Below the pieces are notes generated by a model. That model did no database searches. It had not been told where the DNA came from and saw nothing but the letters and a program-made list of their open reading frames with translations. Shown here one piece after another: positions 1-64,000 of a DNA stretch of 64,000 nucleotides. The stretch comes from Leptotrichia sp. oral taxon 847 (GTDB lineage Bacteria; Fusobacteriota; Fusobacteriia; Fusobacteriales; Leptotrichiaceae): contig NZ_CP014231.1 of assembly GCF_001553645.1 (NCBI RefSeq), positions 1,364,001 through 1,428,000 of the forward strand. The letters run 5' to 3'. Every line of letters begins with the position of its first letter. Within the stretch, counting starts at the first letter, position 1. The position numbers and the translations under genes are program-made.

Positions 1-1
1 T

Positions 2-424
2 TCTTACAGAGGAAATATAATTGACAATTTCAAATTGACTTTTAAAGATGGAAAAGTTGTGGATTTTGAAGCGGAAGAAGGGTATGAAATTTTAAAACAA
101 TTGCTTGAAACAGATGAAGGTTCCAAAAGAATAGGAGAAGTGGCACTAGTTCCCAATGATTCTCCAATTTCAAATTCAGGATTACTGTATTATCAGACAT
201 TGTTTGACGAAAATGCGGCAAATCATTTGGCACTTGGAGCGGCTTATCCGACAAATGTTAAAAATGGAATTAATATGAGTGAAGAGGAGCTGGAAGAAGC
301 TCATGTCAATCAGTCAATTTCGCATGTAGATTTTATGGTTGGAGATGCCGAAATGGATATTGATGGAATTACGGAAGATGGGACAAAAGAGCCAGTATTT
401 AGAAATGGAAACTGGGCATTTTAA
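2..424 (+). CDS. M29-family metalloaminopeptidase, C-terminal part (5' end outside window)
   Basis: The frame is open from the left edge, so only the last 140 codons are visible and no start codon should be assigned here. M29 (AmpS/PepS/aminopeptidase T) enzymes are cytoplasmic metal-dependent exopeptidases that remove N-terminal residues from peptides. The visible part carries the family's C-terminal signatures: the segment with AANHLALGAAYP contains a metal-ligand His, and SISHVDFMVG a second His/Asp pair. The closing GITEDGTKEPVFRNGNWAF is also typical of the family. A chorismate mutase follows 25 nt downstream in the same direction. The family call is good; the particular substrate is unknown. 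Confidence 0.85.
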   Translation, partial: SYRGNIIDNFKLTFKDGKVVDFEAEEGYEILKQLLETDEGSKRIGEVALVPNDSPISNSGLLYYQTLFDENAANHLALGAAYPTNVKNGINMSEEELEEAHVNQSISHVDFMVGDAEMDIDGITEDGTKEPVFRNGNWAF

Positions 425-449
425 ATTTTAAAATTTTGGAGATAATATT

Positions 450-740
450 GTGAAATGTGATAGTTTGGAAGAAGTGAGAGAAAATATTGATAATATAGAC
501 GATAAAATTATAAAATTAATTGCACAGCGTTCGGATTATGTAAAACAGGCTGCTTATTTTAAAAAGTCAAAAACAGATGTAAAAGCGGCTGACAGAGTTG
601 AAAAAATAATAAAAAAGGTCAGGGAAAAAGCTAAAGTTTATAATTGTAGTCCAGATGTTGTGGAATTGATTTACAGAGATATGATAAATTATTTTATTGG
701 TGAAGAAATGAAAACTTTTGAAAAAATAAACAGTCAATAA
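450..740 (+). CDS. Chorismate mutase, AroQ type (stand-alone)
   Basis: A 96-residue all-helical protein of the AroQ class, which converts chorismate to prephenate at the branch to Phe and Tyr. The class pattern is present: an Arg in VRENIDNID, Arg and Lys in AQRSDYVKQAAYFKK, Arg in AADRVEKI, and the C-terminal helix IYRDMINYFIGEE. The length fits a mono-functional mutase of 85-100 residues. The start is GTG, with GGAGA about 7 nt upstream. It lies 25 nt after the aminopeptidase gene and is followed by a hairpin terminator. No other shikimate-pathway gene is in the window, so its biosynthetic context cannot be judged. Confidence 0.8.
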   Translation: MKCDSLEEVRENIDNIDDKIIKLIAQRSDYVKQAAYFKKSKTDVKAADRVEKIIKKVREKAKVYNCSPDVVELIYRDMINYFIGEEMKTFEKINSQ

Positions 741-751
741 ATAGTCAAAAA

Positions 752-787
752 AAAGAAACTACTTTAAATTTAAGAGTTTCTTTTTTT
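752..787. terminator. Bidirectional hairpin terminator
   Basis: AAAGAAACT (752-760) pairs with AGTTTCTTT (775-783). It is followed on the plus strand by a T run and preceded by an A run, so it can end both the chorismate mutase transcript and the minus-strand glycosyltransferase operon, whose stop codon is at 796. Confidence 0.75.
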
Positions 788-795
788 ATAAATTT

Positions 796-1827
796 TTATC
801 TAAAATTATTTAAAATATCTTCATAATATTTTTTATATTTAGCCCCAATAAGTTTTAAATCCCTTTCACAAGCCACATTGTACGCATTTTTTATAATATC
901 ATCCAAATTTTCGACTTTATTTTCCACAATATTTTTTATTTTTTGACAAAATTCTTCGTTATCTTTAGCTTTAAAACAGCTCTTGCCGTCTTCAATCCAA
1001 TCGTTGTAAACAGGGATGTCTCTTACAACTAATGGTAGTTTTGCTGAAAAAGTTTCAAGTACGACAATTCCTTCATTTTCTTCGTAGGTCGTGAATAAAA
1101 AGGCTTTTGCTGCACTAAAAGCTCCGATTAAAATATCTTTTTCAACATATCCTGGAAAAACTAAGTTTTTTGGCGGATTGTCTATTATATCTTGAATTCT
1201 TTTTGGAAGCATCGATTTTACGCTTGATGAGCCAAACCATAAAAATTGATAATCACTACATTTATTTACAATTTCTACAAAATCTCTTATTCCCTTTCGC
1301 TCAAAAGGAAGTCCTGCTGTGATTATAAGAGGTTTTCTTATGTCATAGATATTTTTGTACTCGTTTAAAAATTTTTGTTTTAATTCCTCACTTTTTTTAA
1401 ATTTTTTGGTATTAACTCCATTTGAAATCACTCTTATTTCTTTATCTTTTTCTAAATACTTTGTCTTTATCAAATTTTTTGTGTATTCTGATGGAGAAAT
1501 TAAGTAATCGGCGGCATTGTATAATTTTTTTGCCCAAAATTTTATTATTGGTGACAAAAAATAACTTCCTTTTATGCTTCCACGAAAATCCTCGTAAGTT
1601 GTATGCGTATGAAAAATAACAGGTTTATTTAATTTTTTAGCTTCTTTTAACATATCATAGGATTTTATTCCAATTGTATTTATATGAACTAAATCATAGG
1701 TATCATCTTTGTCTAATGTAACTTCGACATTATTTTCTCCAAGGGCTTCTATTTGATGATTTAGGGCTTGCCCAACGCCTGATTTGCTGAATGAATTTTT
1801 CCCCTCTGAATAAAGTAAAACTTTCAC
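796..1827 (-). CDS. GT4 glycosyltransferase, diglucosyl-diacylglycerol synthase-like
   Basis: A GT-B fold glycosyltransferase of family GT4, about 343 residues. The N-terminal segment with KSGVGQALNHQ and the donor-site motif YEENEGIVVLETFSAKLP (the E-x7-E element) are characteristic. It directly follows a LafA/MGS-like glucosyltransferase. In Firmicutes such pairs make mono- and then diglucosyl-diacylglycerol, so this is probably the second, processive enzyme acting at the inner membrane face. An ATG at 1836 sits only 1 nt after the GAGGAG ribosome site, whereas a GTG at 1827 has 10 nt spacing and begins MKVLLYSEG, so I prefer the GTG. The gene overlaps the end of the upstream gene by about 98 nt, in another frame. 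Acceptor specificity is inferred from gene pairing only. Confidence 0.75.
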   Translation of the reverse strand: MKVLLYSEGKNSFSKSGVGQALNHQIEALGENNVEVTLDKDDTYDLVHINTIGIKSYDMLKEAKKLNKPVIFHTHTTYEDFRGSIKGSYFLSPIIKFWAKKLYNAADYLISPSEYTKNLIKTKYLEKDKEIRVISNGVNTKKFKKSEELKQKFLNEYKNIYDIRKPLIITAGLPFERKGIRDFVEIVNKCSDYQFLWFGSSSVKSMLPKRIQDIIDNPPKNLVFPGYVEKDILIGAFSAAKAFLFTTYEENEGIVVLETFSAKLPLVVRDIPVYNDWIEDGKSCFKAKDNEEFCQKIKNIVENKVENLDDIIKNAYNVACERDLKLIGAKYKKYYEDILNNFR

Positions 1828-2992
1828 TACTATCATACTCCTCTATCGTTTTTTTATAAAGTGCTTCCACACGGTTTCCAAAATTTTCGGCTGTATAATC
1901 CATAGAAACTTTAAAAGCATTCTCTATAGTTTTTTTCCTGAATTCCGTGTCTTCTTTTAGTTTTTTTATATTATTAATAAATTCCTCTTCATTTCTATAA
2001 ACAAGTCCCGCTTCAGTTTCTACAAGCAAATCTTCCAAATTTAAATCATATCTTGCGTTAACTGGAACTTTTGCAACCATCGCTTCAACAAATGTAAGTC
2101 CTTGCGTTTCAGAAACACTGGCATTTAAAAAGACTTCTCCAATTTGATAATAAATTGCGACTTTTTCATGTGGAACTTCTCCTACAAAAATAACCCTGTC
2201 TGAAATTCCAAGTTTTTCAGCTTGTTCTTTTAATTTTTTTCCAGTATCTCCATAACTTTTTCCAACAATCATAAATTTACATTTTGGATCATCAATTTTG
2301 GAAAACATATCAATTAAGACATCGATACTTTTTTCTTGTGCTACTCTTCCAACATATACACATAAAAAATCATTTTTTTCAACTCCAAAACTTTCTCTTA
2401 TGAACTCCCTATCTTCGTTAGTATAATTTTCACGGTAAAATTTATCAACATAAATCCCCGTTGGAATTATATTTGGTTCTTTTTTTATGCCGTAAGATTT
2501 TAGTATAACGGCTACTTTTCGTGTTGGAACAATTAGCTCATCACATCTTTCACAGTAAAATTTACTTATTGCAGCAGCTACTTTTTTCCTTTGGTTTTTT
2601 AAATGGTTTCCAAAAATATAGTGTCCGTAGTATTCGTATAAAGTGTGATAAGTGTGTACTAATGGAATCTCAAGCTTGGACGAAACAAATCTTGCAAATG
2701 TCCCAACTCCCCATTCTGTCTGGCAATGAATAATGTCAAGTTCCAATTTACTTATCTTTTTTATGATTTTTGAAGAATAGACAAGTCCCAATCTATATTG
2801 TGGCGCGGGTTTAAACTCTATGCTGGGAATTCTTAAAACATTAGGCTCAACCGCTTTTGCATCAGGATCAGTTGTCGTTATGATGTAAACTTTGTGTCCT
2901 TTTTTTCTAAGTTCTTTTTCTAACGTTGTAATCGAACTCACAACACCGTTTACTTGCGGTCTGTATGTATCAGTAAATATACCTACTCTCAT
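1730..2992 (-). CDS. GT4 glycosyltransferase, 1,2-diacylglycerol 3-glucosyltransferase-like
   Basis: A GT4 enzyme of about 420 residues resembling monoglucosyl-diacylglycerol synthases (LafA/MGS). It shows the N-terminal FTDTYRPQVNGVVSSI, HTYHTLYEYYGHY in the acceptor lobe, the linker IIPTGIYVDKF, and the donor-site segment SVSETQGLTFVEAMVAKVP. The first candidate start is GTG at 3001, but the ATG at 2992 has AAAGGAG 8 nt upstream and is preferred. The last 35 or so residues lie beyond the point where the downstream gene begins and read like out-of-frame translation (basic, Ser-rich). An A7 run at 1849-1855 precedes them: one more A would give a stop overlapping the next ATG. The family call is firm; the C-terminus is doubtful. 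Confidence 0.8.
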   Translation of the reverse strand: MRVGIFTDTYRPQVNGVVSSITTLEKELRKKGHKVYIITTTDPDAKAVEPNVLRIPSIEFKPAPQYRLGLVYSSKIIKKISKLELDIIHCQTEWGVGTFARFVSSKLEIPLVHTYHTLYEYYGHYIFGNHLKNQRKKVAAAISKFYCERCDELIVPTRKVAVILKSYGIKKEPNIIPTGIYVDKFYRENYTNEDREFIRESFGVEKNDFLCVYVGRVAQEKSIDVLIDMFSKIDDPKCKFMIVGKSYGDTGKKLKEQAEKLGISDRVIFVGEVPHEKVAIYYQIGEVFLNASVSETQGLTFVEAMVAKVPVNARYDLNLEDLLVETEAGLVYRNEEEFINNIKKLKEDTEFRKKTIENAFKVSMDYTAENFGNRVEALYKKTIEEYDSSESFTLFRGEKFIQQIRRWASPKSSNRSPWRK

Positions 2993-3024
2993 AAATTTCA
3001 CTCCTTTTATTTTTTTATAGAATT

Positions 3025-3894
3025 TTAGAAATCCTCCAAGAAAATTTTTCCAATTTTTCCTATTCGATAATCTTTTAAAAGTCGCTTAGAAACAATGCTG
3101 TAATCGTGCTCATCAGCTTTTGAAATTCCAAGTCTAGTTTCAAGAATACTTAAAATCTTGTGATTATCCAGCTCATAAATATTATTGTTTTCAAAATATT
3201 TTTCCAAATTATATGACTTTATTAAATTTTCAATTTTATTTAATTTTTTCAATTTTTCCAAAAATTTTAATGTAACTTGCTCCATAGGAAGTACATTATC
3301 TTTAATTGAACCCGTGATCGCAAGGTTATAAGCTACATTTTCATCTTCAAATTTTGGCCACAAAACGCCTGGAGTGTCTAAAAGCTCCAATTTTTCGTCG
3401 ATTCTTATCCATTGCTTTCCTCGCGTAAAACCAGGAGCATTTCCAACTCGAGCTTTATTTTTATTAACAAATTTATTTATAAATCGTGATTTTCCAACAT
3501 TTGGAATTCCTACTATCATTGCTCGGACAACAGTTTTTCTAAGTCCCTTTTTTTTCATTTTTTCAAGTTTAAGTTCATAAATTTGATTTATGATCTTTCT
3601 TAATTCACCAAAATTTGTCCCTTTTTCGCAGCTCAAAGCTACAAAATACTCTGAAAAGTTATTAGAGATAAAATAATTTTCCCATCTTTTTAATTCTTTT
3701 ACATCGATCAAATCTATTTTATTTAAAATAATGATCTTTTTTTTGTTTTTGGCAAGTTCTGAAATATCAGGATTTTTACTGGCAATAGGAATTCTTGCGT
3801 CCAAAATTTCTATTATAATATCAACTAGTTTAAGATTTTCCACTATCAAATCTCTTGTTTTTTTCATATGTCCTGGATACCAGTTTATATTCAT
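3025..3894 (-). CDS. rbgA: Ribosome biogenesis GTPase YlqF/RbgA
   Basis: A circularly permuted GTPase needed for late 50S subunit assembly. The order of GTPase motifs is the permuted one: the G4-type NKIDL comes first, then the P-loop GIPNVGKS, then the G3-type DTPGVLWPKF. The protein begins INWYPGHMKK, the usual N-terminus. The longest frame starts at a TTG at 3906, but that codon overlaps the ribosome site; the ATG at 3894, with GGAG 6 nt upstream, fits the family start and is used here. It is transcribed with the glycosyltransferases downstream and rsmI upstream, though AT-rich hairpins separate it from rsmI. Confidence 0.92.
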   Translation of the reverse strand: MNINWYPGHMKKTRDLIVENLKLVDIIIEILDARIPIASKNPDISELAKNKKKIIILNKIDLIDVKELKRWENYFISNNFSEYFVALSCEKGTNFGELRKIINQIYELKLEKMKKKGLRKTVVRAMIVGIPNVGKSRFINKFVNKNKARVGNAPGFTRGKQWIRIDEKLELLDTPGVLWPKFEDENVAYNLAITGSIKDNVLPMEQVTLKFLEKLKKLNKIENLIKSYNLEKYFENNNIYELDNHKILSILETRLGISKADEHDYSIVSKRLLKDYRIGKIGKIFLEDF

Positions 3895-3920
3895 TCTTTT
3901 CTCCAATTTTTAAATTTATA

Positions 3921-3990
3921 TAATAAAATTATTTAAAGCAAAATAAATAATTTTATTATATACTCAAAAAGTAGATTTGAGCATATATAA
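3921..3990. repeat. Two AT-rich inverted repeats between rsmI and rbgA
   Basis: A perfect 15-bp inverted repeat (TAATAAAATTATTTA at 3921-3935 against 3944-3958) is followed by a second imperfect one built on CTCAAA/TTTGAG (about 3960-3990). Neither is followed by a clear T run in the direction of the flanking genes, so I do not call them terminators. They may be processing or stability elements, or chance in AT-rich DNA. Confidence 0.4.
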
Positions 3991-4025
3991 AAAAGTAAAA
4001 TGTTTAAAAATTTTAAAATTTGTTT

Positions 4026-4718
4026 TTAATCTGTATTTTTAAAATAAATTCCATCGTCATTATTTGCTCGAATAAATAAGACAATTTCACCTTTTATTGC
4101 TTTTTTTTCTAATCTTTCGATAATTTCTGAAACATTTCCTCGAATTATCTCTTCATAAATTTTTGTGAGTTCCCTTGTTATGACGACATATCTTTCACCC
4201 AAATATTCCTTTATGTCTTTTAATGTTTTTAAAATTCTATTTGGAGATTCTAGTATGACGATTGTCCGCTCCTCTTCCTTTAATTTATTAAAAAGCGTTT
4301 GTCGTCCCTTTTTTTTGGGCAAAAATCCCTCATAAGCCATTCTTCTCATGTCTAAACCTGAAACGCTTGCTCCTGTTATTATGGAAGAAGCGCCAGGAAT
4401 TCCTACAACTTTTAAGTCATTTTTTAAAACTTCGTTTACTAGTTCAAAACCAGGATCAGAAATGCACGGAGTCCCAGCGTCAGTGACTAATGCGATATTT
4501 TTGTTGTCTTTCAATAAGTTTATTACATTTTGAATTTGGTGTAATTTGTTATGTTCATGATATTGGTACACCGTTTTTTCTATTTTGTAGTGTGAAAGCA
4601 ATTTTTTTGTAACTCTTGTATCTTCGGCAAAGATGTAATCCACTTCATTTAGTACTTTTATTGCTCTAAAAGTTATATCTTCTAAATTTCCAATTGGTGT
4701 ACCAACAACATAAAACAT
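4026..4718 (-). CDS. rsmI: 16S rRNA (cytidine-1402-2'-O)-methyltransferase RsmI
   Basis: A 230-residue tetrapyrrole-methylase-fold enzyme that uses SAM to 2'-O-methylate C1402 in the 16S decoding centre. The N-terminal FYVVGTPIGNLEDIT, the FAEDTR motif, LVTDAGTPCISDPG and VVGIPGASS are all family hallmarks in the right order. Its length is somewhat short of the common 280 residues; the extreme C-terminal domain is reduced. It starts at ATG with GGAA about 8 nt upstream. It lies between rbgA and the protease gene on the same strand, in a block of translation and envelope genes. Confidence 0.9.
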   Translation of the reverse strand: MFYVVGTPIGNLEDITFRAIKVLNEVDYIFAEDTRVTKKLLSHYKIEKTVYQYHEHNKLHQIQNVINLLKDNKNIALVTDAGTPCISDPGFELVNEVLKNDLKVVGIPGASSIITGASVSGLDMRRMAYEGFLPKKKGRQTLFNKLKEEERTIVILESPNRILKTLKDIKEYLGERYVVITRELTKIYEEIIRGNVSEIIERLEKKAIKGEIVLFIRANNDDGIYFKNTD

Positions 4719-4734
4719 AATTTTACTTCCTTTT

Positions 4735-6036
4735 TTATTTTTTTATTTTTTTGTTCATTTCTTGAATTGCTCTTTTTAGTTGAACATCTCCAGCTGAAAT
4801 TATTTTTTTAGCTTCAGCTTCGCCTTTATCTTTCTTGATTATTTCTTCAATTTCTTTTTCACGATTTTTTTTAGCTTCGTCACTTTCATTTGTGTATCCT
4901 TTTAGTGTTAATAATTCTTCCATTTCAATTTTTATATCAGGCTCAATTCCTTTTTCGTGAATGTAATTTCCTTTTGGTGTAAAATATTGAGCAATGGTAA
5001 GTTTTATCGCATCATTTGTTGCTGGAAGCGGTATAACTTGCTGTACGATTCCTTTTCCAAAAGTTTTATCTCCTATAATTGTGGCACGTTTATAATCTTT
5101 TAATGCACCTGTTACAATTTCTGAAGCAGAAGCACTATTTTTATTTGTTAATACAATTAGAGGAAAATCTCCCAAATAGTTTAGTGTTCTGTTATATCTT
5201 TTTTCTGAACCATTTTTATCTTTTAAGTATACAATTAAATTTTCTTTTACAAAAAGTGAAGTAATATCTTGAGCTTCGTTTAAATTTCCTCCTGGATTAG
5301 ATCTTAAATCAAAAATTAAACCTTTCATTCCTTGTTTTTGTAAATTTTTAATAGCTTTTTCAACTTCGTGTCCAACATTGTTTCCAAATCTGATTAAGCT
5401 TACATAACCAATTTTATTTTCAAGCATTTTACTTTCAACCATTTCAAGTTTTATTTTAGATCTTGTCATAGTAACTTTAAATGGCTCTTTTCTTCCGGCT
5501 CTTGTAACTTCAACTTCAACTTTTGAATTTTCTTTTCCTTTTAGTAATTTTACTGTTTCATTTGCAGTAAGTGGTAAAATATCCTTTCCATCAACTTTTG
5601 TAATTTTGTCTTTTGGTTTCATTCCAACTTTTTCAGCGGGACTTCCGATAAATGGATCGACAACTTCTAGTGGTTCTCCTTTTTTCTTGCTGATAGTCAT
5701 ACCAACTCCGACATATTCACCATCCATATCTTCAGAGAAATCTTTTAAATCATCAGGTGATAAATATTCAGAATAAGGGTCATTTAATTTTCCAATAATT
5801 CCTGAAACCGCTCCTTCATAAAGTTCTTTTTTGCTCGGTGTGGCTTCTTTTCCCACAAATCTTTTTTCGACGATGTTTATAACATCGACAATTCTGTTAA
5901 TTTCTGTTTGATCTTTTGAAACACTTGCATCATTTGCTCTGTCTATTCGACCTGTTTTAATTGCAGTAGCAGCTGCTAAGGGCAAACTGACAAGTGCCAC
6001 TCCCAAAATAACTTTTAATATTTTGTTTTTTTTCAT
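4735..6036 (-). CDS. S41-family carboxy-terminal processing protease (CtpA/CtpB-like)
   Basis: About 433 residues. An N-terminal signal/anchor (KILKVILGVALVSLPLAAATA) is followed by an S41 N-terminal helical region, a PDZ domain (roughly residues 105-185) and the tail-specific protease core. The catalytic serine lies in NSASASEIVTGA and the general-base lysine in GDKTFGKG. The enzyme should act in the periplasm on C-termini of exported proteins. The start used is the ATG at 6036, with AGGAGG 4 nt upstream; a longer reading from 6060 would include the ribosome site. It sits 16 nt upstream of rsmI on the same strand. Confidence 0.92.
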   Translation of the reverse strand: MKKNKILKVILGVALVSLPLAAATAIKTGRIDRANDASVSKDQTEINRIVDVINIVEKRFVGKEATPSKKELYEGAVSGIIGKLNDPYSEYLSPDDLKDFSEDMDGEYVGVGMTISKKKGEPLEVVDPFIGSPAEKVGMKPKDKITKVDGKDILPLTANETVKLLKGKENSKVEVEVTRAGRKEPFKVTMTRSKIKLEMVESKMLENKIGYVSLIRFGNNVGHEVEKAIKNLQKQGMKGLIFDLRSNPGGNLNEAQDITSLFVKENLIVYLKDKNGSEKRYNRTLNYLGDFPLIVLTNKNSASASEIVTGALKDYKRATIIGDKTFGKGIVQQVIPLPATNDAIKLTIAQYFTPKGNYIHEKGIEPDIKIEMEELLTLKGYTNESDEAKKNREKEIEEIIKKDKGEAEAKKIISAGDVQLKRAIQEMNKKIKK

Positions 6037-6080
6037 TTTTCCTCCTAAATTTTTTATCAAAAAAGTTAAATTTTATAAAG

Positions 6081-6824
6081 TTAATTAGTATAATTTTTTA
6101 AATATATTAAAAATTCTTTATTTCCTTTTGTTCCTTTTATCGGTGAGTCTTCGACCCCGACTAATTTGTAGCCACATTCTTTAGAAAAGGAAATTATTTT
6201 TTTTATTGCTTCATCGTGATATTCTTCATTTTCTACAACACCATTTTTTCCAATTTTTTCTCTTCCCACCTCAAACTGTGGTTTTATAAGCATAATAATT
6301 TTTCCATCTTGTGAAAGAAACTTTTTAAAATACGGTATGACTTTTGTAAGAGAAATAAATGATACATCAATTACAATAAAATCAACTTTTTTATAATTTA
6401 AGTCGCTTTCTTTTAAATCTTTTATGTGCATTTGCTCCATCGAAACGACTTTTTTGTTATTTCTAAGTTTCCAATCCAGTTGATTTTTTCCAACATCCAC
6501 GCTAAATACTTGTTTTGCACCATTTTGCAGAGAACAGTCAGTAAATCCTCCAGTTGAAGCGCCGATGTCCAAAACGGTTTTCTCATTAAAGTTTAAATTC
6601 CATATTTTTATAGCTTTTTCCAATTTTAATCCGCCACGACTTACATATTGAAGTTTATCTTTAATTCTTATGTTTAATTCCTCAGAGTCTTTAAACATTG
6701 TTCCGGCTTTTGTTATACTTTGCTCGTTGACGATGACATTTCCTGCCATGATCTCTCTTTTGGCTTTTTCTCTTGTTTCAAAAAAATTTTTTTCTATAAG
6801 CAATAAATCCAGTCTTTTCTTCAT
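6081..6824 (-). CDS. tlyA: TlyA-family rRNA (cytidine-2'-O)-methyltransferase / hemolysin A family
   Basis: A 248-residue protein with an N-terminal S4 RNA-binding domain (KRLDLLLIEKNFFETREKAKREIMAGNVIVN) and an FtsJ-like SAM methyltransferase domain. Landmarks are VSRGGLKLEKA, VLDIGASTGGFTDC, VDVGKNQLDWKLR and LIKPQFEVG. Family members methylate rRNA cytidines; the hemolysin name is historical. The longest frame begins at 6884, but the ATG at 6824 with an upstream GGGA starts exactly at the S4 domain. The gene lies upstream of the S41 protease on the same strand and may be the first gene of the minus-strand block. Confidence 0.88.
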   Translation of the reverse strand: MKKRLDLLLIEKNFFETREKAKREIMAGNVIVNEQSITKAGTMFKDSEELNIRIKDKLQYVSRGGLKLEKAIKIWNLNFNEKTVLDIGASTGGFTDCSLQNGAKQVFSVDVGKNQLDWKLRNNKKVVSMEQMHIKDLKESDLNYKKVDFIVIDVSFISLTKVIPYFKKFLSQDGKIIMLIKPQFEVGREKIGKNGVVENEEYHDEAIKKIISFSKECGYKLVGVEDSPIKGTKGNKEFLIYLKNYTN

Positions 6825-7055
6825 TTTTATCCCTTTTTTCAAAGATTGTTTTACTAAAAATAAAATATTTGAGACAATAATCATTATTATGATAAAATAT
6901 TTTCCTTAATTTTATATTTATTTTATATTATTGTAAGATTATTGAAAATTCTGAAAAATTTTGTGTAAAATGAGCACAAAAAATATTTTAAAATTTCTAG
7001 CTAATTAAAGCATTATAACATATTTTTATATTTTTTTGAAGTTTTTTGAAAAAAT

Positions 7056-7084
7056 TTGAATTAAATAAAAAAAATTGTTATAAT
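7056..7084 (+). promoter_or_regulatory. Promoter for glmU
   Basis: TTGAAT at 7056-7061, a 17-nt spacer, and a perfect TATAAT at 7079-7084, about 48 nt before the glmU start codon. It is the only good sigma-70-type match in the divergent intergenic region between tlyA and glmU. Confidence 0.7.
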
Positions 7085-7131
7085 TGAATTAAGAAAAATA
7101 ATTATATAATATTAGAAATTTAGGAGGAAAA

Positions 7132-8466
7132 ATGTTATCAGTTATTTTGGCAGCTGGAAAAGGAACGCGAATGAAATCTTCAATTCCGAAAGTTTTGCAC
7201 AAAGTAAACGGTAAACCAATGTTAAAATTGGTTACTGAAGTGATTGAAAATGTAGGAATTACAAAAAATATCTTTATTTTGGGACACAAAAAAGAAGTTG
7301 TGCTTAAGGAGATGAACGATATAGAATATGTAACTCAAGAAGAACAGCTTGGAACAGGACACGCAATCTTAATAGCAAAAGATAAAATTGAAAAATACAA
7401 GGAAGATGTTTTAATAACTTGTGGTGATACGCCACTATTAAAAGAAGAAACACTAAAAAATTTGAAAAAGGCGTTTGAAGACAAACAATTGGATTGTATC
7501 GTTCTTTCGTGTAAAGTAAAAAATCCATTTGGCTATGGAAGAATTATTAAAAAAAATGGAAAAATTACAGATATTGTGGAAGAAAAAGAAGCTACAAGTG
7601 AAGAAAAATTAATAGATGAAATAAATACAGGAGTCTATATTTTCAAATATGAAAGTTTAATTTATGCAATTCAAAAAATTGATAATAATAATTCTAAAGG
7701 TGAATATTATTTGACAGATGCTATAAAAATCTTGACAAGTGAAAACTATAAGGTGGACAGCTATCAAATAGACGATGAAAGTGAAATATTGGGAGTGAAT
7801 TCAAAAGTTCAACTTGCACAAGCAAATGAAATTTTAAAAATGAGAAAAAATACTAGCTTAATGAATAGTGGGGTAATCTTGATTGATCCTAAAACAACAT
7901 ATATTGAGCAGGAAGTAAAAATAGACGAAGATACTGTAATTTATCCAAATGTTGTAATTCAGGGAAATACAAAAATTGGGAAAAATTGTGAGATTTTGTC
8001 AAATACAAGAATTGAAAACTCTGTTATTGGAGATCATGTGAGAATTGAAAGTTCGGTTATTGAAAGCGCAGTAGTTGAAAATAGTGCGACAATTGGGCCT
8101 TTTGCACATTTAAGACCAAAAGCGCACTTAAAAGAAACAGTTCATGTCGGGAATTTTGTTGAAATTAAAAATGCGACGCTTGAAAAAGGAGTAAAATCTG
8201 GGCATTTGACTTATATTGGAGATGCACAGGTTGGGGAAGATACAAATATCGGTGCTGGAACAATAACTTGCAATTACGATGGAAAGAATAAACATAAAAC
8301 AGTGATTGGAAAGGGTTCATTTGTTGGAAGTAATTCAATAATTGTAGCACCAGTGAAAATAGGAAACGAAGCATTTACAGCAGCTGGATCGGTAATTACA
8401 GAAGATGTTCCAAATAAAGCTTTGGCATTTGGGAGAGCAAGACAAGTTAACAAAGAAAAAAAATAA
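7132..8466 (+). CDS. glmU: Bifunctional GlmU: GlcNAc-1-P uridyltransferase / GlcN-1-P acetyltransferase
   Basis: A 444-residue two-domain enzyme that acetylates glucosamine-1-P and transfers UMP to give UDP-GlcNAc for peptidoglycan and LPS. The N-terminal nucleotidyltransferase begins LSVILAAGKGTRMKSSIPKVLHK and carries LGTGHA and CGDTPL. From about residue 250 the left-handed beta-helix hexapeptide repeats run through IGPFAHLRPKAHLKE, VGNFVEIKN and GAGTITCNYDG, which form the acetyltransferase site. The ATG has AGGAGG 4-5 nt upstream. It is the first gene of a plus-strand run with prs and a TsaC-like gene. Confidence 0.97.
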   Translation: MLSVILAAGKGTRMKSSIPKVLHKVNGKPMLKLVTEVIENVGITKNIFILGHKKEVVLKEMNDIEYVTQEEQLGTGHAILIAKDKIEKYKEDVLITCGDTPLLKEETLKNLKKAFEDKQLDCIVLSCKVKNPFGYGRIIKKNGKITDIVEEKEATSEEKLIDEINTGVYIFKYESLIYAIQKIDNNNSKGEYYLTDAIKILTSENYKVDSYQIDDESEILGVNSKVQLAQANEILKMRKNTSLMNSGVILIDPKTTYIEQEVKIDEDTVIYPNVVIQGNTKIGKNCEILSNTRIENSVIGDHVRIESSVIESAVVENSATIGPFAHLRPKAHLKETVHVGNFVEIKNATLEKGVKSGHLTYIGDAQVGEDTNIGAGTITCNYDGKNKHKTVIGKGSFVGSNSIIVAPVKIGNEAFTAAGSVITEDVPNKALAFGRARQVNKEKK

Positions 8467-8494
8467 TTTTATCAGCGAAAGAAGGTAATAAAAA

Positions 8495-9487
8495 ATGATT
8501 TCATTATCATCGAAAGACAAAGAAAGAATGAGGATATTTGCAGGTTCTTCAAGTAAAAAATTAGCCGAAAAAATTGCAAATTATTTAGATATGGAACTAG
8601 CCTCAATTCAAATAGTAAAATTTGCGGACGGAGAAACATTTGTAAAATCAAATGAAAGTGTGAGAGGTTGTAAAGTATTTGTTGTACAGTCGACTTCAAA
8701 ACCAGTAAATGAAAGCTTAATGGAACTTTTAATATTTATTGATGCGCTAAAAAGAGCTTCAGCAAAAGAAATTATAGCAGTTATGCCTTATTATGGATAC
8801 GCAAGGCAAGATAGAAAAGCAAGTCCCAGAGAGCCGATTACATCAAAATTAGTTGCAAATTTATTGACAGTTGCAGGAGCAACAAGAGTTATTACAATGG
8901 ATTTGCACGCAAGACAAATCCAGGGATTCTTTGATATTCCAGTGGACCATATGGCAGCACTTCCAATTTTAGCAAAACATTTTATAAAATATGGATTTAG
9001 TCCAGAAGACACAGTTGTTGTATCACCTGATGTAGGTGGCGTAAAAAGAGCAAGAGGCCTTGCGAATTGGCTGCATACTCCACTTGCAATAATTGATAAA
9101 AGAAGAGCAAAAGCAAATGTATCAGAAGTTATGAACATAATTGGGGATGTAAAAGGTAAAAAAGCAATTTTAATCGACGATATGATTGATACAGCTGGAA
9201 CAATTTGCAATGCAGCTCAAGCATTAATAGATAAAGGAGCGACAGAAGTTTACGGATGTGCGACACATGCAGTGTTTTCAGGGCCTGCTGTTGAAAGGTT
9301 AAAAGATTCGGCGTTTACAGAAGTTGTCATAACAGATAGCATAGAATTGCCTGAAGACAAAAAATTTGATAAATTAAGAATACTTACAACGAGTAAAATG
9401 TTTGCAGAAACAATAAAAAGAATAGCAACAAGTGAAGCAATCAGTGATTTGTTTGAAATGCCGGCAACATCTACGGAACAAAAATAA
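8495..9487 (+). CDS. prs: Ribose-phosphate pyrophosphokinase (PRPP synthase)
   Basis: Makes PRPP from ribose-5-P and ATP for nucleotide, His and Trp synthesis. Length is 330 residues, slightly longer than the usual 315 because of about 11 N-terminal residues before MRIFAGSSSKKLAEKIA. Family motifs: FADGETFVKSNESVRG, PYYGYARQDRKASPREPITSK, the metal-binding DLHARQIQGFFDIP, and the PRPP loop ILIDDMIDTAGTICNAA. The start at 8495 has AAGG upstream; an internal ATG at 8528 is the alternative. The pairing glmU-prs is common in many bacteria. Confidence 0.96.
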   Translation: MISLSSKDKERMRIFAGSSSKKLAEKIANYLDMELASIQIVKFADGETFVKSNESVRGCKVFVVQSTSKPVNESLMELLIFIDALKRASAKEIIAVMPYYGYARQDRKASPREPITSKLVANLLTVAGATRVITMDLHARQIQGFFDIPVDHMAALPILAKHFIKYGFSPEDTVVVSPDVGGVKRARGLANWLHTPLAIIDKRRAKANVSEVMNIIGDVKGKKAILIDDMIDTAGTICNAAQALIDKGATEVYGCATHAVFSGPAVERLKDSAFTEVVITDSIELPEDKKFDKLRILTTSKMFAETIKRIATSEAISDLFEMPATSTEQK

Positions 9488-9490
9488 ATT

Positions 9491-10117
9491 ATGGGAAAAA
9501 ATAAAAGAAGAAGCGCTACTGTAAAAGAGGCTGTAAGAGTGATAAAAAATGGAGGAGTTGTCATATTCCCAACGGATACAGTCTATGGAATTGGAACTCT
9601 TCCGCAAAAAGAATCTGTTGCAAAAATTTACAAAATAAAAAAAAGAGATTATAGTAAAAAAATAATTGCGTTGATAAGTGATATAAAAGTATTAAAAAAT
9701 TTAGTACAAGAGTCTTGTGAAAATATGTCAAAAATAAATAAAGTATTGGAAAAATACTGGCCTGGAGAGTTGACGGTAATTTTTCGTGCAAATAGAGATT
9801 TTACAAAAAAATTTGATGTGCAAATGACAACTATTGGTATAAGAATTCCTAAAAATAAATTGGTTTTGGAATTAATTGAAAAGTCTGGAGGAGTTTTACT
9901 TACAACGAGTGCTAATATTTCTGGAAAAAATTCTGTTTCCAAGATTAAAAATTTGGATTTTGAAATACAAGAAAAATCGGATGCAGTAATTTTTGATGAA
10001 AAAAATGAAAATTTGACAGGAAAACCATCAACAATTGTGAAATACGAAAACGGGAAATTAACTTTGCTGCGGCAAGGAAATATTTTATTTGAAGAAATAG
10101 AAAAAAATTTAGATTAA
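9491..10117 (+). CDS. L-threonylcarbamoyladenylate synthase (Sua5/YciO/YrdC/TsaC family)
   Basis: A 208-residue YrdC-domain protein. It has the N-terminal VFPTDTVYGIGTLPQ nucleotide-binding motif, KIYKIKKRDYSKKIIALIS, YWPGELTVIFRA and LLTTSANISGKNSVS, all typical of enzymes forming threonylcarbamoyl-AMP for the t6A37 modification of ANN-decoding tRNAs. It lacks the C-terminal Sua5 domain, so it is a short TsaC-type protein. It starts 3 nt after the prs stop with no strong ribosome site, which suggests translational coupling to prs. Confidence 0.88.
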   Translation: MGKNKRRSATVKEAVRVIKNGGVVIFPTDTVYGIGTLPQKESVAKIYKIKKRDYSKKIIALISDIKVLKNLVQESCENMSKINKVLEKYWPGELTVIFRANRDFTKKFDVQMTTIGIRIPKNKLVLELIEKSGGVLLTTSANISGKNSVSKIKNLDFEIQEKSDAVIFDEKNENLTGKPSTIVKYENGKLTLLRQGNILFEEIEKNLD

Positions 10118-10154
10118 TAAATTGAAAATTAAAATTTTAATAAAAGGAGAATAT

Positions 10155-10631
10155 ATGGCAAAAGTAGTGAATCCTAATTCTGTAAGCAATATGGATTTGA
10201 TAAATCAAAAAGCACAAGCTAAAATGCAGCAATTAGTTCAAAAAATTGGAAAAGGGAAAAGAAGAGTGACAGTAACTTTTTCAAAAATGTCAAGAGGTTA
10301 TGTTGCAAAAATGATTGAGGAAATGAAAAAAGCAATGGCACAATATGAAAGACAATTACCAAATCTTTTTAGTTTTTTTAATTATTTGGAAAAAGAGGTG
10401 AGAATTACAAAAGAAAATAAAAAAGAAAAAACAAAAGATGTAAAATTTTCGTATGAGGAAATAGATTTTTTTAAGTTGCAGCTAAATGAGACAATAAAAG
10501 GGATTGACACGCAAGTTGCAACATTAAAATGGTACAATTTAATAAAAAAAGGGTTATTTAAGACGCTAAAAAAGCAGACTGAAACTGTTTTAGAAGAAGT
10601 TAAAAACGGAAAAACAATTAAGAAAAAATAA
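10155..10631 (+). CDS. Hypothetical protein, basic and helical
   Basis: I do not recognise this 158-residue protein. It is Lys-rich, predicted mostly helical, with no signal peptide or membrane segment; notable parts are KGKRRVTVTFSKMSRGYVAKMIEEMKKAM and a Lys-rich C-terminus. The longest reading begins at 10122, but ATG 10155 with AAAGGAG 5 nt upstream is the better start. It lies between a TsaC-like gene and a GspE-like ATPase gene on the same strand, with about 40 nt to each. The intact ribosome site and spacing support a real gene. No function is proposed. Confidence 0.6.
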   Translation: MAKVVNPNSVSNMDLINQKAQAKMQQLVQKIGKGKRRVTVTFSKMSRGYVAKMIEEMKKAMAQYERQLPNLFSFFNYLEKEVRITKENKKEKTKDVKFSYEEIDFFKLQLNETIKGIDTQVATLKWYNLIKKGLFKTLKKQTETVLEEVKNGKTIKKK

Positions 10632-10672
10632 AAAAAGAAACATAATAAAATAAAAGGGTTTGGGGGAACTTT

Positions 10673-11815
10673 ATGGAAAACAAAAATAACATCATTTCAA
10701 AAAATGTTATTTCATATGTAAATGAAATTTTAAAGACAGGAATTTTTGAAAATGCAAGTGATATACACATAAAATATGACAACATTGAGGGAATGGAAAT
10801 AAAATACCGAAAAGATGGTTATCTTACAGAAAATTCAAATTTATACAAAAATATAAACAAAAATTTATTGGAAAAAAATATTGTGGAAATAATTTCCAGA
10901 ATAAAAATATTGTCGCAAATGAATGTCGCTGAAAAAAGAAAGCCGCAGGATGGAAGTTTTTCAATTTCACTAAAAGATAGAAGATTTGATATAAGAGCAG
11001 CGTATATGCCGACTTTTTATGGAGAAAGTATCGTGCTTAGAATTTTGGAAAATTATTTGGATGATGTAAAATTGGAAACGCTTGGATTTCTTGAAGAGAG
11101 TATAAAATTAGTAAAAAAAATTCTATCAAGAAAACATGGCCTTATTTTAGTGAGTGGTCCAACTGGTTCTGGAAAATCGACTACACTTCAATCAATGATA
11201 AATAAAATCAATGATGGAAAAAGAAAAATAATAACTGTGGAAGATCCCGTGGAAATTAAAATTAATGGAATAGTGCAAGTTCAAATAAACAACGAAATAG
11301 GCGTAACTTTTTCAGAAGTTTTAAAGGCAACATTGAGAAATGACCCAGATGTCATAGTTATCTCAGAAATTCGGGACGAAGTGACGGCAGAAATTGCAGT
11401 AAGAGCTGCGCTAACTGGTCATTTAGTCATTTCAACAATTCATACAAATGACGCTGTTTCAACAATTGTGAGATTAGTGGATATGGGAATTCCCAAATAC
11501 TTAATTTTAGATTCTTTGATAGGAGTAGTGGGTCAGAGATTAGTGCAAAAAAAATGTCAAAAATGCGGTGGATTAGGGTGTACGGGATGCAGCAATGGTT
11601 ATAGTGGACGAATTTCAATAAATGAAGTACTTTTGATAAATGAAAGAGTCAAAGACATTTTAAAAAATAACAATTTAGGAATTGAATGCAAAAATAAGTT
11701 AAAAGAATTAAATGATAAATTTGAAAAATGTTTTATAGATTTTTATGAAGATATAAAAAATAAAATTGAAAAAAATTTAATTTTTGAAACAGATAATGTA
11801 GATATTTTATTTTAA
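10673..11815 (+). CDS. Type II/IV secretion ATPase, GspE/PilB family (short form)
   Basis: A 380-residue hexameric-type secretion/pilus ATPase. The N2-like part (ASDIHIKYDNIEGMEIKYRKDG, PQDGSFSISLKDRRFDIRAAYMPTFYGESIVLRIL) precedes a Walker A GPTGSGKST, an Asp box VEDPVEI, Walker B RNDPDVIVISEIRD and a His box ALTGHLVISTIHTNDA. A C4 zinc site, CQKCGGLGCTGC, is typical of GspE/PilB rather than PilT. The N1 membrane-docking domain of full GspE (500 or more residues) is missing. No pseudopilin, GspF or PilQ gene is nearby, so the machine it serves cannot be told from this window. The start has GGGGGA upstream. Confidence 0.9.
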   Translation: MENKNNIISKNVISYVNEILKTGIFENASDIHIKYDNIEGMEIKYRKDGYLTENSNLYKNINKNLLEKNIVEIISRIKILSQMNVAEKRKPQDGSFSISLKDRRFDIRAAYMPTFYGESIVLRILENYLDDVKLETLGFLEESIKLVKKILSRKHGLILVSGPTGSGKSTTLQSMINKINDGKRKIITVEDPVEIKINGIVQVQINNEIGVTFSEVLKATLRNDPDVIVISEIRDEVTAEIAVRAALTGHLVISTIHTNDAVSTIVRLVDMGIPKYLILDSLIGVVGQRLVQKKCQKCGGLGCTGCSNGYSGRISINEVLLINERVKDILKNNNLGIECKNKLKELNDKFEKCFIDFYEDIKNKIEKNLIFETDNVDILF

Positions 11816-11828
11816 AAAAATCAATAAA

Positions 11829-11867
11829 AAATAACCTTGAAATTTATTTTTGAGGTTATTTATTTTT
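11829..11867 (+). terminator. Hairpin terminator after the GspE-like gene
   Basis: AATAACCTT pairs with GAGGTTATT (one G-T pair), followed by TATTTTT. It lies between the ATPase stop codon and the SDR gene. Confidence 0.6.
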
Positions 11868-11892
11868 GAGAAAAAATAGTTAAGGGAAATAT

Positions 11893-12678
11893 ATGGAAAC
11901 GGTTTTAATAACAGGAGCAAGTAGCGGAATTGGCTATGAGTTGGCAAAAATTTATGCAAAAAATAATTACAATTTAGTTTTAGTTGCCAGAAGAATTGAA
12001 AAATTGAAGCAATTAAAGCGTGAAATAAAAAAAAGTAATTCCAAAATTCAAATAAAAATTATAGAAATGGATCTTTCTGAAAGCAAAGCACCAAAAAAAT
12101 TGTTTTTTTTATTGGAAAATGACAATATAGAGATAGACATATTAATAAATAATGCGGGAATAGGGGTGTATGGAAATTTTTTAGAATTGTCGCACAAGGA
12201 AATGGAAAAGATAGAAAAAATGTTAAATTTAAACATAATAGCAGTTGTAAAACTTACAAAAATATTTTTAAACAAGATGAAGAAACAAAAAAGAGGTACA
12301 ATTTTAAATGTTGCGTCAACAGCGGCATTTCAACCAGCAGGGCCGTTAATGGCAACTTATTATGCAAGTAAAAGTTTTATGTTATCTTTTAGTGAAGGAA
12401 TTAGGTATGAATTAAAAAATACAAATATAAAAATTTCCACACTTTGTCCAGGACCAACAATTACGGAATTTGAAAAAATGTCAAAAACAAAGAAATTCAC
12501 AGATAAAATAAAAATGATGTCAGCTGAAAAAGTTGCAAAAATAGCTTTTAATGGCTTAAAAAAAGGTAAAAAAATCATAATTCCAGGATATTTAAACAAA
12601 GTTTCAGTTTTAACGAGTAAAGTATTTCCAAGGGAATTATTGTTAAAAATCATAAAAAAAATTCAACAAAATAAATAA
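11893..12678 (+). CDS. Short-chain dehydrogenase/reductase (SDR), DltE-like
   Basis: A 261-residue classical SDR with an NAD(P)-binding Rossmann fold: TGASSGIGYELAK (cofactor glycine motif), MDLSES, the NNAGIGVYGNF motif, the catalytic Ser in NVASTAAFQPAG, and YYASKSF supplying the Tyr-x3-Lys pair. It resembles the cytosolic SDR group that includes YqjQ/DltE-like proteins; the substrate is unknown. The ribosome site AAGGGA lies just upstream of the ATG. It stands alone between a terminator and the rRNA promoter. Confidence 0.85.
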   Translation: METVLITGASSGIGYELAKIYAKNNYNLVLVARRIEKLKQLKREIKKSNSKIQIKIIEMDLSESKAPKKLFFLLENDNIEIDILINNAGIGVYGNFLELSHKEMEKIEKMLNLNIIAVVKLTKIFLNKMKKQKRGTILNVASTAAFQPAGPLMATYYASKSFMLSFSEGIRYELKNTNIKISTLCPGPTITEFEKMSKTKKFTDKIKMMSAEKVAKIAFNGLKKGKKIIIPGYLNKVSVLTSKVFPRELLLKIIKKIQQNK

Positions 12679-12767
12679 ATTTTTAAACAGAAAATAATTA
12701 AAATAGAAAAACCATTTATAAAAACGATGTATTTCTATAAAAAAACCAAAAAATAAGAAAAAAGTAG

Positions 12768-12796
12768 TTGACAAGGAAAAAAATCTTTGATATAAT
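12768..12796 (+). promoter_or_regulatory. Consensus sigma-70 promoter of the rRNA operon
   Basis: A perfect TTGACA (12768-12773), exactly 17 nt, and a perfect TATAAT (12791-12796), about 100 nt before the 16S gene. Full consensus at both boxes fits a strong rRNA promoter. Confidence 0.9.
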
Positions 12797-12898
12797 ATAT
12801 TTCGTCGATACAAAAAGTGTCGCAAAAGGACAATGAAAAAGAAGAAGAATTTAAGTGTGATAGATTAAAAAATATGTAAGGTGAAATTTAATATATTG

Positions 12899-14411
<1,513 letters not shown>

Positions 14412-14452
14412 TAAGGAGTTTGTTTATACACTTTCTTCTTCTTTTAGATTTT

Positions 14453-14529
<77 letters not shown>

Positions 14530-14539
14530 TTCTTTGTAT

Positions 14540-14615
14540 GGGGATATAGCTCAGTTGGGAGAGCGCTGCCCTTGCAAGGCAGAGGTCAGCGGTTCGAACC
14601 CGCTTATCTCCACCA
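14540..14615 (+). tRNA. tRNA-Ala (TGC)
   Basis: A 76-nt cloverleaf with anticodon TGC, acceptor GGGGATA/TATCTCC containing the G3:U70 wobble that identifies alanine tRNAs, TTCGAAC T-loop and encoded CCA. It lies 10 nt after tRNA-Ile in the ribosomal spacer. Confidence 0.96.
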
Positions 14616-14684
14616 ATTCAAGGACAATGGGAAATGAATAGTAGGTAAAAGATTACAACAAAATAGTTTATTCTGTTAATAAAA

Positions 14685-17582
<2,898 letters not shown>

Positions 17583-17642
17583 TTTATCTTTTACTCCTAC
17601 TATTTATTTCTCATTGCCTTTTTTCAATACCCTTTATATTCT

Positions 17643-17757
17643 GTTTGGTGACTATTGCAACAGGGATACACCCGGTCTACATTTCGAACCCGGAAGTTAA
17701 GTCTGTTTACGCCTACGATACTTAGTGTTTACTAGGAAAAATAGGTAATTGCCAAAC
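17643..17757 (+). rRNA. 5S ribosomal RNA
   Basis: About 115 nt; the ends GTTTGG and CCAAAC pair, and the interior has the conserved loop segment CCCGGTCTACATTTCGAACC followed by CGGAAGTTAAG. It follows the 23S gene by about 60 nt. Confidence 0.95.
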
Positions 17758-17771
17758 TTTTTCTTTTTTGC

Positions 17772-17848
17772 GTCTCCGTAGCTCAGCTGGTTAGAGCATC
17801 TGACTGTTAATCAGAGGGCCGTTGGTTCAAGTCCAACCGGGGACGCCA
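17772..17848 (+). tRNA. tRNA-Asn (GTT)
   Basis: A 77-nt cloverleaf: acceptor GTCTCCG/CGGGGAC, anticodon GTT within CTGACTGTTAATCAG, T-loop TTCAAGT, discriminator G and encoded CCA. It is the distal gene of the rRNA operon, 15 nt after 5S. Confidence 0.96.
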
Positions 17849-17860
17849 CTTTTTTTTAAA

Positions 17861-17921
17861 TAAAAAAATACCAACTCTTAATTCCTTATTTCTAAGTTTA
17901 AATATATTTTAGAATCGGTAT
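17861..17921 (-). terminator. Terminator of the ogg-like gene (minus strand)
   Basis: On the minus strand ATACCGATTCT pairs with AGAGTTGGTAT (11 bp including G-T pairs) around a loop of about 30 nt, followed by a T7 run. It sits just past the stop codon at 17946. Confidence 0.6.
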
Positions 17922-17945
17922 CTTTGGATTTTGTAATGCCTTTTT

Positions 17946-18629
17946 TTATTTGAAAACTTCTCCAGCTTCTTTGTACCATAGAACTAAATCTAGTTCGTCC
18001 ATATTTATTTTACAAAATTTCGAATAATTTCTCATTTTTTCTTCTATTTCGTAATATTTTTTTTCAGTTATCGTTTTTGGAATACTATCAATAACATTTA
18101 ATTCATTTAAATTTCTTAATATATGTCTATCTAAAATAGCTATGTTTTCTCCAAATCCAAGATTTCTTAGAACATGGCTTGCTTCTTTTAATCCCATTCC
18201 CTTTATGTTTTTTAAAATCCATTTTCTTTTTTCAAAAGTGTCATTTATTTCAGATAATATTTTTTTTGGCTGAAGTTTTTCACCTCTTGTCATTAAATTT
18301 CTTAGTTCTATTAAGTACTTGGCTTTGTTGTTTTTGAACCTTACAATATTTAAGTAATGTACTATTTCTGTGGCGTTTCCTGTATATAAAAGATTATTTT
18401 CAACAAGAGTTGTGATTGCACTCCAGGCGTTTTTTGCCTTGGATTGAGGAGTTAAGATACAAAATGCTATTTCTGCAAAAATTTCTTTTTCTGATTTATT
18501 CCACGCCTCTTTATAACCTTTGATTGCCTTTTTTATTTCAGGTTTAATAGTTTTATAAATTTTTAAAATTTTTTCATTTTTTTCTTTGTTTATAGATTTT
18601 TCAAAATCATTTTCAGTCGTTTGTTTCAA
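17946..18629 (-). CDS. ogg: N-glycosylase/DNA lyase, Ogg2-like
   Basis: A 227-residue helix-hairpin-helix DNA glycosylase resembling the archaeal-type Ogg2 family, which removes 8-oxoguanine and nicks the abasic site. It shows ILTPQSKAKNAWSA in the helical core, the HhH region KNIKGMGLKEASHVLRNLGF with the catalytic Lys, and ILDRHILRNL with the catalytic Asp. It lacks the C-terminal iron-sulfur cysteines of endonuclease III. The start is TTG with AGGAGG 4 nt upstream. It follows the esterase gene by 15 nt and is likely co-transcribed with it. Confidence 0.85.
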   Translation of the reverse strand: MKQTTENDFEKSINKEKNEKILKIYKTIKPEIKKAIKGYKEAWNKSEKEIFAEIAFCILTPQSKAKNAWSAITTLVENNLLYTGNATEIVHYLNIVRFKNNKAKYLIELRNLMTRGEKLQPKKILSEINDTFEKRKWILKNIKGMGLKEASHVLRNLGFGENIAILDRHILRNLNELNVIDSIPKTITEKKYYEIEEKMRNYSKFCKINMDELDLVLWYKEAGEVFK

Positions 18630-18644
18630 GGTTCCTCCTAAAAT

Positions 18645-19523
18645 TTATGAATTTAGATAAAAGTTACATATTTCATCAATAGTTTCGTTAGTTTCTTTTA
18701 ATGGTGCTAAAATCCAGTCGTGACACATATTTTTTCCAACCTTTACTTTGACAGTCGTTCCAGTTGAAGTTTTCAATTTATCATTTAGTTTTAGACAATC
18801 TGGATAAAAAATTTCATTTGTGCCAAAAATTAGAAAAATATCTTTTAAATTGTCCATATTTCCATATATCGGCGAAATTAACGGGTCTTGAGTATTCAAA
18901 TTTCCTGCAAATTGTTTTCCCGTCGTTATTAAACCATTTAATGGTAGAAGCGGGTCTTTCTCTTCAAAATTTTTAATTTCACTATTTGTCATAGAAACGT
19001 CAACCCAAGGGGACATCAATACTGTTTTTTTGGGAAAAGGGACGTCATTTCTATTTTTTAGTTGCTGTAAAAAAGATAGTGCTAGTCCTCCACCAGAAGA
19101 ATCTCCAAATAAAAAAAATTCGTCATTTTTATATTTTGAAGTAATTTTTTTGTATGTTTTTGATAAAATTTTATGTGCTTTTTGAATGTCATTTTCAGGC
19201 GCCAAGGGATAGTCAATAAATGTGACTTTTAAATTATACTTTTTTGCCATTTTTTCAATAATAATTTTATGTCCTTTGACGGCTTTCATCACATATGCTC
19301 CGCCGTGTAAAAATATAACGTGTTTATTTTTAGTATTATTTTTAAAAATTGTCAGTACTTGAAATCCGTCAATAAATTGTTCTTTTATATTCAGAGTTTT
19401 ATCAAAAAATTTTTTATTTAAAAAATCAGTATTTCTTTTTGGATTTAAAAAATCTTTTTCTTTATATTTTTTAACATTTACTAATTTTGCAACAGGTACT
19501 GCAATATCTGATAATATACTCAT
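18645..19523 (-). CDS. Alpha/beta-hydrolase, hormone-sensitive-lipase-like esterase
   Basis: A 292-residue carboxylesterase of the HSL (family IV) type. The oxyanion-hole motif FLHGGAYVM, the nucleophile elbow FGDSSGGGLALSF, the acid in the region FLIFGTNEIFYPDCLKL, and the final His in CHDWILAP are all visible. A signal peptide is not evident, so it is probably cytoplasmic. The natural ester is unknown. Its ribosome site is weak (AAGGA about 18 nt before the ATG). Confidence 0.85.
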   Translation of the reverse strand: MSILSDIAVPVAKLVNVKKYKEKDFLNPKRNTDFLNKKFFDKTLNIKEQFIDGFQVLTIFKNNTKNKHVIFLHGGAYVMKAVKGHKIIIEKMAKKYNLKVTFIDYPLAPENDIQKAHKILSKTYKKITSKYKNDEFFLFGDSSGGGLALSFLQQLKNRNDVPFPKKTVLMSPWVDVSMTNSEIKNFEEKDPLLPLNGLITTGKQFAGNLNTQDPLISPIYGNMDNLKDIFLIFGTNEIFYPDCLKLNDKLKTSTGTTVKVKVGKNMCHDWILAPLKETNETIDEICNFYLNS

Positions 19524-19634
19524 TTAAAGTTTTTTTTATATCCTTTCTTAGTTTATAACTTTGTTTATTATAACATTTTTATAAGTTTATTTGTACTAAA
19601 AATTATTATTTTTATTTTTTGAAAATTTTATACT

Positions 19635-19662
19635 TTGAAAAATAAAAGAAGTTTGGTAAAAT
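19635..19662 (+). promoter_or_regulatory. Promoter for lacR
   Basis: TTGAAA (19635-19640), 16 nt, then TAAAAT (19657-19662), about 74 nt before the lacR start codon. Confidence 0.5.
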
Positions 19663-19735
19663 ATTAATATGTAGTTTTATGTTTAATAATGATAATTTTT
19701 GTAATAATTAAATTGAAAAAAGAGGGTGTTTTTAA

Positions 19736-20494
19736 ATGCTAAGCAAAAATAAACGATTAGAAGCGATAACGAAAATAGTTGAGAAAAAGGGAACGGTGAG
19801 AGTTTCGGAGATAGTTACGAGCTTAAATGTTTCCGATATGACTGTGAGGCGTGATTTTACTGAATTGGAGGAATTGGGAATATTAAAAAGGACACATGGG
19901 GGAGCTAAGAGTAAAAATACATTTCAGTATAAGGAGTTGTCGCATGAGGATAAATATGTCTTAAATATAGAAAAAAAGAGAGAAATAGCTCTAAAAGCTG
20001 TAAAATTGTTAGGAGAAGGAGATACAATTTTTTTAGGTCCTGGAACAACGGTTGAATTAATGGCAAAAGAAATCAGTCTTAAGTCGCTTAGAGTTTTGAC
20101 AAATTGTTTACCTATCTTTGAAATTTTGTCTGAAAAAAAAAGTGAGACTTTCAATGTGTTTCTTGTCGGAGGAGAGTTTAGAAAAATAACGAAGTCGTTT
20201 GTGGGAGAAATAGCAAATATGACGCTAAAAAATATGAATTTTAATAAAATGTTTTTTAGCTGCAATGCAATAAAAGAAAACGATATCATGACATCTACAT
20301 TCGAAGAAAGTTACACACAAGAAATAGTTTTAAATAATTCAGAAGAAAAATATTTACTTGCGGATGATTCAAAAATTGAAAAAGTAGATTTTATCAACTT
20401 TTACACATTGGATAAATTGACAGGAATCGTAATAAATAATACCGAAAAAGAAATATTAAATAAAATTGAGAAATACGTAAATTTAGTTATTTAA
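19736..20494 (+). CDS. lacR: DeoR/GlpR-family transcriptional regulator, LacR-like repressor
   Basis: A 252-residue DeoR-type regulator: N-terminal helix-turn-helix (KNKRLEAITKIVEKKGTVRVSEIV, then VSDMTVRRDFTELEELGILKRTHGGA) and a C-terminal sugar-phosphate sensor domain (GDTIFLGPGTTVELMA, LTNCLPIFEIL, FLVGGEFRK). In Gram-positives LacR represses lacABCDFEG and is relieved by tagatose-6-P. The lac genes follow downstream on the same strand, with a TnpB element in between, and palindromes resembling DeoR-type operators precede lacA. That it controls this operon is inference from position and family. Confidence 0.82.
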   Translation: MLSKNKRLEAITKIVEKKGTVRVSEIVTSLNVSDMTVRRDFTELEELGILKRTHGGAKSKNTFQYKELSHEDKYVLNIEKKREIALKAVKLLGEGDTIFLGPGTTVELMAKEISLKSLRVLTNCLPIFEILSEKKSETFNVFLVGGEFRKITKSFVGEIANMTLKNMNFNKMFFSCNAIKENDIMTSTFEESYTQEIVLNNSEEKYLLADDSKIEKVDFINFYTLDKLTGIVINNTEKEILNKIEKYVNLVI

Positions 20495-20515
20495 CAAAAA
20501 TTAAAAAAATACAAC

Positions 20516-20553
20516 TGTACCAAAAAACTTAAAAGTTTGGAGGTACTTTTTTT
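20516..20553 (+). terminator. Terminator after lacR
   Basis: GTACC pairs with GGTAC, with an inner AAACTT/AGTTT stem, followed by seven T. It ends the lacR transcript before the tnpB element. Confidence 0.7.
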
Positions 20554-20582
20554 ATATCAAATCTTAAATTCAAATCAATAAG

Positions 20583-20695
20583 GTGAACTACTCCCGCTTT
20601 TAAAAGCGGGAGCTTCTTGGGAAGTATCTGCTTTTGCTAGCCAAATATATTTACCAAGCTCTTCGGGCAGTCCCTGCCCTGTTTTTTTTATTTTC
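20583..20695 (-). ncRNA. Candidate omegaRNA/right-end RNA of the TnpB element
   Basis: TnpB nucleases use a guide RNA that comprises the 3' end of the element plus adjacent flanking DNA. Here the minus-strand stretch from the tnpB stop to the element edge contains two hairpins: GGGCAGGGACTGCCC just after the gene, and the GCGGGAG palindrome at the end. The guide would be read from flanking bases just below 20583. This is inferred from the family; no transcript evidence is available. Confidence 0.5.
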
Positions 20696-21793
20696 CTAAT
20701 ATTCCAACATCAATTTTCCAATGTTTTTTATATTCAGTGCCGCATTGTAATCTCTATCAATCTCAATTCCACAGCACTCACATTTATAACTTCTTTCTGA
20801 TAATTTCAATTTTTCTTTAACGTTTCCACATTTACTACAAGTTTTCGATGACGGAAACCACTTATCTATCTTCAAAAATTGTTTCCCTAAAAACATTAAC
20901 TTATATTCAAGCATCCTCAAAAACATTCCCCATCCATTATCTCCTACACTTTTCCCAAAATTTAATGCCTGACTCATCCCTTTCATATTCAAATCCTCAA
21001 CAACCACAGCATTATACGTTTCAGACAATTTTTTTGATAATTTATGTAAAAAATCTTTTCGACAATTTTTGATATACTCATGTAGTTTTGATATTTTCTC
21101 TTTTTGTCTATACCAATTTTTAGAAAATTTTACTTTTCTCGATAATGATTTTTGTAATTTTTTCAATTTTTTCTCCAACATCTTAAAATATTTTGGATAA
21201 TCAGCTCTTTGGTTTTCAGAACTGACAAATAATTCAGACATTGAAAAATCAAGTCCAATCACTTTATCATTACTTGGATTTTTTTGGATTTCTTTTTCAA
21301 ATTCCGTCAAAATAGAAACATAGTAATTTCCATTACTGTTTGTTAGTGTTACCGACTTTATTCTATAATTCTTTGGTATTTCTCTATGATATTTCAATTT
21401 TACTCTTTTCAATTTTGGCAAAACCAAATATTTGTTTTCCTCTATTCGTATCGAATTGTTCACACAATTTGTCGTATAACTTTTAACATTATTCTTTTTA
21501 GATTTGAACCTTGGAAACTTTGCTCTCTTCTGGAAAAAATTCGTAAACGAGCGTTTTACATTTAATTGAGCATTTGAAAGTGCCAAACTATCTACTTCTT
21601 TCAAAAATTGATTTTCACTTTTCAAACTGGCAGGTGTAATTATTTTATTTTTTCCAGTTTCTTCATAAATTTTATTAGCAGTATACAAAATCGTATTGTA
21701 AACAAAACGAACACATCCAAAAGTCTTGTTTATCAATAATTCTTGATCTTTATTTGGATAAATTCTGTATTTGAATGCTAAATTATATTTCAT
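20696..21793 (-). CDS. tnpB: TnpB, RNA-guided transposon nuclease (OrfB)
   Basis: A full-length 365-residue TnpB. The RuvC catalytic residues appear intact: Asp182 in VIGLDFS, Glu266 in VVVEDLNM, and the Asp of DRDYNAALNI near residue 348. The zinc finger is complete (C319/C322 in CSKCG, C338/C341 in CECCG). The N-terminal helix-turn-helix region begins AFKYRIYPNKDQE. The ribosome site AAGGAGG precedes the ATG. An intact active site means it could still cut DNA guided by its right-end RNA. No tnpA partner is present, so any mobility would need one supplied from elsewhere. Confidence 0.95.
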   Translation of the reverse strand: MKYNLAFKYRIYPNKDQELLINKTFGCVRFVYNTILYTANKIYEETGKNKIITPASLKSENQFLKEVDSLALSNAQLNVKRSFTNFFQKRAKFPRFKSKKNNVKSYTTNCVNNSIRIEENKYLVLPKLKRVKLKYHREIPKNYRIKSVTLTNSNGNYYVSILTEFEKEIQKNPSNDKVIGLDFSMSELFVSSENQRADYPKYFKMLEKKLKKLQKSLSRKVKFSKNWYRQKEKISKLHEYIKNCRKDFLHKLSKKLSETYNAVVVEDLNMKGMSQALNFGKSVGDNGWGMFLRMLEYKLMFLGKQFLKIDKWFPSSKTCSKCGNVKEKLKLSERSYKCECCGIEIDRDYNAALNIKNIGKLMLEY

Positions 21794-21887
21794 AAAATTA
21801 CACCTCCTTTTGATTTTGAATATTATTTCTAATTATTTCTTTAGAAATTTTATTATTTATAACGTCTCTTCGATATTTTATACAAAA

Positions 21888-21916
21888 ATTGTATCATGGA
21901 TGTATCCTTTTTTCAA
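21888..21916 (-). promoter_or_regulatory. Promoter for tnpB
   Basis: On the minus strand TTGAAA (21916-21911), 17 nt, and TACAAT (21893-21888), about 95 nt before the tnpB start and inside the left end of the element. Confidence 0.55.
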
Positions 21917-22072
21917 TAAAAAAAAAGCAATTCATCTCCCACTTGTAGAAAGCCTACGACTTCTTGCTATCTTTTTGTTAAAAATATTATTTTATTATCT
22001 AAATAGCAACTAAAACTTTGTTTACTTCAAAATAAGCCACTTAAATTATATAGAAAATATTATATAAAAAAA

Positions 22073-22118
22073 TTTGTTTACTAAACAAATAAACAATTTT
22101 ATGTTTGAAATACGAACA
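22073..22118 (+). promoter_or_regulatory. Two palindromes upstream of lacA, candidate LacR operators
   Basis: TTTGTTTACTAAACAAA (22073-22089) is a perfect 8-bp inverted repeat around one base. TGTTTGAAATACGAACA (22102-22118) is a second, imperfect one with the same TGTT/AACA ends. They lie just upstream of the lac promoter. LacR-type DeoR proteins bind TGTT...AACA-like palindromes in other bacteria; binding here is inferred. Confidence 0.5.
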
Positions 22119-22125
22119 AAAACTA

Positions 22126-22153
22126 TTGTTTTTTGTTTTTTTTGAGGTATACT
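22126..22153 (+). promoter_or_regulatory. Promoter of the lac operon
   Basis: TTGTTT (22126-22131), 16 nt, TATACT (22148-22153), about 40 nt before the lacA start. It lies outside the left end of the tnpB element, so the insertion need not disrupt the promoter. Confidence 0.55.
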
Positions 22154-22192
22154 CAAAAGTAAGAGAACATTAAAATAAAGGAGATGGCTGTG

Positions 22193-22615
22193 ATGAAAGT
22201 AATACTAGGTGCTGATGTGGATGGAAGAGAATTAAAAAACTACATTAAAAATTATCTTTTGGAAAATGGTTATGATGTAGTTGATAAGTCAGAAGATAAA
22301 GACTTTGTAGATACAACTTGTGCAGTGGCAAAAGAAGTTTTATCAGATGATGAAAATTTAGGAATTGTGTTTGATGCGTATGGTGCGGGAAGTTTTATGG
22401 TCGCTACGAAAATAAAAGGAATGATTGCGGCGGAAGTTTCGGATGAAAGATCAGCATATATGACTAGAAGACATAATAATTCTAGAATTATTACAATAGG
22501 ATCTGAAATTGTTGCAAAAGGACTTGCTAAAAATATCGTAAAAGATTTTTTAAGTGCTCCTTACGACGGAGGAAGACATCAAATTAGAGTGGATATGTTA
22601 AATAAGATGTGTTAG
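22193..22615 (+). CDS. lacA: Galactose-6-phosphate isomerase subunit LacA
   Basis: About 140 residues, matching LacA length. With LacB it converts galactose-6-P to tagatose-6-P. RpiB/LacAB-fold landmarks are [62 protein letters not shown] and the C-terminal [16 protein letters not shown], which is near-diagnostic for LacA. The ATG at 22193 has AAAGGAG 9 nt upstream; the earlier ATG at 22184 touches that site. First gene of the lacABCDFEG operon. Confidence 0.93.
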
Positions 22616-22664
22616 TTTATTTAGTTTAAAAATAATAAAAAAATGATGAAGGATGGGAAAAAAT

Positions 22665-23180
22665 ATGAAAATTGCAATTGGATGTGATCACATAGTAACC
22701 GATGTGAAAATGGCATTATCGGATTTTTTGAAATCAAAAGGTTATGAAGTTTTAGATTGTGGAACTTATGATTTTACAAGAACACATTATCCAATTTATG
22801 GTAGAAGAGTTGGAGAAGCTGTAGTAAGTGGAAAAGCTGACTTGGGTGTTTGTATTTGTGGAACAGGAGTTGGAATCAACAATAGTGTAAATAAAGTTCC
22901 AGGAATCCGTTCAGCTCTAGTAAGAGATATGACTTCAGCACTTTATGCAAAAGAACATTTGAATGCAAATGTAATTGGATTTGGTGGTGCAATAACTGGA
23001 AAATTATTACTATTTGATATTGTGGAAGCCTTTATAAAAGCAAAATACAAAAAAACTGAAGAAAGTGAAAAATTAATTGAAAAAATTAAAGCGGTGGAAA
23101 CTGTGAATCCGGAACAAAAAAATGAAGATTTCTTTGATGAATTTTTGGAAAAATGGGACAGAGGGGAATATAAAGACTAG
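22665..23180 (+). CDS. lacB: Galactose-6-phosphate isomerase subunit LacB
   Basis: 171 residues, the standard LacB length. It begins [20 protein letters not shown] and has [33 protein letters not shown], the active-site cysteine loop of RpiB/LacB proteins, and [15 protein letters not shown]. It forms the heteromeric isomerase with LacA. ATG 22665 is preferred over 22653 because GG-rich sequence lies at a workable distance upstream and the reading matches the family. It follows lacA by about 50 nt. Confidence 0.93.
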
Positions 23181-23229
23181 AAAAATTTAAAATTTATTTT
23201 CAAAATTTTTTGATTGTATAATGAAATTT

Positions 23230-23290
23230 AAAATCGGACTTAAAAAAAACCTGTTAATTTATAATATTTTCTCTTCTTAAGTTCGATTTT
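23230..23290 (+). promoter_or_regulatory. Long intercistronic hairpin between lacB and lacC
   Basis: AAAATCGGACTTAA (23230-23243) pairs with TTAAGTTCGATTTT (23277-23290): 14 bp with one G-T pair and a loop of about 33 nt. It ends 19 nt before the lacC start, directly before the ribosome site AAAGGAG. There is no T run after it, so it is more likely an mRNA processing or stability element than a terminator. Confidence 0.5.
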
Positions 23291-23308
23291 AAGAAAGGAG
23301 CTAGTTAA

Positions 23309-24247
23309 ATGATTTTGACGGTAACGATGAATCCGTCTGTGGATATTTCATATCCCTTGGAGAAATTTAATTTAGATACTGTAAATAGAGTAGTTAAAGT
23401 TAGCAAAACACCTGGTGGAAAAGGGTTAAATGTTACAAGAGTGCTAAAACAGTTAAATGATGAAGTTGTTGCAACTGGACTTATAGGTGGTGCTTTAGGA
23501 ACAGATATTCAAAAGAAATTATTAGAAAAAGGGATTAAAAATAATTTTTTTGAAATTTCAGGGGAAACTAGAAATTGTATTGCAATTCTGCACGAGGGAA
23601 ATCAAACTGAAATTTTAGAAAAAGGACCGACTATAACAAAATCTGAAAGTGATAATTTTTTGGAGCATTTTGAGAAATTAGTGAAGAGTAAAGAAATTAA
23701 AATTATCGCTATTTCAGGAAGTTTACCAGATGGATTGGAAATCAACTATTATTCAAAAATGATTGGAATTTGTGAAAAGTATAAAAAATCAGTTGTATTG
23801 GACTGTTCTGGAAAAGCATTGTTAGAAGTTTTAAAAAATAAATATAAACCAAAAGTAATAAAACCTAATACAGAAGAGTTATCACAATTAATTGGAAAAG
23901 ACGTATCTAAAAATCCAGATGAATTAAAAAAAGTTTTAAAAGATAAATTATTTGAAAAAATTGAGTGGATAATTGTTTCACTTGGAGCAGATGGAGCTTT
24001 TGCGAAACGCAATGATAAATTTTATAAAGTAAATGTGCCTAACATAAAAGTTGTAAATCCTGTAGGTTCTGGAGATTCAACTGTTGCAGGAATAACATCG
24101 GCAATTTATGAAAATGCAAGTGATGAAAATTTATTGAAGAAGGCTAATACGTTAGGAATGTTAAATGCAATGGAAAAATTGACAGGATTTGTAAATTTGG
24201 AAAATTATGACAAATTATTTAATGAAGTAGAAATTTTGGAAATATAA
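23309..24247 (+). CDS. lacC: Tagatose-6-phosphate kinase LacC (PfkB family)
   Basis: A 312-residue PfkB/ribokinase-fold kinase. [22 protein letters not shown] and the glycine-rich [13 protein letters not shown] form the sugar-phosphate site, and [15 protein letters not shown] is the C-terminal PfkB signature with the catalytic Asp. Sequence alone barely separates tagatose-6-P kinase from 1-phosphofructokinase; its place between lacB and lacD makes LacC the right call. It phosphorylates tagatose-6-P to the 1,6-bisphosphate with ATP. The ribosome site AAAGGAG lies 8-9 nt upstream. Confidence 0.92.
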
Positions 24248-24340
24248 TTTCAAAGATAAAAAGCAAATAGAAAAAATATTTATAGAGCAAGGAAGAAAAA
24301 TCTCTTTGTTAAAAAGTATAAAAAAACGGAGGAAAAAATA

Positions 24341-25318
24341 ATGAAATTATCAGCACAAAAAAGAAAATATTTAGAAAATTTAAGTGATAAAAATGGCTTT
24401 ATATCGGCACTAGCAATTGATCAAAGAGGTGCCTTGAAAAAAATGATAAATAAAAATCAGGAAAAAGAAGCAACTGCTGAACAGATAAAAGAATTTAAAG
24501 TATTAGTTTCAAAACATTTAACAAAATATTCTTCTTCAATCTTGTTAGATCCTGAATATGGATTGGATGCAGCAAAAGCTAGAGATAAAAATGCGGGATT
24601 ATTGCTGGCTTATGAAAAAACAGGATATGATGCGAATGCAGTTGGAAGATTACCAGACTGCCTTGTTGAATGGTCTGCAAAAAGATTAAAAGAAGAAGGA
24701 GCGGATGCAGTAAAATTCTTGTTATACTATGATGTAGACGAATGCGAAGAAATAAATATTCAGAAAAAAGCATATATGGAAAGAGTAGGAGCCGAATGTG
24801 TTGCAGAAGACATACCCTTCTTTTTGGAAATTTTAAGTTACGACTGTAAAATTGACGACAACAGTACAGCAGAATATGCGAAAGTAAAACCTAGAAAAGT
24901 TATTGAAGCAATGAAAGAATTTTCAAATCCAAGATACAATGTTGATGTTTTAAAAGTAGAAGTTCCTGTAAATATGAAATTTGTAGAAGGATTTGCTGAT
25001 GGAGAAACTGTTTATACAAAAGAGGAGGCTGCAAATTACTTTAAACTTCAGGAAGAAGCAACATCATTGCCATACATTTATCTAAGTGCTGGAGTAAGTG
25101 CGAAACTTTTTCAGGATACATTAAAATTTGCTCACGATTCAGGTGCTAAATTTAACGGAGTATTGTGTGGAAGAGCGACTTGGGCAAATGGTGTGGAAGT
25201 GTTTGCTAAGGAAGGCGAAAAGGCGACTGTGGAATGGCTGGACACTGCGGGAAGAAAGAATATTGAAGAACTAAATGAAGTAGTTGAAAAAACAGCAACA
25301 TCTTGGAAGGAAAAGTAG
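24341..25318 (+). CDS. lacD: Tagatose-1,6-bisphosphate aldolase LacD
   Basis: A 325-residue class I aldolase, standard LacD length. It begins [33 protein letters not shown], with [42 protein letters not shown] (Schiff-base lysine region) and [34 protein letters not shown]. It cleaves tagatose-1,6-bisphosphate to DHAP and glyceraldehyde-3-P, joining lactose breakdown to glycolysis. It has a GGAGG ribosome site and lies 93 nt after lacC. Confidence 0.95.
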
Positions 25319-25383
25319 ATTTTAGAAAAATCGAAATAAAAAAAACAAGATAGAAAATAAAAAATATTAAAAGGGAGAGAATT

Positions 25384-25701
25384 ATGACAAAAGAAGATGT
25401 AACAATGGTTGGATTTGAAATAGTAGCTTATGCAGGAGATGCAAGATCTAAATTAATGATTGCATTAAATAAAGCTCAAAATGGAGAATTTGAAGAAGCA
25501 GAAAATTTAGTAAAAGAAGCTGAAGAATGCTTAGTTGGTGCACATAATGCACAAACAGATATTTTAGCTAAAGAATCAGCTGGAGAAGATTTGGAAATTA
25601 GTTTCATTATGGTTCATGGGCAAGACCATTTGATGACAACAATATTATTGAAAGAATTAATGAAACATTTAATAGAATTATATAAAAGAGGAGCGAAGTA
25701 A
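25384..25701 (+). CDS. lacF: PTS lactose-specific EIIA component LacF
   Basis: A 105-residue lactose/cellobiose-family EIIA, a trimeric helical phosphocarrier. His82 in [10 protein letters not shown] is the residue phosphorylated by HPr; AHNAQTDI is the other family motif. It passes phosphate to the IIB domain of LacE. Its stop overlaps the lacE start (TAATG), so translation is coupled. A paralogous EIIA of the cellobiose cluster lies at 37374. Confidence 0.95.
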
Positions 25702-27404
25702 TGGAAAAACTGATTGAATTTATAGAAAAAGGAAAACCTTTTTTTGAAAAATTATCTCGGAATATATATTTAAGAGCAATTCGTGATGGTTTTATAGCTG
25801 GTATGCCAGTTATATTATTTTCTAGTATTTTTATTTTAGTTGCTTATGTTCCAAATGCTTTTGGATTTTTTTGGCCAAAAAGTATAGAAGCTTTATTAAT
25901 GAAACCATATAGTTATTCTATGGGAATCTTAGCATTTTTAGTAGCTGGAACAACAGCTAAATCGTTAACAGATTCTGTAAACCGTTCTATGCCAGCAACT
26001 AATCAAATTAATTATCTTTCTACGCTTTTAGCCTCAATGGTTGGATTGTTGTTATTAGCAGCAGATCCAACTAAAACTGGAGTTTCAACTGGATTCTTGG
26101 GAACAAAAGGACTTTTAACTGCGTTTTTAGCATCATTTATAACTGTAACAATTTATAAGTTTTGTATAAAAAATGAAGTAACTATTAAAATGCCTTCAGA
26201 AGTTCCGCCTAATATCTCACAAGTTTTTAAAGATGTAATACCATTTACTTTATCAGTTGTATCACTTTATGTTCTTGATATTCTTGTACGTCATTTTATT
26301 GGTACAGGAGTTGCAGAGGCAGTAGGTAAACTTTTTGGACCATTATTTTCAGCAGCTGATGGATATGTAGGAATTACTATTATATTTGGGGCTTTTGCGT
26401 TCTTCTGGTTTGTTGGAATTCACGGGCCTTCAATTGTAGAACCAGCTATTGCAGTTGTTACTTATGCTAATATAGATGCAAATTTAAATCTTATGAGAGC
26501 TGGACAACATGCGGATAAAATCTTAACTTCAGGAACACAAATGTTTATAGTTACAATGGGAGGAACTGGAGCTACTTTGATAGTACCATTTATGTTTATG
26601 TGGATTTGTAAATCTAAGAGAAATAAAGCTATTGGACGTGCTTCTGTTGTACCTACATTCTTTGGTGTAAACGAACCAATTTTATTTGGTGCTCCAATTG
26701 TATTAAATCCAGTATTCTTTATACCATTTATCTTTGCACCAATAATAAATGTTTGGATTTTTAAAATATTTATAGATGTACTTGGAATGAACAGCTTTAC
26801 TGCTAATCTTCCCTGGACAACTCCAGGACCACTGGGAATAATACTGGGAACCAATCTTCAGGTATTATCGTTTATTTTAGCAGCACTTTTAATTGTTGTG
26901 GACTTTATTATTTATTATCCATTTATAAAAGTATACGATAAACAAATTCTCGAAGAAGAACGCCTAGGAACTACAAATAACGAATTAAAAGAAAAAGTTG
27001 CTGCAAACTTCAACACTGAAAAAGCAGATAATATTCTTGAAAAAGCTGGTGTTGAAAAAACTGCTGCCGTTAAAAATAATATAACAAAAGAAACAAATGT
27101 ACTTGTACTGTGTGCTGGTGGGGGAACCAGTGGACTTTTAGCAAATGCTTTAAATAAGGCGGCAAAGGAATTTGATGTTCCTATTAAAGCCGCAGCAGGT
27201 GGATATGGTGCACATCGTGAAATACTTCCTGAATTTGATTTAGTTATTCTTGCGCCACAAGTTGCATCAAATTTTGAAGATATGAAAGCAGAAACTGATA
27301 AGTTAGGAATTAAGTTAGCAAAAACCGAAGGGGCTCAATATATTAGTTTGACCCGTGACGGTAAAGGTGCATTAGACTTTGTGCAAGCACAATTTCAAGA
27401 TTAA
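25701..27404 (+). CDS. lacE: PTS lactose-specific EIICB component LacE
   Basis: A 567-residue permease that imports lactose as lactose-6-P. The N-terminal EIIC domain has multiple membrane segments and the typical [40 protein letters not shown] and [12 protein letters not shown] linker from about residue 420 leads to a C-terminal EIIB domain whose phosphorylated Cys471 lies in [19 protein letters not shown]. Domain order and length match LacE of lactic acid bacteria and staphylococci. It overlaps lacF by 1 nt. Confidence 0.96.
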
Positions 27405-27424
27405 TTAATATATTTTAATACTAA

Positions 27425-28864
<1,440 letters not shown>

Positions 28865-28870
28865 AAAAAC

Positions 28871-28898
28871 TGGGGATAGTTTGGGTTATCCCCATTTG
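28871..28898 (+). terminator. Hairpin after lacG
   Basis: TGGGGATA (28871-28878) pairs perfectly with TATCCCCA (28887-28894). Only a short T stretch follows, so termination may be partial. Confidence 0.6.
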
Positions 28899-29018
28899 TA
28901 GTAAAAATTTTTGATTAAATAAATGATTTTTTGCTTTTTTTATTATGCAATATATTCATTACTAAGTTTTTAATCTTTAAAAAGTTCTTACTTTTGCTGT
29001 GTTTTTATTCAAAAAATC

Positions 29019-29046
29019 TTGATAAAATAAAAAAATAAAATATTAT
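29019..29046 (+). promoter_or_regulatory. Possible promoter for the LacI-type regulator
   Basis: TTGATA (29019-29024), 16 nt, TATTAT (29041-29046), 33 nt before the start codon. Moderate matches in AT-rich DNA. Confidence 0.4.
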
Positions 29047-29078
29047 AAAATTTTTAAATTAATAGAAAGGAGGGCAAA

Positions 29079-30086
29079 ATGGCTACAATCAGAGAAGTTG
29101 CAAAAAAAGCAGGAGTTTCAATAACAACAGTTTCCAGAATATTAAACAATGACGACAGTTTTAATGTGAGTAAAATTACAAAAGAAAAAGTTTTAAAAGT
29201 CATAAAACAACTAAATTATGAAAGAAAGAAAAATAAAAATAGAATATCACAGTCAAATATTTCCGTAATAAAGTGTTTTGATGAAAAAATTGAAAACGAA
29301 GATCCTTATTTTGTCTCTTTGAAAATAAATTTGGAAAATATGCTAAAGAAAAAAGTTTCAAAAGTGAATTTTTTTGATCTGGAAGAAATTGAAAAATTGA
29401 TAAAATATAATGAAATATCAAATTTTTCTTTGACAGATGCCGTTATTTTCATTGGAGAAACGAGTAAGGAAAAATTGAAATTTTTTAAAAGTTTAAATGA
29501 GAATATTATTTGCGTAGATGTATATGACACGGATAATATCACAGATTATATCAAGTTTGATATGAGAAATTCTGTTGAAATAGTTTTAAATTATATTTTT
29601 AAATTAAATCATAAAAAAATTGGACTATTGGTAGGAAGAAATAAAGTCGTAAAAAATTTAGTGGATTTTCGTGAGAAATATTTTAAGGAAATAATGGTAA
29701 AAAATGGATTGTATAGAGAGGAATATTTGCAGATTGGGGATTTTTCGATGGAAAGTGGCTATATTATGATGAAAGAAATTTTAAAATTGGAAGATAGACC
29801 AACGGCAGTTTTTTGTGGAAATGATTCAATTGCAATGGGAGCATATAAAGCAATTAGAGAAAATAAGTTAAAAATCCCCGAAGACGTATCAATAATAGGA
29901 TTTAACGATTTGAAATTATCACAATATTCTATTCCGCCTTTGACAACAATAAAAATTGATACAAAATTAATCGCTCAAGAAACGGTAAATTCTTTGATTG
30001 AATTATTGGAAGGTAAAAGGGACTATCATAAAAAAGTTTTTTTACCGATTGAATTAATTGAGCGGGAAAGCTGCCAAAGAATATAA
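29079..30086 (+). CDS. LacI/GalR-family transcriptional regulator
   Basis: A 335-residue regulator: N-terminal HTH and hinge (MATIREVAKKAGVSITTVSRILNN, then KVLKVIKQLNYERKK) and a periplasmic-binding-protein-like sensor domain (FKLNHKKIGLLVGR, RPTAVFCGNDSIAMGAYKAIRENKLKIPEDVSIIGFND, TTIKIDTKLIAQETV). It follows lacG on the same strand after a hairpin, so it may add sugar-specific control to the lac cluster. The effector and target are unknown. The ribosome site is AAAGGAGG. Confidence 0.85.
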   Translation: MATIREVAKKAGVSITTVSRILNNDDSFNVSKITKEKVLKVIKQLNYERKKNKNRISQSNISVIKCFDEKIENEDPYFVSLKINLENMLKKKVSKVNFFDLEEIEKLIKYNEISNFSLTDAVIFIGETSKEKLKFFKSLNENIICVDVYDTDNITDYIKFDMRNSVEIVLNYIFKLNHKKIGLLVGRNKVVKNLVDFREKYFKEIMVKNGLYREEYLQIGDFSMESGYIMMKEILKLEDRPTAVFCGNDSIAMGAYKAIRENKLKIPEDVSIIGFNDLKLSQYSIPPLTTIKIDTKLIAQETVNSLIELLEGKRDYHKKVFLPIELIERESCQRI

Positions 30087-30117
30087 ATTAAGATTTTTTC
30101 CAAAAAATAAAAAAATT

Positions 30118-30196
30118 ATACAGACATAAGAAAATTTAGATTTTTAAAAGCAAATGAAAAATTTGTTATTTAAAATATTTCTAGTCTGTATTTTTA
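30118..30196. terminator. Bidirectional hairpin between the LacI-type gene and acpS
   Basis: ATACAGAC (30118-30125) pairs with GTCTGTAT (30184-30191), with further pairing between TAAGAAA and TTTCTA inside. A T5 run follows on the plus strand and an A7 run precedes it, so it can stop both converging transcripts. The rest of the roughly 230-nt gap to acpS shows only AT-rich DNA. Confidence 0.6.
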
Positions 30197-30316
30197 TTGT
30201 AAGAGTGTAAATTTTTTTGTAAGGCTAAAAAAATTGTATATTACTTAATTTGTGCATATATTTACACAAGATTATGGATATTTTATTTTTAAAATAATTT
30301 TATTTTTAGTTATAGT

Positions 30317-30682
30317 TCATTTGTAAATGATTACCGTTGAAACCGCATATTCTCTGCTATGCGAAATACTTATCTGAATTTTGAGATTTTTTGCAAGTTC
30401 CTTTATTTTTCCGTAAAGTGTAACATAGGGTTTTCCCAATTCGTCATTTAAAATTTCAATATCTCTTAGGGAAAAACCGTACACCCCTGTTCCAAATGCT
30501 TTAGAAACCGCTTCTTTTGCTGCAAAACGTCCCGCATAACTTGCGTATGGATTTCTTTTTTTTTCGATATATTCAATTTCTTTTTTTGTGTAAACTTTAC
30601 TTTTGAATAAAGCTATGTTATTTATTGCATTTTTTATTCTCGATATTTCGATAATATCGGTTCCAATTCCATAAATTTCCAT
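30317..30682 (-). CDS. acpS: Holo-[acyl-carrier-protein] synthase AcpS
   Basis: A 121-residue phosphopantetheinyl transferase that activates acyl carrier protein. It has the GIGTDIIEISRI motif with the Mg-binding Asp and the RFAAKEAVSKAFGTGV motif with the second acidic ligand. Length is normal. It lies 18 nt downstream of the cobA/hemD gene on the same strand and probably closes the heme operon transcript. Confidence 0.93.
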   Translation of the reverse strand: MEIYGIGTDIIEISRIKNAINNIALFKSKVYTKKEIEYIEKKRNPYASYAGRFAAKEAVSKAFGTGVYGFSLRDIEILNDELGKPYVTLYGKIKELAKNLKIQISISHSREYAVSTVIIYK

Positions 30683-30700
30683 ATTTTTACCTCAATTTTA

Positions 30701-32200
30701 TTATTTTTTATATTTTAATATTTCTTCAAAAAGTCCGTCTTCCGTGTATCTTTTTGCTTCAATTTGAACATTACAACCTAAATTTTGAATAGTTTTAGTT
30801 GTGACGGGACCGATTGAAGCGATAATTTTTTCATTTAATAAATTTTTATTTTTTAAATTTTGCCAAAAATTTTTAAATGTTGAAGAACTTAAAAACATCA
30901 AAATATCACTTTTTTTGACATAGTTTTCCACAATTTCTTCTTCATGTTTCACGCCATTTGTATTGTAGACTACGACTTTTTCAAATTTTCTTTCGTATAA
31001 ATCACCATATTTTTTGGTATTAACTGGCGAAATATTTGAAACTACAAATAAAATTTTGTCGTTTTTAGATGTAAATTTTGTACTTTCATAGGCCAATTTT
31101 TCGACTGTGTACTTTTTCGGATAAAAATCTGGAATAATTTTATATTTTTTTATTTCTTCGGCAGTTTTTTCACCGACAACACCAATTTTTACATTCGCCA
31201 AAATTCTCATATCTTTTATTTTTTTCATAAATCCAATTACAGAATTTGCGCTGTTAAATAAAATGGCGTCAAAATTTTTTAGATCTGGCAAGTCAAAATC
31301 TAAATATTCAATATCAATAAATGGTAGTAAAAGTGCATTTCCGCCAAATTCGTTTATTTTTTGCAAAATATTTTTTTGTTTATTTTTGTTTCTTGTAATT
31401 AAAATATTTTTTCCAAACAATTTTTTATTTTCAAACCATTTCATTTTTTCTCGCAGTTTTACAACTTCCCCAATCACAATAATTACAGGAGATTTAACAT
31501 TATTTTTTCGTACAATTTCACAAATATTTTTTAAATTTCCAATAAATGTCTTTTGTTTAGAAGTCGTCCCATCTTTTATCACGGCAACTGGAGTGTCTTC
31601 GGTTTTTCCGTATTTTATAAGACTTTGAGTAATTTTTTCCAAGTTTGAAAGACCCATCAAAAAAATTAGCGTTCCTTTTAATTTTGCAATTTTTGAAAAA
31701 TCATGCTCTTTCCCATCTTCTCTTGTGTGTCCTGTAAAAATGTGAAAAGAAGTATTAATTCCTCGGTGAGTAACTGGAATTCCAGCGTATTCTGGCACAG
31801 CGATTGCAGAAGTAATTCCTGGAATCACTTCAAAATCTATTTTAATATTATTTTTTTTGTTATTTTCCAAAATCGCTTCAATTTCTTCTCCACCACGACC
31901 GAAAACAAATGGATCGCCACCTTTTAGACGAAGCACAATTCTAGGTTTACTTTCAGAATTTTGAGTCCCTTTTTCGACAATTTTTTCATTTATCTTTTTT
32001 TGCAACTCGCCACCTTCAAAATTTTCTTTTCCCATATAAATGAGTTCGGCATCATTTTTTTTATATTTTAAAATATTTGTATTGACAAGTCTGTCATAAA
32101 TTATGCAGTCGGCTTTTTCAATAATTTTCTTTAGTTTTAGCGTAATCAATTCTTCGTCGCCACAACCAGCTCCAGCTATAAAAACTTTATTATTTTCCAT
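30701..32200 (-). CDS. Fused uroporphyrinogen-III C-methyltransferase / uroporphyrinogen-III synthase (CobA-HemD)
   Basis: A 499-residue fusion. Residues 1 to about 245 are a SAM-dependent uroporphyrinogen-III methyltransferase (FIAGAGCGDEELITLKL, LRLKGGDPFVFGRGGEE, FEVIPGITSAIAVPEYAGIPVTHRG) that makes precorrin-2/sirohydrochlorin precursor. The rest is a HemD domain (ILITRNKNKQKNILQKINEFGG, DAILFNSANSV, and the ASIGPVTTKTIQNLG signature) that cyclises hydroxymethylbilane. CobA-HemD fusions are known in Clostridia and Fusobacteria. It lies between hemC and acpS. This directs the pathway toward siroheme or cobalamin; no heme-late genes are in the window. Confidence 0.93.
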   Translation of the reverse strand: MENNKVFIAGAGCGDEELITLKLKKIIEKADCIIYDRLVNTNILKYKKNDAELIYMGKENFEGGELQKKINEKIVEKGTQNSESKPRIVLRLKGGDPFVFGRGGEEIEAILENNKKNNIKIDFEVIPGITSAIAVPEYAGIPVTHRGINTSFHIFTGHTREDGKEHDFSKIAKLKGTLIFLMGLSNLEKITQSLIKYGKTEDTPVAVIKDGTTSKQKTFIGNLKNICEIVRKNNVKSPVIIVIGEVVKLREKMKWFENKKLFGKNILITRNKNKQKNILQKINEFGGNALLLPFIDIEYLDFDLPDLKNFDAILFNSANSVIGFMKKIKDMRILANVKIGVVGEKTAEEIKKYKIIPDFYPKKYTVEKLAYESTKFTSKNDKILFVVSNISPVNTKKYGDLYERKFEKVVVYNTNGVKHEEEIVENYVKKSDILMFLSSSTFKNFWQNLKNKNLLNEKIIASIGPVTTKTIQNLGCNVQIEAKRYTEDGLFEEILKYKK

Positions 32201-32243
32201 TTTTATCCCTTTTTATCCTTTCAATTATCCTTTCAAAATTTTT

Positions 32244-33190
32244 TCATATTTGCTTTTTTATTTTTCGTGCCAGTTCTTGTGCCAATTTTTTCGCATCTTC
32301 TTTTTTTCCATAAATTTTGCAGGAAATTCTTTTATTTCCGTTGTAATACATTCCTTTTACCGTAATTTTATCATCTAAAATTTTTGCACAGCAGCCAATC
32401 GGAGTGTGGCACCCGCCATCAAATATTTTTGAAAACTCTCTTTCCGCAACACATATTAATTTTGTATTGCGGTCATTTATTTCAAGTAGGAAATTTTTTA
32501 TAATTTCATCGTCATTTCGACATTCCACACACAAAATAGCCTGTCCGGGAGACGGCATAATTTCATCATCACTAAAATATTGAGTAATTTTATTTTCTAA
32601 TCCAACTCTTTTTAAACCTGCCGCAGCAAGAACAATCGCATCGTAGTCTTCCGTTTCAAGTTTTTTTAGTCTTGTGTGGATATTTCCTCTTATCCCTTTT
32701 ACAAGTAAGTCATCTCGTAAATTCAAAATTTCTTTTTTTCGTCTTACACTTCCAGTCCCAATTACAGCGCCTTTTGGCAAATTTTTTAAACTTTTTCCAG
32801 TTTTTGAAACTAAGACATCCCTTGAGTCTTCTCTTGCAGGAAAAGAGATATTTATAAGACCTTCTGGAGTTTTTTGCGGCATATCCTTTAATGAATGAAC
32901 CGCTAGGTCAATTTTTTTTTCTAGCATTTCTTTTTCAATTTCTTTTACGAACAAATCTTTTTGTGTATTAGATTTTATTTTTTCAAAATCCTGCATATTT
33001 TTGTCGCCTTTTGTCACAATAACTTTTATTTCAATTTCCAATTTTTTCACATTTTCTTTAAAAATAGATTCAATTTTTTTCTATCATTTTTTAAGAAAAA
33101 ATCAAATTTTTTTTGCAGCAATTCTTTAATTTTTTCAGCTTGAGCTAATGCCAAAATACTGCCGCGTGTCCCAATAACAATCTTTTTCAC
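32244..33190 (-). CDS. hemC: Hydroxymethylbilane synthase HemC, split by a -1 frame change
   Basis: HemC joins four porphobilinogens. Reading from GTG 33190 (TAAGGAG just upstream) gives the correct N-terminus KKIVIGTRGSILALAQAEKIKELL, but this frame stops at 33047. The second part (VTKGDKN, LFVKEIEKEML, HSLKDMPQ, GSVRRKKEIL, SPGQAILCVECR, cofactor Cys in FDGGCHTPIGCCA) is in the -1 frame and by itself could only start at GTG 33050, which would drop the first beta strand. The switch falls in an A7 run at 33074-33080 on the minus strand; eight A would make one 315-codon frame. The slippery heptamer A-AAA-AAA also allows recoding. Function depends on which explanation holds. Confidence 0.85.
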
Positions 33191-33199
33191 ATTTTCTCC

Positions 33200-34216
33200 T
33201 TAAATTTTTGAATATTTTTTCTGTTTTTCCAATTTTATTTTTAATTTTTCAAGTTGTTCTTCGATTATATAAAAAAAGTTTTCCACAATTTGTTCCCGCT
33301 TTTCCACATTTTGATTATAAAGATCCCAAATGTCATCTAAATTATATAAAAAAACATTTTTAAAAGCTGCAATTTTTTTGTCAATATCTCTAGGAACCGC
33401 TAAATCCAAGAAGAAGCGCTCTTTTTCATCACGCAAAATATCTTTTATTCCGCTATATTCCACAATTAAATGTGGCGCAGAAGTTGCGCTAATTATCACA
33501 TCACTTTTTTTTATAAATTCATATTTTTGGCTAAATTTAGCGGTTCTTATATTGTCATAAACTTTTTTTAATTCTTTCGATTTTTTCTCGCTTCTGTTCG
33601 TAACAATCAAATTTTTATGTCCCATTTTATGAAATAAAGTGAGAATTGACTGAGTTAAATCTCCAACTCCAATTATAAAAATAGTTTTGTCTTCAATATT
33701 TTTCACTTTTTCTTTTATAAATTTCACTGAAATTGAATCAAGCGACATATTTTTTTCATTAATTTTACTTTTGTTACGAAATTTTTTCCCCGTTTCAATC
33801 GCACTGTTAAAAATTATATTTAGTAGTTTAGAAGTTTTTTTATTTTCTAGACATTTGAAAAACGCTTTTTTTATTTGTGCCAAAACTTGATCTTCACCTT
33901 TAATAATTGAATCCAATCCACAAATTACATCAAATAAATGAATTAGTGCCTCTTCATTTCTAAAAAAACTCATATTCTGAAAATCAAACTGACTTATAAG
34001 ATTATTCATCTCAAAATTTTGTTTTGTTTCAAAATATATTTCAATTCTAAGGCAGGTTTCCACAATCACATATCCCAAAAAATCCCCTTTTTCAAAAAAA
34101 TTTTCAACTATAGTTTTATATTTACTTTTTACAAAATTTTCTCTTTCTTCAATCGACATTTTTTTATAGCTAAAGCTAATTACAAAAAAATTTTGGCAAA
34201 AAATACTATTTTGCAT
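33200..34216 (-). CDS. hemA: Glutamyl-tRNA reductase HemA (short form)
   Basis: Reduces Glu-tRNA to glutamate-1-semialdehyde, the first step of C5-pathway tetrapyrrole synthesis. The catalytic Cys lies in IVETCLRIEIYFE (the family normally has TCNRTE). Then follow SIIKGEDQVLAQIKKAF, the NADPH-binding IFIIGVGDLTQSILTLFHKMGHKNLIVTNRS and FFLDLAVPRDID. At 338 residues it is 70 or more shorter than most GluTRs; the C-terminal dimerisation domain is largely absent. It is the first gene of the minus-strand tetrapyrrole operon, 10 nt upstream of hemC. The ribosome site GAGGAAA precedes the ATG. Confidence 0.9.
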   Translation of the reverse strand: MQNSIFCQNFFVISFSYKKMSIEERENFVKSKYKTIVENFFEKGDFLGYVIVETCLRIEIYFETKQNFEMNNLISQFDFQNMSFFRNEEALIHLFDVICGLDSIIKGEDQVLAQIKKAFFKCLENKKTSKLLNIIFNSAIETGKKFRNKSKINEKNMSLDSISVKFIKEKVKNIEDKTIFIIGVGDLTQSILTLFHKMGHKNLIVTNRSEKKSKELKKVYDNIRTAKFSQKYEFIKKSDVIISATSAPHLIVEYSGIKDILRDEKERFFLDLAVPRDIDKKIAAFKNVFLYNLDDIWDLYNQNVEKREQIVENFFYIIEEQLEKLKIKLEKQKKYSKI

Positions 34217-34268
34217 CTATTATTTCCTCTCCAAATTTTATAATTTTAAAATTATATATAACAAATAA

Positions 34269-34297
34269 AGTATAACATTTTACTATACACATATCAA
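34269..34297 (-). promoter_or_regulatory. Promoter for hemA operon
   Basis: On the minus strand TTGATA (34297-34292), 17 nt, TATACT (34274-34269), about 50 nt before the hemA start. Confidence 0.55.
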
Positions 34298-34392
34298 TAA
34301 AAAATATTTTTTTAGATAGTGTAAAAATTTTAAGTAAAATAATTTGTGATTTCAAGTAAACATTTTATTTTATTTCAAGAAATTAAAAACAT

Positions 34393-34421
34393 TTGGAAAA
34401 ATAAAAATGTTAAGGTATAAT
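34393..34421 (+). promoter_or_regulatory. Promoter for the murP-murQ cluster
   Basis: TTGGAA (34393-34398), 17 nt, perfect TATAAT (34416-34421), 38 nt before murP. Two TTTCAAG repeats just upstream (about 34351-34381) could belong to an operator, but this is only suggestive. Confidence 0.6.
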
Positions 34422-34458
34422 TAAACAAGAGAATTTTAAATTTAAAAGGAAAATTTTT

Positions 34459-35916
34459 ATGGATAAAGAGAAACTAGCGCAAAATATTTTGGAATTTCTT
34501 GGAAATAGGGAAAATATTGAAGAAAATACGACTTGTATGACAAGGTTAAGAGTGAAAGTCTTTGATTTGTCAAAAGTGAACGTAAGTGAGTTAAAAAAAG
34601 TTGATGAAGTGCTTGGCGTTGTCTGTAATGGAAATTTAGTGCAAATAGTTTTGGGAGCGGGAAAAGTTGATAGAATTGGGAAAAATTTTTCAGAATTGAC
34701 AAAGCTTTCTTTGAATGAAAGTCGAAACAATGATAACAAAAAAGTTGATACGAAAAATGAAGATATAAAAAAAATATTAATAAAGAATAAAAAAACTTTT
34801 GAAAATAATGGAAAATTTCAGTTATTTTTTCAAAAGATAACAAATATATTTGTACCACTACTTCCTGCAATTATTGCGGCTGGACTGCTGCAAGGAGTAA
34901 CAAATACAATAGATATAATGTCTTTAAATTTTCAGACAATTTGGTGGTATCAGCTGGTAAAGACGATTAGTTGGATAAGTTTTACCTATCTTCCAGTTTT
35001 TGTAGGAATTAACGCTACAAAGGAATTCGGAGGAACTGCGATTTTAGGCGGAATTATTGGAGCTTTATTTGTTCAAAATGAAAATATGCCGATTTTAAAA
35101 AATATTGGAAATATTGGAAAAGTGATTTTACCAATTGTTAATAAAAATTTTTATGTTGGTGCAGGAGGACTTTTTAGCGCACTATTAGTTGGATTTTTTG
35201 TCGCATTTGTTGAAAAAAATGTACGAAAAATTGTGCCAGATATATTATCAAAAATTTTAACTCCTGTGTTGACATTGATTATATGTGGAATACTAGCTAT
35301 TTTAGTAATTTTGCCACTAGGTGAGATTATCACAAAAATTTTATTTTTATTTTTAAATTTTATTTATAATAAAACAGGGATTATAAGCGGATTTGTTATA
35401 TCAGCGTGTTTCTTGCCACTGGTATCAATGGGACTTCATCAGGCTCTGATTCCAATATATATTTTATTAAACGACCCATTAGGAGCAACAAAAGGAATAA
35501 ATTATTTTTTTCCAATTATAATTACCGCTGGTGGTGGTCAAGTTGGAGCGGGAGTTGCACTTTACATAAAGACTAAAAATAAAAAATTGAAAAAAATATT
35601 AAAAGATACAATACCTGCTGGCATTTTAGGAATGGGAGAACCTCTGATGTACGGAGTAACACTGCCATTAAAAAAGCCTTTTGTAACAGCGTGTCTTGGT
35701 TCAGGCTTTGGAGGAATTGCTGCGGTAATGCTGCATTTGGGAACAATAACTCAGGGAGTTTCAGGACTACTTGCACTTTTAATAGTTATTCCTGGAAGTC
35801 AGCTTTTATTTCTTTTAGCTATGTTTTTTGCATATTTGGGAGGATTTGTACTTACATATTTTTGGGGAGTTGACGAAGGAAAGATTTTTGAGATATATGG
35901 GGAAGTGAGGAAATAA
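34459..35916 (+). CDS. murP: PTS EIIBC, N-acetylmuramic acid type (MurP-like)
   Basis: A 485-residue glucose-superfamily permease: N-terminal EIIB with phospho-Cys26 in NTTCMTRLRVKV, a linker, then EIIC. Segments such as EFGGTAILGGIIGALFV, FFPIIITAGGGQVGAGVALY and GILGMGEPLMYGVTLPLKKPFVTACLG match MurP of enterics closely, and murQ and a MupG-like gene lie downstream. It should import MurNAc (or MurNAc-GlcNAc) with 6-phosphorylation. It has no EIIA domain, so it needs a glucose-type EIIA from elsewhere. A sucrose- or glucoside-type permease is the main alternative. Confidence 0.8.
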   Translation: MDKEKLAQNILEFLGNRENIEENTTCMTRLRVKVFDLSKVNVSELKKVDEVLGVVCNGNLVQIVLGAGKVDRIGKNFSELTKLSLNESRNNDNKKVDTKNEDIKKILIKNKKTFENNGKFQLFFQKITNIFVPLLPAIIAAGLLQGVTNTIDIMSLNFQTIWWYQLVKTISWISFTYLPVFVGINATKEFGGTAILGGIIGALFVQNENMPILKNIGNIGKVILPIVNKNFYVGAGGLFSALLVGFFVAFVEKNVRKIVPDILSKILTPVLTLIICGILAILVILPLGEIITKILFLFLNFIYNKTGIISGFVISACFLPLVSMGLHQALIPIYILLNDPLGATKGINYFFPIIITAGGGQVGAGVALYIKTKNKKLKKILKDTIPAGILGMGEPLMYGVTLPLKKPFVTACLGSGFGGIAAVMLHLGTITQGVSGLLALLIVIPGSQLLFLLAMFFAYLGGFVLTYFWGVDEGKIFEIYGEVRK

Positions 35917-35997
35917 AATAATGTTTAAATAGAGAAGATTTTGTTTTAATATGTAAAAGAATACTAGACAATCAAAACGAGAGGAGATTTTATAAAA

Positions 35998-37359
35998 ATG
36001 TCACAGAAAAAAGAAAAAAAAGGACTTAAAATAGTAACAATCGGAGGTGGTTCCAGTTATACGCCAGAACTGATTGAAGGGTTTATTAAAAGGATAAAAG
36101 AATTGCCTGTTACAGAAATTTGGCTTGTGGATATTGAGGAAGGGAGAGAAAAACTGGAAATAGTCGGAAGTTTGGCTAAAAGAATGGTTAAAAAAGCGGG
36201 GATTGACTGCGAGGTTCATCTGACTTTGGATAGAAGAAAAGCTATAAAAGATGCGGATTTTGTGACAACACAATTTCGTGTGGGACAACTTGCTGCTAGA
36301 ATTAAAGACGAAAGAATTCCTTTTGAAAACGGTCTTCTGGGGCAGGAAACAAATGGAGCAGGAGGAATGTTTAAAGCGTTTCGGACAATTCCTGTGATAC
36401 TTGATATTGTTAGCGATATTAAAGAATTAGCGCCAAATGCATGGCTTATCAATTTTACAAATCCTGCGGGAATAGTAACCCAAGCAGTTTTAAATTACGC
36501 AGATTTTGATAAAATCGTTGGACTTTGTAATATTCCAGTTCATACGCAAATGGATTGCGCAAGTCTTTACGAAAAAGATGTAAGCGAGTTTAGATTTCAG
36601 TTCGCTGGATTGAATCACTTTGTCTGGTATAGAGTTTGGGATAAAAACGGAAATGAATTGACAGCAGATTTGTGGGAAAAAAGACAGGATAAAAAAAATC
36701 TTGGAGTAAAAAATATTGTTAGTATCAACTATGACTACGACCAAATTAAAGATTTGGGAATGCTTCCGTGCGACTATCATAGATATTATTATTTGCAAGA
36801 TGAAATGTTAAAAGAAGGATTGAAGTCATTTAGAGAAAAAGGTACGAGAGGAGAAATTGTTAAAAAAGTTGAAGAAGAGCTGTTTGAATTGTACAAAGAT
36901 GAAAATTTGTCAGAAAAACCAAAACAGTTGGAACAGAGAGGAGGAGCATATTATTCTGATGCGGCCTGTGAGCTTATTAGTGCAATTTATAACGACAAAG
37001 GGATAATTATGGCTGTAAATACTAGAAATAAAGGTGCAATTTCAGATTTGCCATACGATGCGGCGGTGGAAATATCGTCATACATCACAGCAAATGGACC
37101 TATACCTATAACTTTTGGAAAATTCCCAAATGCAGGACAAAGAGGTTACATTCAGCTGATGAAAGCAATGGAAGAACTTGTGGTAAAAGCCGCAGTTACA
37201 GGAAATTATTACACAGCACTCCAAGCGTTTGCAACAAATCCATTGGTGCCAGGAACAACTGTTGGAAGAAAGGTTTTAAACGAATTACTGGACGCACACG
37301 AAAAATATTTGCCACAGTTTAGGGATTACTATGAGAATAGGGAGAAATATAGAAAATGA
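35998..37359 (+). CDS. GH4 6-phospho-beta-glucosidase-like glycosidase
   Basis: A 453-residue NAD- and metal-dependent GH4 glycosidase. It has the N-terminal NAD fold KIVTIGGGSSYTPELIEGF, RVGQLAARIKDERIPFENGLLGQETNGAGGM, NFTNPAGIVTQAVL, the metal-site Cys in VGLCNIPVHTQM, and GLNHFVW. These resemble LicH/CelF/BglT-type 6-phospho-beta-glucosidases, which use an oxidation-elimination mechanism on phosphorylated disaccharides from PTS import. It overlaps the EIIA frame by an ATGA. The exact substrate (cellobiose-6-P, chitobiose-6-P or other) cannot be read. Confidence 0.88.
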   Translation: MSQKKEKKGLKIVTIGGGSSYTPELIEGFIKRIKELPVTEIWLVDIEEGREKLEIVGSLAKRMVKKAGIDCEVHLTLDRRKAIKDADFVTTQFRVGQLAARIKDERIPFENGLLGQETNGAGGMFKAFRTIPVILDIVSDIKELAPNAWLINFTNPAGIVTQAVLNYADFDKIVGLCNIPVHTQMDCASLYEKDVSEFRFQFAGLNHFVWYRVWDKNGNELTADLWEKRQDKKNLGVKNIVSINYDYDQIKDLGMLPCDYHRYYYLQDEMLKEGLKSFREKGTRGEIVKKVEEELFELYKDENLSEKPKQLEQRGGAYYSDAACELISAIYNDKGIIMAVNTRNKGAISDLPYDAAVEISSYITANGPIPITFGKFPNAGQRGYIQLMKAMEELVVKAAVTGNYYTALQAFATNPLVPGTTVGRKVLNELLDAHEKYLPQFRDYYENREKYRK

Positions 37360-37373
37360 GGGAGGAAAAGTTA

Positions 37374-37709
37374 ATGGATAACGAAAAAATGGAAATGGTA
37401 GTTTTTGATATTGTAAATAGTGCAGGAACAGCAAAAGGACTGGCTTATGAAGCACTTGATGAAGCTTTTAAAGGAAATTTCGAAAAAGCTGAGAAACTTT
37501 TGAAGAAAGCAGATAAGGCACTACTTGCAGCGCATAATGTTCAGACAGAAATTATACAAGATGAGGTAGAGGGACGAGGAATAGCGCCAACAGTGTTATT
37601 TGTCCATTCGCAGGACCATCTTATGACGGCAATTGAAGCAAAAACATTGATTGAAGAGATGATTAAAATGTGTAAAAGAATTAATGTATTGGAGAAAAAG
37701 ATTAAATAA
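37374..37709 (+). CDS. PTS lactose/cellobiose-family EIIA (CelC/LicA-like)
   Basis: About 111 residues. Phospho-His82 in VHSQDHLMTAIEAK and AHNVQTEIIQDE define the lactose/cellobiose EIIA family. The longest reading starts at 37356 overlapping the GH4 stop, but ATG 37374 with GGGAGG 8 nt upstream is preferred. It is followed by separate EIIB and EIIC genes, so it serves a cellobiose-type (Lac family) permease. It is a paralog of LacF in the lac operon. Confidence 0.9.
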   Translation: MDNEKMEMVVFDIVNSAGTAKGLAYEALDEAFKGNFEKAEKLLKKADKALLAAHNVQTEIIQDEVEGRGIAPTVLFVHSQDHLMTAIEAKTLIEEMIKMCKRINVLEKKIK

Positions 37710-37811
37710 ATTGATTTTAAATATAGATTTTTTTAGTTTTTATTTCTAAGTAATTGAATTAAGGAATTTATTTAAAAAAATATATAGTTTAAAAAAATTA
37801 GGAGGAAAAAA

Positions 37812-38117
37812 ATGAAAGTATTATTTGTATGTTCACTTGGAATGTCAAGTGCAGTGGCGGTGAAAGCGTTGAAAAAGGAAGCTAAAGCAAAAGGAGTTGA
37901 AATTGAAGTAAAGGCAGTAAGTACGCAGCAATTTGAAGAAGAAGTGAAAAATGGGTATGATGTGGCAATGGTCGCTCCACAAATTAGACATAGATTTGAC
38001 ACATTAAACGCCTGTGCCAAAGAAGCAAAAGTTCCTTGTGCTATGATTACGCCACAGGGATATAGTCCACTTGGAGGGCCTAAATTATTAAAACAGATAC
38101 AAGAAATTTTAGGTTAA
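37812..38117 (+). CDS. PTS cellobiose-type EIIB (CelA/LicB-like)
   Basis: A 101-residue free-standing EIIB with phospho-Cys7 in LFVCSLGMSSAVAVKALKKEA. It also has VSTQQFEEEVKNGYDVAMVAPQIRHRF, typical of the lactose/cellobiose class. It accepts phosphate from the EIIA encoded just upstream and gives it to sugar bound to the EIIC encoded downstream. GGAGG ribosome site; 102 nt after the EIIA gene. Confidence 0.9.
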   Translation: MKVLFVCSLGMSSAVAVKALKKEAKAKGVEIEVKAVSTQQFEEEVKNGYDVAMVAPQIRHRFDTLNACAKEAKVPCAMITPQGYSPLGGPKLLKQIQEILG

Positions 38118-38254
38118 TTTTTGAAATTTGTAAAATGAATAGATTTAAAATTTGATTAAATTTTTGATGTTGATTTAAAAAATTTTGAAATTTTAATTTT
38201 TTAAAATTATAAAATTGATTATATAAAATAAATTAAAGAAAGGAAATAAAAATT

Positions 38255-39604
38255 ATGATAAATTTGGAAAAACTTTCAATGAATATGGCAAAAATATCGG
38301 AGCAAAGACATTTAAGAGCAATTCGTGATGGGATTGTATCGACTTTGCCATTGATTATAATAGGTTCAATATTTTTGATTATAGCAATTCCGCCGTTTCC
38401 AAAAGACTGGGCAATTTCGATATTAGCTAAAAAACATGCAGCACAAATATTGCTGCCATTTCGTATGACAATGTTTATTATGGGACTTTATGCGGTTATA
38501 GGAATAGGTTACAGTCTTGCAAAATCGTATAAATTGGATGGAATTACAGGTGCAATATTGTCAGTGTGTGCATTTTTACTTACATTAGTGCCTAAAGTGA
38601 TAAATCCAATAGAAACTATAACTCAGACTGTTGGAGGAAAAGCGGTTCAAGTTGTGGTAGCGGAAGGGACAAAAGGTTCGCAGTTTTTGCAAGAAGATTT
38701 AGGTTATGTGATGCAAATGTCAAATTTGGGTTCAGCAGGACTTTTTGTTGGAATAATTGCTGCAATTTTTGCGGTTGAAGTGTATCGTTTTACGACAAAG
38801 ACTGGATTTAGAATAAAAATGCCTGATGCTGTGCCGGAATCAGTTGCTCGTTCTTTTGAAGCATTGACACCTGCGGCAATAATTATCTTTACTTTGACGA
38901 TTATCACTTATTGGTTAAAAATTGATCTTCATCACATAGTTGGATTAATTGTAACACCGTTTTTAAAATTGAGTGATTCGTGGTTTTCAGTTGTAGTAAT
39001 CGTATTTTTAATAACATTTTTTTGGTCTTTTGGAATTCATGGAGATTCCATCATAGGTTCGGTTGTAAGACCACTGTGGCTTATGTTATTGGAGCAAAAT
39101 GCAACAGCTCTTGCAAATGGGAAAGCCATTCCGCATATTGCGGCAGAACCTTTGTACCAGTGGTTCATCTGGATTGGCGGTTCAGGGACAACTATAGGAC
39201 TTGCACTTTTAATGCTTTTTAAAGCAAAATCATCTTACGGAAAAGCATTGGGAAAAGCGGTTATTTTACCAGCAATATTTAATATAAACGAACCTATAAT
39301 TTTTGGTGCACCAATTATGTTAAATCCAACATTACTTCCACCATTTATCATAGTTCCCATTGTAAATGCTTCAATTACTTATTTTGCGATGTCTATGCAC
39401 TGGGTAAATCGCGTAACTTCCACACCACCTTGGACACTGCCGTCGCCAATAGGAGCATTTCTAGCTACAAACGGAGATTTTAGAGCAGTAATTTTAAATA
39501 TTATTTTAATAGTAATTTCTATTGTAATTTATTATCCTTTTTTTACCGCCTACGAAAAAAAATTGTTAGTGGAAGAAAAAGCCGAAAAGACTGGAGAAGA
39601 ATAG
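38255..39604 (+). CDS. PTS cellobiose-type EIIC (CelB/LicC-like)
   Basis: A 449-residue membrane permease domain of the lactose/cellobiose family with about ten hydrophobic segments. Motifs: RHLRAIRDGIVSTLPLIIIGSIFLI, FFWSFGIHGDSIIGSVVRPLW, IGGSGTTIGLAL, INEPIIFGAPIMLNPTLLPPFI and TPPWTLPSPIGAFLATNGDFRA. It lacks an attached EIIB, unlike LacE, matching the separate EIIA and EIIB genes upstream. The stop codon is directly abutted by the next ATG, so the MupG-like protein is translationally coupled. Confidence 0.92.
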   Translation: MINLEKLSMNMAKISEQRHLRAIRDGIVSTLPLIIIGSIFLIIAIPPFPKDWAISILAKKHAAQILLPFRMTMFIMGLYAVIGIGYSLAKSYKLDGITGAILSVCAFLLTLVPKVINPIETITQTVGGKAVQVVVAEGTKGSQFLQEDLGYVMQMSNLGSAGLFVGIIAAIFAVEVYRFTTKTGFRIKMPDAVPESVARSFEALTPAAIIIFTLTIITYWLKIDLHHIVGLIVTPFLKLSDSWFSVVVIVFLITFFWSFGIHGDSIIGSVVRPLWLMLLEQNATALANGKAIPHIAAEPLYQWFIWIGGSGTTIGLALLMLFKAKSSYGKALGKAVILPAIFNINEPIIFGAPIMLNPTLLPPFIIVPIVNASITYFAMSMHWVNRVTSTPPWTLPSPIGAFLATNGDFRAVILNIILIVISIVIYYPFFTAYEKKLLVEEKAEKTGEE

Positions 39605-40696
39605 ATGAAAAAATTGGGAATTTCAATTTATCCTGAAAAGACAACTGAAGAAAAAATTATAAAATATATTGATAAAGCCAGTAAATCTGGCTTTTCTAGA
39701 ATATTTAGCTGCTTACTTTCTGTAACTGAAACTAAAAAGCAAATTATAGAAAAATTTACACGGATAAATGAGTTTGCAAAAGAAAGAGGTTTTGAGATAA
39801 TTTTGGATGTAAGTCCCAGAATTTTTGATGATTTGAAAATAAGTTATGACGACTTGTCTTTTTTTAAAGAAATAAAGGCGGATGGAATTAGGCTAGATGT
39901 AGGATTTACAGGGTTGCAAGAGAGTATTATGACTTTTAATGAAGAAAACTTAAAAATTGAAATAAATATGAGTAATGATACTCACTATATTGACACAATT
40001 ATGGATTATCAGCCAAACAAAACTAACTTAACTGGCTGCCACAATTTTTATCCACATGTTTACACAGGTTTGGGATTAGATTTTTTTCAAAAATGTACAA
40101 AAAATTTTACAAAACACGGTTTGAGAACTGCGGCGTTTATTACTTCACAAGCCAAGGATACTTTTGGACCGTGGCCTGTAACGCAGGGACTTCCAACTCT
40201 TGAGATGCACAGAAATACGCCATTAATTGTCCAATTTAAGCATTTAGTGGCATTGGGAAACATAGACGATATAATAATTTCAAATTGTTATCCGACAGAT
40301 GCTGAGCTAGATGAATTTAAAAAAGTGCGGAAAGACATGGTAAGTTTTTCGGTAAAACTTGAAAAAGATATTCCAGAAATTGAGAAAAAAATAGTTTTGG
40401 ACGAATTTCACTACAACAGAGGAGATACTTCAGAAAACTTAATTCGCTCGTCAAATAGCCGTATAAAATATAAAAATCACAATTTCAAAGTATTTAATGC
40501 TCCTAAAATTATAAAAAAAGGCGATGTAATAATTGAAAGCAGCAAATATGGACATTACGCGGGAGAATTAATGATTGCAAAAATTGATATGGAAAACACT
40601 GGAAAATCAAATGTCGTGGGAAGAATTACGGAAGAAGAAATATTTTTAGTTGATTATATAAAGGCTTGGCAAAAGTTTTGCTTTATAGAAAGCTGA
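39605..40696 (+). CDS. DUF871/GH170 protein, MupG-like 6-phospho-N-acetylmuramidase
   Basis: A 363-residue TIM-barrel protein of the DUF871 family. Landmarks: LGISIYPEKTTEEKIIKYIDKASKSGFSRIFS, VSPRIFDDL, GIRLDVGFTG, LTGCHNFYPHVYTGLG, FGPWPVTQGLPTLEMHR and DDIIISNCYPTD. A Staphylococcus member, MupG, splits MurNAc-6-P-GlcNAc taken up by MurP; its operon also has murQ, as here. The same role is therefore proposed, by family and neighbours. It starts immediately after the EIIC stop and precedes murQ by 26 nt. Confidence 0.8.
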   Translation: MKKLGISIYPEKTTEEKIIKYIDKASKSGFSRIFSCLLSVTETKKQIIEKFTRINEFAKERGFEIILDVSPRIFDDLKISYDDLSFFKEIKADGIRLDVGFTGLQESIMTFNEENLKIEINMSNDTHYIDTIMDYQPNKTNLTGCHNFYPHVYTGLGLDFFQKCTKNFTKHGLRTAAFITSQAKDTFGPWPVTQGLPTLEMHRNTPLIVQFKHLVALGNIDDIIISNCYPTDAELDEFKKVRKDMVSFSVKLEKDIPEIEKKIVLDEFHYNRGDTSENLIRSSNSRIKYKNHNFKVFNAPKIIKKGDVIIESSKYGHYAGELMIAKIDMENTGKSNVVGRITEEEIFLVDYIKAWQKFCFIES

Positions 40697-40722
40697 TTGT
40701 CTAGTGTGAAAGAGGAGGAAAA

Positions 40723-41604
40723 ATGCTGGAAAATTTGACGACAGAAAGACGGAATAAAAAGACTGAGAATCTTGATGAGTTAAGTACAAAAGAAATTTTA
40801 AGAATAATGAACGAGGAAGATAAAACTGTTCCAGCTGCGATAGAAAAAGAGCTTGGTAAAATTACAGAAGCGATAGAAATTATAAAAGATAAAATAAGTC
40901 GTGGTGGAAGACTTATTTATCTTGGTGCAGGAACAAGTGGAAGGCTTGGAATACTGGACGCTGTGGAATGTGTTCCGACATTTAACACAACAGATGAAGT
41001 TCTGGGAATTATTGCAGGGGGTGAAAAAGCTTTTGTAAAAGCGGTAGAAGGAGCAGAAGATTCGCTTACATTGGCACAGGAAGATTTAAAAAAAATAAAT
41101 TTTAGTCGAAATGATGTGATTTTTGGAATCGCTGCGAGTGGAAGAACGCCTTATGTAATTGGCGCTTTAAAATATGCCGAAAGTGTTGGAGCAAAAAAAA
41201 TAACGCTAAGTTGTAATAAAAATGCTAAAATTTCAAAATATGCGGATGTTGCAATAGAAATTGACTGCGGTCCAGAAATTCTTACTGGTTCGACAAGATT
41301 AAAAGCGGGGACAGCTCAAAAATTGGTGTTGAATATGGTTTCAACAGCAACAATGATTGGACTTGGAAAAGTTTATAAAAATCTGATGGTCGATGTGAAG
41401 CCGACAAACAAAAAACTTGTGGAAAGAGCAACGGGAATAATTGCCAAAGTTACAGGAGTTACAGGAGAAGAAGCACACAAATATTTGCTAGAAGCCAATA
41501 AAAATGTAAAAGTGGCAATAACAATGATACTTACAAATTGTAGCTACAAAGAAGCAAAAGAAAAGCTGGGATTAGCAAAAGGATTTGTAAAAAAAGTAAA
41601 ATAA
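40723..41604 (+). CDS. murQ: N-acetylmuramic acid 6-phosphate etherase MurQ
   Basis: A 293-residue SIS-domain etherase that removes the lactyl group from MurNAc-6-P to give GlcNAc-6-P and D-lactate. It begins LENLTTERRNKKTENLDELST and has RGGRLIYLGAGTSGRLGILDAVECVPTFNT, FGIAASGRTPYVIGAL and EILTGSTRLKAGTAQKLVLNMVSTATMIGLGKVY, all diagnostic. Last gene of the cluster; the GGAGG ribosome site is clear. It confirms that this cluster handles cell-wall amino sugars. Confidence 0.96.
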   Translation: MLENLTTERRNKKTENLDELSTKEILRIMNEEDKTVPAAIEKELGKITEAIEIIKDKISRGGRLIYLGAGTSGRLGILDAVECVPTFNTTDEVLGIIAGGEKAFVKAVEGAEDSLTLAQEDLKKINFSRNDVIFGIAASGRTPYVIGALKYAESVGAKKITLSCNKNAKISKYADVAIEIDCGPEILTGSTRLKAGTAQKLVLNMVSTATMIGLGKVYKNLMVDVKPTNKKLVERATGIIAKVTGVTGEEAHKYLLEANKNVKVAITMILTNCSYKEAKEKLGLAKGFVKKVK

Positions 41605-41698
41605 TATCGAATTATTTTTGTGAAAATATGGCAAATTTATCCATAAAAATATAGGTTTTTTGTATGATAAAAGTGAAAAAAGTAATTTAATAATAAAT

Positions 41699-41727
41699 TT
41701 GCTTTTATAAAAAATATGGGGTATAAT
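41699..41727 (+). promoter_or_regulatory. Promoter for pflB
   Basis: TTGCTT (41699-41704), 17 nt, perfect TATAAT (41722-41727), about 88 nt before the start codon. The 5' leader of the gene shows no obvious structure. Confidence 0.6.
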
Positions 41728-41814
41728 ATTTGTAGACTTAAGATTACAATATTAAAATGATTACAAACAAAATGCAAAGTAAAAAAAATTTTTTGAAAGG
41801 AAGTTTATAATATT

Positions 41815-44046
41815 ATGGATGCATGGAGAGGATTTAAAGAAGGAAATTGGAAAGACAACATCGATGTTACAGAATTTATAAGACTTAACTATACTGAATA
41901 TTTAGGAGACGAAAGCTTTTTGGAAGGACCAACTGAAGCAACTACTAAATTGTGGAAAGAGCTTTCTGAAAAATTTAAAGTGGAAAGAGAAAAAGGTATT
42001 TATGATGCAGAAACTAAAATACCTTCTCAAATAGATGCTTATGGAGCTGGATATATCGACAAAGATTTGGAAAAAATTGTAGGACTTCAAACTGATGAAC
42101 CGTTAAAAAGAGCAATTTTCCCAAATGGTGGACTAAGAATGGTAAAAAATAGCTTAAATGCCTATGGATATAAACTAGATCCAGAAACTGAAGAAATTTA
42201 TACTAAATACAGAAAAACTCACAATGACGGAGTTTTCTCAGCTTATACTGAACAAATAAGAAAAGCAAGACATACAGGGATTATTACAGGACTTCCAGAC
42301 GCTTATGGACGTGGAAGAATTATTGGAGATTACAGAAGAGTTGCACTTTACGGAGTGGATAGATTAATAGCTGATAGAGAAGAACAGTATAAAAACTTAG
42401 ACCCAACTGAAATGACAGAAGACGTTATTAGACTTAGAGAAGAAGTTTTTGAACAGATTAAAGCATTGAAAGCTTTAAAGAGAATGGCTGAAGCTTACGG
42501 ATTTGATATTTCAGGGCCTGCAACAAACGGAAAAGAAGCAGTGCAATGGTTGTATTTTGCATACTTAGCTGCTACAAAAGATCAAAATGGAGCTGCTATG
42601 AGTATTGGTAGAACTTCTACATTCCTAGATATTTTCTTGGAAAGAGATTTGCAGGAAGGAACTTTAACTGAAAAAGAAGCTCAGGAAATAATGGATCACT
42701 TTGTTATGAAATTAAGAATCATAAGATTTTTAAGAACACCTGAATATGATGCATTGTTCTCAGGAGATCCGGTTTGGGTAACTGAATCAATTGGAGGAAT
42801 GGGAGCAGATGGAAGATCAATGGTTACAAAAAATTCATTTAGAATTTTACACACATTGTACAACATGGGAACTTCACCTGAACCAAACTTAACAGTATTA
42901 TGGAGTGAAAAATTACCTGAAACTTGGAAAAAATTCTGTGCTAAAGTGTCAATCGATACTTCATCAGTACAATATGAAAATGACGACATTATGCGTCCAC
43001 AGTTCGGAAATGATTACGGAATCGCATGTTGTGTATCTCCGATGACAATTGGACACCAAATGCAATTTTTTGGAGCGAGAGTAAACTTGCCAAAAGCACT
43101 ATTATACGCAATTAATGGTGGTAAAGATGAAAAATCTAAGATTCAAGTTACACCAGTTGGACAATTTGAACCAATTAAAGGAGATTATCTTGAATTTGAT
43201 GAAGTTTGGGAAAAATTAGACAAAGTATTAGACTGGTTAGCTTCAACTTATGTTAAAGCACTAAATATCATTCACTATATGCACGACAAATATTCTTATG
43301 AAGCATTGGAAATGTCATTACACGACATCAACATCAGAAGAACAGAAGCATTTGGAATTGCTGGACTTTCAATTATTGCAGATTCACTTGCAGCTATTAA
43401 ATATGGTAAAGTTAAAGTTGTAAGAGATGAAGACGGTGATGCAGTTGACTATATCAATGAAAAAGATTATGTTCCATTTGGAAATAATGATGATGCAACT
43501 GACCAATTTGCAGTAGATATTACAAGAAGATTTATGAATAAATTGAGAACTCACAAAATGTACAGAGATGCAGTACCTACACAATCAGTATTAACTATTA
43601 CTTCAAATGTTGTTTATGGTAAGAAAACAGGAAATACTCCTGATGGAAGAAGAGCTGGAGCACCATTTGGACCAGGAGCAAACCCTATGCATGGAAGAGA
43701 TGTAAATGGAGCAGTGGCTTCACTTGCCTCAGTTGCAAAAATTCCGTTTGAAGATGCAAATGACGGTATTTCATATACATTTGCAATTTCACCAGAAACA
43801 TTAGGTAAAAATATTGATGAGAAAAAATCAAACTTAGTTGGATTAATGGATGGATATTTCAATCAAACAGGACATCATTTAAATGTAAATGTATTCGGAA
43901 GAGACTTATTGGAAGATGCAATGGAACATCCTGAAAAATATCCTCAATTGACAATCAGAGTTTCTGGATATGCTGTAAACTTTATAAAATTGACAAGAGA
44001 ACAACAGTTAGACGTAATTAACAGAACTATTGCAAGTAAAATGTAA
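41815..44046 (+). CDS. pflB: Formate C-acetyltransferase (pyruvate formate-lyase) PflB
   Basis: A 743-residue glycyl-radical enzyme converting pyruvate and CoA to acetyl-CoA and formate under anaerobiosis. It begins [21 protein letters not shown]. The adjacent active-site cysteines lie in [10 protein letters not shown] and the radical glycine in [12 protein letters not shown] near the C-terminus, with no truncation. Its codon use favours a highly expressed gene. The activating enzyme PflA follows after a hairpin, the normal arrangement. Confidence 0.97.
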
Positions 44047-44107
44047 TAAATTTAAATAATTTTATATTATTTAGAATTTAGAAAAATTTAACATAATGTT
44101 TTATTAC

Positions 44108-44151
44108 AATGTCGCATATTTTCATTAAGTTGAATTGTGCGACATTATTTT
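44108..44151 (+). terminator. Terminator between pflB and pflA
   Basis: AATGTCGCA (44108-44116) pairs perfectly with TGCGACATT (44138-44146), followed by ATTTTT. It should separate strong pflB from weaker pflA expression. Confidence 0.7.
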
Positions 44152-44204
44152 TAATTAATTTGATTGTGAATAAAATAAAAAAGATTACTTAGGAGGTTAA
44201 TGAA

Positions 44205-44933
44205 ATGGAAGCGCTTATTCATTCATTTGAATCATTTGGAACAAAAGATGGACCAGGAATTAGATTTGTGCTATTTTTACAGGGTTGTCCATTAAGATGT
44301 CTATATTGCCACAATGTGGATACTTGGGATCCGAAAGATAGAAAAAAAGTGATGAAACCAGAAGAAGTGATGAAAGAAATTTTGAAAGTAAAAGGCTTTA
44401 TAAAGACAGGTGGGGTGACGGTTTCAGGCGGAGAACCGCTTATGCAGCCAGATTTTTTACTTGAATTTTTTGAACTTTGTCGTCAAAATAAAATTCATAC
44501 TGCACTTGATACATCAGGATATATTTTTAACGAAAAGGCAAAAAAAGTTTTGGAGATTGTGGATATGGTGCTGCTTGATATAAAACATATAGATCCTGAA
44601 AAATATAAGATACTAACTTCCGTAGATTTGGAAAATACACTAAAATTTGCAAAATATTTGAAGGAAATAAATAAACCGACTTGGTTAAGATATGTGTTAG
44701 TTCCAGGATATTCTGACGATGAAAAAGATTTGCACGACTGGGCAAAATTTGCGTCACAGCTTACAAATGTGGAAAGGGTGGATATATTGCCGTTTCATCA
44801 GATGGGAAAATCAAAATGGGAACAGATGAAAAAAGTTTATAAATTACAGGATACACCAACTCCCACAAAGGAAGAAATTGAAAAAGCCGAAGATATTTTC
44901 AGATCTTATGGGCTAAAATTATTGGCAAAATAA
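44205..44933 (+). CDS. pflA: Pyruvate formate-lyase activating enzyme PflA
   Basis: A 242-residue radical-SAM enzyme that installs the glycyl radical on PflB. The [4Fe-4S] cysteines lie in LQGCPLRCLYCHNVDTWD (CxxxCxxC), followed by the SAM-site TGGVTVSGGEPLMQPDF and the YVLVPGYSDDEKDLHDWAKF segment. It begins SFESFGTKDGPGIRFVLF as usual. GGAGG ribosome site; 158 nt after pflB. Confidence 0.96.
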   Translation: MEALIHSFESFGTKDGPGIRFVLFLQGCPLRCLYCHNVDTWDPKDRKKVMKPEEVMKEILKVKGFIKTGGVTVSGGEPLMQPDFLLEFFELCRQNKIHTALDTSGYIFNEKAKKVLEIVDMVLLDIKHIDPEKYKILTSVDLENTLKFAKYLKEINKPTWLRYVLVPGYSDDEKDLHDWAKFASQLTNVERVDILPFHQMGKSKWEQMKKVYKLQDTPTPTKEEIEKAEDIFRSYGLKLLAK

Positions 44934-45012
44934 ATTTTAAAAATTAAATTTGTATTTTTTTTGATAAATATGTGGTATAATTTTAATATGATAAAGTTTT
45001 TGAAGGATAAGA

Positions 45013-46173
45013 ATGAAAAAGAGAATTTTAAAAGTTGGAATTGTAGTGGAGTACAATCCATTTCATAATGGACATTTATATCAAATTAATAAAATAAAAA
45101 AAATTTTTGGAGAGAAAATATTTTTAGTTATAATTGTAAGCGGAGATTTTGTTCAAAGAGGTGAGATGTCTTTTTTAAACAAATGGGAAAAAACACAAGC
45201 TGCACTAAAAAGCGGGATTGACTTAATAGTGGAGCTGCCACTGTATTATTCGATACAAAATGCCGAAATTTTTTGTAAAATATCTACAAAAACTTTAGAT
45301 TATTTAAACATAGATATTCAAGTTTTTGGAGCAGAAGAAGAAAATATTGAAAAATTGAAAAAAGTAATTGAGATTCAGGAAAGTCAAAATTATAAAAATA
45401 AATTAATGGAATATATGAAACTTGGGAACAGTTATACTTCTTCTCAGAGATTGGCGCTGGAAGAATATGGTTTACAAGATGTCGTAAAATCAAATAATAT
45501 TTTAGCAATAGAATATATGCGGGAAATAAAAAAAGAAAAACTGAAAATAAATCCATACGTTATAAAACGAGAAATTTCTGAGTACAATGAAAAAAAAGTC
45601 AAAAAATCTAGTAAAAATTTTGCAAGTGCTTTGTTTATCAGAAGTAAAATTGAATTTGAAGGACAAAATATTGATTACGATGAGATAGGAAAATATGTTC
45701 CAAATGAGGTCATCAAAATCATAAAAGAAAAAGTGGGAAAAAAAAGAGATGAAAAAAAAATAAAAGAAAAAATATTTGAAATTTTTAAATACAAAATATT
45801 GACTGAAGAAAAAGAAAAAATCTTGCAAATTTATGATATTTCGGAAGAAATTTACAGAAGATTGACAAATGTAGTAAAAAAATCTCAAAATTTTTTTGAG
45901 TTTACAAAAAATGTAAAGTCAAGAAATTTTTCTAATAAAAGAATTGATAGAATAATTTTTAATGTTTTACTAAATATAAAAGAATCTATTATGAATTATG
46001 AAATTGATTATGTCAGAGTATTGGGATTTAATCATACTGGAAGATTGCTTTTGAAGGATTTAAAAGAAAAAAAAGTCTTTGTGAACTGGAAAGATATTGA
46101 AAAATTTTCAAAAACTGAAAATAATAAAATTTTAAAGGAAAAAGTAAAAATTGAAAAAAATGGTTTTTATTAA
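45013..46173 (+). CDS. tmcAL: tRNA(Met) cytidine acetate ligase TmcAL (YlbM family)
   Basis: A 386-residue nucleotidyltransferase-fold enzyme that activates acetate with ATP to form ac4C34 in elongator tRNA-Met. Motifs: GIVVEYNPFHNGHLYQI (the HxGH-like nucleotide site), VSGDFVQRGEMSFLNKWEKTQAAL, GIDLIVELPLYYSIQNAE, and the later SKNFASALFIRSKI. Length is close to the usual 390-400. It has a weak AAGGAT ribosome site. Its 3' end overlaps the longest frame of the next gene, but not its likely start at 46253. Confidence 0.88.
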   Translation: MKKRILKVGIVVEYNPFHNGHLYQINKIKKIFGEKIFLVIIVSGDFVQRGEMSFLNKWEKTQAALKSGIDLIVELPLYYSIQNAEIFCKISTKTLDYLNIDIQVFGAEEENIEKLKKVIEIQESQNYKNKLMEYMKLGNSYTSSQRLALEEYGLQDVVKSNNILAIEYMREIKKEKLKINPYVIKREISEYNEKKVKKSSKNFASALFIRSKIEFEGQNIDYDEIGKYVPNEVIKIIKEKVGKKRDEKKIKEKIFEIFKYKILTEEKEKILQIYDISEEIYRRLTNVVKKSQNFFEFTKNVKSRNFSNKRIDRIIFNVLLNIKESIMNYEIDYVRVLGFNHTGRLLLKDLKEKKVFVNWKDIEKFSKTENNKILKEKVKIEKNGFY

Positions 46174-46252
46174 AAGAGTTATTTTTAAAAGAAAAAGAAA
46201 ACTTAAATCCTATTATAAAAAAATAAAATTTTTAAGAATAGAAGGGATAAAA

Positions 46253-47209
46253 ATGGCAATAGAAGTTTTAATAGCAATTAATGTCTTATTTTTGATATTT
46301 TTGTTTTTGATTGCATACATATCGCTCAGATATTTTATAAATCAGATTGAAAAATATCCAAAAGTTACTCTTGAAGAAGTTTATGACAGTAAAAAGTTAA
46401 GACAAAAATATAATATTGAAAACAAAGCAAATCCAATGGATTATGGTTTTAGTTATGAAGAAGTTGGCTATAAATCAGGGAAAATTCAGTTGTATGGCTG
46501 GTACATAGAAAATAAAGGTGCAGAAAAAACTGTAATAATTTCTCACGGGAGAGGAGTTAACAGACTTTCTTCAATCCAGTATTTGCAAATATTTAAAGAT
46601 ACAGGATTAGATAAAAAATATAACTTTTTTATTCCAGACTTGAGAAATTCGGGAGCATCCGATGTGGCGAGAACAAAAATGGGTTATAATTTTGCGCAAG
46701 ATATTTTTCATACGATGGAGATGCTGTCTGAAAAATATTCGAAGAAAAATTTTATTTTGTATGGATTTTCTCAAGGTGGAATGGGTTCTGCAATTGTTTC
46801 CAGATATTATCAGTCAGCGCTTAGAAAACAAGGCATTGTCATAGAAAAGATGATTTTAGACAGCACTATTTCTAATGTGAAAAAAAGAATAAAATCAGAT
46901 GCTAAGAAAAGAAGAGTTCCCAAATTTATTGTGAGTATAGTTATAAGAATTTTTAATTTAAGAGTTGGAAATCATCTTGAAAATTTACGACTTTCATATT
47001 TATTAAAAAGAATACCGACGCTTATAATTCAATCAAAAAACGACAGAGCTACCACTTATGGAATGCTTATGGAAGAGTACAATAAACTTGCAAATCTTGA
47101 AAAAATACAGCTCAAAGTCTTTGAAAAAGGTGCTCACACAAGAATTTACGCAGAACCTGAATGCAGCGCTGAATATACAAAAGTTGTAGAAAATTTTTTG
47201 AAAAATTAG
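46253..47209 (+). CDS. Membrane-anchored alpha/beta-hydrolase
   Basis: About 318 residues. An N-terminal membrane helix (VLIAINVLFLIFLFLIAYISL) precedes a cytosol- or periplasm-facing hydrolase domain. VIISHGRGVNR is the oxyanion segment, YGFSQGGMGSA the nucleophile elbow, LIIQSKNDRATTY the acid region, and GAHTRIYAE supplies the His. It resembles YhfR/FrsA-like serine hydrolases (alpha/beta-hydrolase, BAAT-like); the substrate is unknown. The longest reading starts at 46151 inside tmcAL, but ATG 46253 with AAGGGA upstream is favoured. Confidence 0.8.
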   Translation: MAIEVLIAINVLFLIFLFLIAYISLRYFINQIEKYPKVTLEEVYDSKKLRQKYNIENKANPMDYGFSYEEVGYKSGKIQLYGWYIENKGAEKTVIISHGRGVNRLSSIQYLQIFKDTGLDKKYNFFIPDLRNSGASDVARTKMGYNFAQDIFHTMEMLSEKYSKKNFILYGFSQGGMGSAIVSRYYQSALRKQGIVIEKMILDSTISNVKKRIKSDAKKRRVPKFIVSIVIRIFNLRVGNHLENLRLSYLLKRIPTLIIQSKNDRATTYGMLMEEYNKLANLEKIQLKVFEKGAHTRIYAEPECSAEYTKVVENFLKN

Positions 47210-47234
47210 AAATCCATAGGAAAGGGAACGGTTT

Positions 47235-48548
47235 ATGAATCTTAAACTGAAAAGAAAACATTATTTTATATATGGACTGGGTGTATCATATTTTATGATA
47301 GACCAAATTTATAACCAATGGCTTCAATATTATTACTTGCCACCATCGAATGACAAGAGTTTAACACCGCTTTTAACTTCAAAATCGCTAGTGATAGCGT
47401 TTATTATTGCAAGAATTATAGATGCGGTAACTGATCCTGTTGTAGGATATTTGTCTGACAACTCTAAGTCAAAATTTGGGAAAAGGTCAATTTTTATGTT
47501 GTTGGGTGGCGTGCCACTAGGTATTTTTACAATTATGTATTTTTTTCCGCCTAAAAGCTCTGAACTTGCTACATTAATATTTTTATCAGTGGTTGGAGGA
47601 CTTTATTTCACGGCTTATACTCTAGTTGCAGCACCATATAACGCACTGATTCCTGATTTGGCGTCCAATAAGAATGAAAGGCTTAATTTATCGACTTCTC
47701 AGTCAACATTTAGGCTTATATTTACTGGAATAGCGATGATTTTGCCAGGAATCTTGATCTCTAAATTAGGCGGTGGAAATACTGAAACTGGAATTAGAGC
47801 GACAGTGATTATAATTTCTATCTTAGCAGTAATCGGAGTTTATGCGTGTATATTTTTGTTAAACGAAAAAAAGTATTCCAAAAATCATGTGGCAAAACAA
47901 AATAAATCTGCCGGTTTTTTTGATTCATTAAAAAAAATTAATGAAAAAGAGATAATTTTATATTTTTTAGGATATTTCTTTTTCTTTTCTGGATTTAATA
48001 TTTTACGGGGAGTGATGAATTATTATATCTCTCTTGTAATGAAGCGGGAAATGAGCTATTTAACAGTAACAACTCTTATTTTATTTGGAGTGGCAGGACT
48101 ATTTTTCCCTGTAACAAATAAATTAGGGAAAAAATATTCGTATAAAAAAATATTGGTATTAGATATGTTTCTTTTGATTGTAGGAACAATTGGCTTGCTT
48201 TTCATAAATGAAAGTTTGTACAAATTTGCTTATATATTTTTTGTGATTTGCGGAATAGGACTAAGTGGAGCTGCATTTATTTTTCCACAAGCGATGCTGA
48301 GTGAACTTTCTGTAAAAGTGTCAAAAATTAAAAAGACAAGTTTGGAAGGCTTTATGTTTGGAATACAAGGGATGTTTTTGAAATTGGCATTTCTTGTGCA
48401 GCAAGTAATTCAAGCAGTTGTATTGACATTTGGAAATACTGGTCAATTAAAAGGTGCAACTGCATTTGGTGTAAAATCTTCGTTAGTTGTAGCGCTAATC
48501 TTGTTTCTAGTATCACTGTTTTTTTATAAATCGTACAAAGAAGATTAA
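47235..48548 (+). CDS. MFS transporter, GPH (glycoside-pentoside-hexuronide:cation symporter) family
   Basis: A 437-residue, 12-segment inner-membrane protein. The GPH/MelB-type motif appears in ARIIDAVTDPVVGYLSDNSKSKFGKRSIFMLLGGVPLG, and YTLVAAPYNALIPDLASNKNERLNLST is the next conserved stretch. GPH members import oligosaccharides or pentosides with Na+ or H+. The transketolase pair follows 18 nt downstream, so a pentose-containing substrate is possible, but this is inference. Confidence 0.85.
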   Translation: MNLKLKRKHYFIYGLGVSYFMIDQIYNQWLQYYYLPPSNDKSLTPLLTSKSLVIAFIIARIIDAVTDPVVGYLSDNSKSKFGKRSIFMLLGGVPLGIFTIMYFFPPKSSELATLIFLSVVGGLYFTAYTLVAAPYNALIPDLASNKNERLNLSTSQSTFRLIFTGIAMILPGILISKLGGGNTETGIRATVIIISILAVIGVYACIFLLNEKKYSKNHVAKQNKSAGFFDSLKKINEKEIILYFLGYFFFFSGFNILRGVMNYYISLVMKREMSYLTVTTLILFGVAGLFFPVTNKLGKKYSYKKILVLDMFLLIVGTIGLLFINESLYKFAYIFFVICGIGLSGAAFIFPQAMLSELSVKVSKIKKTSLEGFMFGIQGMFLKLAFLVQQVIQAVVLTFGNTGQLKGATAFGVKSSLVVALILFLVSLFFYKSYKED

Positions 48549-48566
48549 AGAATTATGGAGGTTTTT

Positions 48567-49376
48567 ATGGAAATTAGAGAATTGCAGGCGATAGCAAAAA
48601 ATTTAAGAAAAGATATCATCGAAATGATTTACAGAGCAAAATCGGGACATCCAGGAGGATCATTATCAATTGCTGATATTGTAGCAATTTTATACTGGAA
48701 AGAAATGAATATTGATCCAAAAAATCCTAAAATGGAAAATAGAGATAGATTTGTTTTAAGTAAGGGACACGCAGCACCTGCTCTTTATGCAGCATTAATG
48801 GAAAAAGGATATGCAAGTAAAGATTTAATCCCAACTCTTAGAAGATGGCACTCTCCACTACAAGGACATCCAGATATGAAAAAGTTGCCGGGAGTCGAAA
48901 TGTCTACAGGTTCATTAGGACAAGGATTATCAGCTGCAAACGGAATGGCACTAAGTGCAAAAATATATAAAAAAGATTACAGGGTTTACGTGATTCTAGG
49001 AGATGGAGAATTACAGGAAGGACAGATTTGGGAAGCTGCAATGACTGCTGCTCACTATAAATTGGACAATTTAGTTGCAATTGTTGACCATAATCGTTTA
49101 CAAATTGATGGAAATGTAGCTGATGTAATGAATGTTGCACCAGTTGGTAAAAAATTTGAAGCATTTAACTGGAATGTACTTGAAATTGATGGACATAATT
49201 ACGACCAAATTATTAAAGCATTGGACAAAGCTAGAACTGTAAAAGGCAAACCAACTGTAATTGTTGCAAATACCATAAAAGGTAAAGGAGTGTCGTTTAT
49301 GGAAAATAACGCTGGATTTCATGGATCTGCTCCAAATGACGAAGAATACAAACAAGCAATGGAAGAATTAAAATAG
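48567..49376 (+). CDS. Transketolase, N-terminal (TPP-binding) subunit
   Basis: About 269 residues, the first half of transketolase as a separate chain. [51 protein letters not shown] and the TPP motif [18 protein letters not shown]...[10 protein letters not shown] are present. It transfers two-carbon units in the non-oxidative pentose phosphate pathway together with the C-terminal subunit. ATG 48567 has GGAGG 5 nt upstream; the earlier ATG 48555 overlaps that site. Split transketolases are common in Fusobacteria, Clostridia and archaea. Confidence 0.94.
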
Positions 49377-49388
49377 GAGGGATGAATA

Positions 49389-50315
49389 ATGGAAAAAAAA
49401 TCAACTAGACAGGCTTATGGAGAAGCTTTAGTAAAATTGGGAAAAATAAATGAAAATGTAGTAGTATTGGAAGCAGATTTATCAAAATCGACAATGACAG
49501 CATATTTTAAAAAAGAATTTCCAAATAGACATATAAATGTAGGAATTGCAGAAGCTGATATGATAGGAACTGCCGCAGGATTTGCAGCAACTGGGAAAAT
49601 ACCTTTTGCTTCAACATTTGCACTTTTTGGAGCGGGAAGAGCATACGACCAAATTAGAAATAGCGTGGCTTATCCTAAATTAAATGTAAAAATTTGTCCC
49701 ACTCATGCAGGAGTTTCATTGGGAGAAGACGGAGGTTCACATCAATCAGTAGAAGACCTTGCGCTAATGCGTGTAATTCCTGGTATGACAGTTTTATGTC
49801 CAGCCGATGCCATAGAAACTGAAAAAATGATTTTTGCAGCCGCTGAATATGAAGGACCTGTCTATATAAGATTAGGAAGATTGAATATCCCAGTATTATT
49901 CGATGATAATTATAAATTTGAAATTGGAAAAGCAAAAACACTTACAGAAGGAAATGATGTGGCAATTTTAGCGACTGGATTAATGGTCTACGAAGCAACC
50001 GAAGCTGCAAAACAATTGGCAGAACAAGGAATCAAAGCAAGAGTAATCAATGTTTCAACAATCAAGCCACTAGACGAAGAAACAATCTTAAAAGCCGCAA
50101 AAGAATGTAAATTTATCGTAACAAGTGAGGAACATTCAGTAATTGGAGGACTTGGAAGTGCTGTATCAGAATTTTTATCCGAAAATTACCCAACAAAAGT
50201 TATAAAACATGGAATTTATGACAAATTTGGACAAAGTGCCGACGGAGAAACAATGCTTGATAATTATAAATTGAGAGCGAAAGATATTGTGGAAATTGTT
50301 TTAAAAAATAGATAA
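49389..50315 (+). CDS. Transketolase, C-terminal subunit
   Basis: A 308-residue chain containing the pyrimidine-binding and C-terminal domains. It begins KKSTRQAYGEALVKLGKINENVVVLEADLSKST; HINVGIAEADMIGTAAGFAATGKIPF carries the glutamate that activates TPP; GEDGGSHQSVEDLALMRVIPGMTVLCPADAIE follows. It starts 12 nt after the N-terminal subunit with GGAGGG, so the two halves are made together. Confidence 0.95.
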   Translation: MEKKSTRQAYGEALVKLGKINENVVVLEADLSKSTMTAYFKKEFPNRHINVGIAEADMIGTAAGFAATGKIPFASTFALFGAGRAYDQIRNSVAYPKLNVKICPTHAGVSLGEDGGSHQSVEDLALMRVIPGMTVLCPADAIETEKMIFAAAEYEGPVYIRLGRLNIPVLFDDNYKFEIGKAKTLTEGNDVAILATGLMVYEATEAAKQLAEQGIKARVINVSTIKPLDEETILKAAKECKFIVTSEEHSVIGGLGSAVSEFLSENYPTKVIKHGIYDKFGQSADGETMLDNYKLRAKDIVEIVLKNR

Positions 50316-50417
50316 AATAATAAAAGTTTTTTTGAAATGGAATAAATTGTAAATAATAGAATTAAATTAATAATAAAATTTTTATTTAAAAAATTTAAAA
50401 ATATAGAAATATTATAT

Positions 50418-50446
50418 TTGACAAATGATGAAAACTGTTGTAAAAT
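50418..50446 (+). promoter_or_regulatory. Promoter for ptsH
   Basis: Perfect TTGACA (50418-50423), 17 nt, TAAAAT (50441-50446), 37 nt before the HPr start. Confidence 0.75.
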
Positions 50447-50482
50447 TATAATAAGAATAACATTATTAGGAGGAATAAATAA

Positions 50483-50743
50483 ATGGCAAGTAAAACAGTT
50501 ACTATGACAAATCCTACAGGACTACATACAAGACCAGGTGGAGTATTTGTTGCAAAAGCGAAAGAATTTGAAAGCTCAGTTGAAGTAGAAAACGATGGAA
50601 AAAAAGTTAATGGAAAATCATTATTAAAATTATTATCTATCGGAATTAAAAATGGTTCTGAAGTTACTATCTATGCGGAAGGTCCTGATGCTGATGAAGC
50701 AGTTGAAGTTTTAGGAGAATTATTAGCAACTATTAGGGATTAA
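50483..50743 (+). CDS. ptsH: Phosphocarrier protein HPr
   Basis: An 86-residue HPr, the common phosphate donor for all PTS permeases, including the lactose, MurNAc and cellobiose systems in this window. His15 in GLHTRPG receives phosphate from EI. Ser46 in NGKSLLKLLSIG is the position used by HPr kinase in Firmicutes; its presence allows but does not prove such regulation. It is monocistronic: its own promoter and terminator, with ptsI not adjacent. AGGAGG ribosome site. Confidence 0.96.
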   Translation: MASKTVTMTNPTGLHTRPGGVFVAKAKEFESSVEVENDGKKVNGKSLLKLLSIGIKNGSEVTIYAEGPDADEAVEVLGELLATIRD

Positions 50744-50765
50744 TTCAGGTAATGTTTTAAAAGTA

Positions 50766-50803
50766 AAAACTATCTTAGATATAATATTTAAGGTAGTTTT
50801 TTT
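50766..50803 (+). terminator. Terminator after ptsH
   Basis: AAAACTATCTTA pairs with TTAAGGTAGTTTT (one G-T pair), followed by a T7 tail. Confidence 0.8.
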
Positions 50804-50858
50804 GTAGATTTTATTTTTAAAAGCTTAAATAAAAAAGTTCAAAAAATAAAAATTTTTT

Positions 50859-50887
50859 TTGAAAATAAGTGAACAATATGATATAAT
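50859..50887 (+). promoter_or_regulatory. Promoter for eno
   Basis: TTGAAA (50859-50864), 17 nt, perfect TATAAT (50882-50887), 48 nt before the enolase start. Confidence 0.7.
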
Positions 50888-50928
50888 AGGTTTGGAAAGT
50901 TGAATAAATATAAATTATATGGAGGTAA

Positions 50929-52245
<1,317 letters not shown>

Positions 52246-52355
52246 ATATTGTAAAAATTTTTAGTAAATATTTTTTTCTGATGAATTATTAAAAAAATTC
52301 AAAAAGTATTTTTGGGATATAATTTCTCAAAAACTAAGTTAAGAACTACTCAAAA

Positions 52356-52432
52356 AACTTGATAAGTATCTACAACAAAGTAAATATTTTTCAAGAAGTA
52401 CCTTTTATTAGTTAAAAGGGAGAGTAGTTCAC
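52356..52432 (+). repeat. Orphan IS605-like right end (no transposase nearby)
   Basis: This stretch reads like a diverged copy of the right end of the tnpB element at 20583-20640. It has CTTGATAAG, TCAAGAAG, a degraded inner stem (CCTTTT...AAAAGGG) and the exact outer end GAGTAGTTCAC. The full copy has CTTGG, CCAAGAAG, a perfect GCGGGAG stem and GGGAGTAGTTCAC in the same order. No left end or tnpB sequence is seen next to it. The rest of the 374-nt gap between eno and the first fadA-like gene is AT-rich and holds the promoter at 52554-52582. Confidence 0.6.
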
Positions 52433-52553
52433 TTAATTAAATTATTTTTATATTTATTTGTCGCACAATAATGTCAATGTTACAAGAATATTTTGAAATT
52501 TAAAAAAATAAAACAAGTTTTTTAAATTTTTTACTATTTATTTTAAATAAAAA

Positions 52554-52582
52554 TTGACATTAAGGGAGAAATAATATATAAT
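52554..52582 (+). promoter_or_regulatory. Promoter for the fadA-like gene pair
   Basis: Perfect TTGACA (52554-52559), 17 nt, perfect TATAAT (52577-52582), 38 nt before the first start codon. Full consensus suggests strong expression. Confidence 0.85.
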
Positions 52583-52619
52583 AATAGAAAATCAAAGATA
52601 ATTTTTATAGGAGGCAAAA

Positions 52620-53057
52620 ATGAAAAAAGTTGGAATTTTGTTTGTAGTTTTAAGTATGATGTCATTTTCTGCTAATACAACAAGAACTGCAAAAACAAAA
52701 CCGGAAAGAAAAGCAACAAAAACAACAGCAGCACAATCAGTAGTTGGTAGATTTAATCAATTAGAAGCTGAATATGCAAGATTAGTAGACATGGAAAATA
52801 GAGAATATGCGAAAATTAAAGCAAATGCAGAAGTAGCAGCTAAACAACTTGAAGAAAAACAAGCATTGAAAGCTCAAATTGAAGAAAAAATCGCAAAAGT
52901 TGATGCAGCATCAAATTCTAAAATATTTAAAGCACAATATTCTGGAGTTATAAAAGGATATCAGAATGTTGCTAAAGCATTAGATGCAGAAATTAAAAAG
53001 TTATCAACTGTAGTTGAAAATTTCCAAGCATTGGAAGAATTAAAAGGAGAACAATAA
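52620..53057 (+). CDS. FadA-family adhesin-like coiled-coil protein 1
   Basis: 145 residues: signal peptide (KKVGILFVVLSMMSFSA), a short basic Thr/Lys-rich linker, then a long alpha-helical hairpin from about residue 40 (RFNQLEAEYARLVDMENREYAKIKANAEVAAKQLEE...). The second helix contains SNSKIFKAQYSGVIKGYQNVAKALDAEIKKL and ends FQALEELKG. This pattern matches the FadA adhesin of Fusobacterium nucleatum, which binds host cadherins and forms filaments of helical hairpins. The basic linker after the signal peptide is extra. Tandem with a second copy 1 nt downstream. Adhesin function is by family only. Confidence 0.82.
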   Translation: MKKVGILFVVLSMMSFSANTTRTAKTKPERKATKTTAAQSVVGRFNQLEAEYARLVDMENREYAKIKANAEVAAKQLEEKQALKAQIEEKIAKVDAASNSKIFKAQYSGVIKGYQNVAKALDAEIKKLSTVVENFQALEELKGEQ

Positions 53058-53058
53058 T

Positions 53059-53454
53059 ATGAAAAAAAAATTAGCAATTTTATTGGGAGTAATAGCATTG
53101 AGTAGTATGTCATTTGGAGCTACTACAAAAACAGGAGCAAGTTCAATTGAAAATAGTTTAAATAACTTAGAAAAACAATTAACTGATTTACAAAAAATGG
53201 AAGATCAGAAATATGCTCAAGAAGAAGCTAAAGCCGCTGCGGCTCAACAAAAAATAGATGAATATTCAAAAATACAAGCAACAATTGATGAAAGAATTTC
53301 TACAATTGAATCAACAGCTGAAACAAGCATTTTTGGAAAAGAGTTTAAATCAAAAATTTCAGAATACAAAGCTTTGAGAAATCAATTAGATAAAGAAATC
53401 GCTAATCAGCAAAAAATTATTGATAATTTTGAATTATTAAAATCTTTAAGATAG
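53059..53454 (+). CDS. FadA-family adhesin-like coiled-coil protein 2
   Basis: 131 residues with signal peptide (KKKLAILLGVIALSSMSFGA) and a helical hairpin: SIENSLNNLEKQLTDLQKMEDQKYAQEEAKAAAAQQKIDEY, a turn, then TSIFGKEFKSKISEYKALRNQLDKEIANQQKIIDNFELLKSLR. It is closer in plan to classic FadA than its upstream neighbour, having no basic linker. The GGAG ribosome site lies within the 3' end of the first gene, so the pair is co-translated. A strong terminator follows. Confidence 0.83.
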   Translation: MKKKLAILLGVIALSSMSFGATTKTGASSIENSLNNLEKQLTDLQKMEDQKYAQEEAKAAAAQQKIDEYSKIQATIDERISTIESTAETSIFGKEFKSKISEYKALRNQLDKEIANQQKIIDNFELLKSLR

Positions 53455-53461
53455 TAGAAAA

Positions 53462-53491
53462 AATGTTTCCCAGAGGGGAGACATTTTTTTA
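53462..53491 (+). terminator. Terminator of the fadA-like operon
   Basis: AATGTTTCCC (53462-53471) pairs with GGGAGACATT (53476-53485), followed by a run of seven or more T. Confidence 0.85.
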
Positions 53492-53672
53492 TTAAAAATT
53501 AACTTTAAGAACTGAAAATAAATAGTAAAATCAAATAAATAAATTTTAATTTTTATGGTCTTTATAAATTGATTAAAAAAATTTTTGATTTTAATTGTGA
53601 AAATTTTTTAAAATTTAAAAACAGAGTTAACTTTATAAATAATCAGATTCGATTAAAAAATTAAGTGTATAA

Positions 53673-53734
53673 AAATACCTTCTGATATAATAGTAATAGG
53701 TTTATTCAACCTACTATTGTAAAAGAAGGTATTT
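53673..53734. terminator. Large hairpin 3' of tpx, probable terminator
   Basis: A perfect 11-bp outer stem (AAATACCTTCT with AGAAGGTATTT) and inner complementary pieces (AATAGT with ACTATT, AGGT with ACCT) make a 62-nt hairpin. Read on the minus strand it lies about 40 nt past the tpx stop and is followed by a T run. The rest of 53492-53771 is AT-rich with nothing recognisable. Confidence 0.5.
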
Positions 53735-53771
53735 ATTAATTTTTTTCTGCTATTTTGAAGTAAAATTTTTT

Positions 53772-54287
53772 TTAAACTAATTCTTTTATTACTTCCAGTG
53801 CTTTTTCATAGTTTGGATGTTCGCTGATTTCAGGAACATATTCAACATATTTTATAATGCCGTCTTTGTCGATGATGACAGTTCCTCTTGCAAGTAACCG
53901 TAGTTCTTTTATTACAAAGCCATATTTTTTCCCAAAGTCTAAATCTCTGTGATCTGAAGCAGTCAGAGCGTTTTTGATTCCTTTGTCAGCACAATATCTT
54001 CCAAGTGCAAAAGGTAGATCAACTGAAATTGATAATAGTTGCACATCATCGCTAAAACTTGCTGCTTCTTTGTTAAATCTTGTCAACTGTAGTGCGCAAA
54101 CTCCTGTATCAACTGATGGAAATACCGCAATTACATCAACTTTCCCACGGTAGTCGCTTAATTTTACTTCTTTTAAATCAGGAGCTAAAACAGTGAAATC
54201 AGGTGCTTTATCTCCTACTTTTACTTCATTTCCAAGTAATGTAACTGGATTTTTTAAGAATGTTACCTTATTTTTATATTCTTTCAT
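53772..54287 (-). CDS. tpx: Thiol peroxidase Tpx
   Basis: A 171-residue atypical 2-Cys peroxiredoxin that reduces alkyl hydroperoxides using thioredoxin. The peroxidatic Cys64 lies in FPSVDTGVCALQLTRFN (family PSxDTxVC), and the resolving Cys99 in FALGRYCADKGI. It begins VTFLKNPVTLLGNEVKVGDKAPDF. It follows an ArsR-type regulator by 64 nt on the same strand, suggesting co-transcription. In an anaerobe it would serve oxygen-stress defence. Confidence 0.94.
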   Translation of the reverse strand: MKEYKNKVTFLKNPVTLLGNEVKVGDKAPDFTVLAPDLKEVKLSDYRGKVDVIAVFPSVDTGVCALQLTRFNKEAASFSDDVQLLSISVDLPFALGRYCADKGIKNALTASDHRDLDFGKKYGFVIKELRLLARGTVIIDKDGIIKYVEYVPEISEHPNYEKALEVIKELV

Positions 54288-54351
54288 AATTTATATTTTC
54301 CTTTCTTTTTTAGATAGTTAATATTAACACACATTTAAAATGAATTCAAGT

Positions 54352-54729
54352 TTATTTTTTTTCTAAAATATGTGAAATGGATTCATCAACGATATGTTTT
54401 ACATGTTCATCTTCCAGAGAATAATAGACAACCTTTCCTTCTTTTCTGTATTTTACAAGTCTTGTCTGTTTTAAAACACGTAGTTGATGTGAAATTGCGG
54501 ATTGTGTCATATTAAGTAAGTTCGCAATATCACACACACACATTTCTTCTTGAAATAATGCACTTAATATTTTCATTCTTGTAGCATCTCCCAAAACTTT
54601 GAAAAATTCCGCAGTGTTAATTATTATTTCTTCTTTTGGAAAATTTTTCTTAACTTTTTTTATAACTTCGTTATGAATAGTTTTTGTCTCACAAGTAGGA
54701 ATTTCATCTTTAGTCTTTTTTATATTCAA
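54352..54729 (-). CDS. ArsR/SmtB-family metalloregulator (CadC-like)
   Basis: A 125-residue winged-helix repressor. The recognition region is MCVCDIANLLNMTQSAISHQLRVLKQTRLVKYRKEGKVVYYSL. The CVC pair in helix 3 plus an N-terminal cysteine (PTCETKTIHNE) resemble the CadC alpha-3N thiolate site; the C-terminal DEHVKHIVDESISH resembles the alpha-5 zinc site of SmtB/CzrA. So it may sense Cd/Pb/Zn-type metals. The start is TTG at 54729, with GGAG about 14 nt away. It is upstream of tpx, not of a metal exporter, so its target is uncertain. Confidence 0.85.
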   Translation of the reverse strand: MNIKKTKDEIPTCETKTIHNEVIKKVKKNFPKEEIIINTAEFFKVLGDATRMKILSALFQEEMCVCDIANLLNMTQSAISHQLRVLKQTRLVKYRKEGKVVYYSLEDEHVKHIVDESISHILEKK

Positions 54730-54960
54730 TTTTTTTGTATTTGCTCCTTTTCAAGTCTTTATATTATTATATACGTTTTTTTTTATATTTTCAATAAAAA
54801 CCTTTTCATTAGACAGGATGAGATATTTAGGAATAAATAAAAACTTAAACATAAAAAACTATACTAAGTAAAATAATATCTTGTAATCAAAATAAATTAA
54901 AAAATATTGAAATTAAAATGTACACTAAAATTTTTACTTCATCCAAATGTTGAAAATTTA

Positions 54961-54990
54961 TTGTATAAATTAATATTATTATGGTATAAT
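54961..54990 (+). promoter_or_regulatory. Promoter for kdsC
   Basis: TTGTAT (54961-54966), 18 nt, perfect TATAAT (54985-54990), 47 nt before the start codon. The remainder of 54730-54960 is AT-rich, including an ATATAATAATATA palindrome at about 54761-54773 that could be an operator for the divergent ArsR gene. Confidence 0.5.
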
Positions 54991-55037
54991 AATTAATATT
55001 AGTAATATTATTTAAAGGATAGTGGAGTAAAAAAAGT

Positions 55038-55535
55038 ATGATTAAATTAATTTTATTAGATGTTGACGGGACACTTACAGATGGCGGCGTCTACCACGGA
55101 AATGACGGAAATGAGATAAAAAAGTTTAATGTGAAGGATGGTTTTGCTATTGTGAATGCTCGTAAAATAGGGATTGAGTTTGGTATAGTTACTGGTGGAA
55201 GAGGAAAACTTCTGGAGTATCGTGCAAAAAAATTAAAGATAAAATATTTATTTTCTGAAAACGATAGAAAAGAACAGATTCTTACAGAAATAATGAGTCA
55301 AACTGGTTTAAAAAGCGAAGAAATCGCTTATATGGGTGATGATCTGAACGATATAAACATAATAAAAAAAGTTGGTCTTTCAGCGGCGCCGGCGGATGCT
55401 ATAAGTGAAGTTTTAGAAATAGTTGATTTTGTTTCTGAAAAAAAAGGTGGCAACGGAGCAGTGAGAGAGTTTATTGAATTTGTTTTGAAAAAAGAGAATT
55501 TATATGAAAAATTTTTAAAAGTATGTTTAATTTAG
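55038..55535 (+). CDS. kdsC: 3-deoxy-D-manno-octulosonate 8-phosphate phosphatase KdsC
   Basis: A 165-residue HAD-superfamily phosphatase lacking a large cap domain, as KdsC does. Nucleophile motif LILLDVDGTLTDGGVYHGNDGNEIKKFNVKDGFAI, motif II GIVTGGRG, motif III/IV EIAYMGDDLNDINIIKKVGLSAAPADA, and the C-terminal KKGGNGAVREFIEFVL are diagnostic. It dephosphorylates Kdo-8-P on the way to Kdo for LPS, evidence for an LPS-bearing outer membrane. A DAK2/DegV fusion gene follows. Confidence 0.92.
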   Translation: MIKLILLDVDGTLTDGGVYHGNDGNEIKKFNVKDGFAIVNARKIGIEFGIVTGGRGKLLEYRAKKLKIKYLFSENDRKEQILTEIMSQTGLKSEEIAYMGDDLNDINIIKKVGLSAAPADAISEVLEIVDFVSEKKGGNGAVREFIEFVLKKENLYEKFLKVCLI

Positions 55536-55579
55536 AATAAAAAAAGAAAAAATATAAAAAATTATTTTAGGAGGAAAAG

Positions 55580-58084
55580 ATGGCAGTTAAATATTTGGAC
55601 GCCAAGAGACTAAAAATGCTATTTATTGGCGGAGGGAAATGGGTAATAAAACACGAAGAACTATTAAATGAATTAAATGTTTATCCAGTTCCAGATGGTG
55701 ATACAGGAAGTAATATGGCAATGACTTTAAATTCTATGATAGATGATTTAGAGAAAAAGACAAATGAAAAAATAACTATGAAAGAATTTATTGAAACAGT
55801 AGAAGAAGCGGTACTTATGGGTGCCAGAGGAAATTCAGGAACAATCTTATCACAAGTGATAACAGGGTTTTTACGAGGGATTGGTGAAAAGACAAAATTA
55901 CTTCCCAAAGATGTCGCAAATGCGCTTGTAAGTGCTAAAGAAACAGCTTATAATGCGGTTGGAGAGCCGATAGAAGGGACAATTCTTACTGTTATAAGAA
56001 AAATATCTGAAAAAGCAGTGGAATGTTCTGAAAAAATTGAAGATTTGGTCATATTCTTGAAAGAAATAGTTGAAACAGGAGAAAAAACAGTTAATGAGAC
56101 TCCAGAACTGTTACCAAAATTGAAAGAAGCAGGAGTTGTGGATGCTGGTGGAAAAGGACTTTTCTTTTTGTTTGAAGGATTTTATAAAGTTACAACTGAA
56201 TTAAATTTATTGGTTGAGCTGCAAAAGTCGCAAGTTAAAGAAACTGAATTTGATAAAACGATAGCAAATATTGACCACGATCCTGAAAGTATACGTTTTC
56301 AATATTGTACAGAATTTATAATTTTAAATGGAAATTTTGATACGGAAGAATACAAAAGAAGAGTGTTGGAATTGGGAGATTCAGCGGTATTTGCTCAAAC
56401 TTCCAAAAAGTTTAAAACACATATTCATACAAATCATCCAGGAAAAGCTTTTGAAATAGCGTTGGAATACGGTCCACTTGAAAAAATGAAAGTTGAAAAT
56501 ATGAGACTTCAACACGACAATTTGCAAATTTTCAGTGAAAAAGATGAAGCAAAAATATTTGAAAATCCAAAAGCTGATAAGACTAAAAATGCTTTTGTAA
56601 TTTTGGCAGATACTGAAAACTTGAAAGAAGAATTTTTGAAATTGGGAGCTGATGTTGTAATACTTGGTGGACAAAGTAAAAATCCGAGTGTTCAAGAGAT
56701 ACTAAATGCGATTGAAAAAGTTAAAAAACGAAATATTTATATTTTGCCAAATAATAAAAATGTCATTACAACGGCAAAATTAGCGGCTGAGAAATCCAAA
56801 AAAACAGTTATCGTGCAAGAAACAAAAACAATGCTGGAAGGATATTATTACTTGAAAAATAAAGAAGACGGAGTTGAAGAAATAAGAAAGGCTGTTAAAA
56901 GAAACTATTCGATTGAAATCACAAAAGCTATAAGAGATACGAAAATTGAGAGTTTGACAATTGAAAAAGATGATTTTATTGGACTTGTAAACGGGAAGAT
57001 AAAATATTCTAAAAAAACTTTGGATGAACTTGTAAATCAGATGTTTAATGAATTAATAACTGAAAACACAATTACAGCGACAGTTGTAGTCGGAAGTCAA
57101 AGAGATGAAGCTTCTAAAAAAAGAATTGACTCTAAATTGGCAAATATAAAAACTAAAATTATCGAGGGAAATCAAAATAATTACTATTATTATATCTATT
57201 TGGAAAATAAAGATCCAAAAATGCCTGAGATAGCGATTTTGACAGATTCGATTTCAGATTTGACAAAAGAAGATATAGAAGAACTGCCAATAAAAATTGT
57301 TCCACTAAAAATTGATATCAACGGAGAACTTTTAAAAGATGGGTTTGAAATAACAACATCAGAGTTTTGGCATGAAATGATGGGAAAAAATGCAAATATA
57401 AAAACTTCACAGCCATCACCGCAAGAGTTTTTAAACGCTTACAATAGACTTTTTGAAAAAGGGTACAAAAAAATAATTTCAATCCATGCTTCTTCAAAAT
57501 TGAGTGGAACAATACAGGCGGCAAAAGTTGGTAGAAGCCTTACAAATAGAGAAAACGACATCGAACTAATAGACAGTATGGGAGTTTCATTACTAGAAGG
57601 ATTTTTAGTACTAGGAGCCGCAGGAAAAGCTATAAGAGGTGAAAGTTTTATAACAGTTGTAAATTGGGTGAATAATTTTAAAAATAAAGGGAAATTGCTT
57701 ATGATAATTCCTGACTTAAAATATTTAGAAAGAGGAGGAAGAATTGGAAAAGCAAGTTCTACAATAGCTGGAGCGCTTAACATGAAACCGATTTTGACAA
57801 TTAATCAAGGAGAAATTGCTGTTGAGAAAAAAGTTCTAGGTGAAAGAAATGCACAAAAATATATTGAAAAATATATTGAGAGAGAAAGTAAAAAACAAAG
57901 CATAATAGTTATGAGTGGTTGGGGTGGAACTCAAACTGAACTGGACAGTGTAATGAAAGTTTATTCAGAAGTTAAAAGCAATCCTAAAATAAGTACACTT
58001 ATTTTAAATAGGGAAATTGGTGCGGTTATTGGAGCGCATGCGGGACCTGTTTATGGTCTTTTCGTTTTCCCTAGACTTAGTTAG
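55580..58084 (+). CDS. DAK2-DegV fusion, FakA/FakB-like fatty acid kinase
   Basis: An 834-residue fusion. Residues 1-200 are a DhaL/DAK2 ATP-binding kinase domain (NELNVYPVPDGDTGSNMAMTL, EAVLMGARGNSGTILSQ, EGTILTVI, LLPKLKEAGVVDAGGKGLFF). A FakA-like middle region (HIHTNHPGKAFEIALEYG) reaches about residue 545. From residue 548 a DegV domain follows (PEIAILTDSISDLTKEDI, IKTSQPSPQEFLNAYNRL, ISIHASSKLSGTIQAAKVG, GGRIGKASSTIAGALNMKPIL, GAVIGAHAGPVYGLF), the lipid-binding FakB fold. In Firmicutes FakA and FakB are separate proteins that phosphorylate exogenous fatty acids. Here kinase and lipid carrier are one chain. Confidence 0.85.
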   Translation: MAVKYLDAKRLKMLFIGGGKWVIKHEELLNELNVYPVPDGDTGSNMAMTLNSMIDDLEKKTNEKITMKEFIETVEEAVLMGARGNSGTILSQVITGFLRGIGEKTKLLPKDVANALVSAKETAYNAVGEPIEGTILTVIRKISEKAVECSEKIEDLVIFLKEIVETGEKTVNETPELLPKLKEAGVVDAGGKGLFFLFEGFYKVTTELNLLVELQKSQVKETEFDKTIANIDHDPESIRFQYCTEFIILNGNFDTEEYKRRVLELGDSAVFAQTSKKFKTHIHTNHPGKAFEIALEYGPLEKMKVENMRLQHDNLQIFSEKDEAKIFENPKADKTKNAFVILADTENLKEEFLKLGADVVILGGQSKNPSVQEILNAIEKVKKRNIYILPNNKNVITTAKLAAEKSKKTVIVQETKTMLEGYYYLKNKEDGVEEIRKAVKRNYSIEITKAIRDTKIESLTIEKDDFIGLVNGKIKYSKKTLDELVNQMFNELITENTITATVVVGSQRDEASKKRIDSKLANIKTKIIEGNQNNYYYYIYLENKDPKMPEIAILTDSISDLTKEDIEELPIKIVPLKIDINGELLKDGFEITTSEFWHEMMGKNANIKTSQPSPQEFLNAYNRLFEKGYKKIISIHASSKLSGTIQAAKVGRSLTNRENDIELIDSMGVSLLEGFLVLGAAGKAIRGESFITVVNWVNNFKNKGKLLMIIPDLKYLERGGRIGKASSTIAGALNMKPILTINQGEIAVEKKVLGERNAQKYIEKYIERESKKQSIIVMSGWGGTQTELDSVMKVYSEVKSNPKISTLILNREIGAVIGAHAGPVYGLFVFPRLS

Positions 58085-58153
58085 AATAAGATAAATATTT
58101 TTGTAATCAAAATATTTTTTTAAAAAACTATATTAATTTAAAAATAAATGTGC

Positions 58154-58239
58154 TATAATGATGTTATCTAAATTTTATTGAAAATTTTTAGTAAGTTTAG
58201 ATTTCACAAGCGAATAAGTGAAAAATTAAAAATTTTCAA
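58154..58239 (+). promoter_or_regulatory. gapN promoter (-10) and leader hairpin
   Basis: An extended -10, TGCTATAAT (58151-58159), opens a leader of about 215 nt before gapN. The leader has a perfect 13-bp inverted repeat, TTGAAAATTTTTA (58178-58190) with TAAAAATTTTCAA (58227-58239). Nested in it are TTTCAC (58202-58207) and GTGAAA (58218-58223). A further AAAAATTTTT just downstream could compete for pairing. No T run follows. Confidence 0.45.
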
Positions 58240-58377
58240 AGTGAAAAATTTTTGAAGCAAAAAATGATTTTTTTGGTAAACAAAATGTAAAAATTTGTAT
58301 GAAAATAAAAAATTATATAACTTCAATTAGATTTTGAGAGCTTACAAAATACATAAAAAACAAATAAGGAGGTTTTT

Positions 58378-59796
58378 ATGAAATATCAAAATTTAGTAAA
58401 TGGGGAATGGGTGCATTCAGCAAAAGAAATTACTATTTATTCTCCGATAAACAATGAAGAAATTGGAACAATTCCATCAATGACTAGAGAAGAAGTAGAT
58501 ATTGCGATGGAAACGGCAAAAAAAGCGCTAAAGAGTTGGCGAAATTTATCAGCTGTGGAAAGAGCAAGATATTTATATAAAGCGGCAGACATTTTGGAAA
58601 GGGATAAAGAAATAATTGGCGAAATTTTAACAAAAGAAGTTGCAAAAGGGTATAAGTCAGCAGTTGGAGAAGTTGTGAGAACGGCTGATTTGATTAGATA
58701 TTCAGCTGAAGAAGGACTTAGAACAGTCGGAGAAATAGTTGAAGGTGGAAGTTTTGAAGCGGCTAGCAACAGAAAAGTTGCGATGGTAAGAAGAGAACCT
58801 ATGGGACTTGTACTTGCAATTGCACCGTTTAATTATCCAGTAAACTTATCAGCTTCAAAAATAGCGCCAGCATTAATCGGTGGAAATGTTGTGTTGTTTA
58901 AACCACCGACACAAGGAGCAATAAGTGGACTTATGCTAGCGAAAGCGTTTAAAGAAGCTGGAATTCCTGCAGGAGTATTAAATACAGTGACAGGTAAAGG
59001 TTCTGAAATCGGGGATTATTTAATTGAGCACAAAGAGGTAGATTTTATTAATTTTACCGGAAGTACTAAAACTGGTAAAAGAATTGGGGAATTAGCTGGA
59101 ATGAGACCTATTTTACTTGAATTAGGTGGAAAAGATGGAGCTATTGTCGCTGAAGACGCCAATTTAGAAAAAGCTGCAAAAGATATTGTAAGTGGAGCGT
59201 TTAGTTATTCTGGACAGAGATGTACCGCTATTAAAAGGGTGCTTGTTGTTGAAGAAGTAGCGGACGAGTTAGCTAGATTAATCAAAGAAAATGTAAGTAA
59301 ACTTACAGTTGGAAATCCATTTGACAATGCGGACATAACTCCTTTAATTGACTTAAAGGCGGCGGACTTTATTGAAAGACTTATGGAAGATGCACTAGCT
59401 AAAGGAGCTATCCCGTTAAATCCAGTAAAAATGGAAGAAAATTTGTTGTGGCCAGTTGTTTTTGACAATGTTACGCTTGATATGCAAATTGCGTGGGAAG
59501 AACCATTCGGACCAGTTTTGCCAATAATAAGAGTGAAAAACTTGGATGAAGCTGTTAAAATATGTAATGAATCTGAATACGGGTTGCAATCCTCAGTATT
59601 TACAAGAGATTATCAAAAAGCGTTTGATATTGCATCAAGACTTGAAGTGGGAACAGTTCATATAAATAACAAAACCCAAAGAGGTCCAGACAATTTCCCA
59701 TTCTTAGGAATTAAAGGTTCTGGAGTCGGAGTGCAGGGAATTAAATACAGTATTGAAAGTATGACAAAAATAAAATCAATTGTTTTTGATTATTAA
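58378..59796 (+). CDS. gapN: NADP-dependent glyceraldehyde-3-phosphate dehydrogenase GapN
   Basis: A 472-residue aldehyde-dehydrogenase-superfamily enzyme that oxidises glyceraldehyde-3-P directly to 3-phosphoglycerate with NADP, giving NADPH and no ATP. It has VNGEWVHSAKEITIYSPINNEEIGTIP, the LAIAPFNYPVNLSASKIAPALIGGN cofactor region, FTGSTKTGKRIG, ELGGKDGAIVAEDA with the catalytic Glu, catalytic Cys282 in YSGQRCTAIKRV, and RGPDNFPFLGIKGSGVGVQG, which is typical of GapN. GGAGG ribosome site after an unusually structured leader. Confidence 0.92.
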   Translation: MKYQNLVNGEWVHSAKEITIYSPINNEEIGTIPSMTREEVDIAMETAKKALKSWRNLSAVERARYLYKAADILERDKEIIGEILTKEVAKGYKSAVGEVVRTADLIRYSAEEGLRTVGEIVEGGSFEAASNRKVAMVRREPMGLVLAIAPFNYPVNLSASKIAPALIGGNVVLFKPPTQGAISGLMLAKAFKEAGIPAGVLNTVTGKGSEIGDYLIEHKEVDFINFTGSTKTGKRIGELAGMRPILLELGGKDGAIVAEDANLEKAAKDIVSGAFSYSGQRCTAIKRVLVVEEVADELARLIKENVSKLTVGNPFDNADITPLIDLKAADFIERLMEDALAKGAIPLNPVKMEENLLWPVVFDNVTLDMQIAWEEPFGPVLPIIRVKNLDEAVKICNESEYGLQSSVFTRDYQKAFDIASRLEVGTVHINNKTQRGPDNFPFLGIKGSGVGVQGIKYSIESMTKIKSIVFDY

Positions 59797-59813
59797 ATAT
59801 AAAAGAATTTTAT

Positions 59814-59860
59814 AAAACTGTTTTGAAAAGATTTGAAAGTCTTTTTGAAACAGTTTTTTG
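59814..59860 (+). terminator. Terminator after gapN
   Basis: AAAACTGTTT (59814-59823) pairs with AAACAGTTTT (59848-59857), with AAAAGA/TCTTTT inside and a T run at the end. A near-identical hairpin lies at 61118-61163, also just outside a 113-bp repeat copy. Confidence 0.8.
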
Positions 59861-59869
59861 ATAGATTAA

Positions 59870-59982
59870 TACTATTCCCCGTTTAAAAAGCGAATATTTA
59901 TTCTAATTATTTGAAAATAAATATTAGATTTAACCTACTAAAAAGATTTATAATGTATTCGTTATTCAAATGGGGTTTAGTA
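59870..59982 (+). repeat. 113-bp MITE-like repeat, copy 1
   Basis: It begins TACTATTCCCCGTTT and ends AAATGGGGTTTAGTA. These ends are imperfect inverted repeats of each other over about 30 nt (TACTA, CCC-TTT, CGAATAT in common). A second copy of the same length lies inverted at 61238-61350 with about 10 mismatches by eye. Size, AT-richness and terminal inverted repeats fit a miniature transposable element. Confidence 0.75.
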
Positions 59983-60390
59983 TAAAAATTTTAAGGGTTA
60001 GTTCAAATTATAAGATAATTCCTAAAAATTGGGAAGATTACATGGTAATAAAATATAATAAAATTGATATTTTATCTAATCCAAGAACAGATGTAATATT
60101 GAAAGAGGAATATTATTAAAAACTACAGAAAATATAATCAAAATCAACAAGTGAAAATAACGATAAAATAAAAAAAGGATTTAATAAAATGTCGGAATAT
60201 AGGACAGTATCAGTAGTAGCGGCAATATTGGGAACAAAGGTAGAGATTCTGAAAAAATAGACATAATACTTTTAAATTCCAAATAAAACTAATATAAAAA
60301 TAATTAAAAACATTTAATATTCAAAGAGATATAATGTATATTTAGAATGCTAAAAATTAGTAGAATAAGTTTTAGAAAGAAGGAATTAAA
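59983..60390. other. Gene-poor stretch with two short broken frames
   Basis: Between repeat copy 1 and the MliC gene there is no complete gene. Two short frames in the same phase, 60042-60119 (25 codons, MVIKYNKIDILSNPRTDVI...) and 60189-60260 (MSEYRTVSVVAAILGTKVEI...), look like pieces of a decayed gene; I do not recognise them. A TATAAT at 60330-60335 may serve the MliC gene, but a matching -35 is not clear. Confidence 0.4.
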
Positions 60391-61020
60391 ATGAAAACAA
60401 AAAGAATGATTACAATGGCAATAGCAGCAATAGTTCTAGGAAGTTTTTCAGTGAGTTATGCAGCATCAAGAAATGCGAGAAGAACTAGACAAAATACCAC
60501 AAAAACAACTAAGGTTTCTAAAAACTCTCCTAAATTAGTTGAGTCAAAAGATTATACTTGCGGAAGTAGTAATTTAAAAGCTGATTTTTTTGACAATGAT
60601 ATAGCAAAAGTAAAAGTTGGAAAAAAAGTCTATAATTTGAAAAGAGCAGTTAGCGCTAGTGGAGAATATTTTGAAGACGGAAAAGGAGTGAGCCTTCATG
60701 TAAAAGGGGATGAAGGAGTATTTACAGTTGGAGGAGTCGATAAAAGCTGTGAAGTTGCTGGCAAAAAATCAACATCTGAAAAACAAGCTGTAACTTATAG
60801 ATTAAATGATGAAACTTTAAAAAATAGAAATATTAAAGTTGAATATGGAAATGATACAGCAAAAGTAACTGATTTTAACGGAGATGTTCATAATTTAAAA
60901 AGAGCAAAAAGCGCAAGTGGAATGTATTTTGAAGATACTGATGGAGTAAGTCTTCACGTAAAAGGAAAAGAAGGAATATTTACAATATCAGGAGTAGATT
61001 ATTCTTTTGAACAAAAATAA
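60391..61020 (+). CDS. Exported protein with two tandem MliC-like (lysozyme inhibitor) domains
   Basis: 209 residues: signal peptide (KRMITMAIAAIVLGSFSVSYA), a basic Arg/Thr/Lys linker to about residue 50, then two repeats. Domain 1 (about 54-122) has YTCGSSNLKADFFDNDIAKVKVG, LKRAVSASGEYFEDGKGVSLHVKG and a closing Cys. Domain 2 (about 133-209) repeats LKRAKSASGMYFEDTDGVSLHVKGKEG but lacks both cysteines. The SASGxYF signature and layout match the MliC/PliC inhibitors of c-type lysozyme. No lipobox is seen, so it is probably periplasmic or secreted. It sits alone between inverted repeats. Inhibitor activity is inferred from the fold. Confidence 0.75.
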   Translation: MKTKRMITMAIAAIVLGSFSVSYAASRNARRTRQNTTKTTKVSKNSPKLVESKDYTCGSSNLKADFFDNDIAKVKVGKKVYNLKRAVSASGEYFEDGKGVSLHVKGDEGVFTVGGVDKSCEVAGKKSTSEKQAVTYRLNDETLKNRNIKVEYGNDTAKVTDFNGDVHNLKRAKSASGMYFEDTDGVSLHVKGKEGIFTISGVDYSFEQK

Positions 61021-61117
61021 TTTTATGACTTTTAGCAAAAAGTTGTGAGGTCTTATAATTCAAGGATAAATTGTACAAAATTTTTGACAAAATCTTTGAT
61101 TGTTAAAATATTTTTAT

Positions 61118-61163
61118 AAAACTGTTTTGAAATAGTCTGAAGCTTTTTTGAAACAGTTTTTTT
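61118..61163 (+). terminator. Terminator after the MliC gene
   Basis: AAAACTGTTT (61118-61127) pairs with AAACAGTTTT (61151-61160), followed by TTT. Near-copy of the hairpin at 59814-59860. Confidence 0.75.
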
Positions 61164-61237
61164 GCATCTAAAAAGAAATAAAAAAATAGTAGCTGTAGTG
61201 TAAAAACATGATGTATTCCTAACAAGTGATGATTTTA

Positions 61238-61350
61238 TACTAAACCCCATTTGGATAACGAATATATTATAAATCTTTTTAGCAGAGTAAACCTAATATT
61301 TATTTTCAAATAATTAAAACAAATATTCGCTTTTTAAATGGGAAATAGTA
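61238..61350 (-). repeat. 113-bp MITE-like repeat, copy 2 (inverted)
   Basis: Reverse-complement copy of 59870-59982, same length, about 10 differences by eye. It begins TACTAAACCCCATTT and ends AAATAGTA on the plus strand. Together the two copies bracket about 1.25 kb holding the MliC gene and its terminator. Confidence 0.75.
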
Positions 61351-61529
61351 TTAAAATAAGAGTATGGTTAAAATTAAGAAAAATAATTTTAAATAAATAA
61401 AAAATCTTTTTTATTAAAAAAATAAAAAAATATTTGTGTAAAACTAGTGATTTAGATAAATTTTTAGATTAATCTTTAAAAAATAAATAAAAAAGTTGTA
61501 TATTTTTTAAAATTTCTTAGAAAAAGTAC

Positions 61530-61557
61530 TTGTTTTTTTTTTTTTTTGTGCTAAAAT
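61530..61557 (+). promoter_or_regulatory. Autotransporter promoter with a T15 tract in its spacer
   Basis: TTGTTT (61530-61535) and TAAAAT (61552-61557) are 16 nt apart, and the spacer lies almost wholly in a run of 15 T (61533-61547). Length change of the run would alter the spacing. A leader of about 150 nt follows. The stretch 61351-61529 before it is AT-rich and shows nothing else. Confidence 0.55.
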
Positions 61558-61708
61558 TAGAGAGTAAGATAAAGATTTTTTATAGAAAGCGAAAAAATTT
61601 TGAATTATCACTCACTCATTAAAAAAAACTATTCCTTAATTTTTTTACTTTCAGAAAAATTTTTAAAATACAAAAAATATGTGAAAAAATTTTTGAAAGG
61701 AAATCATT

Positions 61709-63625
61709 ATGGGAAGCAATAATTTAAAACAACTCAAAAAAGATTTGAAAGCTTTTGCCAAAAGAGTAAAAGACTTTAAATACACAGAATCAGCGCTGAT
61801 TGCATTCCTTTTGACAGGAATGGTAATGCTTGGCGTTTCAAATTTAACATTTTCTGCTCAGGATGAGATAACAGCTCAGACTAAGCAAATAAATAGCTCA
61901 ATAAGCGATATAAGACAGCAGTTTAAAAGAGCTAGAGCTGAAAATAATAAATTACTTAGAGATACAAATTTAGAATTAATACAGCTTATGGAACAAGGAG
62001 ATCAAGTAGTGAAATCGCCTTGGAGCAGCTGGCAATATGGAATAAATTATTTTTATAATGACTGGCATGGACATTATAGAGGCAGAGGGGACAAGATAGA
62101 CAGCTTTGTCTACAAAAGAGATGACTCAATCGTAAACAGAAGCGTTTACCCAGGAAAAATTGAAACAAAATACGGAGCAACAACATTAGGACTGGTAAGA
62201 GAGCCAAATGCCGCAATGGACGTATCAGCAGCACTGACACCAAAGAGCGTAGATAAAGTGGCACCAAGATTTACAGTACAAGGAGCAGGAGGAGGCTTTC
62301 CAAATTTTGCAACAAGAGTAGTAAAGGCGCCAGAAGCGCCAAGTGCTCCAATAAGTCCTAGTATAACTGTAAATCAAGCACCAGTAATAACGTTTCAGGC
62401 ACAAGGATTTGGGCAAGGTAGAGATGCGGAACTACATGGAGATCAAGGAATACATTTAATGAATTTTTCTAATTATACAGCCACAGGAATTGCTAATTTT
62501 AATGTAACCAATAATACGTCTACTCTAACTTCAGGTTCAATTACTTATGATCCTTTAAATCTAGGAGCATTATCTATGAGTCCAGGAGTTTCTGCTACGC
62601 CTCACTCAGCAATTCCTGCTGGAACAATATCAGCTACTGATACAATGACTATAGCTTCTAATCCTTACAATCCAGATGGTATTATGAATGCGGTATTTAG
62701 TCATGTAGTTCCTATGAATGTTACTATGACGGGAAATTATTCCCTTAATTCGACTGCAGATCATAATATATTATTTATAAGTGTTAATCCTTATGACTAT
62801 TATGAAACGGCAGGAGATAAAACATTTAAGTTTAATGGAAATGTTACTTTAAATAGTAATGGTGGAAGTTCTGTAGTTGGAATAGAGCATCAACTATTAA
62901 ATGGTAATGGAGGTGGAGGAGCTAATCCAGTTAATCAAGTAGTTTCTAGTGTTGAAAATAATGGAAATATTACATTAGGTAGTGGTTCATATATGATAGG
63001 TATGATGATTGATACTGAATATTATGGAGTTTCATCACATAATAAATTTAATAAAAATCCTAAGACGGATAATAATGGTAAGATTATTATTAGTGGTGAT
63101 GCTAAAAATAGTATTGGTATTGATTATGGGTTTTATGCTTTAGATTCAACTAAAAAAGGGCCTAATAGTTCAGTAAGAATAGGAGATATCATAATTGACG
63201 GTAAAAAAAGTTATGGGTATAGACAAAAAGATTATACAAATTCAGTTGCTCCTGCGGGAACTCCTTCTTCAAAAGGAGATATTTATTACGATGAAATGTC
63301 AACAGTTGATGGTGGAAATGGGTCAATCATATTAAATGGAGAAGAAAATATAGGAATGGCTATCTTCCAAGGAAAAACTACAGGAGATCCTATTGATAAT
63401 TTTAAAAATATAAATATTAAAGTTGGAGGTTCAAAAAATATTGGTTTTTTAAGAGGAACGCCTGATAACGGTTATTCAAATGGTAATGATATAACATTAG
63501 ATGGTACAAAATTAAGTGCAATTGGATTTGGAGGAAGTTATACAGATGCTTCTGGAACAAAACAAGATATAACTGTTGGAGATGACAACGCTCTTATAAG
63601 AAGTGAAAAAATAAGATTAAATTAG
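61709..63625 (+). CDS. Autotransporter (type V) adhesin-like protein, N-terminal part, frame interrupted
   Basis: 638 codons before a TAG. The N-terminus (LKQLKKDLKAFAKRVKDFKYTESALIAFLLTGMVMLGVSNLTFSA) is an extended signal region seen on Leptotrichia autotransporters. A helical stretch with EITAQTKQINSSISDIRQQF follows, then a long Gly/Asn/Ser/Thr-rich beta-helix passenger with GNITLGSGSYMIGMM- and GIAI-like repeats. No beta-barrel is reached. The passenger continues without loss in the -1 frame after an A6 run at 63605-63610, so the stop reflects a frame break. AAAGGA precedes the ATG. Ligand and function are unknown. Confidence 0.85.
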   Translation: MGSNNLKQLKKDLKAFAKRVKDFKYTESALIAFLLTGMVMLGVSNLTFSAQDEITAQTKQINSSISDIRQQFKRARAENNKLLRDTNLELIQLMEQGDQVVKSPWSSWQYGINYFYNDWHGHYRGRGDKIDSFVYKRDDSIVNRSVYPGKIETKYGATTLGLVREPNAAMDVSAALTPKSVDKVAPRFTVQGAGGGFPNFATRVVKAPEAPSAPISPSITVNQAPVITFQAQGFGQGRDAELHGDQGIHLMNFSNYTATGIANFNVTNNTSTLTSGSITYDPLNLGALSMSPGVSATPHSAIPAGTISATDTMTIASNPYNPDGIMNAVFSHVVPMNVTMTGNYSLNSTADHNILFISVNPYDYYETAGDKTFKFNGNVTLNSNGGSSVVGIEHQLLNGNGGGGANPVNQVVSSVENNGNITLGSGSYMIGMMIDTEYYGVSSHNKFNKNPKTDNNGKIIISGDAKNSIGIDYGFYALDSTKKGPNSSVRIGDIIIDGKKSYGYRQKDYTNSVAPAGTPSSKGDIYYDEMSTVDGGNGSIILNGEENIGMAIFQGKTTGDPIDNFKNINIKVGGSKNIGFLRGTPDNGYSNGNDITLDGTKLSAIGFGGSYTDASGTKQDITVGDDNALIRSEKIRLN

Positions 63626-64000
63626 ACAAGTCTATAAATACTTCTGTAGACACAGGAAAAAGAAATTCAATATTACAGGCTGTAAAAGATGGTAAAGTTT
63701 CAACAACCACAAGTGGTAAAATAACAGTTACTTCTGGAGATACTGTTTATGGTGTAACAGCAGGGTTTGATAGTGGTGGAGCTGCTGAACTGGAAACAGC
63801 AGGAGATATTGATATGACTGCTAAAAATAGTATTGGAATAGCAGTAGATACTGGAAGAACAGGAATTAATACTGCAAGCAAGGTTACTATGACAGGGAAA
63901 AACAACACTGCTATTTACAATTTAGGAACATTTAGCCAAGAAGGAAATATCACTGTCGACGGAGAAAAATCTAACGGAATTTTTAACACAGGAACATTTA
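63606..64000 (+). CDS. Autotransporter passenger continuation (other frame, runs off the window)
   Basis: From the A6 run onward the -1 frame is open to the window edge. It reads on smoothly as passenger (LDKSINTSVDTGKRNSILQA, then GDTVYGVTAGFDSGGAAELE, SIGIAVDTGRTGINTASKVT, NTAIYNLGTFSQEGNIT). The repeats of Gly-Ile/Asn-Gly type match the upstream part, so it is the same protein. An A7 run would give a continuous gene. There is no start codon or ribosome site at its beginning. The translocator domain lies beyond the window. Confidence 0.75.

Follow-up and report, generated by a model that had tools for sequence, protein, structure and literature searches.

RESULTS

An autotransporter locus with a 15-nt T tract

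The window, the 64-kb stretch of DNA analyzed here (G000:C1:1364001-1428000), belongs to a 2.19-Mb single-contig Leptotrichia genome. Toward its end, a gene encoding a protein with MliC-like domains is followed by a large autotransporter gene (Table 1). Since a strong terminator-like hairpin lies 3′ of the MliC-like gene, the autotransporter gene is probably transcribed as a separate unit. The first open frame matches fuso_auto_Nterm at 167.6 bits, against a cutoff of 55, which places it in that family. The frame changes at 63600 to 63625, beside a short A run, and the 1,525-aa second frame is 84% identical to residues 844 to 2184 of an intact 2,184-aa paralog. That paralog carries a PF03797 beta-domain; in the window's gene, the C-terminal part is in the other frame and falls past the window's end. 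The break near 63.6 kb could be a mutation, a second slippage site, or a sequencing error. In this assembly, what the window's promoter drives may be a broken gene. The open frames of the paralogs at 297 and 2084 kb are likewise short, at 348 and 740 codons, and intact copies exist. The first-pass annotation, which described a large surface autotransporter, overlooked the break. The adhesin RadD (NF049908) was considered and rejected as an identity: the intact paralog scores 648 bits against an equivalog cutoff of 3,500 and is related to RadD without being RadD.

A homopolymer of 15 Ts occupies exactly 61533 to 61547, between the predicted −35 and −10 elements as first described, and its end lies 161 nt before the ATG. 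It is indeed the longest homopolymer in the window and the sole run above 9 nt; the second-longest runs, of which there are seven, are 9 nt. Markov models of window composition predict about 0.07 to 0.24 T runs of at least 15 nt per 64 kb (0.07 to 0.39 for A runs), so that the T15 tract by itself is only modestly improbable.

Table 1. Features of the autotransporter locus (window coordinates)
Feature	Position	Strand	Basis
Upstream gene, 209 aa, MliC-like lysozyme-inhibitor domains; neighbor, outside the proposed switch	60391..61020	+	PF09864, E = 6e-17
Terminator-like hairpin 3′ of upstream gene	61118..61160	+	−14.8 kcal/mol, z −3.55, then T run
Conserved block TTTCTTAGAAAAAGTAC immediately 5′ of −35	61513..61529	+	Same or near forms in paralogous promoters
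−35-like hexamer TTGTTT, last three Ts shared with tract	61530..61535	+	TTG invariant, 20 aligned promoters
T15, proposed hypermutable spacer	61533..61547	+	Direct reading, run table; T13 to T18 in eight paralogs
Extended −10, TGC-TAAAAT	61549..61557	+	TATAAT-like hexamer, predicted spacing 15 to 18, 20 aligned promoters
Leader motif CACTCACTCA	61609..61618	+	Aligned in leaders
Ribosome-binding-like AAAGG	61696..61700	+	Direct reading
First open frame, 638 aa, fuso_auto_Nterm domain	61709..63625	+	NF033175, 167.6 bits; ORF
Autotransporter continuation, different reading frame, 1,525 aa in all, runs past window end	63607..64000	+	84% identity to paralog

The tract fills the spacer of a conserved predicted promoter

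Spacer length matters in sigma-70 promoters, about 17 nt being optimal, and an extended −10 element lessens a promoter's dependence on its −35. Ordinary sigma-70 rules seem applicable in this genome, since TTGACA-N15..19-TATAAT occurs 40 times (7 times for the reversed pattern), with spacers mostly of 16 to 18 nt. In the window, the tract extends from the predicted −35 hexamer to just short of the predicted −10, and T15 gives a predicted spacer of 16 nt, near the usual optimum. Twenty homologous promoters from four species were aligned. In all 20, TTG is invariant, a hexamer resembling TATAAT is present, and the predicted spacer measures 15 to 18 nt, so the repeat sits between predicted −35 and −10 elements, the position expected of a phase-variable promoter with a spacer repeat. 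Promoters with uninterrupted tracts cover the range of 15 to 18; homologs in which the tract is interrupted or absent have predicted spacers of 16 to 18, mostly 16 or 17 (the spacer of G006_1979 is 17 when read from TTG). An A-rich block directly 5′ of the −35 is also conserved in the alignment, and in this genome each of the nine tract promoters has TG one base 5′ of the −10 (TGN).

This promoter had been called the only convincing one before the gene. A consensus scan of 61000 to 61760 gave no help with that claim: it listed 6 sites against 6.3 in shuffled sequence, no excess and uninformative in so AT-rich a region, and the T15 promoter was not listed, since its −35 agrees with TTGACA at just 3 of 6 positions. 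Judged by sequence comparison, it is conservation across the 20 aligned homologs that makes the predicted promoter convincing.

The leader motif CACTCACTCA occurs in the leaders of eight members of the autotransporter family (the window's gene and seven paralogs) and at one coding site elsewhere in the genome. The leaders aligned without a consensus fold, and the window's leader contained no significant hairpin; CACTCACTCA was therefore left as a sequence motif. An Rfam search of 60 to 64 kb returned no match.

Long tracts recur in nine paralogous promoters and differ in length

The genome, examined by pattern searches and in selected stretches, contains 11 strong fuso_auto_Nterm (NF033175) matches, and in nine of these genes the corresponding spacer slot holds an uninterrupted T13 to T18 (T16, T13, T14, T17, T16, T15 [window], T17, T16, and T18). 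One of the other two carries T9-C-T7; the other, whose promoter region is different, has just T8. A search of both strands of the genome for A/T runs of at least 10 nt found 33, and their lengths were bimodal: 18 of T10, 2 of T11, 1 of T12, and 12 of T13 to T18. Autotransporter spacers account for 9 of the 12 A/T tracts of 13 nt or more. Chance is no explanation for this concentration on paralogous autotransporters, and the long tracts look like a separate class centered on one gene family instead of the tail of an AT-rich background. Nine of 11 surface-protein paralogs thus carry the same tract in their promoters, which is the arrangement of a multigene switch of the vlp kind.

Some of the paralog promoters are clearly duplicated, so the paralogs are not fully independent. 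In the group at 204, 232, and 249 kb, the tracts are 16, 13, and 14 nt, while the 170 nt on the 3′ side are identical and about 120 nt on the 5′ side contain 1 to 3 substitutions. The pair at 486 and 2084 kb has tracts of 16 and 18 nt, with a single substitution in 290 nt. T19 and T18 stand in the two best G006 copies. Tract length therefore differs between near-identical flanks, as expected of phase-variable promoters, here among paralogs of one assembly. Such differences would fit slippage in a functional promoter, with the qualification that the comparison is between paralogs of one assembly and not between sibling cells.

Errors of homopolymer consensus could in principle have produced the tract lengths or their differences; long homopolymers are error prone, and the frame break near 63.6 kb adjoins a short A run. 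This explanation is very improbable, however, because the window's other long frames look intact, with open reading frames covering about 86%, and because G006, G010, G042, and G050 also have long tracts in this slot. Given that recurrence, the tract itself is real, although a length could be wrong by 1 or 2.

The tract could also act by a graded route, in which it makes the spacer stiffer or bent or changes how the upstream A tracts align with the core promoter, so that output would change by degrees without an off switch. The extended −10 in nine of nine tract promoters, the narrow 15-to-18 range of predicted spacers, and the A-rich block directly 5′ of the −35 are compatible with such a rheostat, as is the multiphasic output produced by T tracts of different lengths at sabA (PMC4081817). 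The sabA tract, however, adjoins the −35 outside the spacer, whereas the Leptotrichia tract lies within it, and we consider a rheostat of this type a minority possibility. The same extended −10 bears on spacer control itself: with this element in every tract promoter, tuning of expression is as likely as on/off switching. Several points weigh against control by spacer length: the variation is between paralogs only, tract length may matter little to a promoter with an extended −10, most other Leptotrichia species have no long tract 5′ of these genes, poly-T close to a −10 is found at metabolic genes too, and the window's gene is itself out of frame.

Distribution of the tract in Leptotrichia and other Fusobacteriota

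Genes matching NF033175 were found in all 13 Leptotrichia genomes compared. Only the window's genome (nine genes) and G006 (T19, T18, and T12) often have a long tract in this slot; G010 has a single T17 there, and G009 has the T9-C-T7 version. Most other Leptotrichia species lack long tracts 5′ of NF033175 genes, although for about one-third of the upstream regions in other species the absence of tracts of at least 12 nt comes from a coordinate comparison and not from base-by-base reading. A strain-level comparison, with one genome per species, gave two distant Leptotrichia loci among genome contigs and none among viral contigs.

Across 98 Fusobacteriota genomes, the pattern CTTGN-T11+ occurred at 14 sites, against 1 for the reversed control. 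Twelve of the 14 lie 5′ of autotransporter genes of three architectures. Ten of these are NF033175 genes; the others, both in another family of the same order, are a 3,085-aa YadA-type trimeric adhesin (G050) and an autotransporter with an OmpA domain (G042). Of the remaining two sites, one has no clear target nearby and one falls within an opposite-strand gene. The looser pattern T12-N1..5-TATAAT also occurs singly 5′ of ordinary metabolic genes, which means that poly-T close to a −10 does not on its own identify a surface gene.

These distributions bear on a neutral reading, in which T-rich spacers are ordinary in an AT-rich genus and the tract was duplicated with the paralogs and drifts without regulatory effect. 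Intergenic long poly-T is present in 12 of the 13 Leptotrichia genomes, mostly not 5′ of autotransporters, and short T-rich spacers are common 5′ of NF033175 genes in other species, as that reading would have it. It accounts poorly for the 40 canonical promoters, whose longest spacer T run is about 8 nt, for the clustering of long tracts on one gene family, and for CTTGN-T11+ upstream of autotransporters of other architectures in another family. We therefore regard the neutral reading as unlikely.

Several other long tracts were observed. In L184 (G009:C1:393358), T18 followed by GTTATATAAT lies about 200 nt 5′ of a gene that by eye resembles aconitase, so surface genes are not alone in having a long tract near a −10. 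The sequence GATAATTGTC, or a close form, followed by T15 to T23 is conserved between genes in six other Leptotrichia species (L091, L092, L093, L106, L108, and L114 [near position 1500]). On the sides checked, no open reading frame of 100 aa was present within 450 bases of these tracts, and the two searched against Rfam gave no match; read on the other strand, each is an A tract 5′ of a possible promoter. Tracts L030 (T18, genome position 1499530), L094 (T16), and L112 (T12), from three species, lie about 50 nt 5′ of a gene on the other strand for a conserved 339-aa protein (MGFINPFQIYS...); a protein similar to the MliC-like one is encoded about 520 nt past the T18 tract at 1499530. A/T tracts of at least 12 nt at G009:C1:1689213, G011:C1:1842361, and G012:C1:506765 stand beside genes for an 820- to 835-aa protein that matches NF033175 only at its first 38 positions.

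DISCUSSION

A T run whose length would change by slippage probably controls the sigma-70-type promoters of this autotransporter family. In the proposed mechanism, the run is a hypermutable spacer common to the promoters of the large autotransporter genes, and slipped-strand mispairing during growth would add or remove Ts. The distance from the −35 (TTGNNN) to the extended −10 (TGN plus a TATAAT-like hexamer) would then shift within 15 to 18 nt. If transcription tracks this spacing, each autotransporter would be turned up or down independently, yielding a population with mixed surface types. The anatomy of the promoter, its recurrence in nine of 11 paralogs, and the unequal tracts between almost identical flanks were read directly from the genome. 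The first-pass annotation had proposed a phase-variable promoter. Comparison upheld the spacer position and added length differences among near-identical sister promoters; the nine-gene system, the frame break, and the extended −10 had been missed.

More tentatively, and with slightly more doubt than confidence, we suggest that CTTG-Tn-(TG)N-TATAAT may be a recurrent Fusobacteriota design, a slippage-driven spacer serving several autotransporter architectures, with nine independent loci that could generate combinatorial surfaces in this Leptotrichia. If so, it would be the first homopolymer phasome for Fusobacteriota.

The tract is a real feature, wider in extent than first noted, and most likely an example of surface-gene promoters under slippage control, a known kind for which we did not find a Fusobacteriota case described. 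A literature search that took in few subscription journals returned no description of phase variation or homopolymer promoters for Leptotrichia or Fusobacteriota. If the proposal is correct, it would supply a family-wide surface-protein switch that can be read from sequence, in a phylum for which we found no slippage-driven promoter described, and it would help account for the retention of about 10 very similar autotransporters by Leptotrichia. Because deep sequencing can read tract lengths, the idea is directly testable. In meningococci, homopolymers of at least 8 nt are mostly variable in reads from single colonies (PMC5084427), and by analogy instability of T13 to T18 tracts here is plausible.

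Several characterized systems resemble the Leptotrichia promoters in part. In Bordetella, the length of a C stretch in the fim2, fim3, and fimX promoters alters transcript level (PMC1891110); there too a homopolymer recurs across several paralogous surface-subunit promoters, although it is poly-C and the effect is framed as a change in distance between the activator-binding region and the −10. At Helicobacter pylori sabA, a T tract of similar length lies adjacent to the −35 of a surface adhesin promoter, and changes in its length alter transcription (PMC4081817). Membership in that rheostat class calls for a tract outside the spacer, and the Leptotrichia tract fills the spacer. The Mycoplasma mycoides vmm promoter does have a repeat within the spacer of a surface gene, but its units are dinucleotides and a single gene is involved (Persson 2002, as cited in PMC10502178). 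According to the same source, every vlp gene of Mycoplasma hyorhinis has a poly-A tract in its promoter region, and random insertions and deletions in it switch transcription (Citti and Wise 1995, cited in PMC10502178); the mechanism proposed for Leptotrichia would resemble this one. The vlp genes are poly-A-tract lipoprotein genes of a mollicute in which switching has been demonstrated, whereas switching in Leptotrichia is inferred; what the two have in common is a family of surface proteins whose members each have a homopolymer in the promoter.
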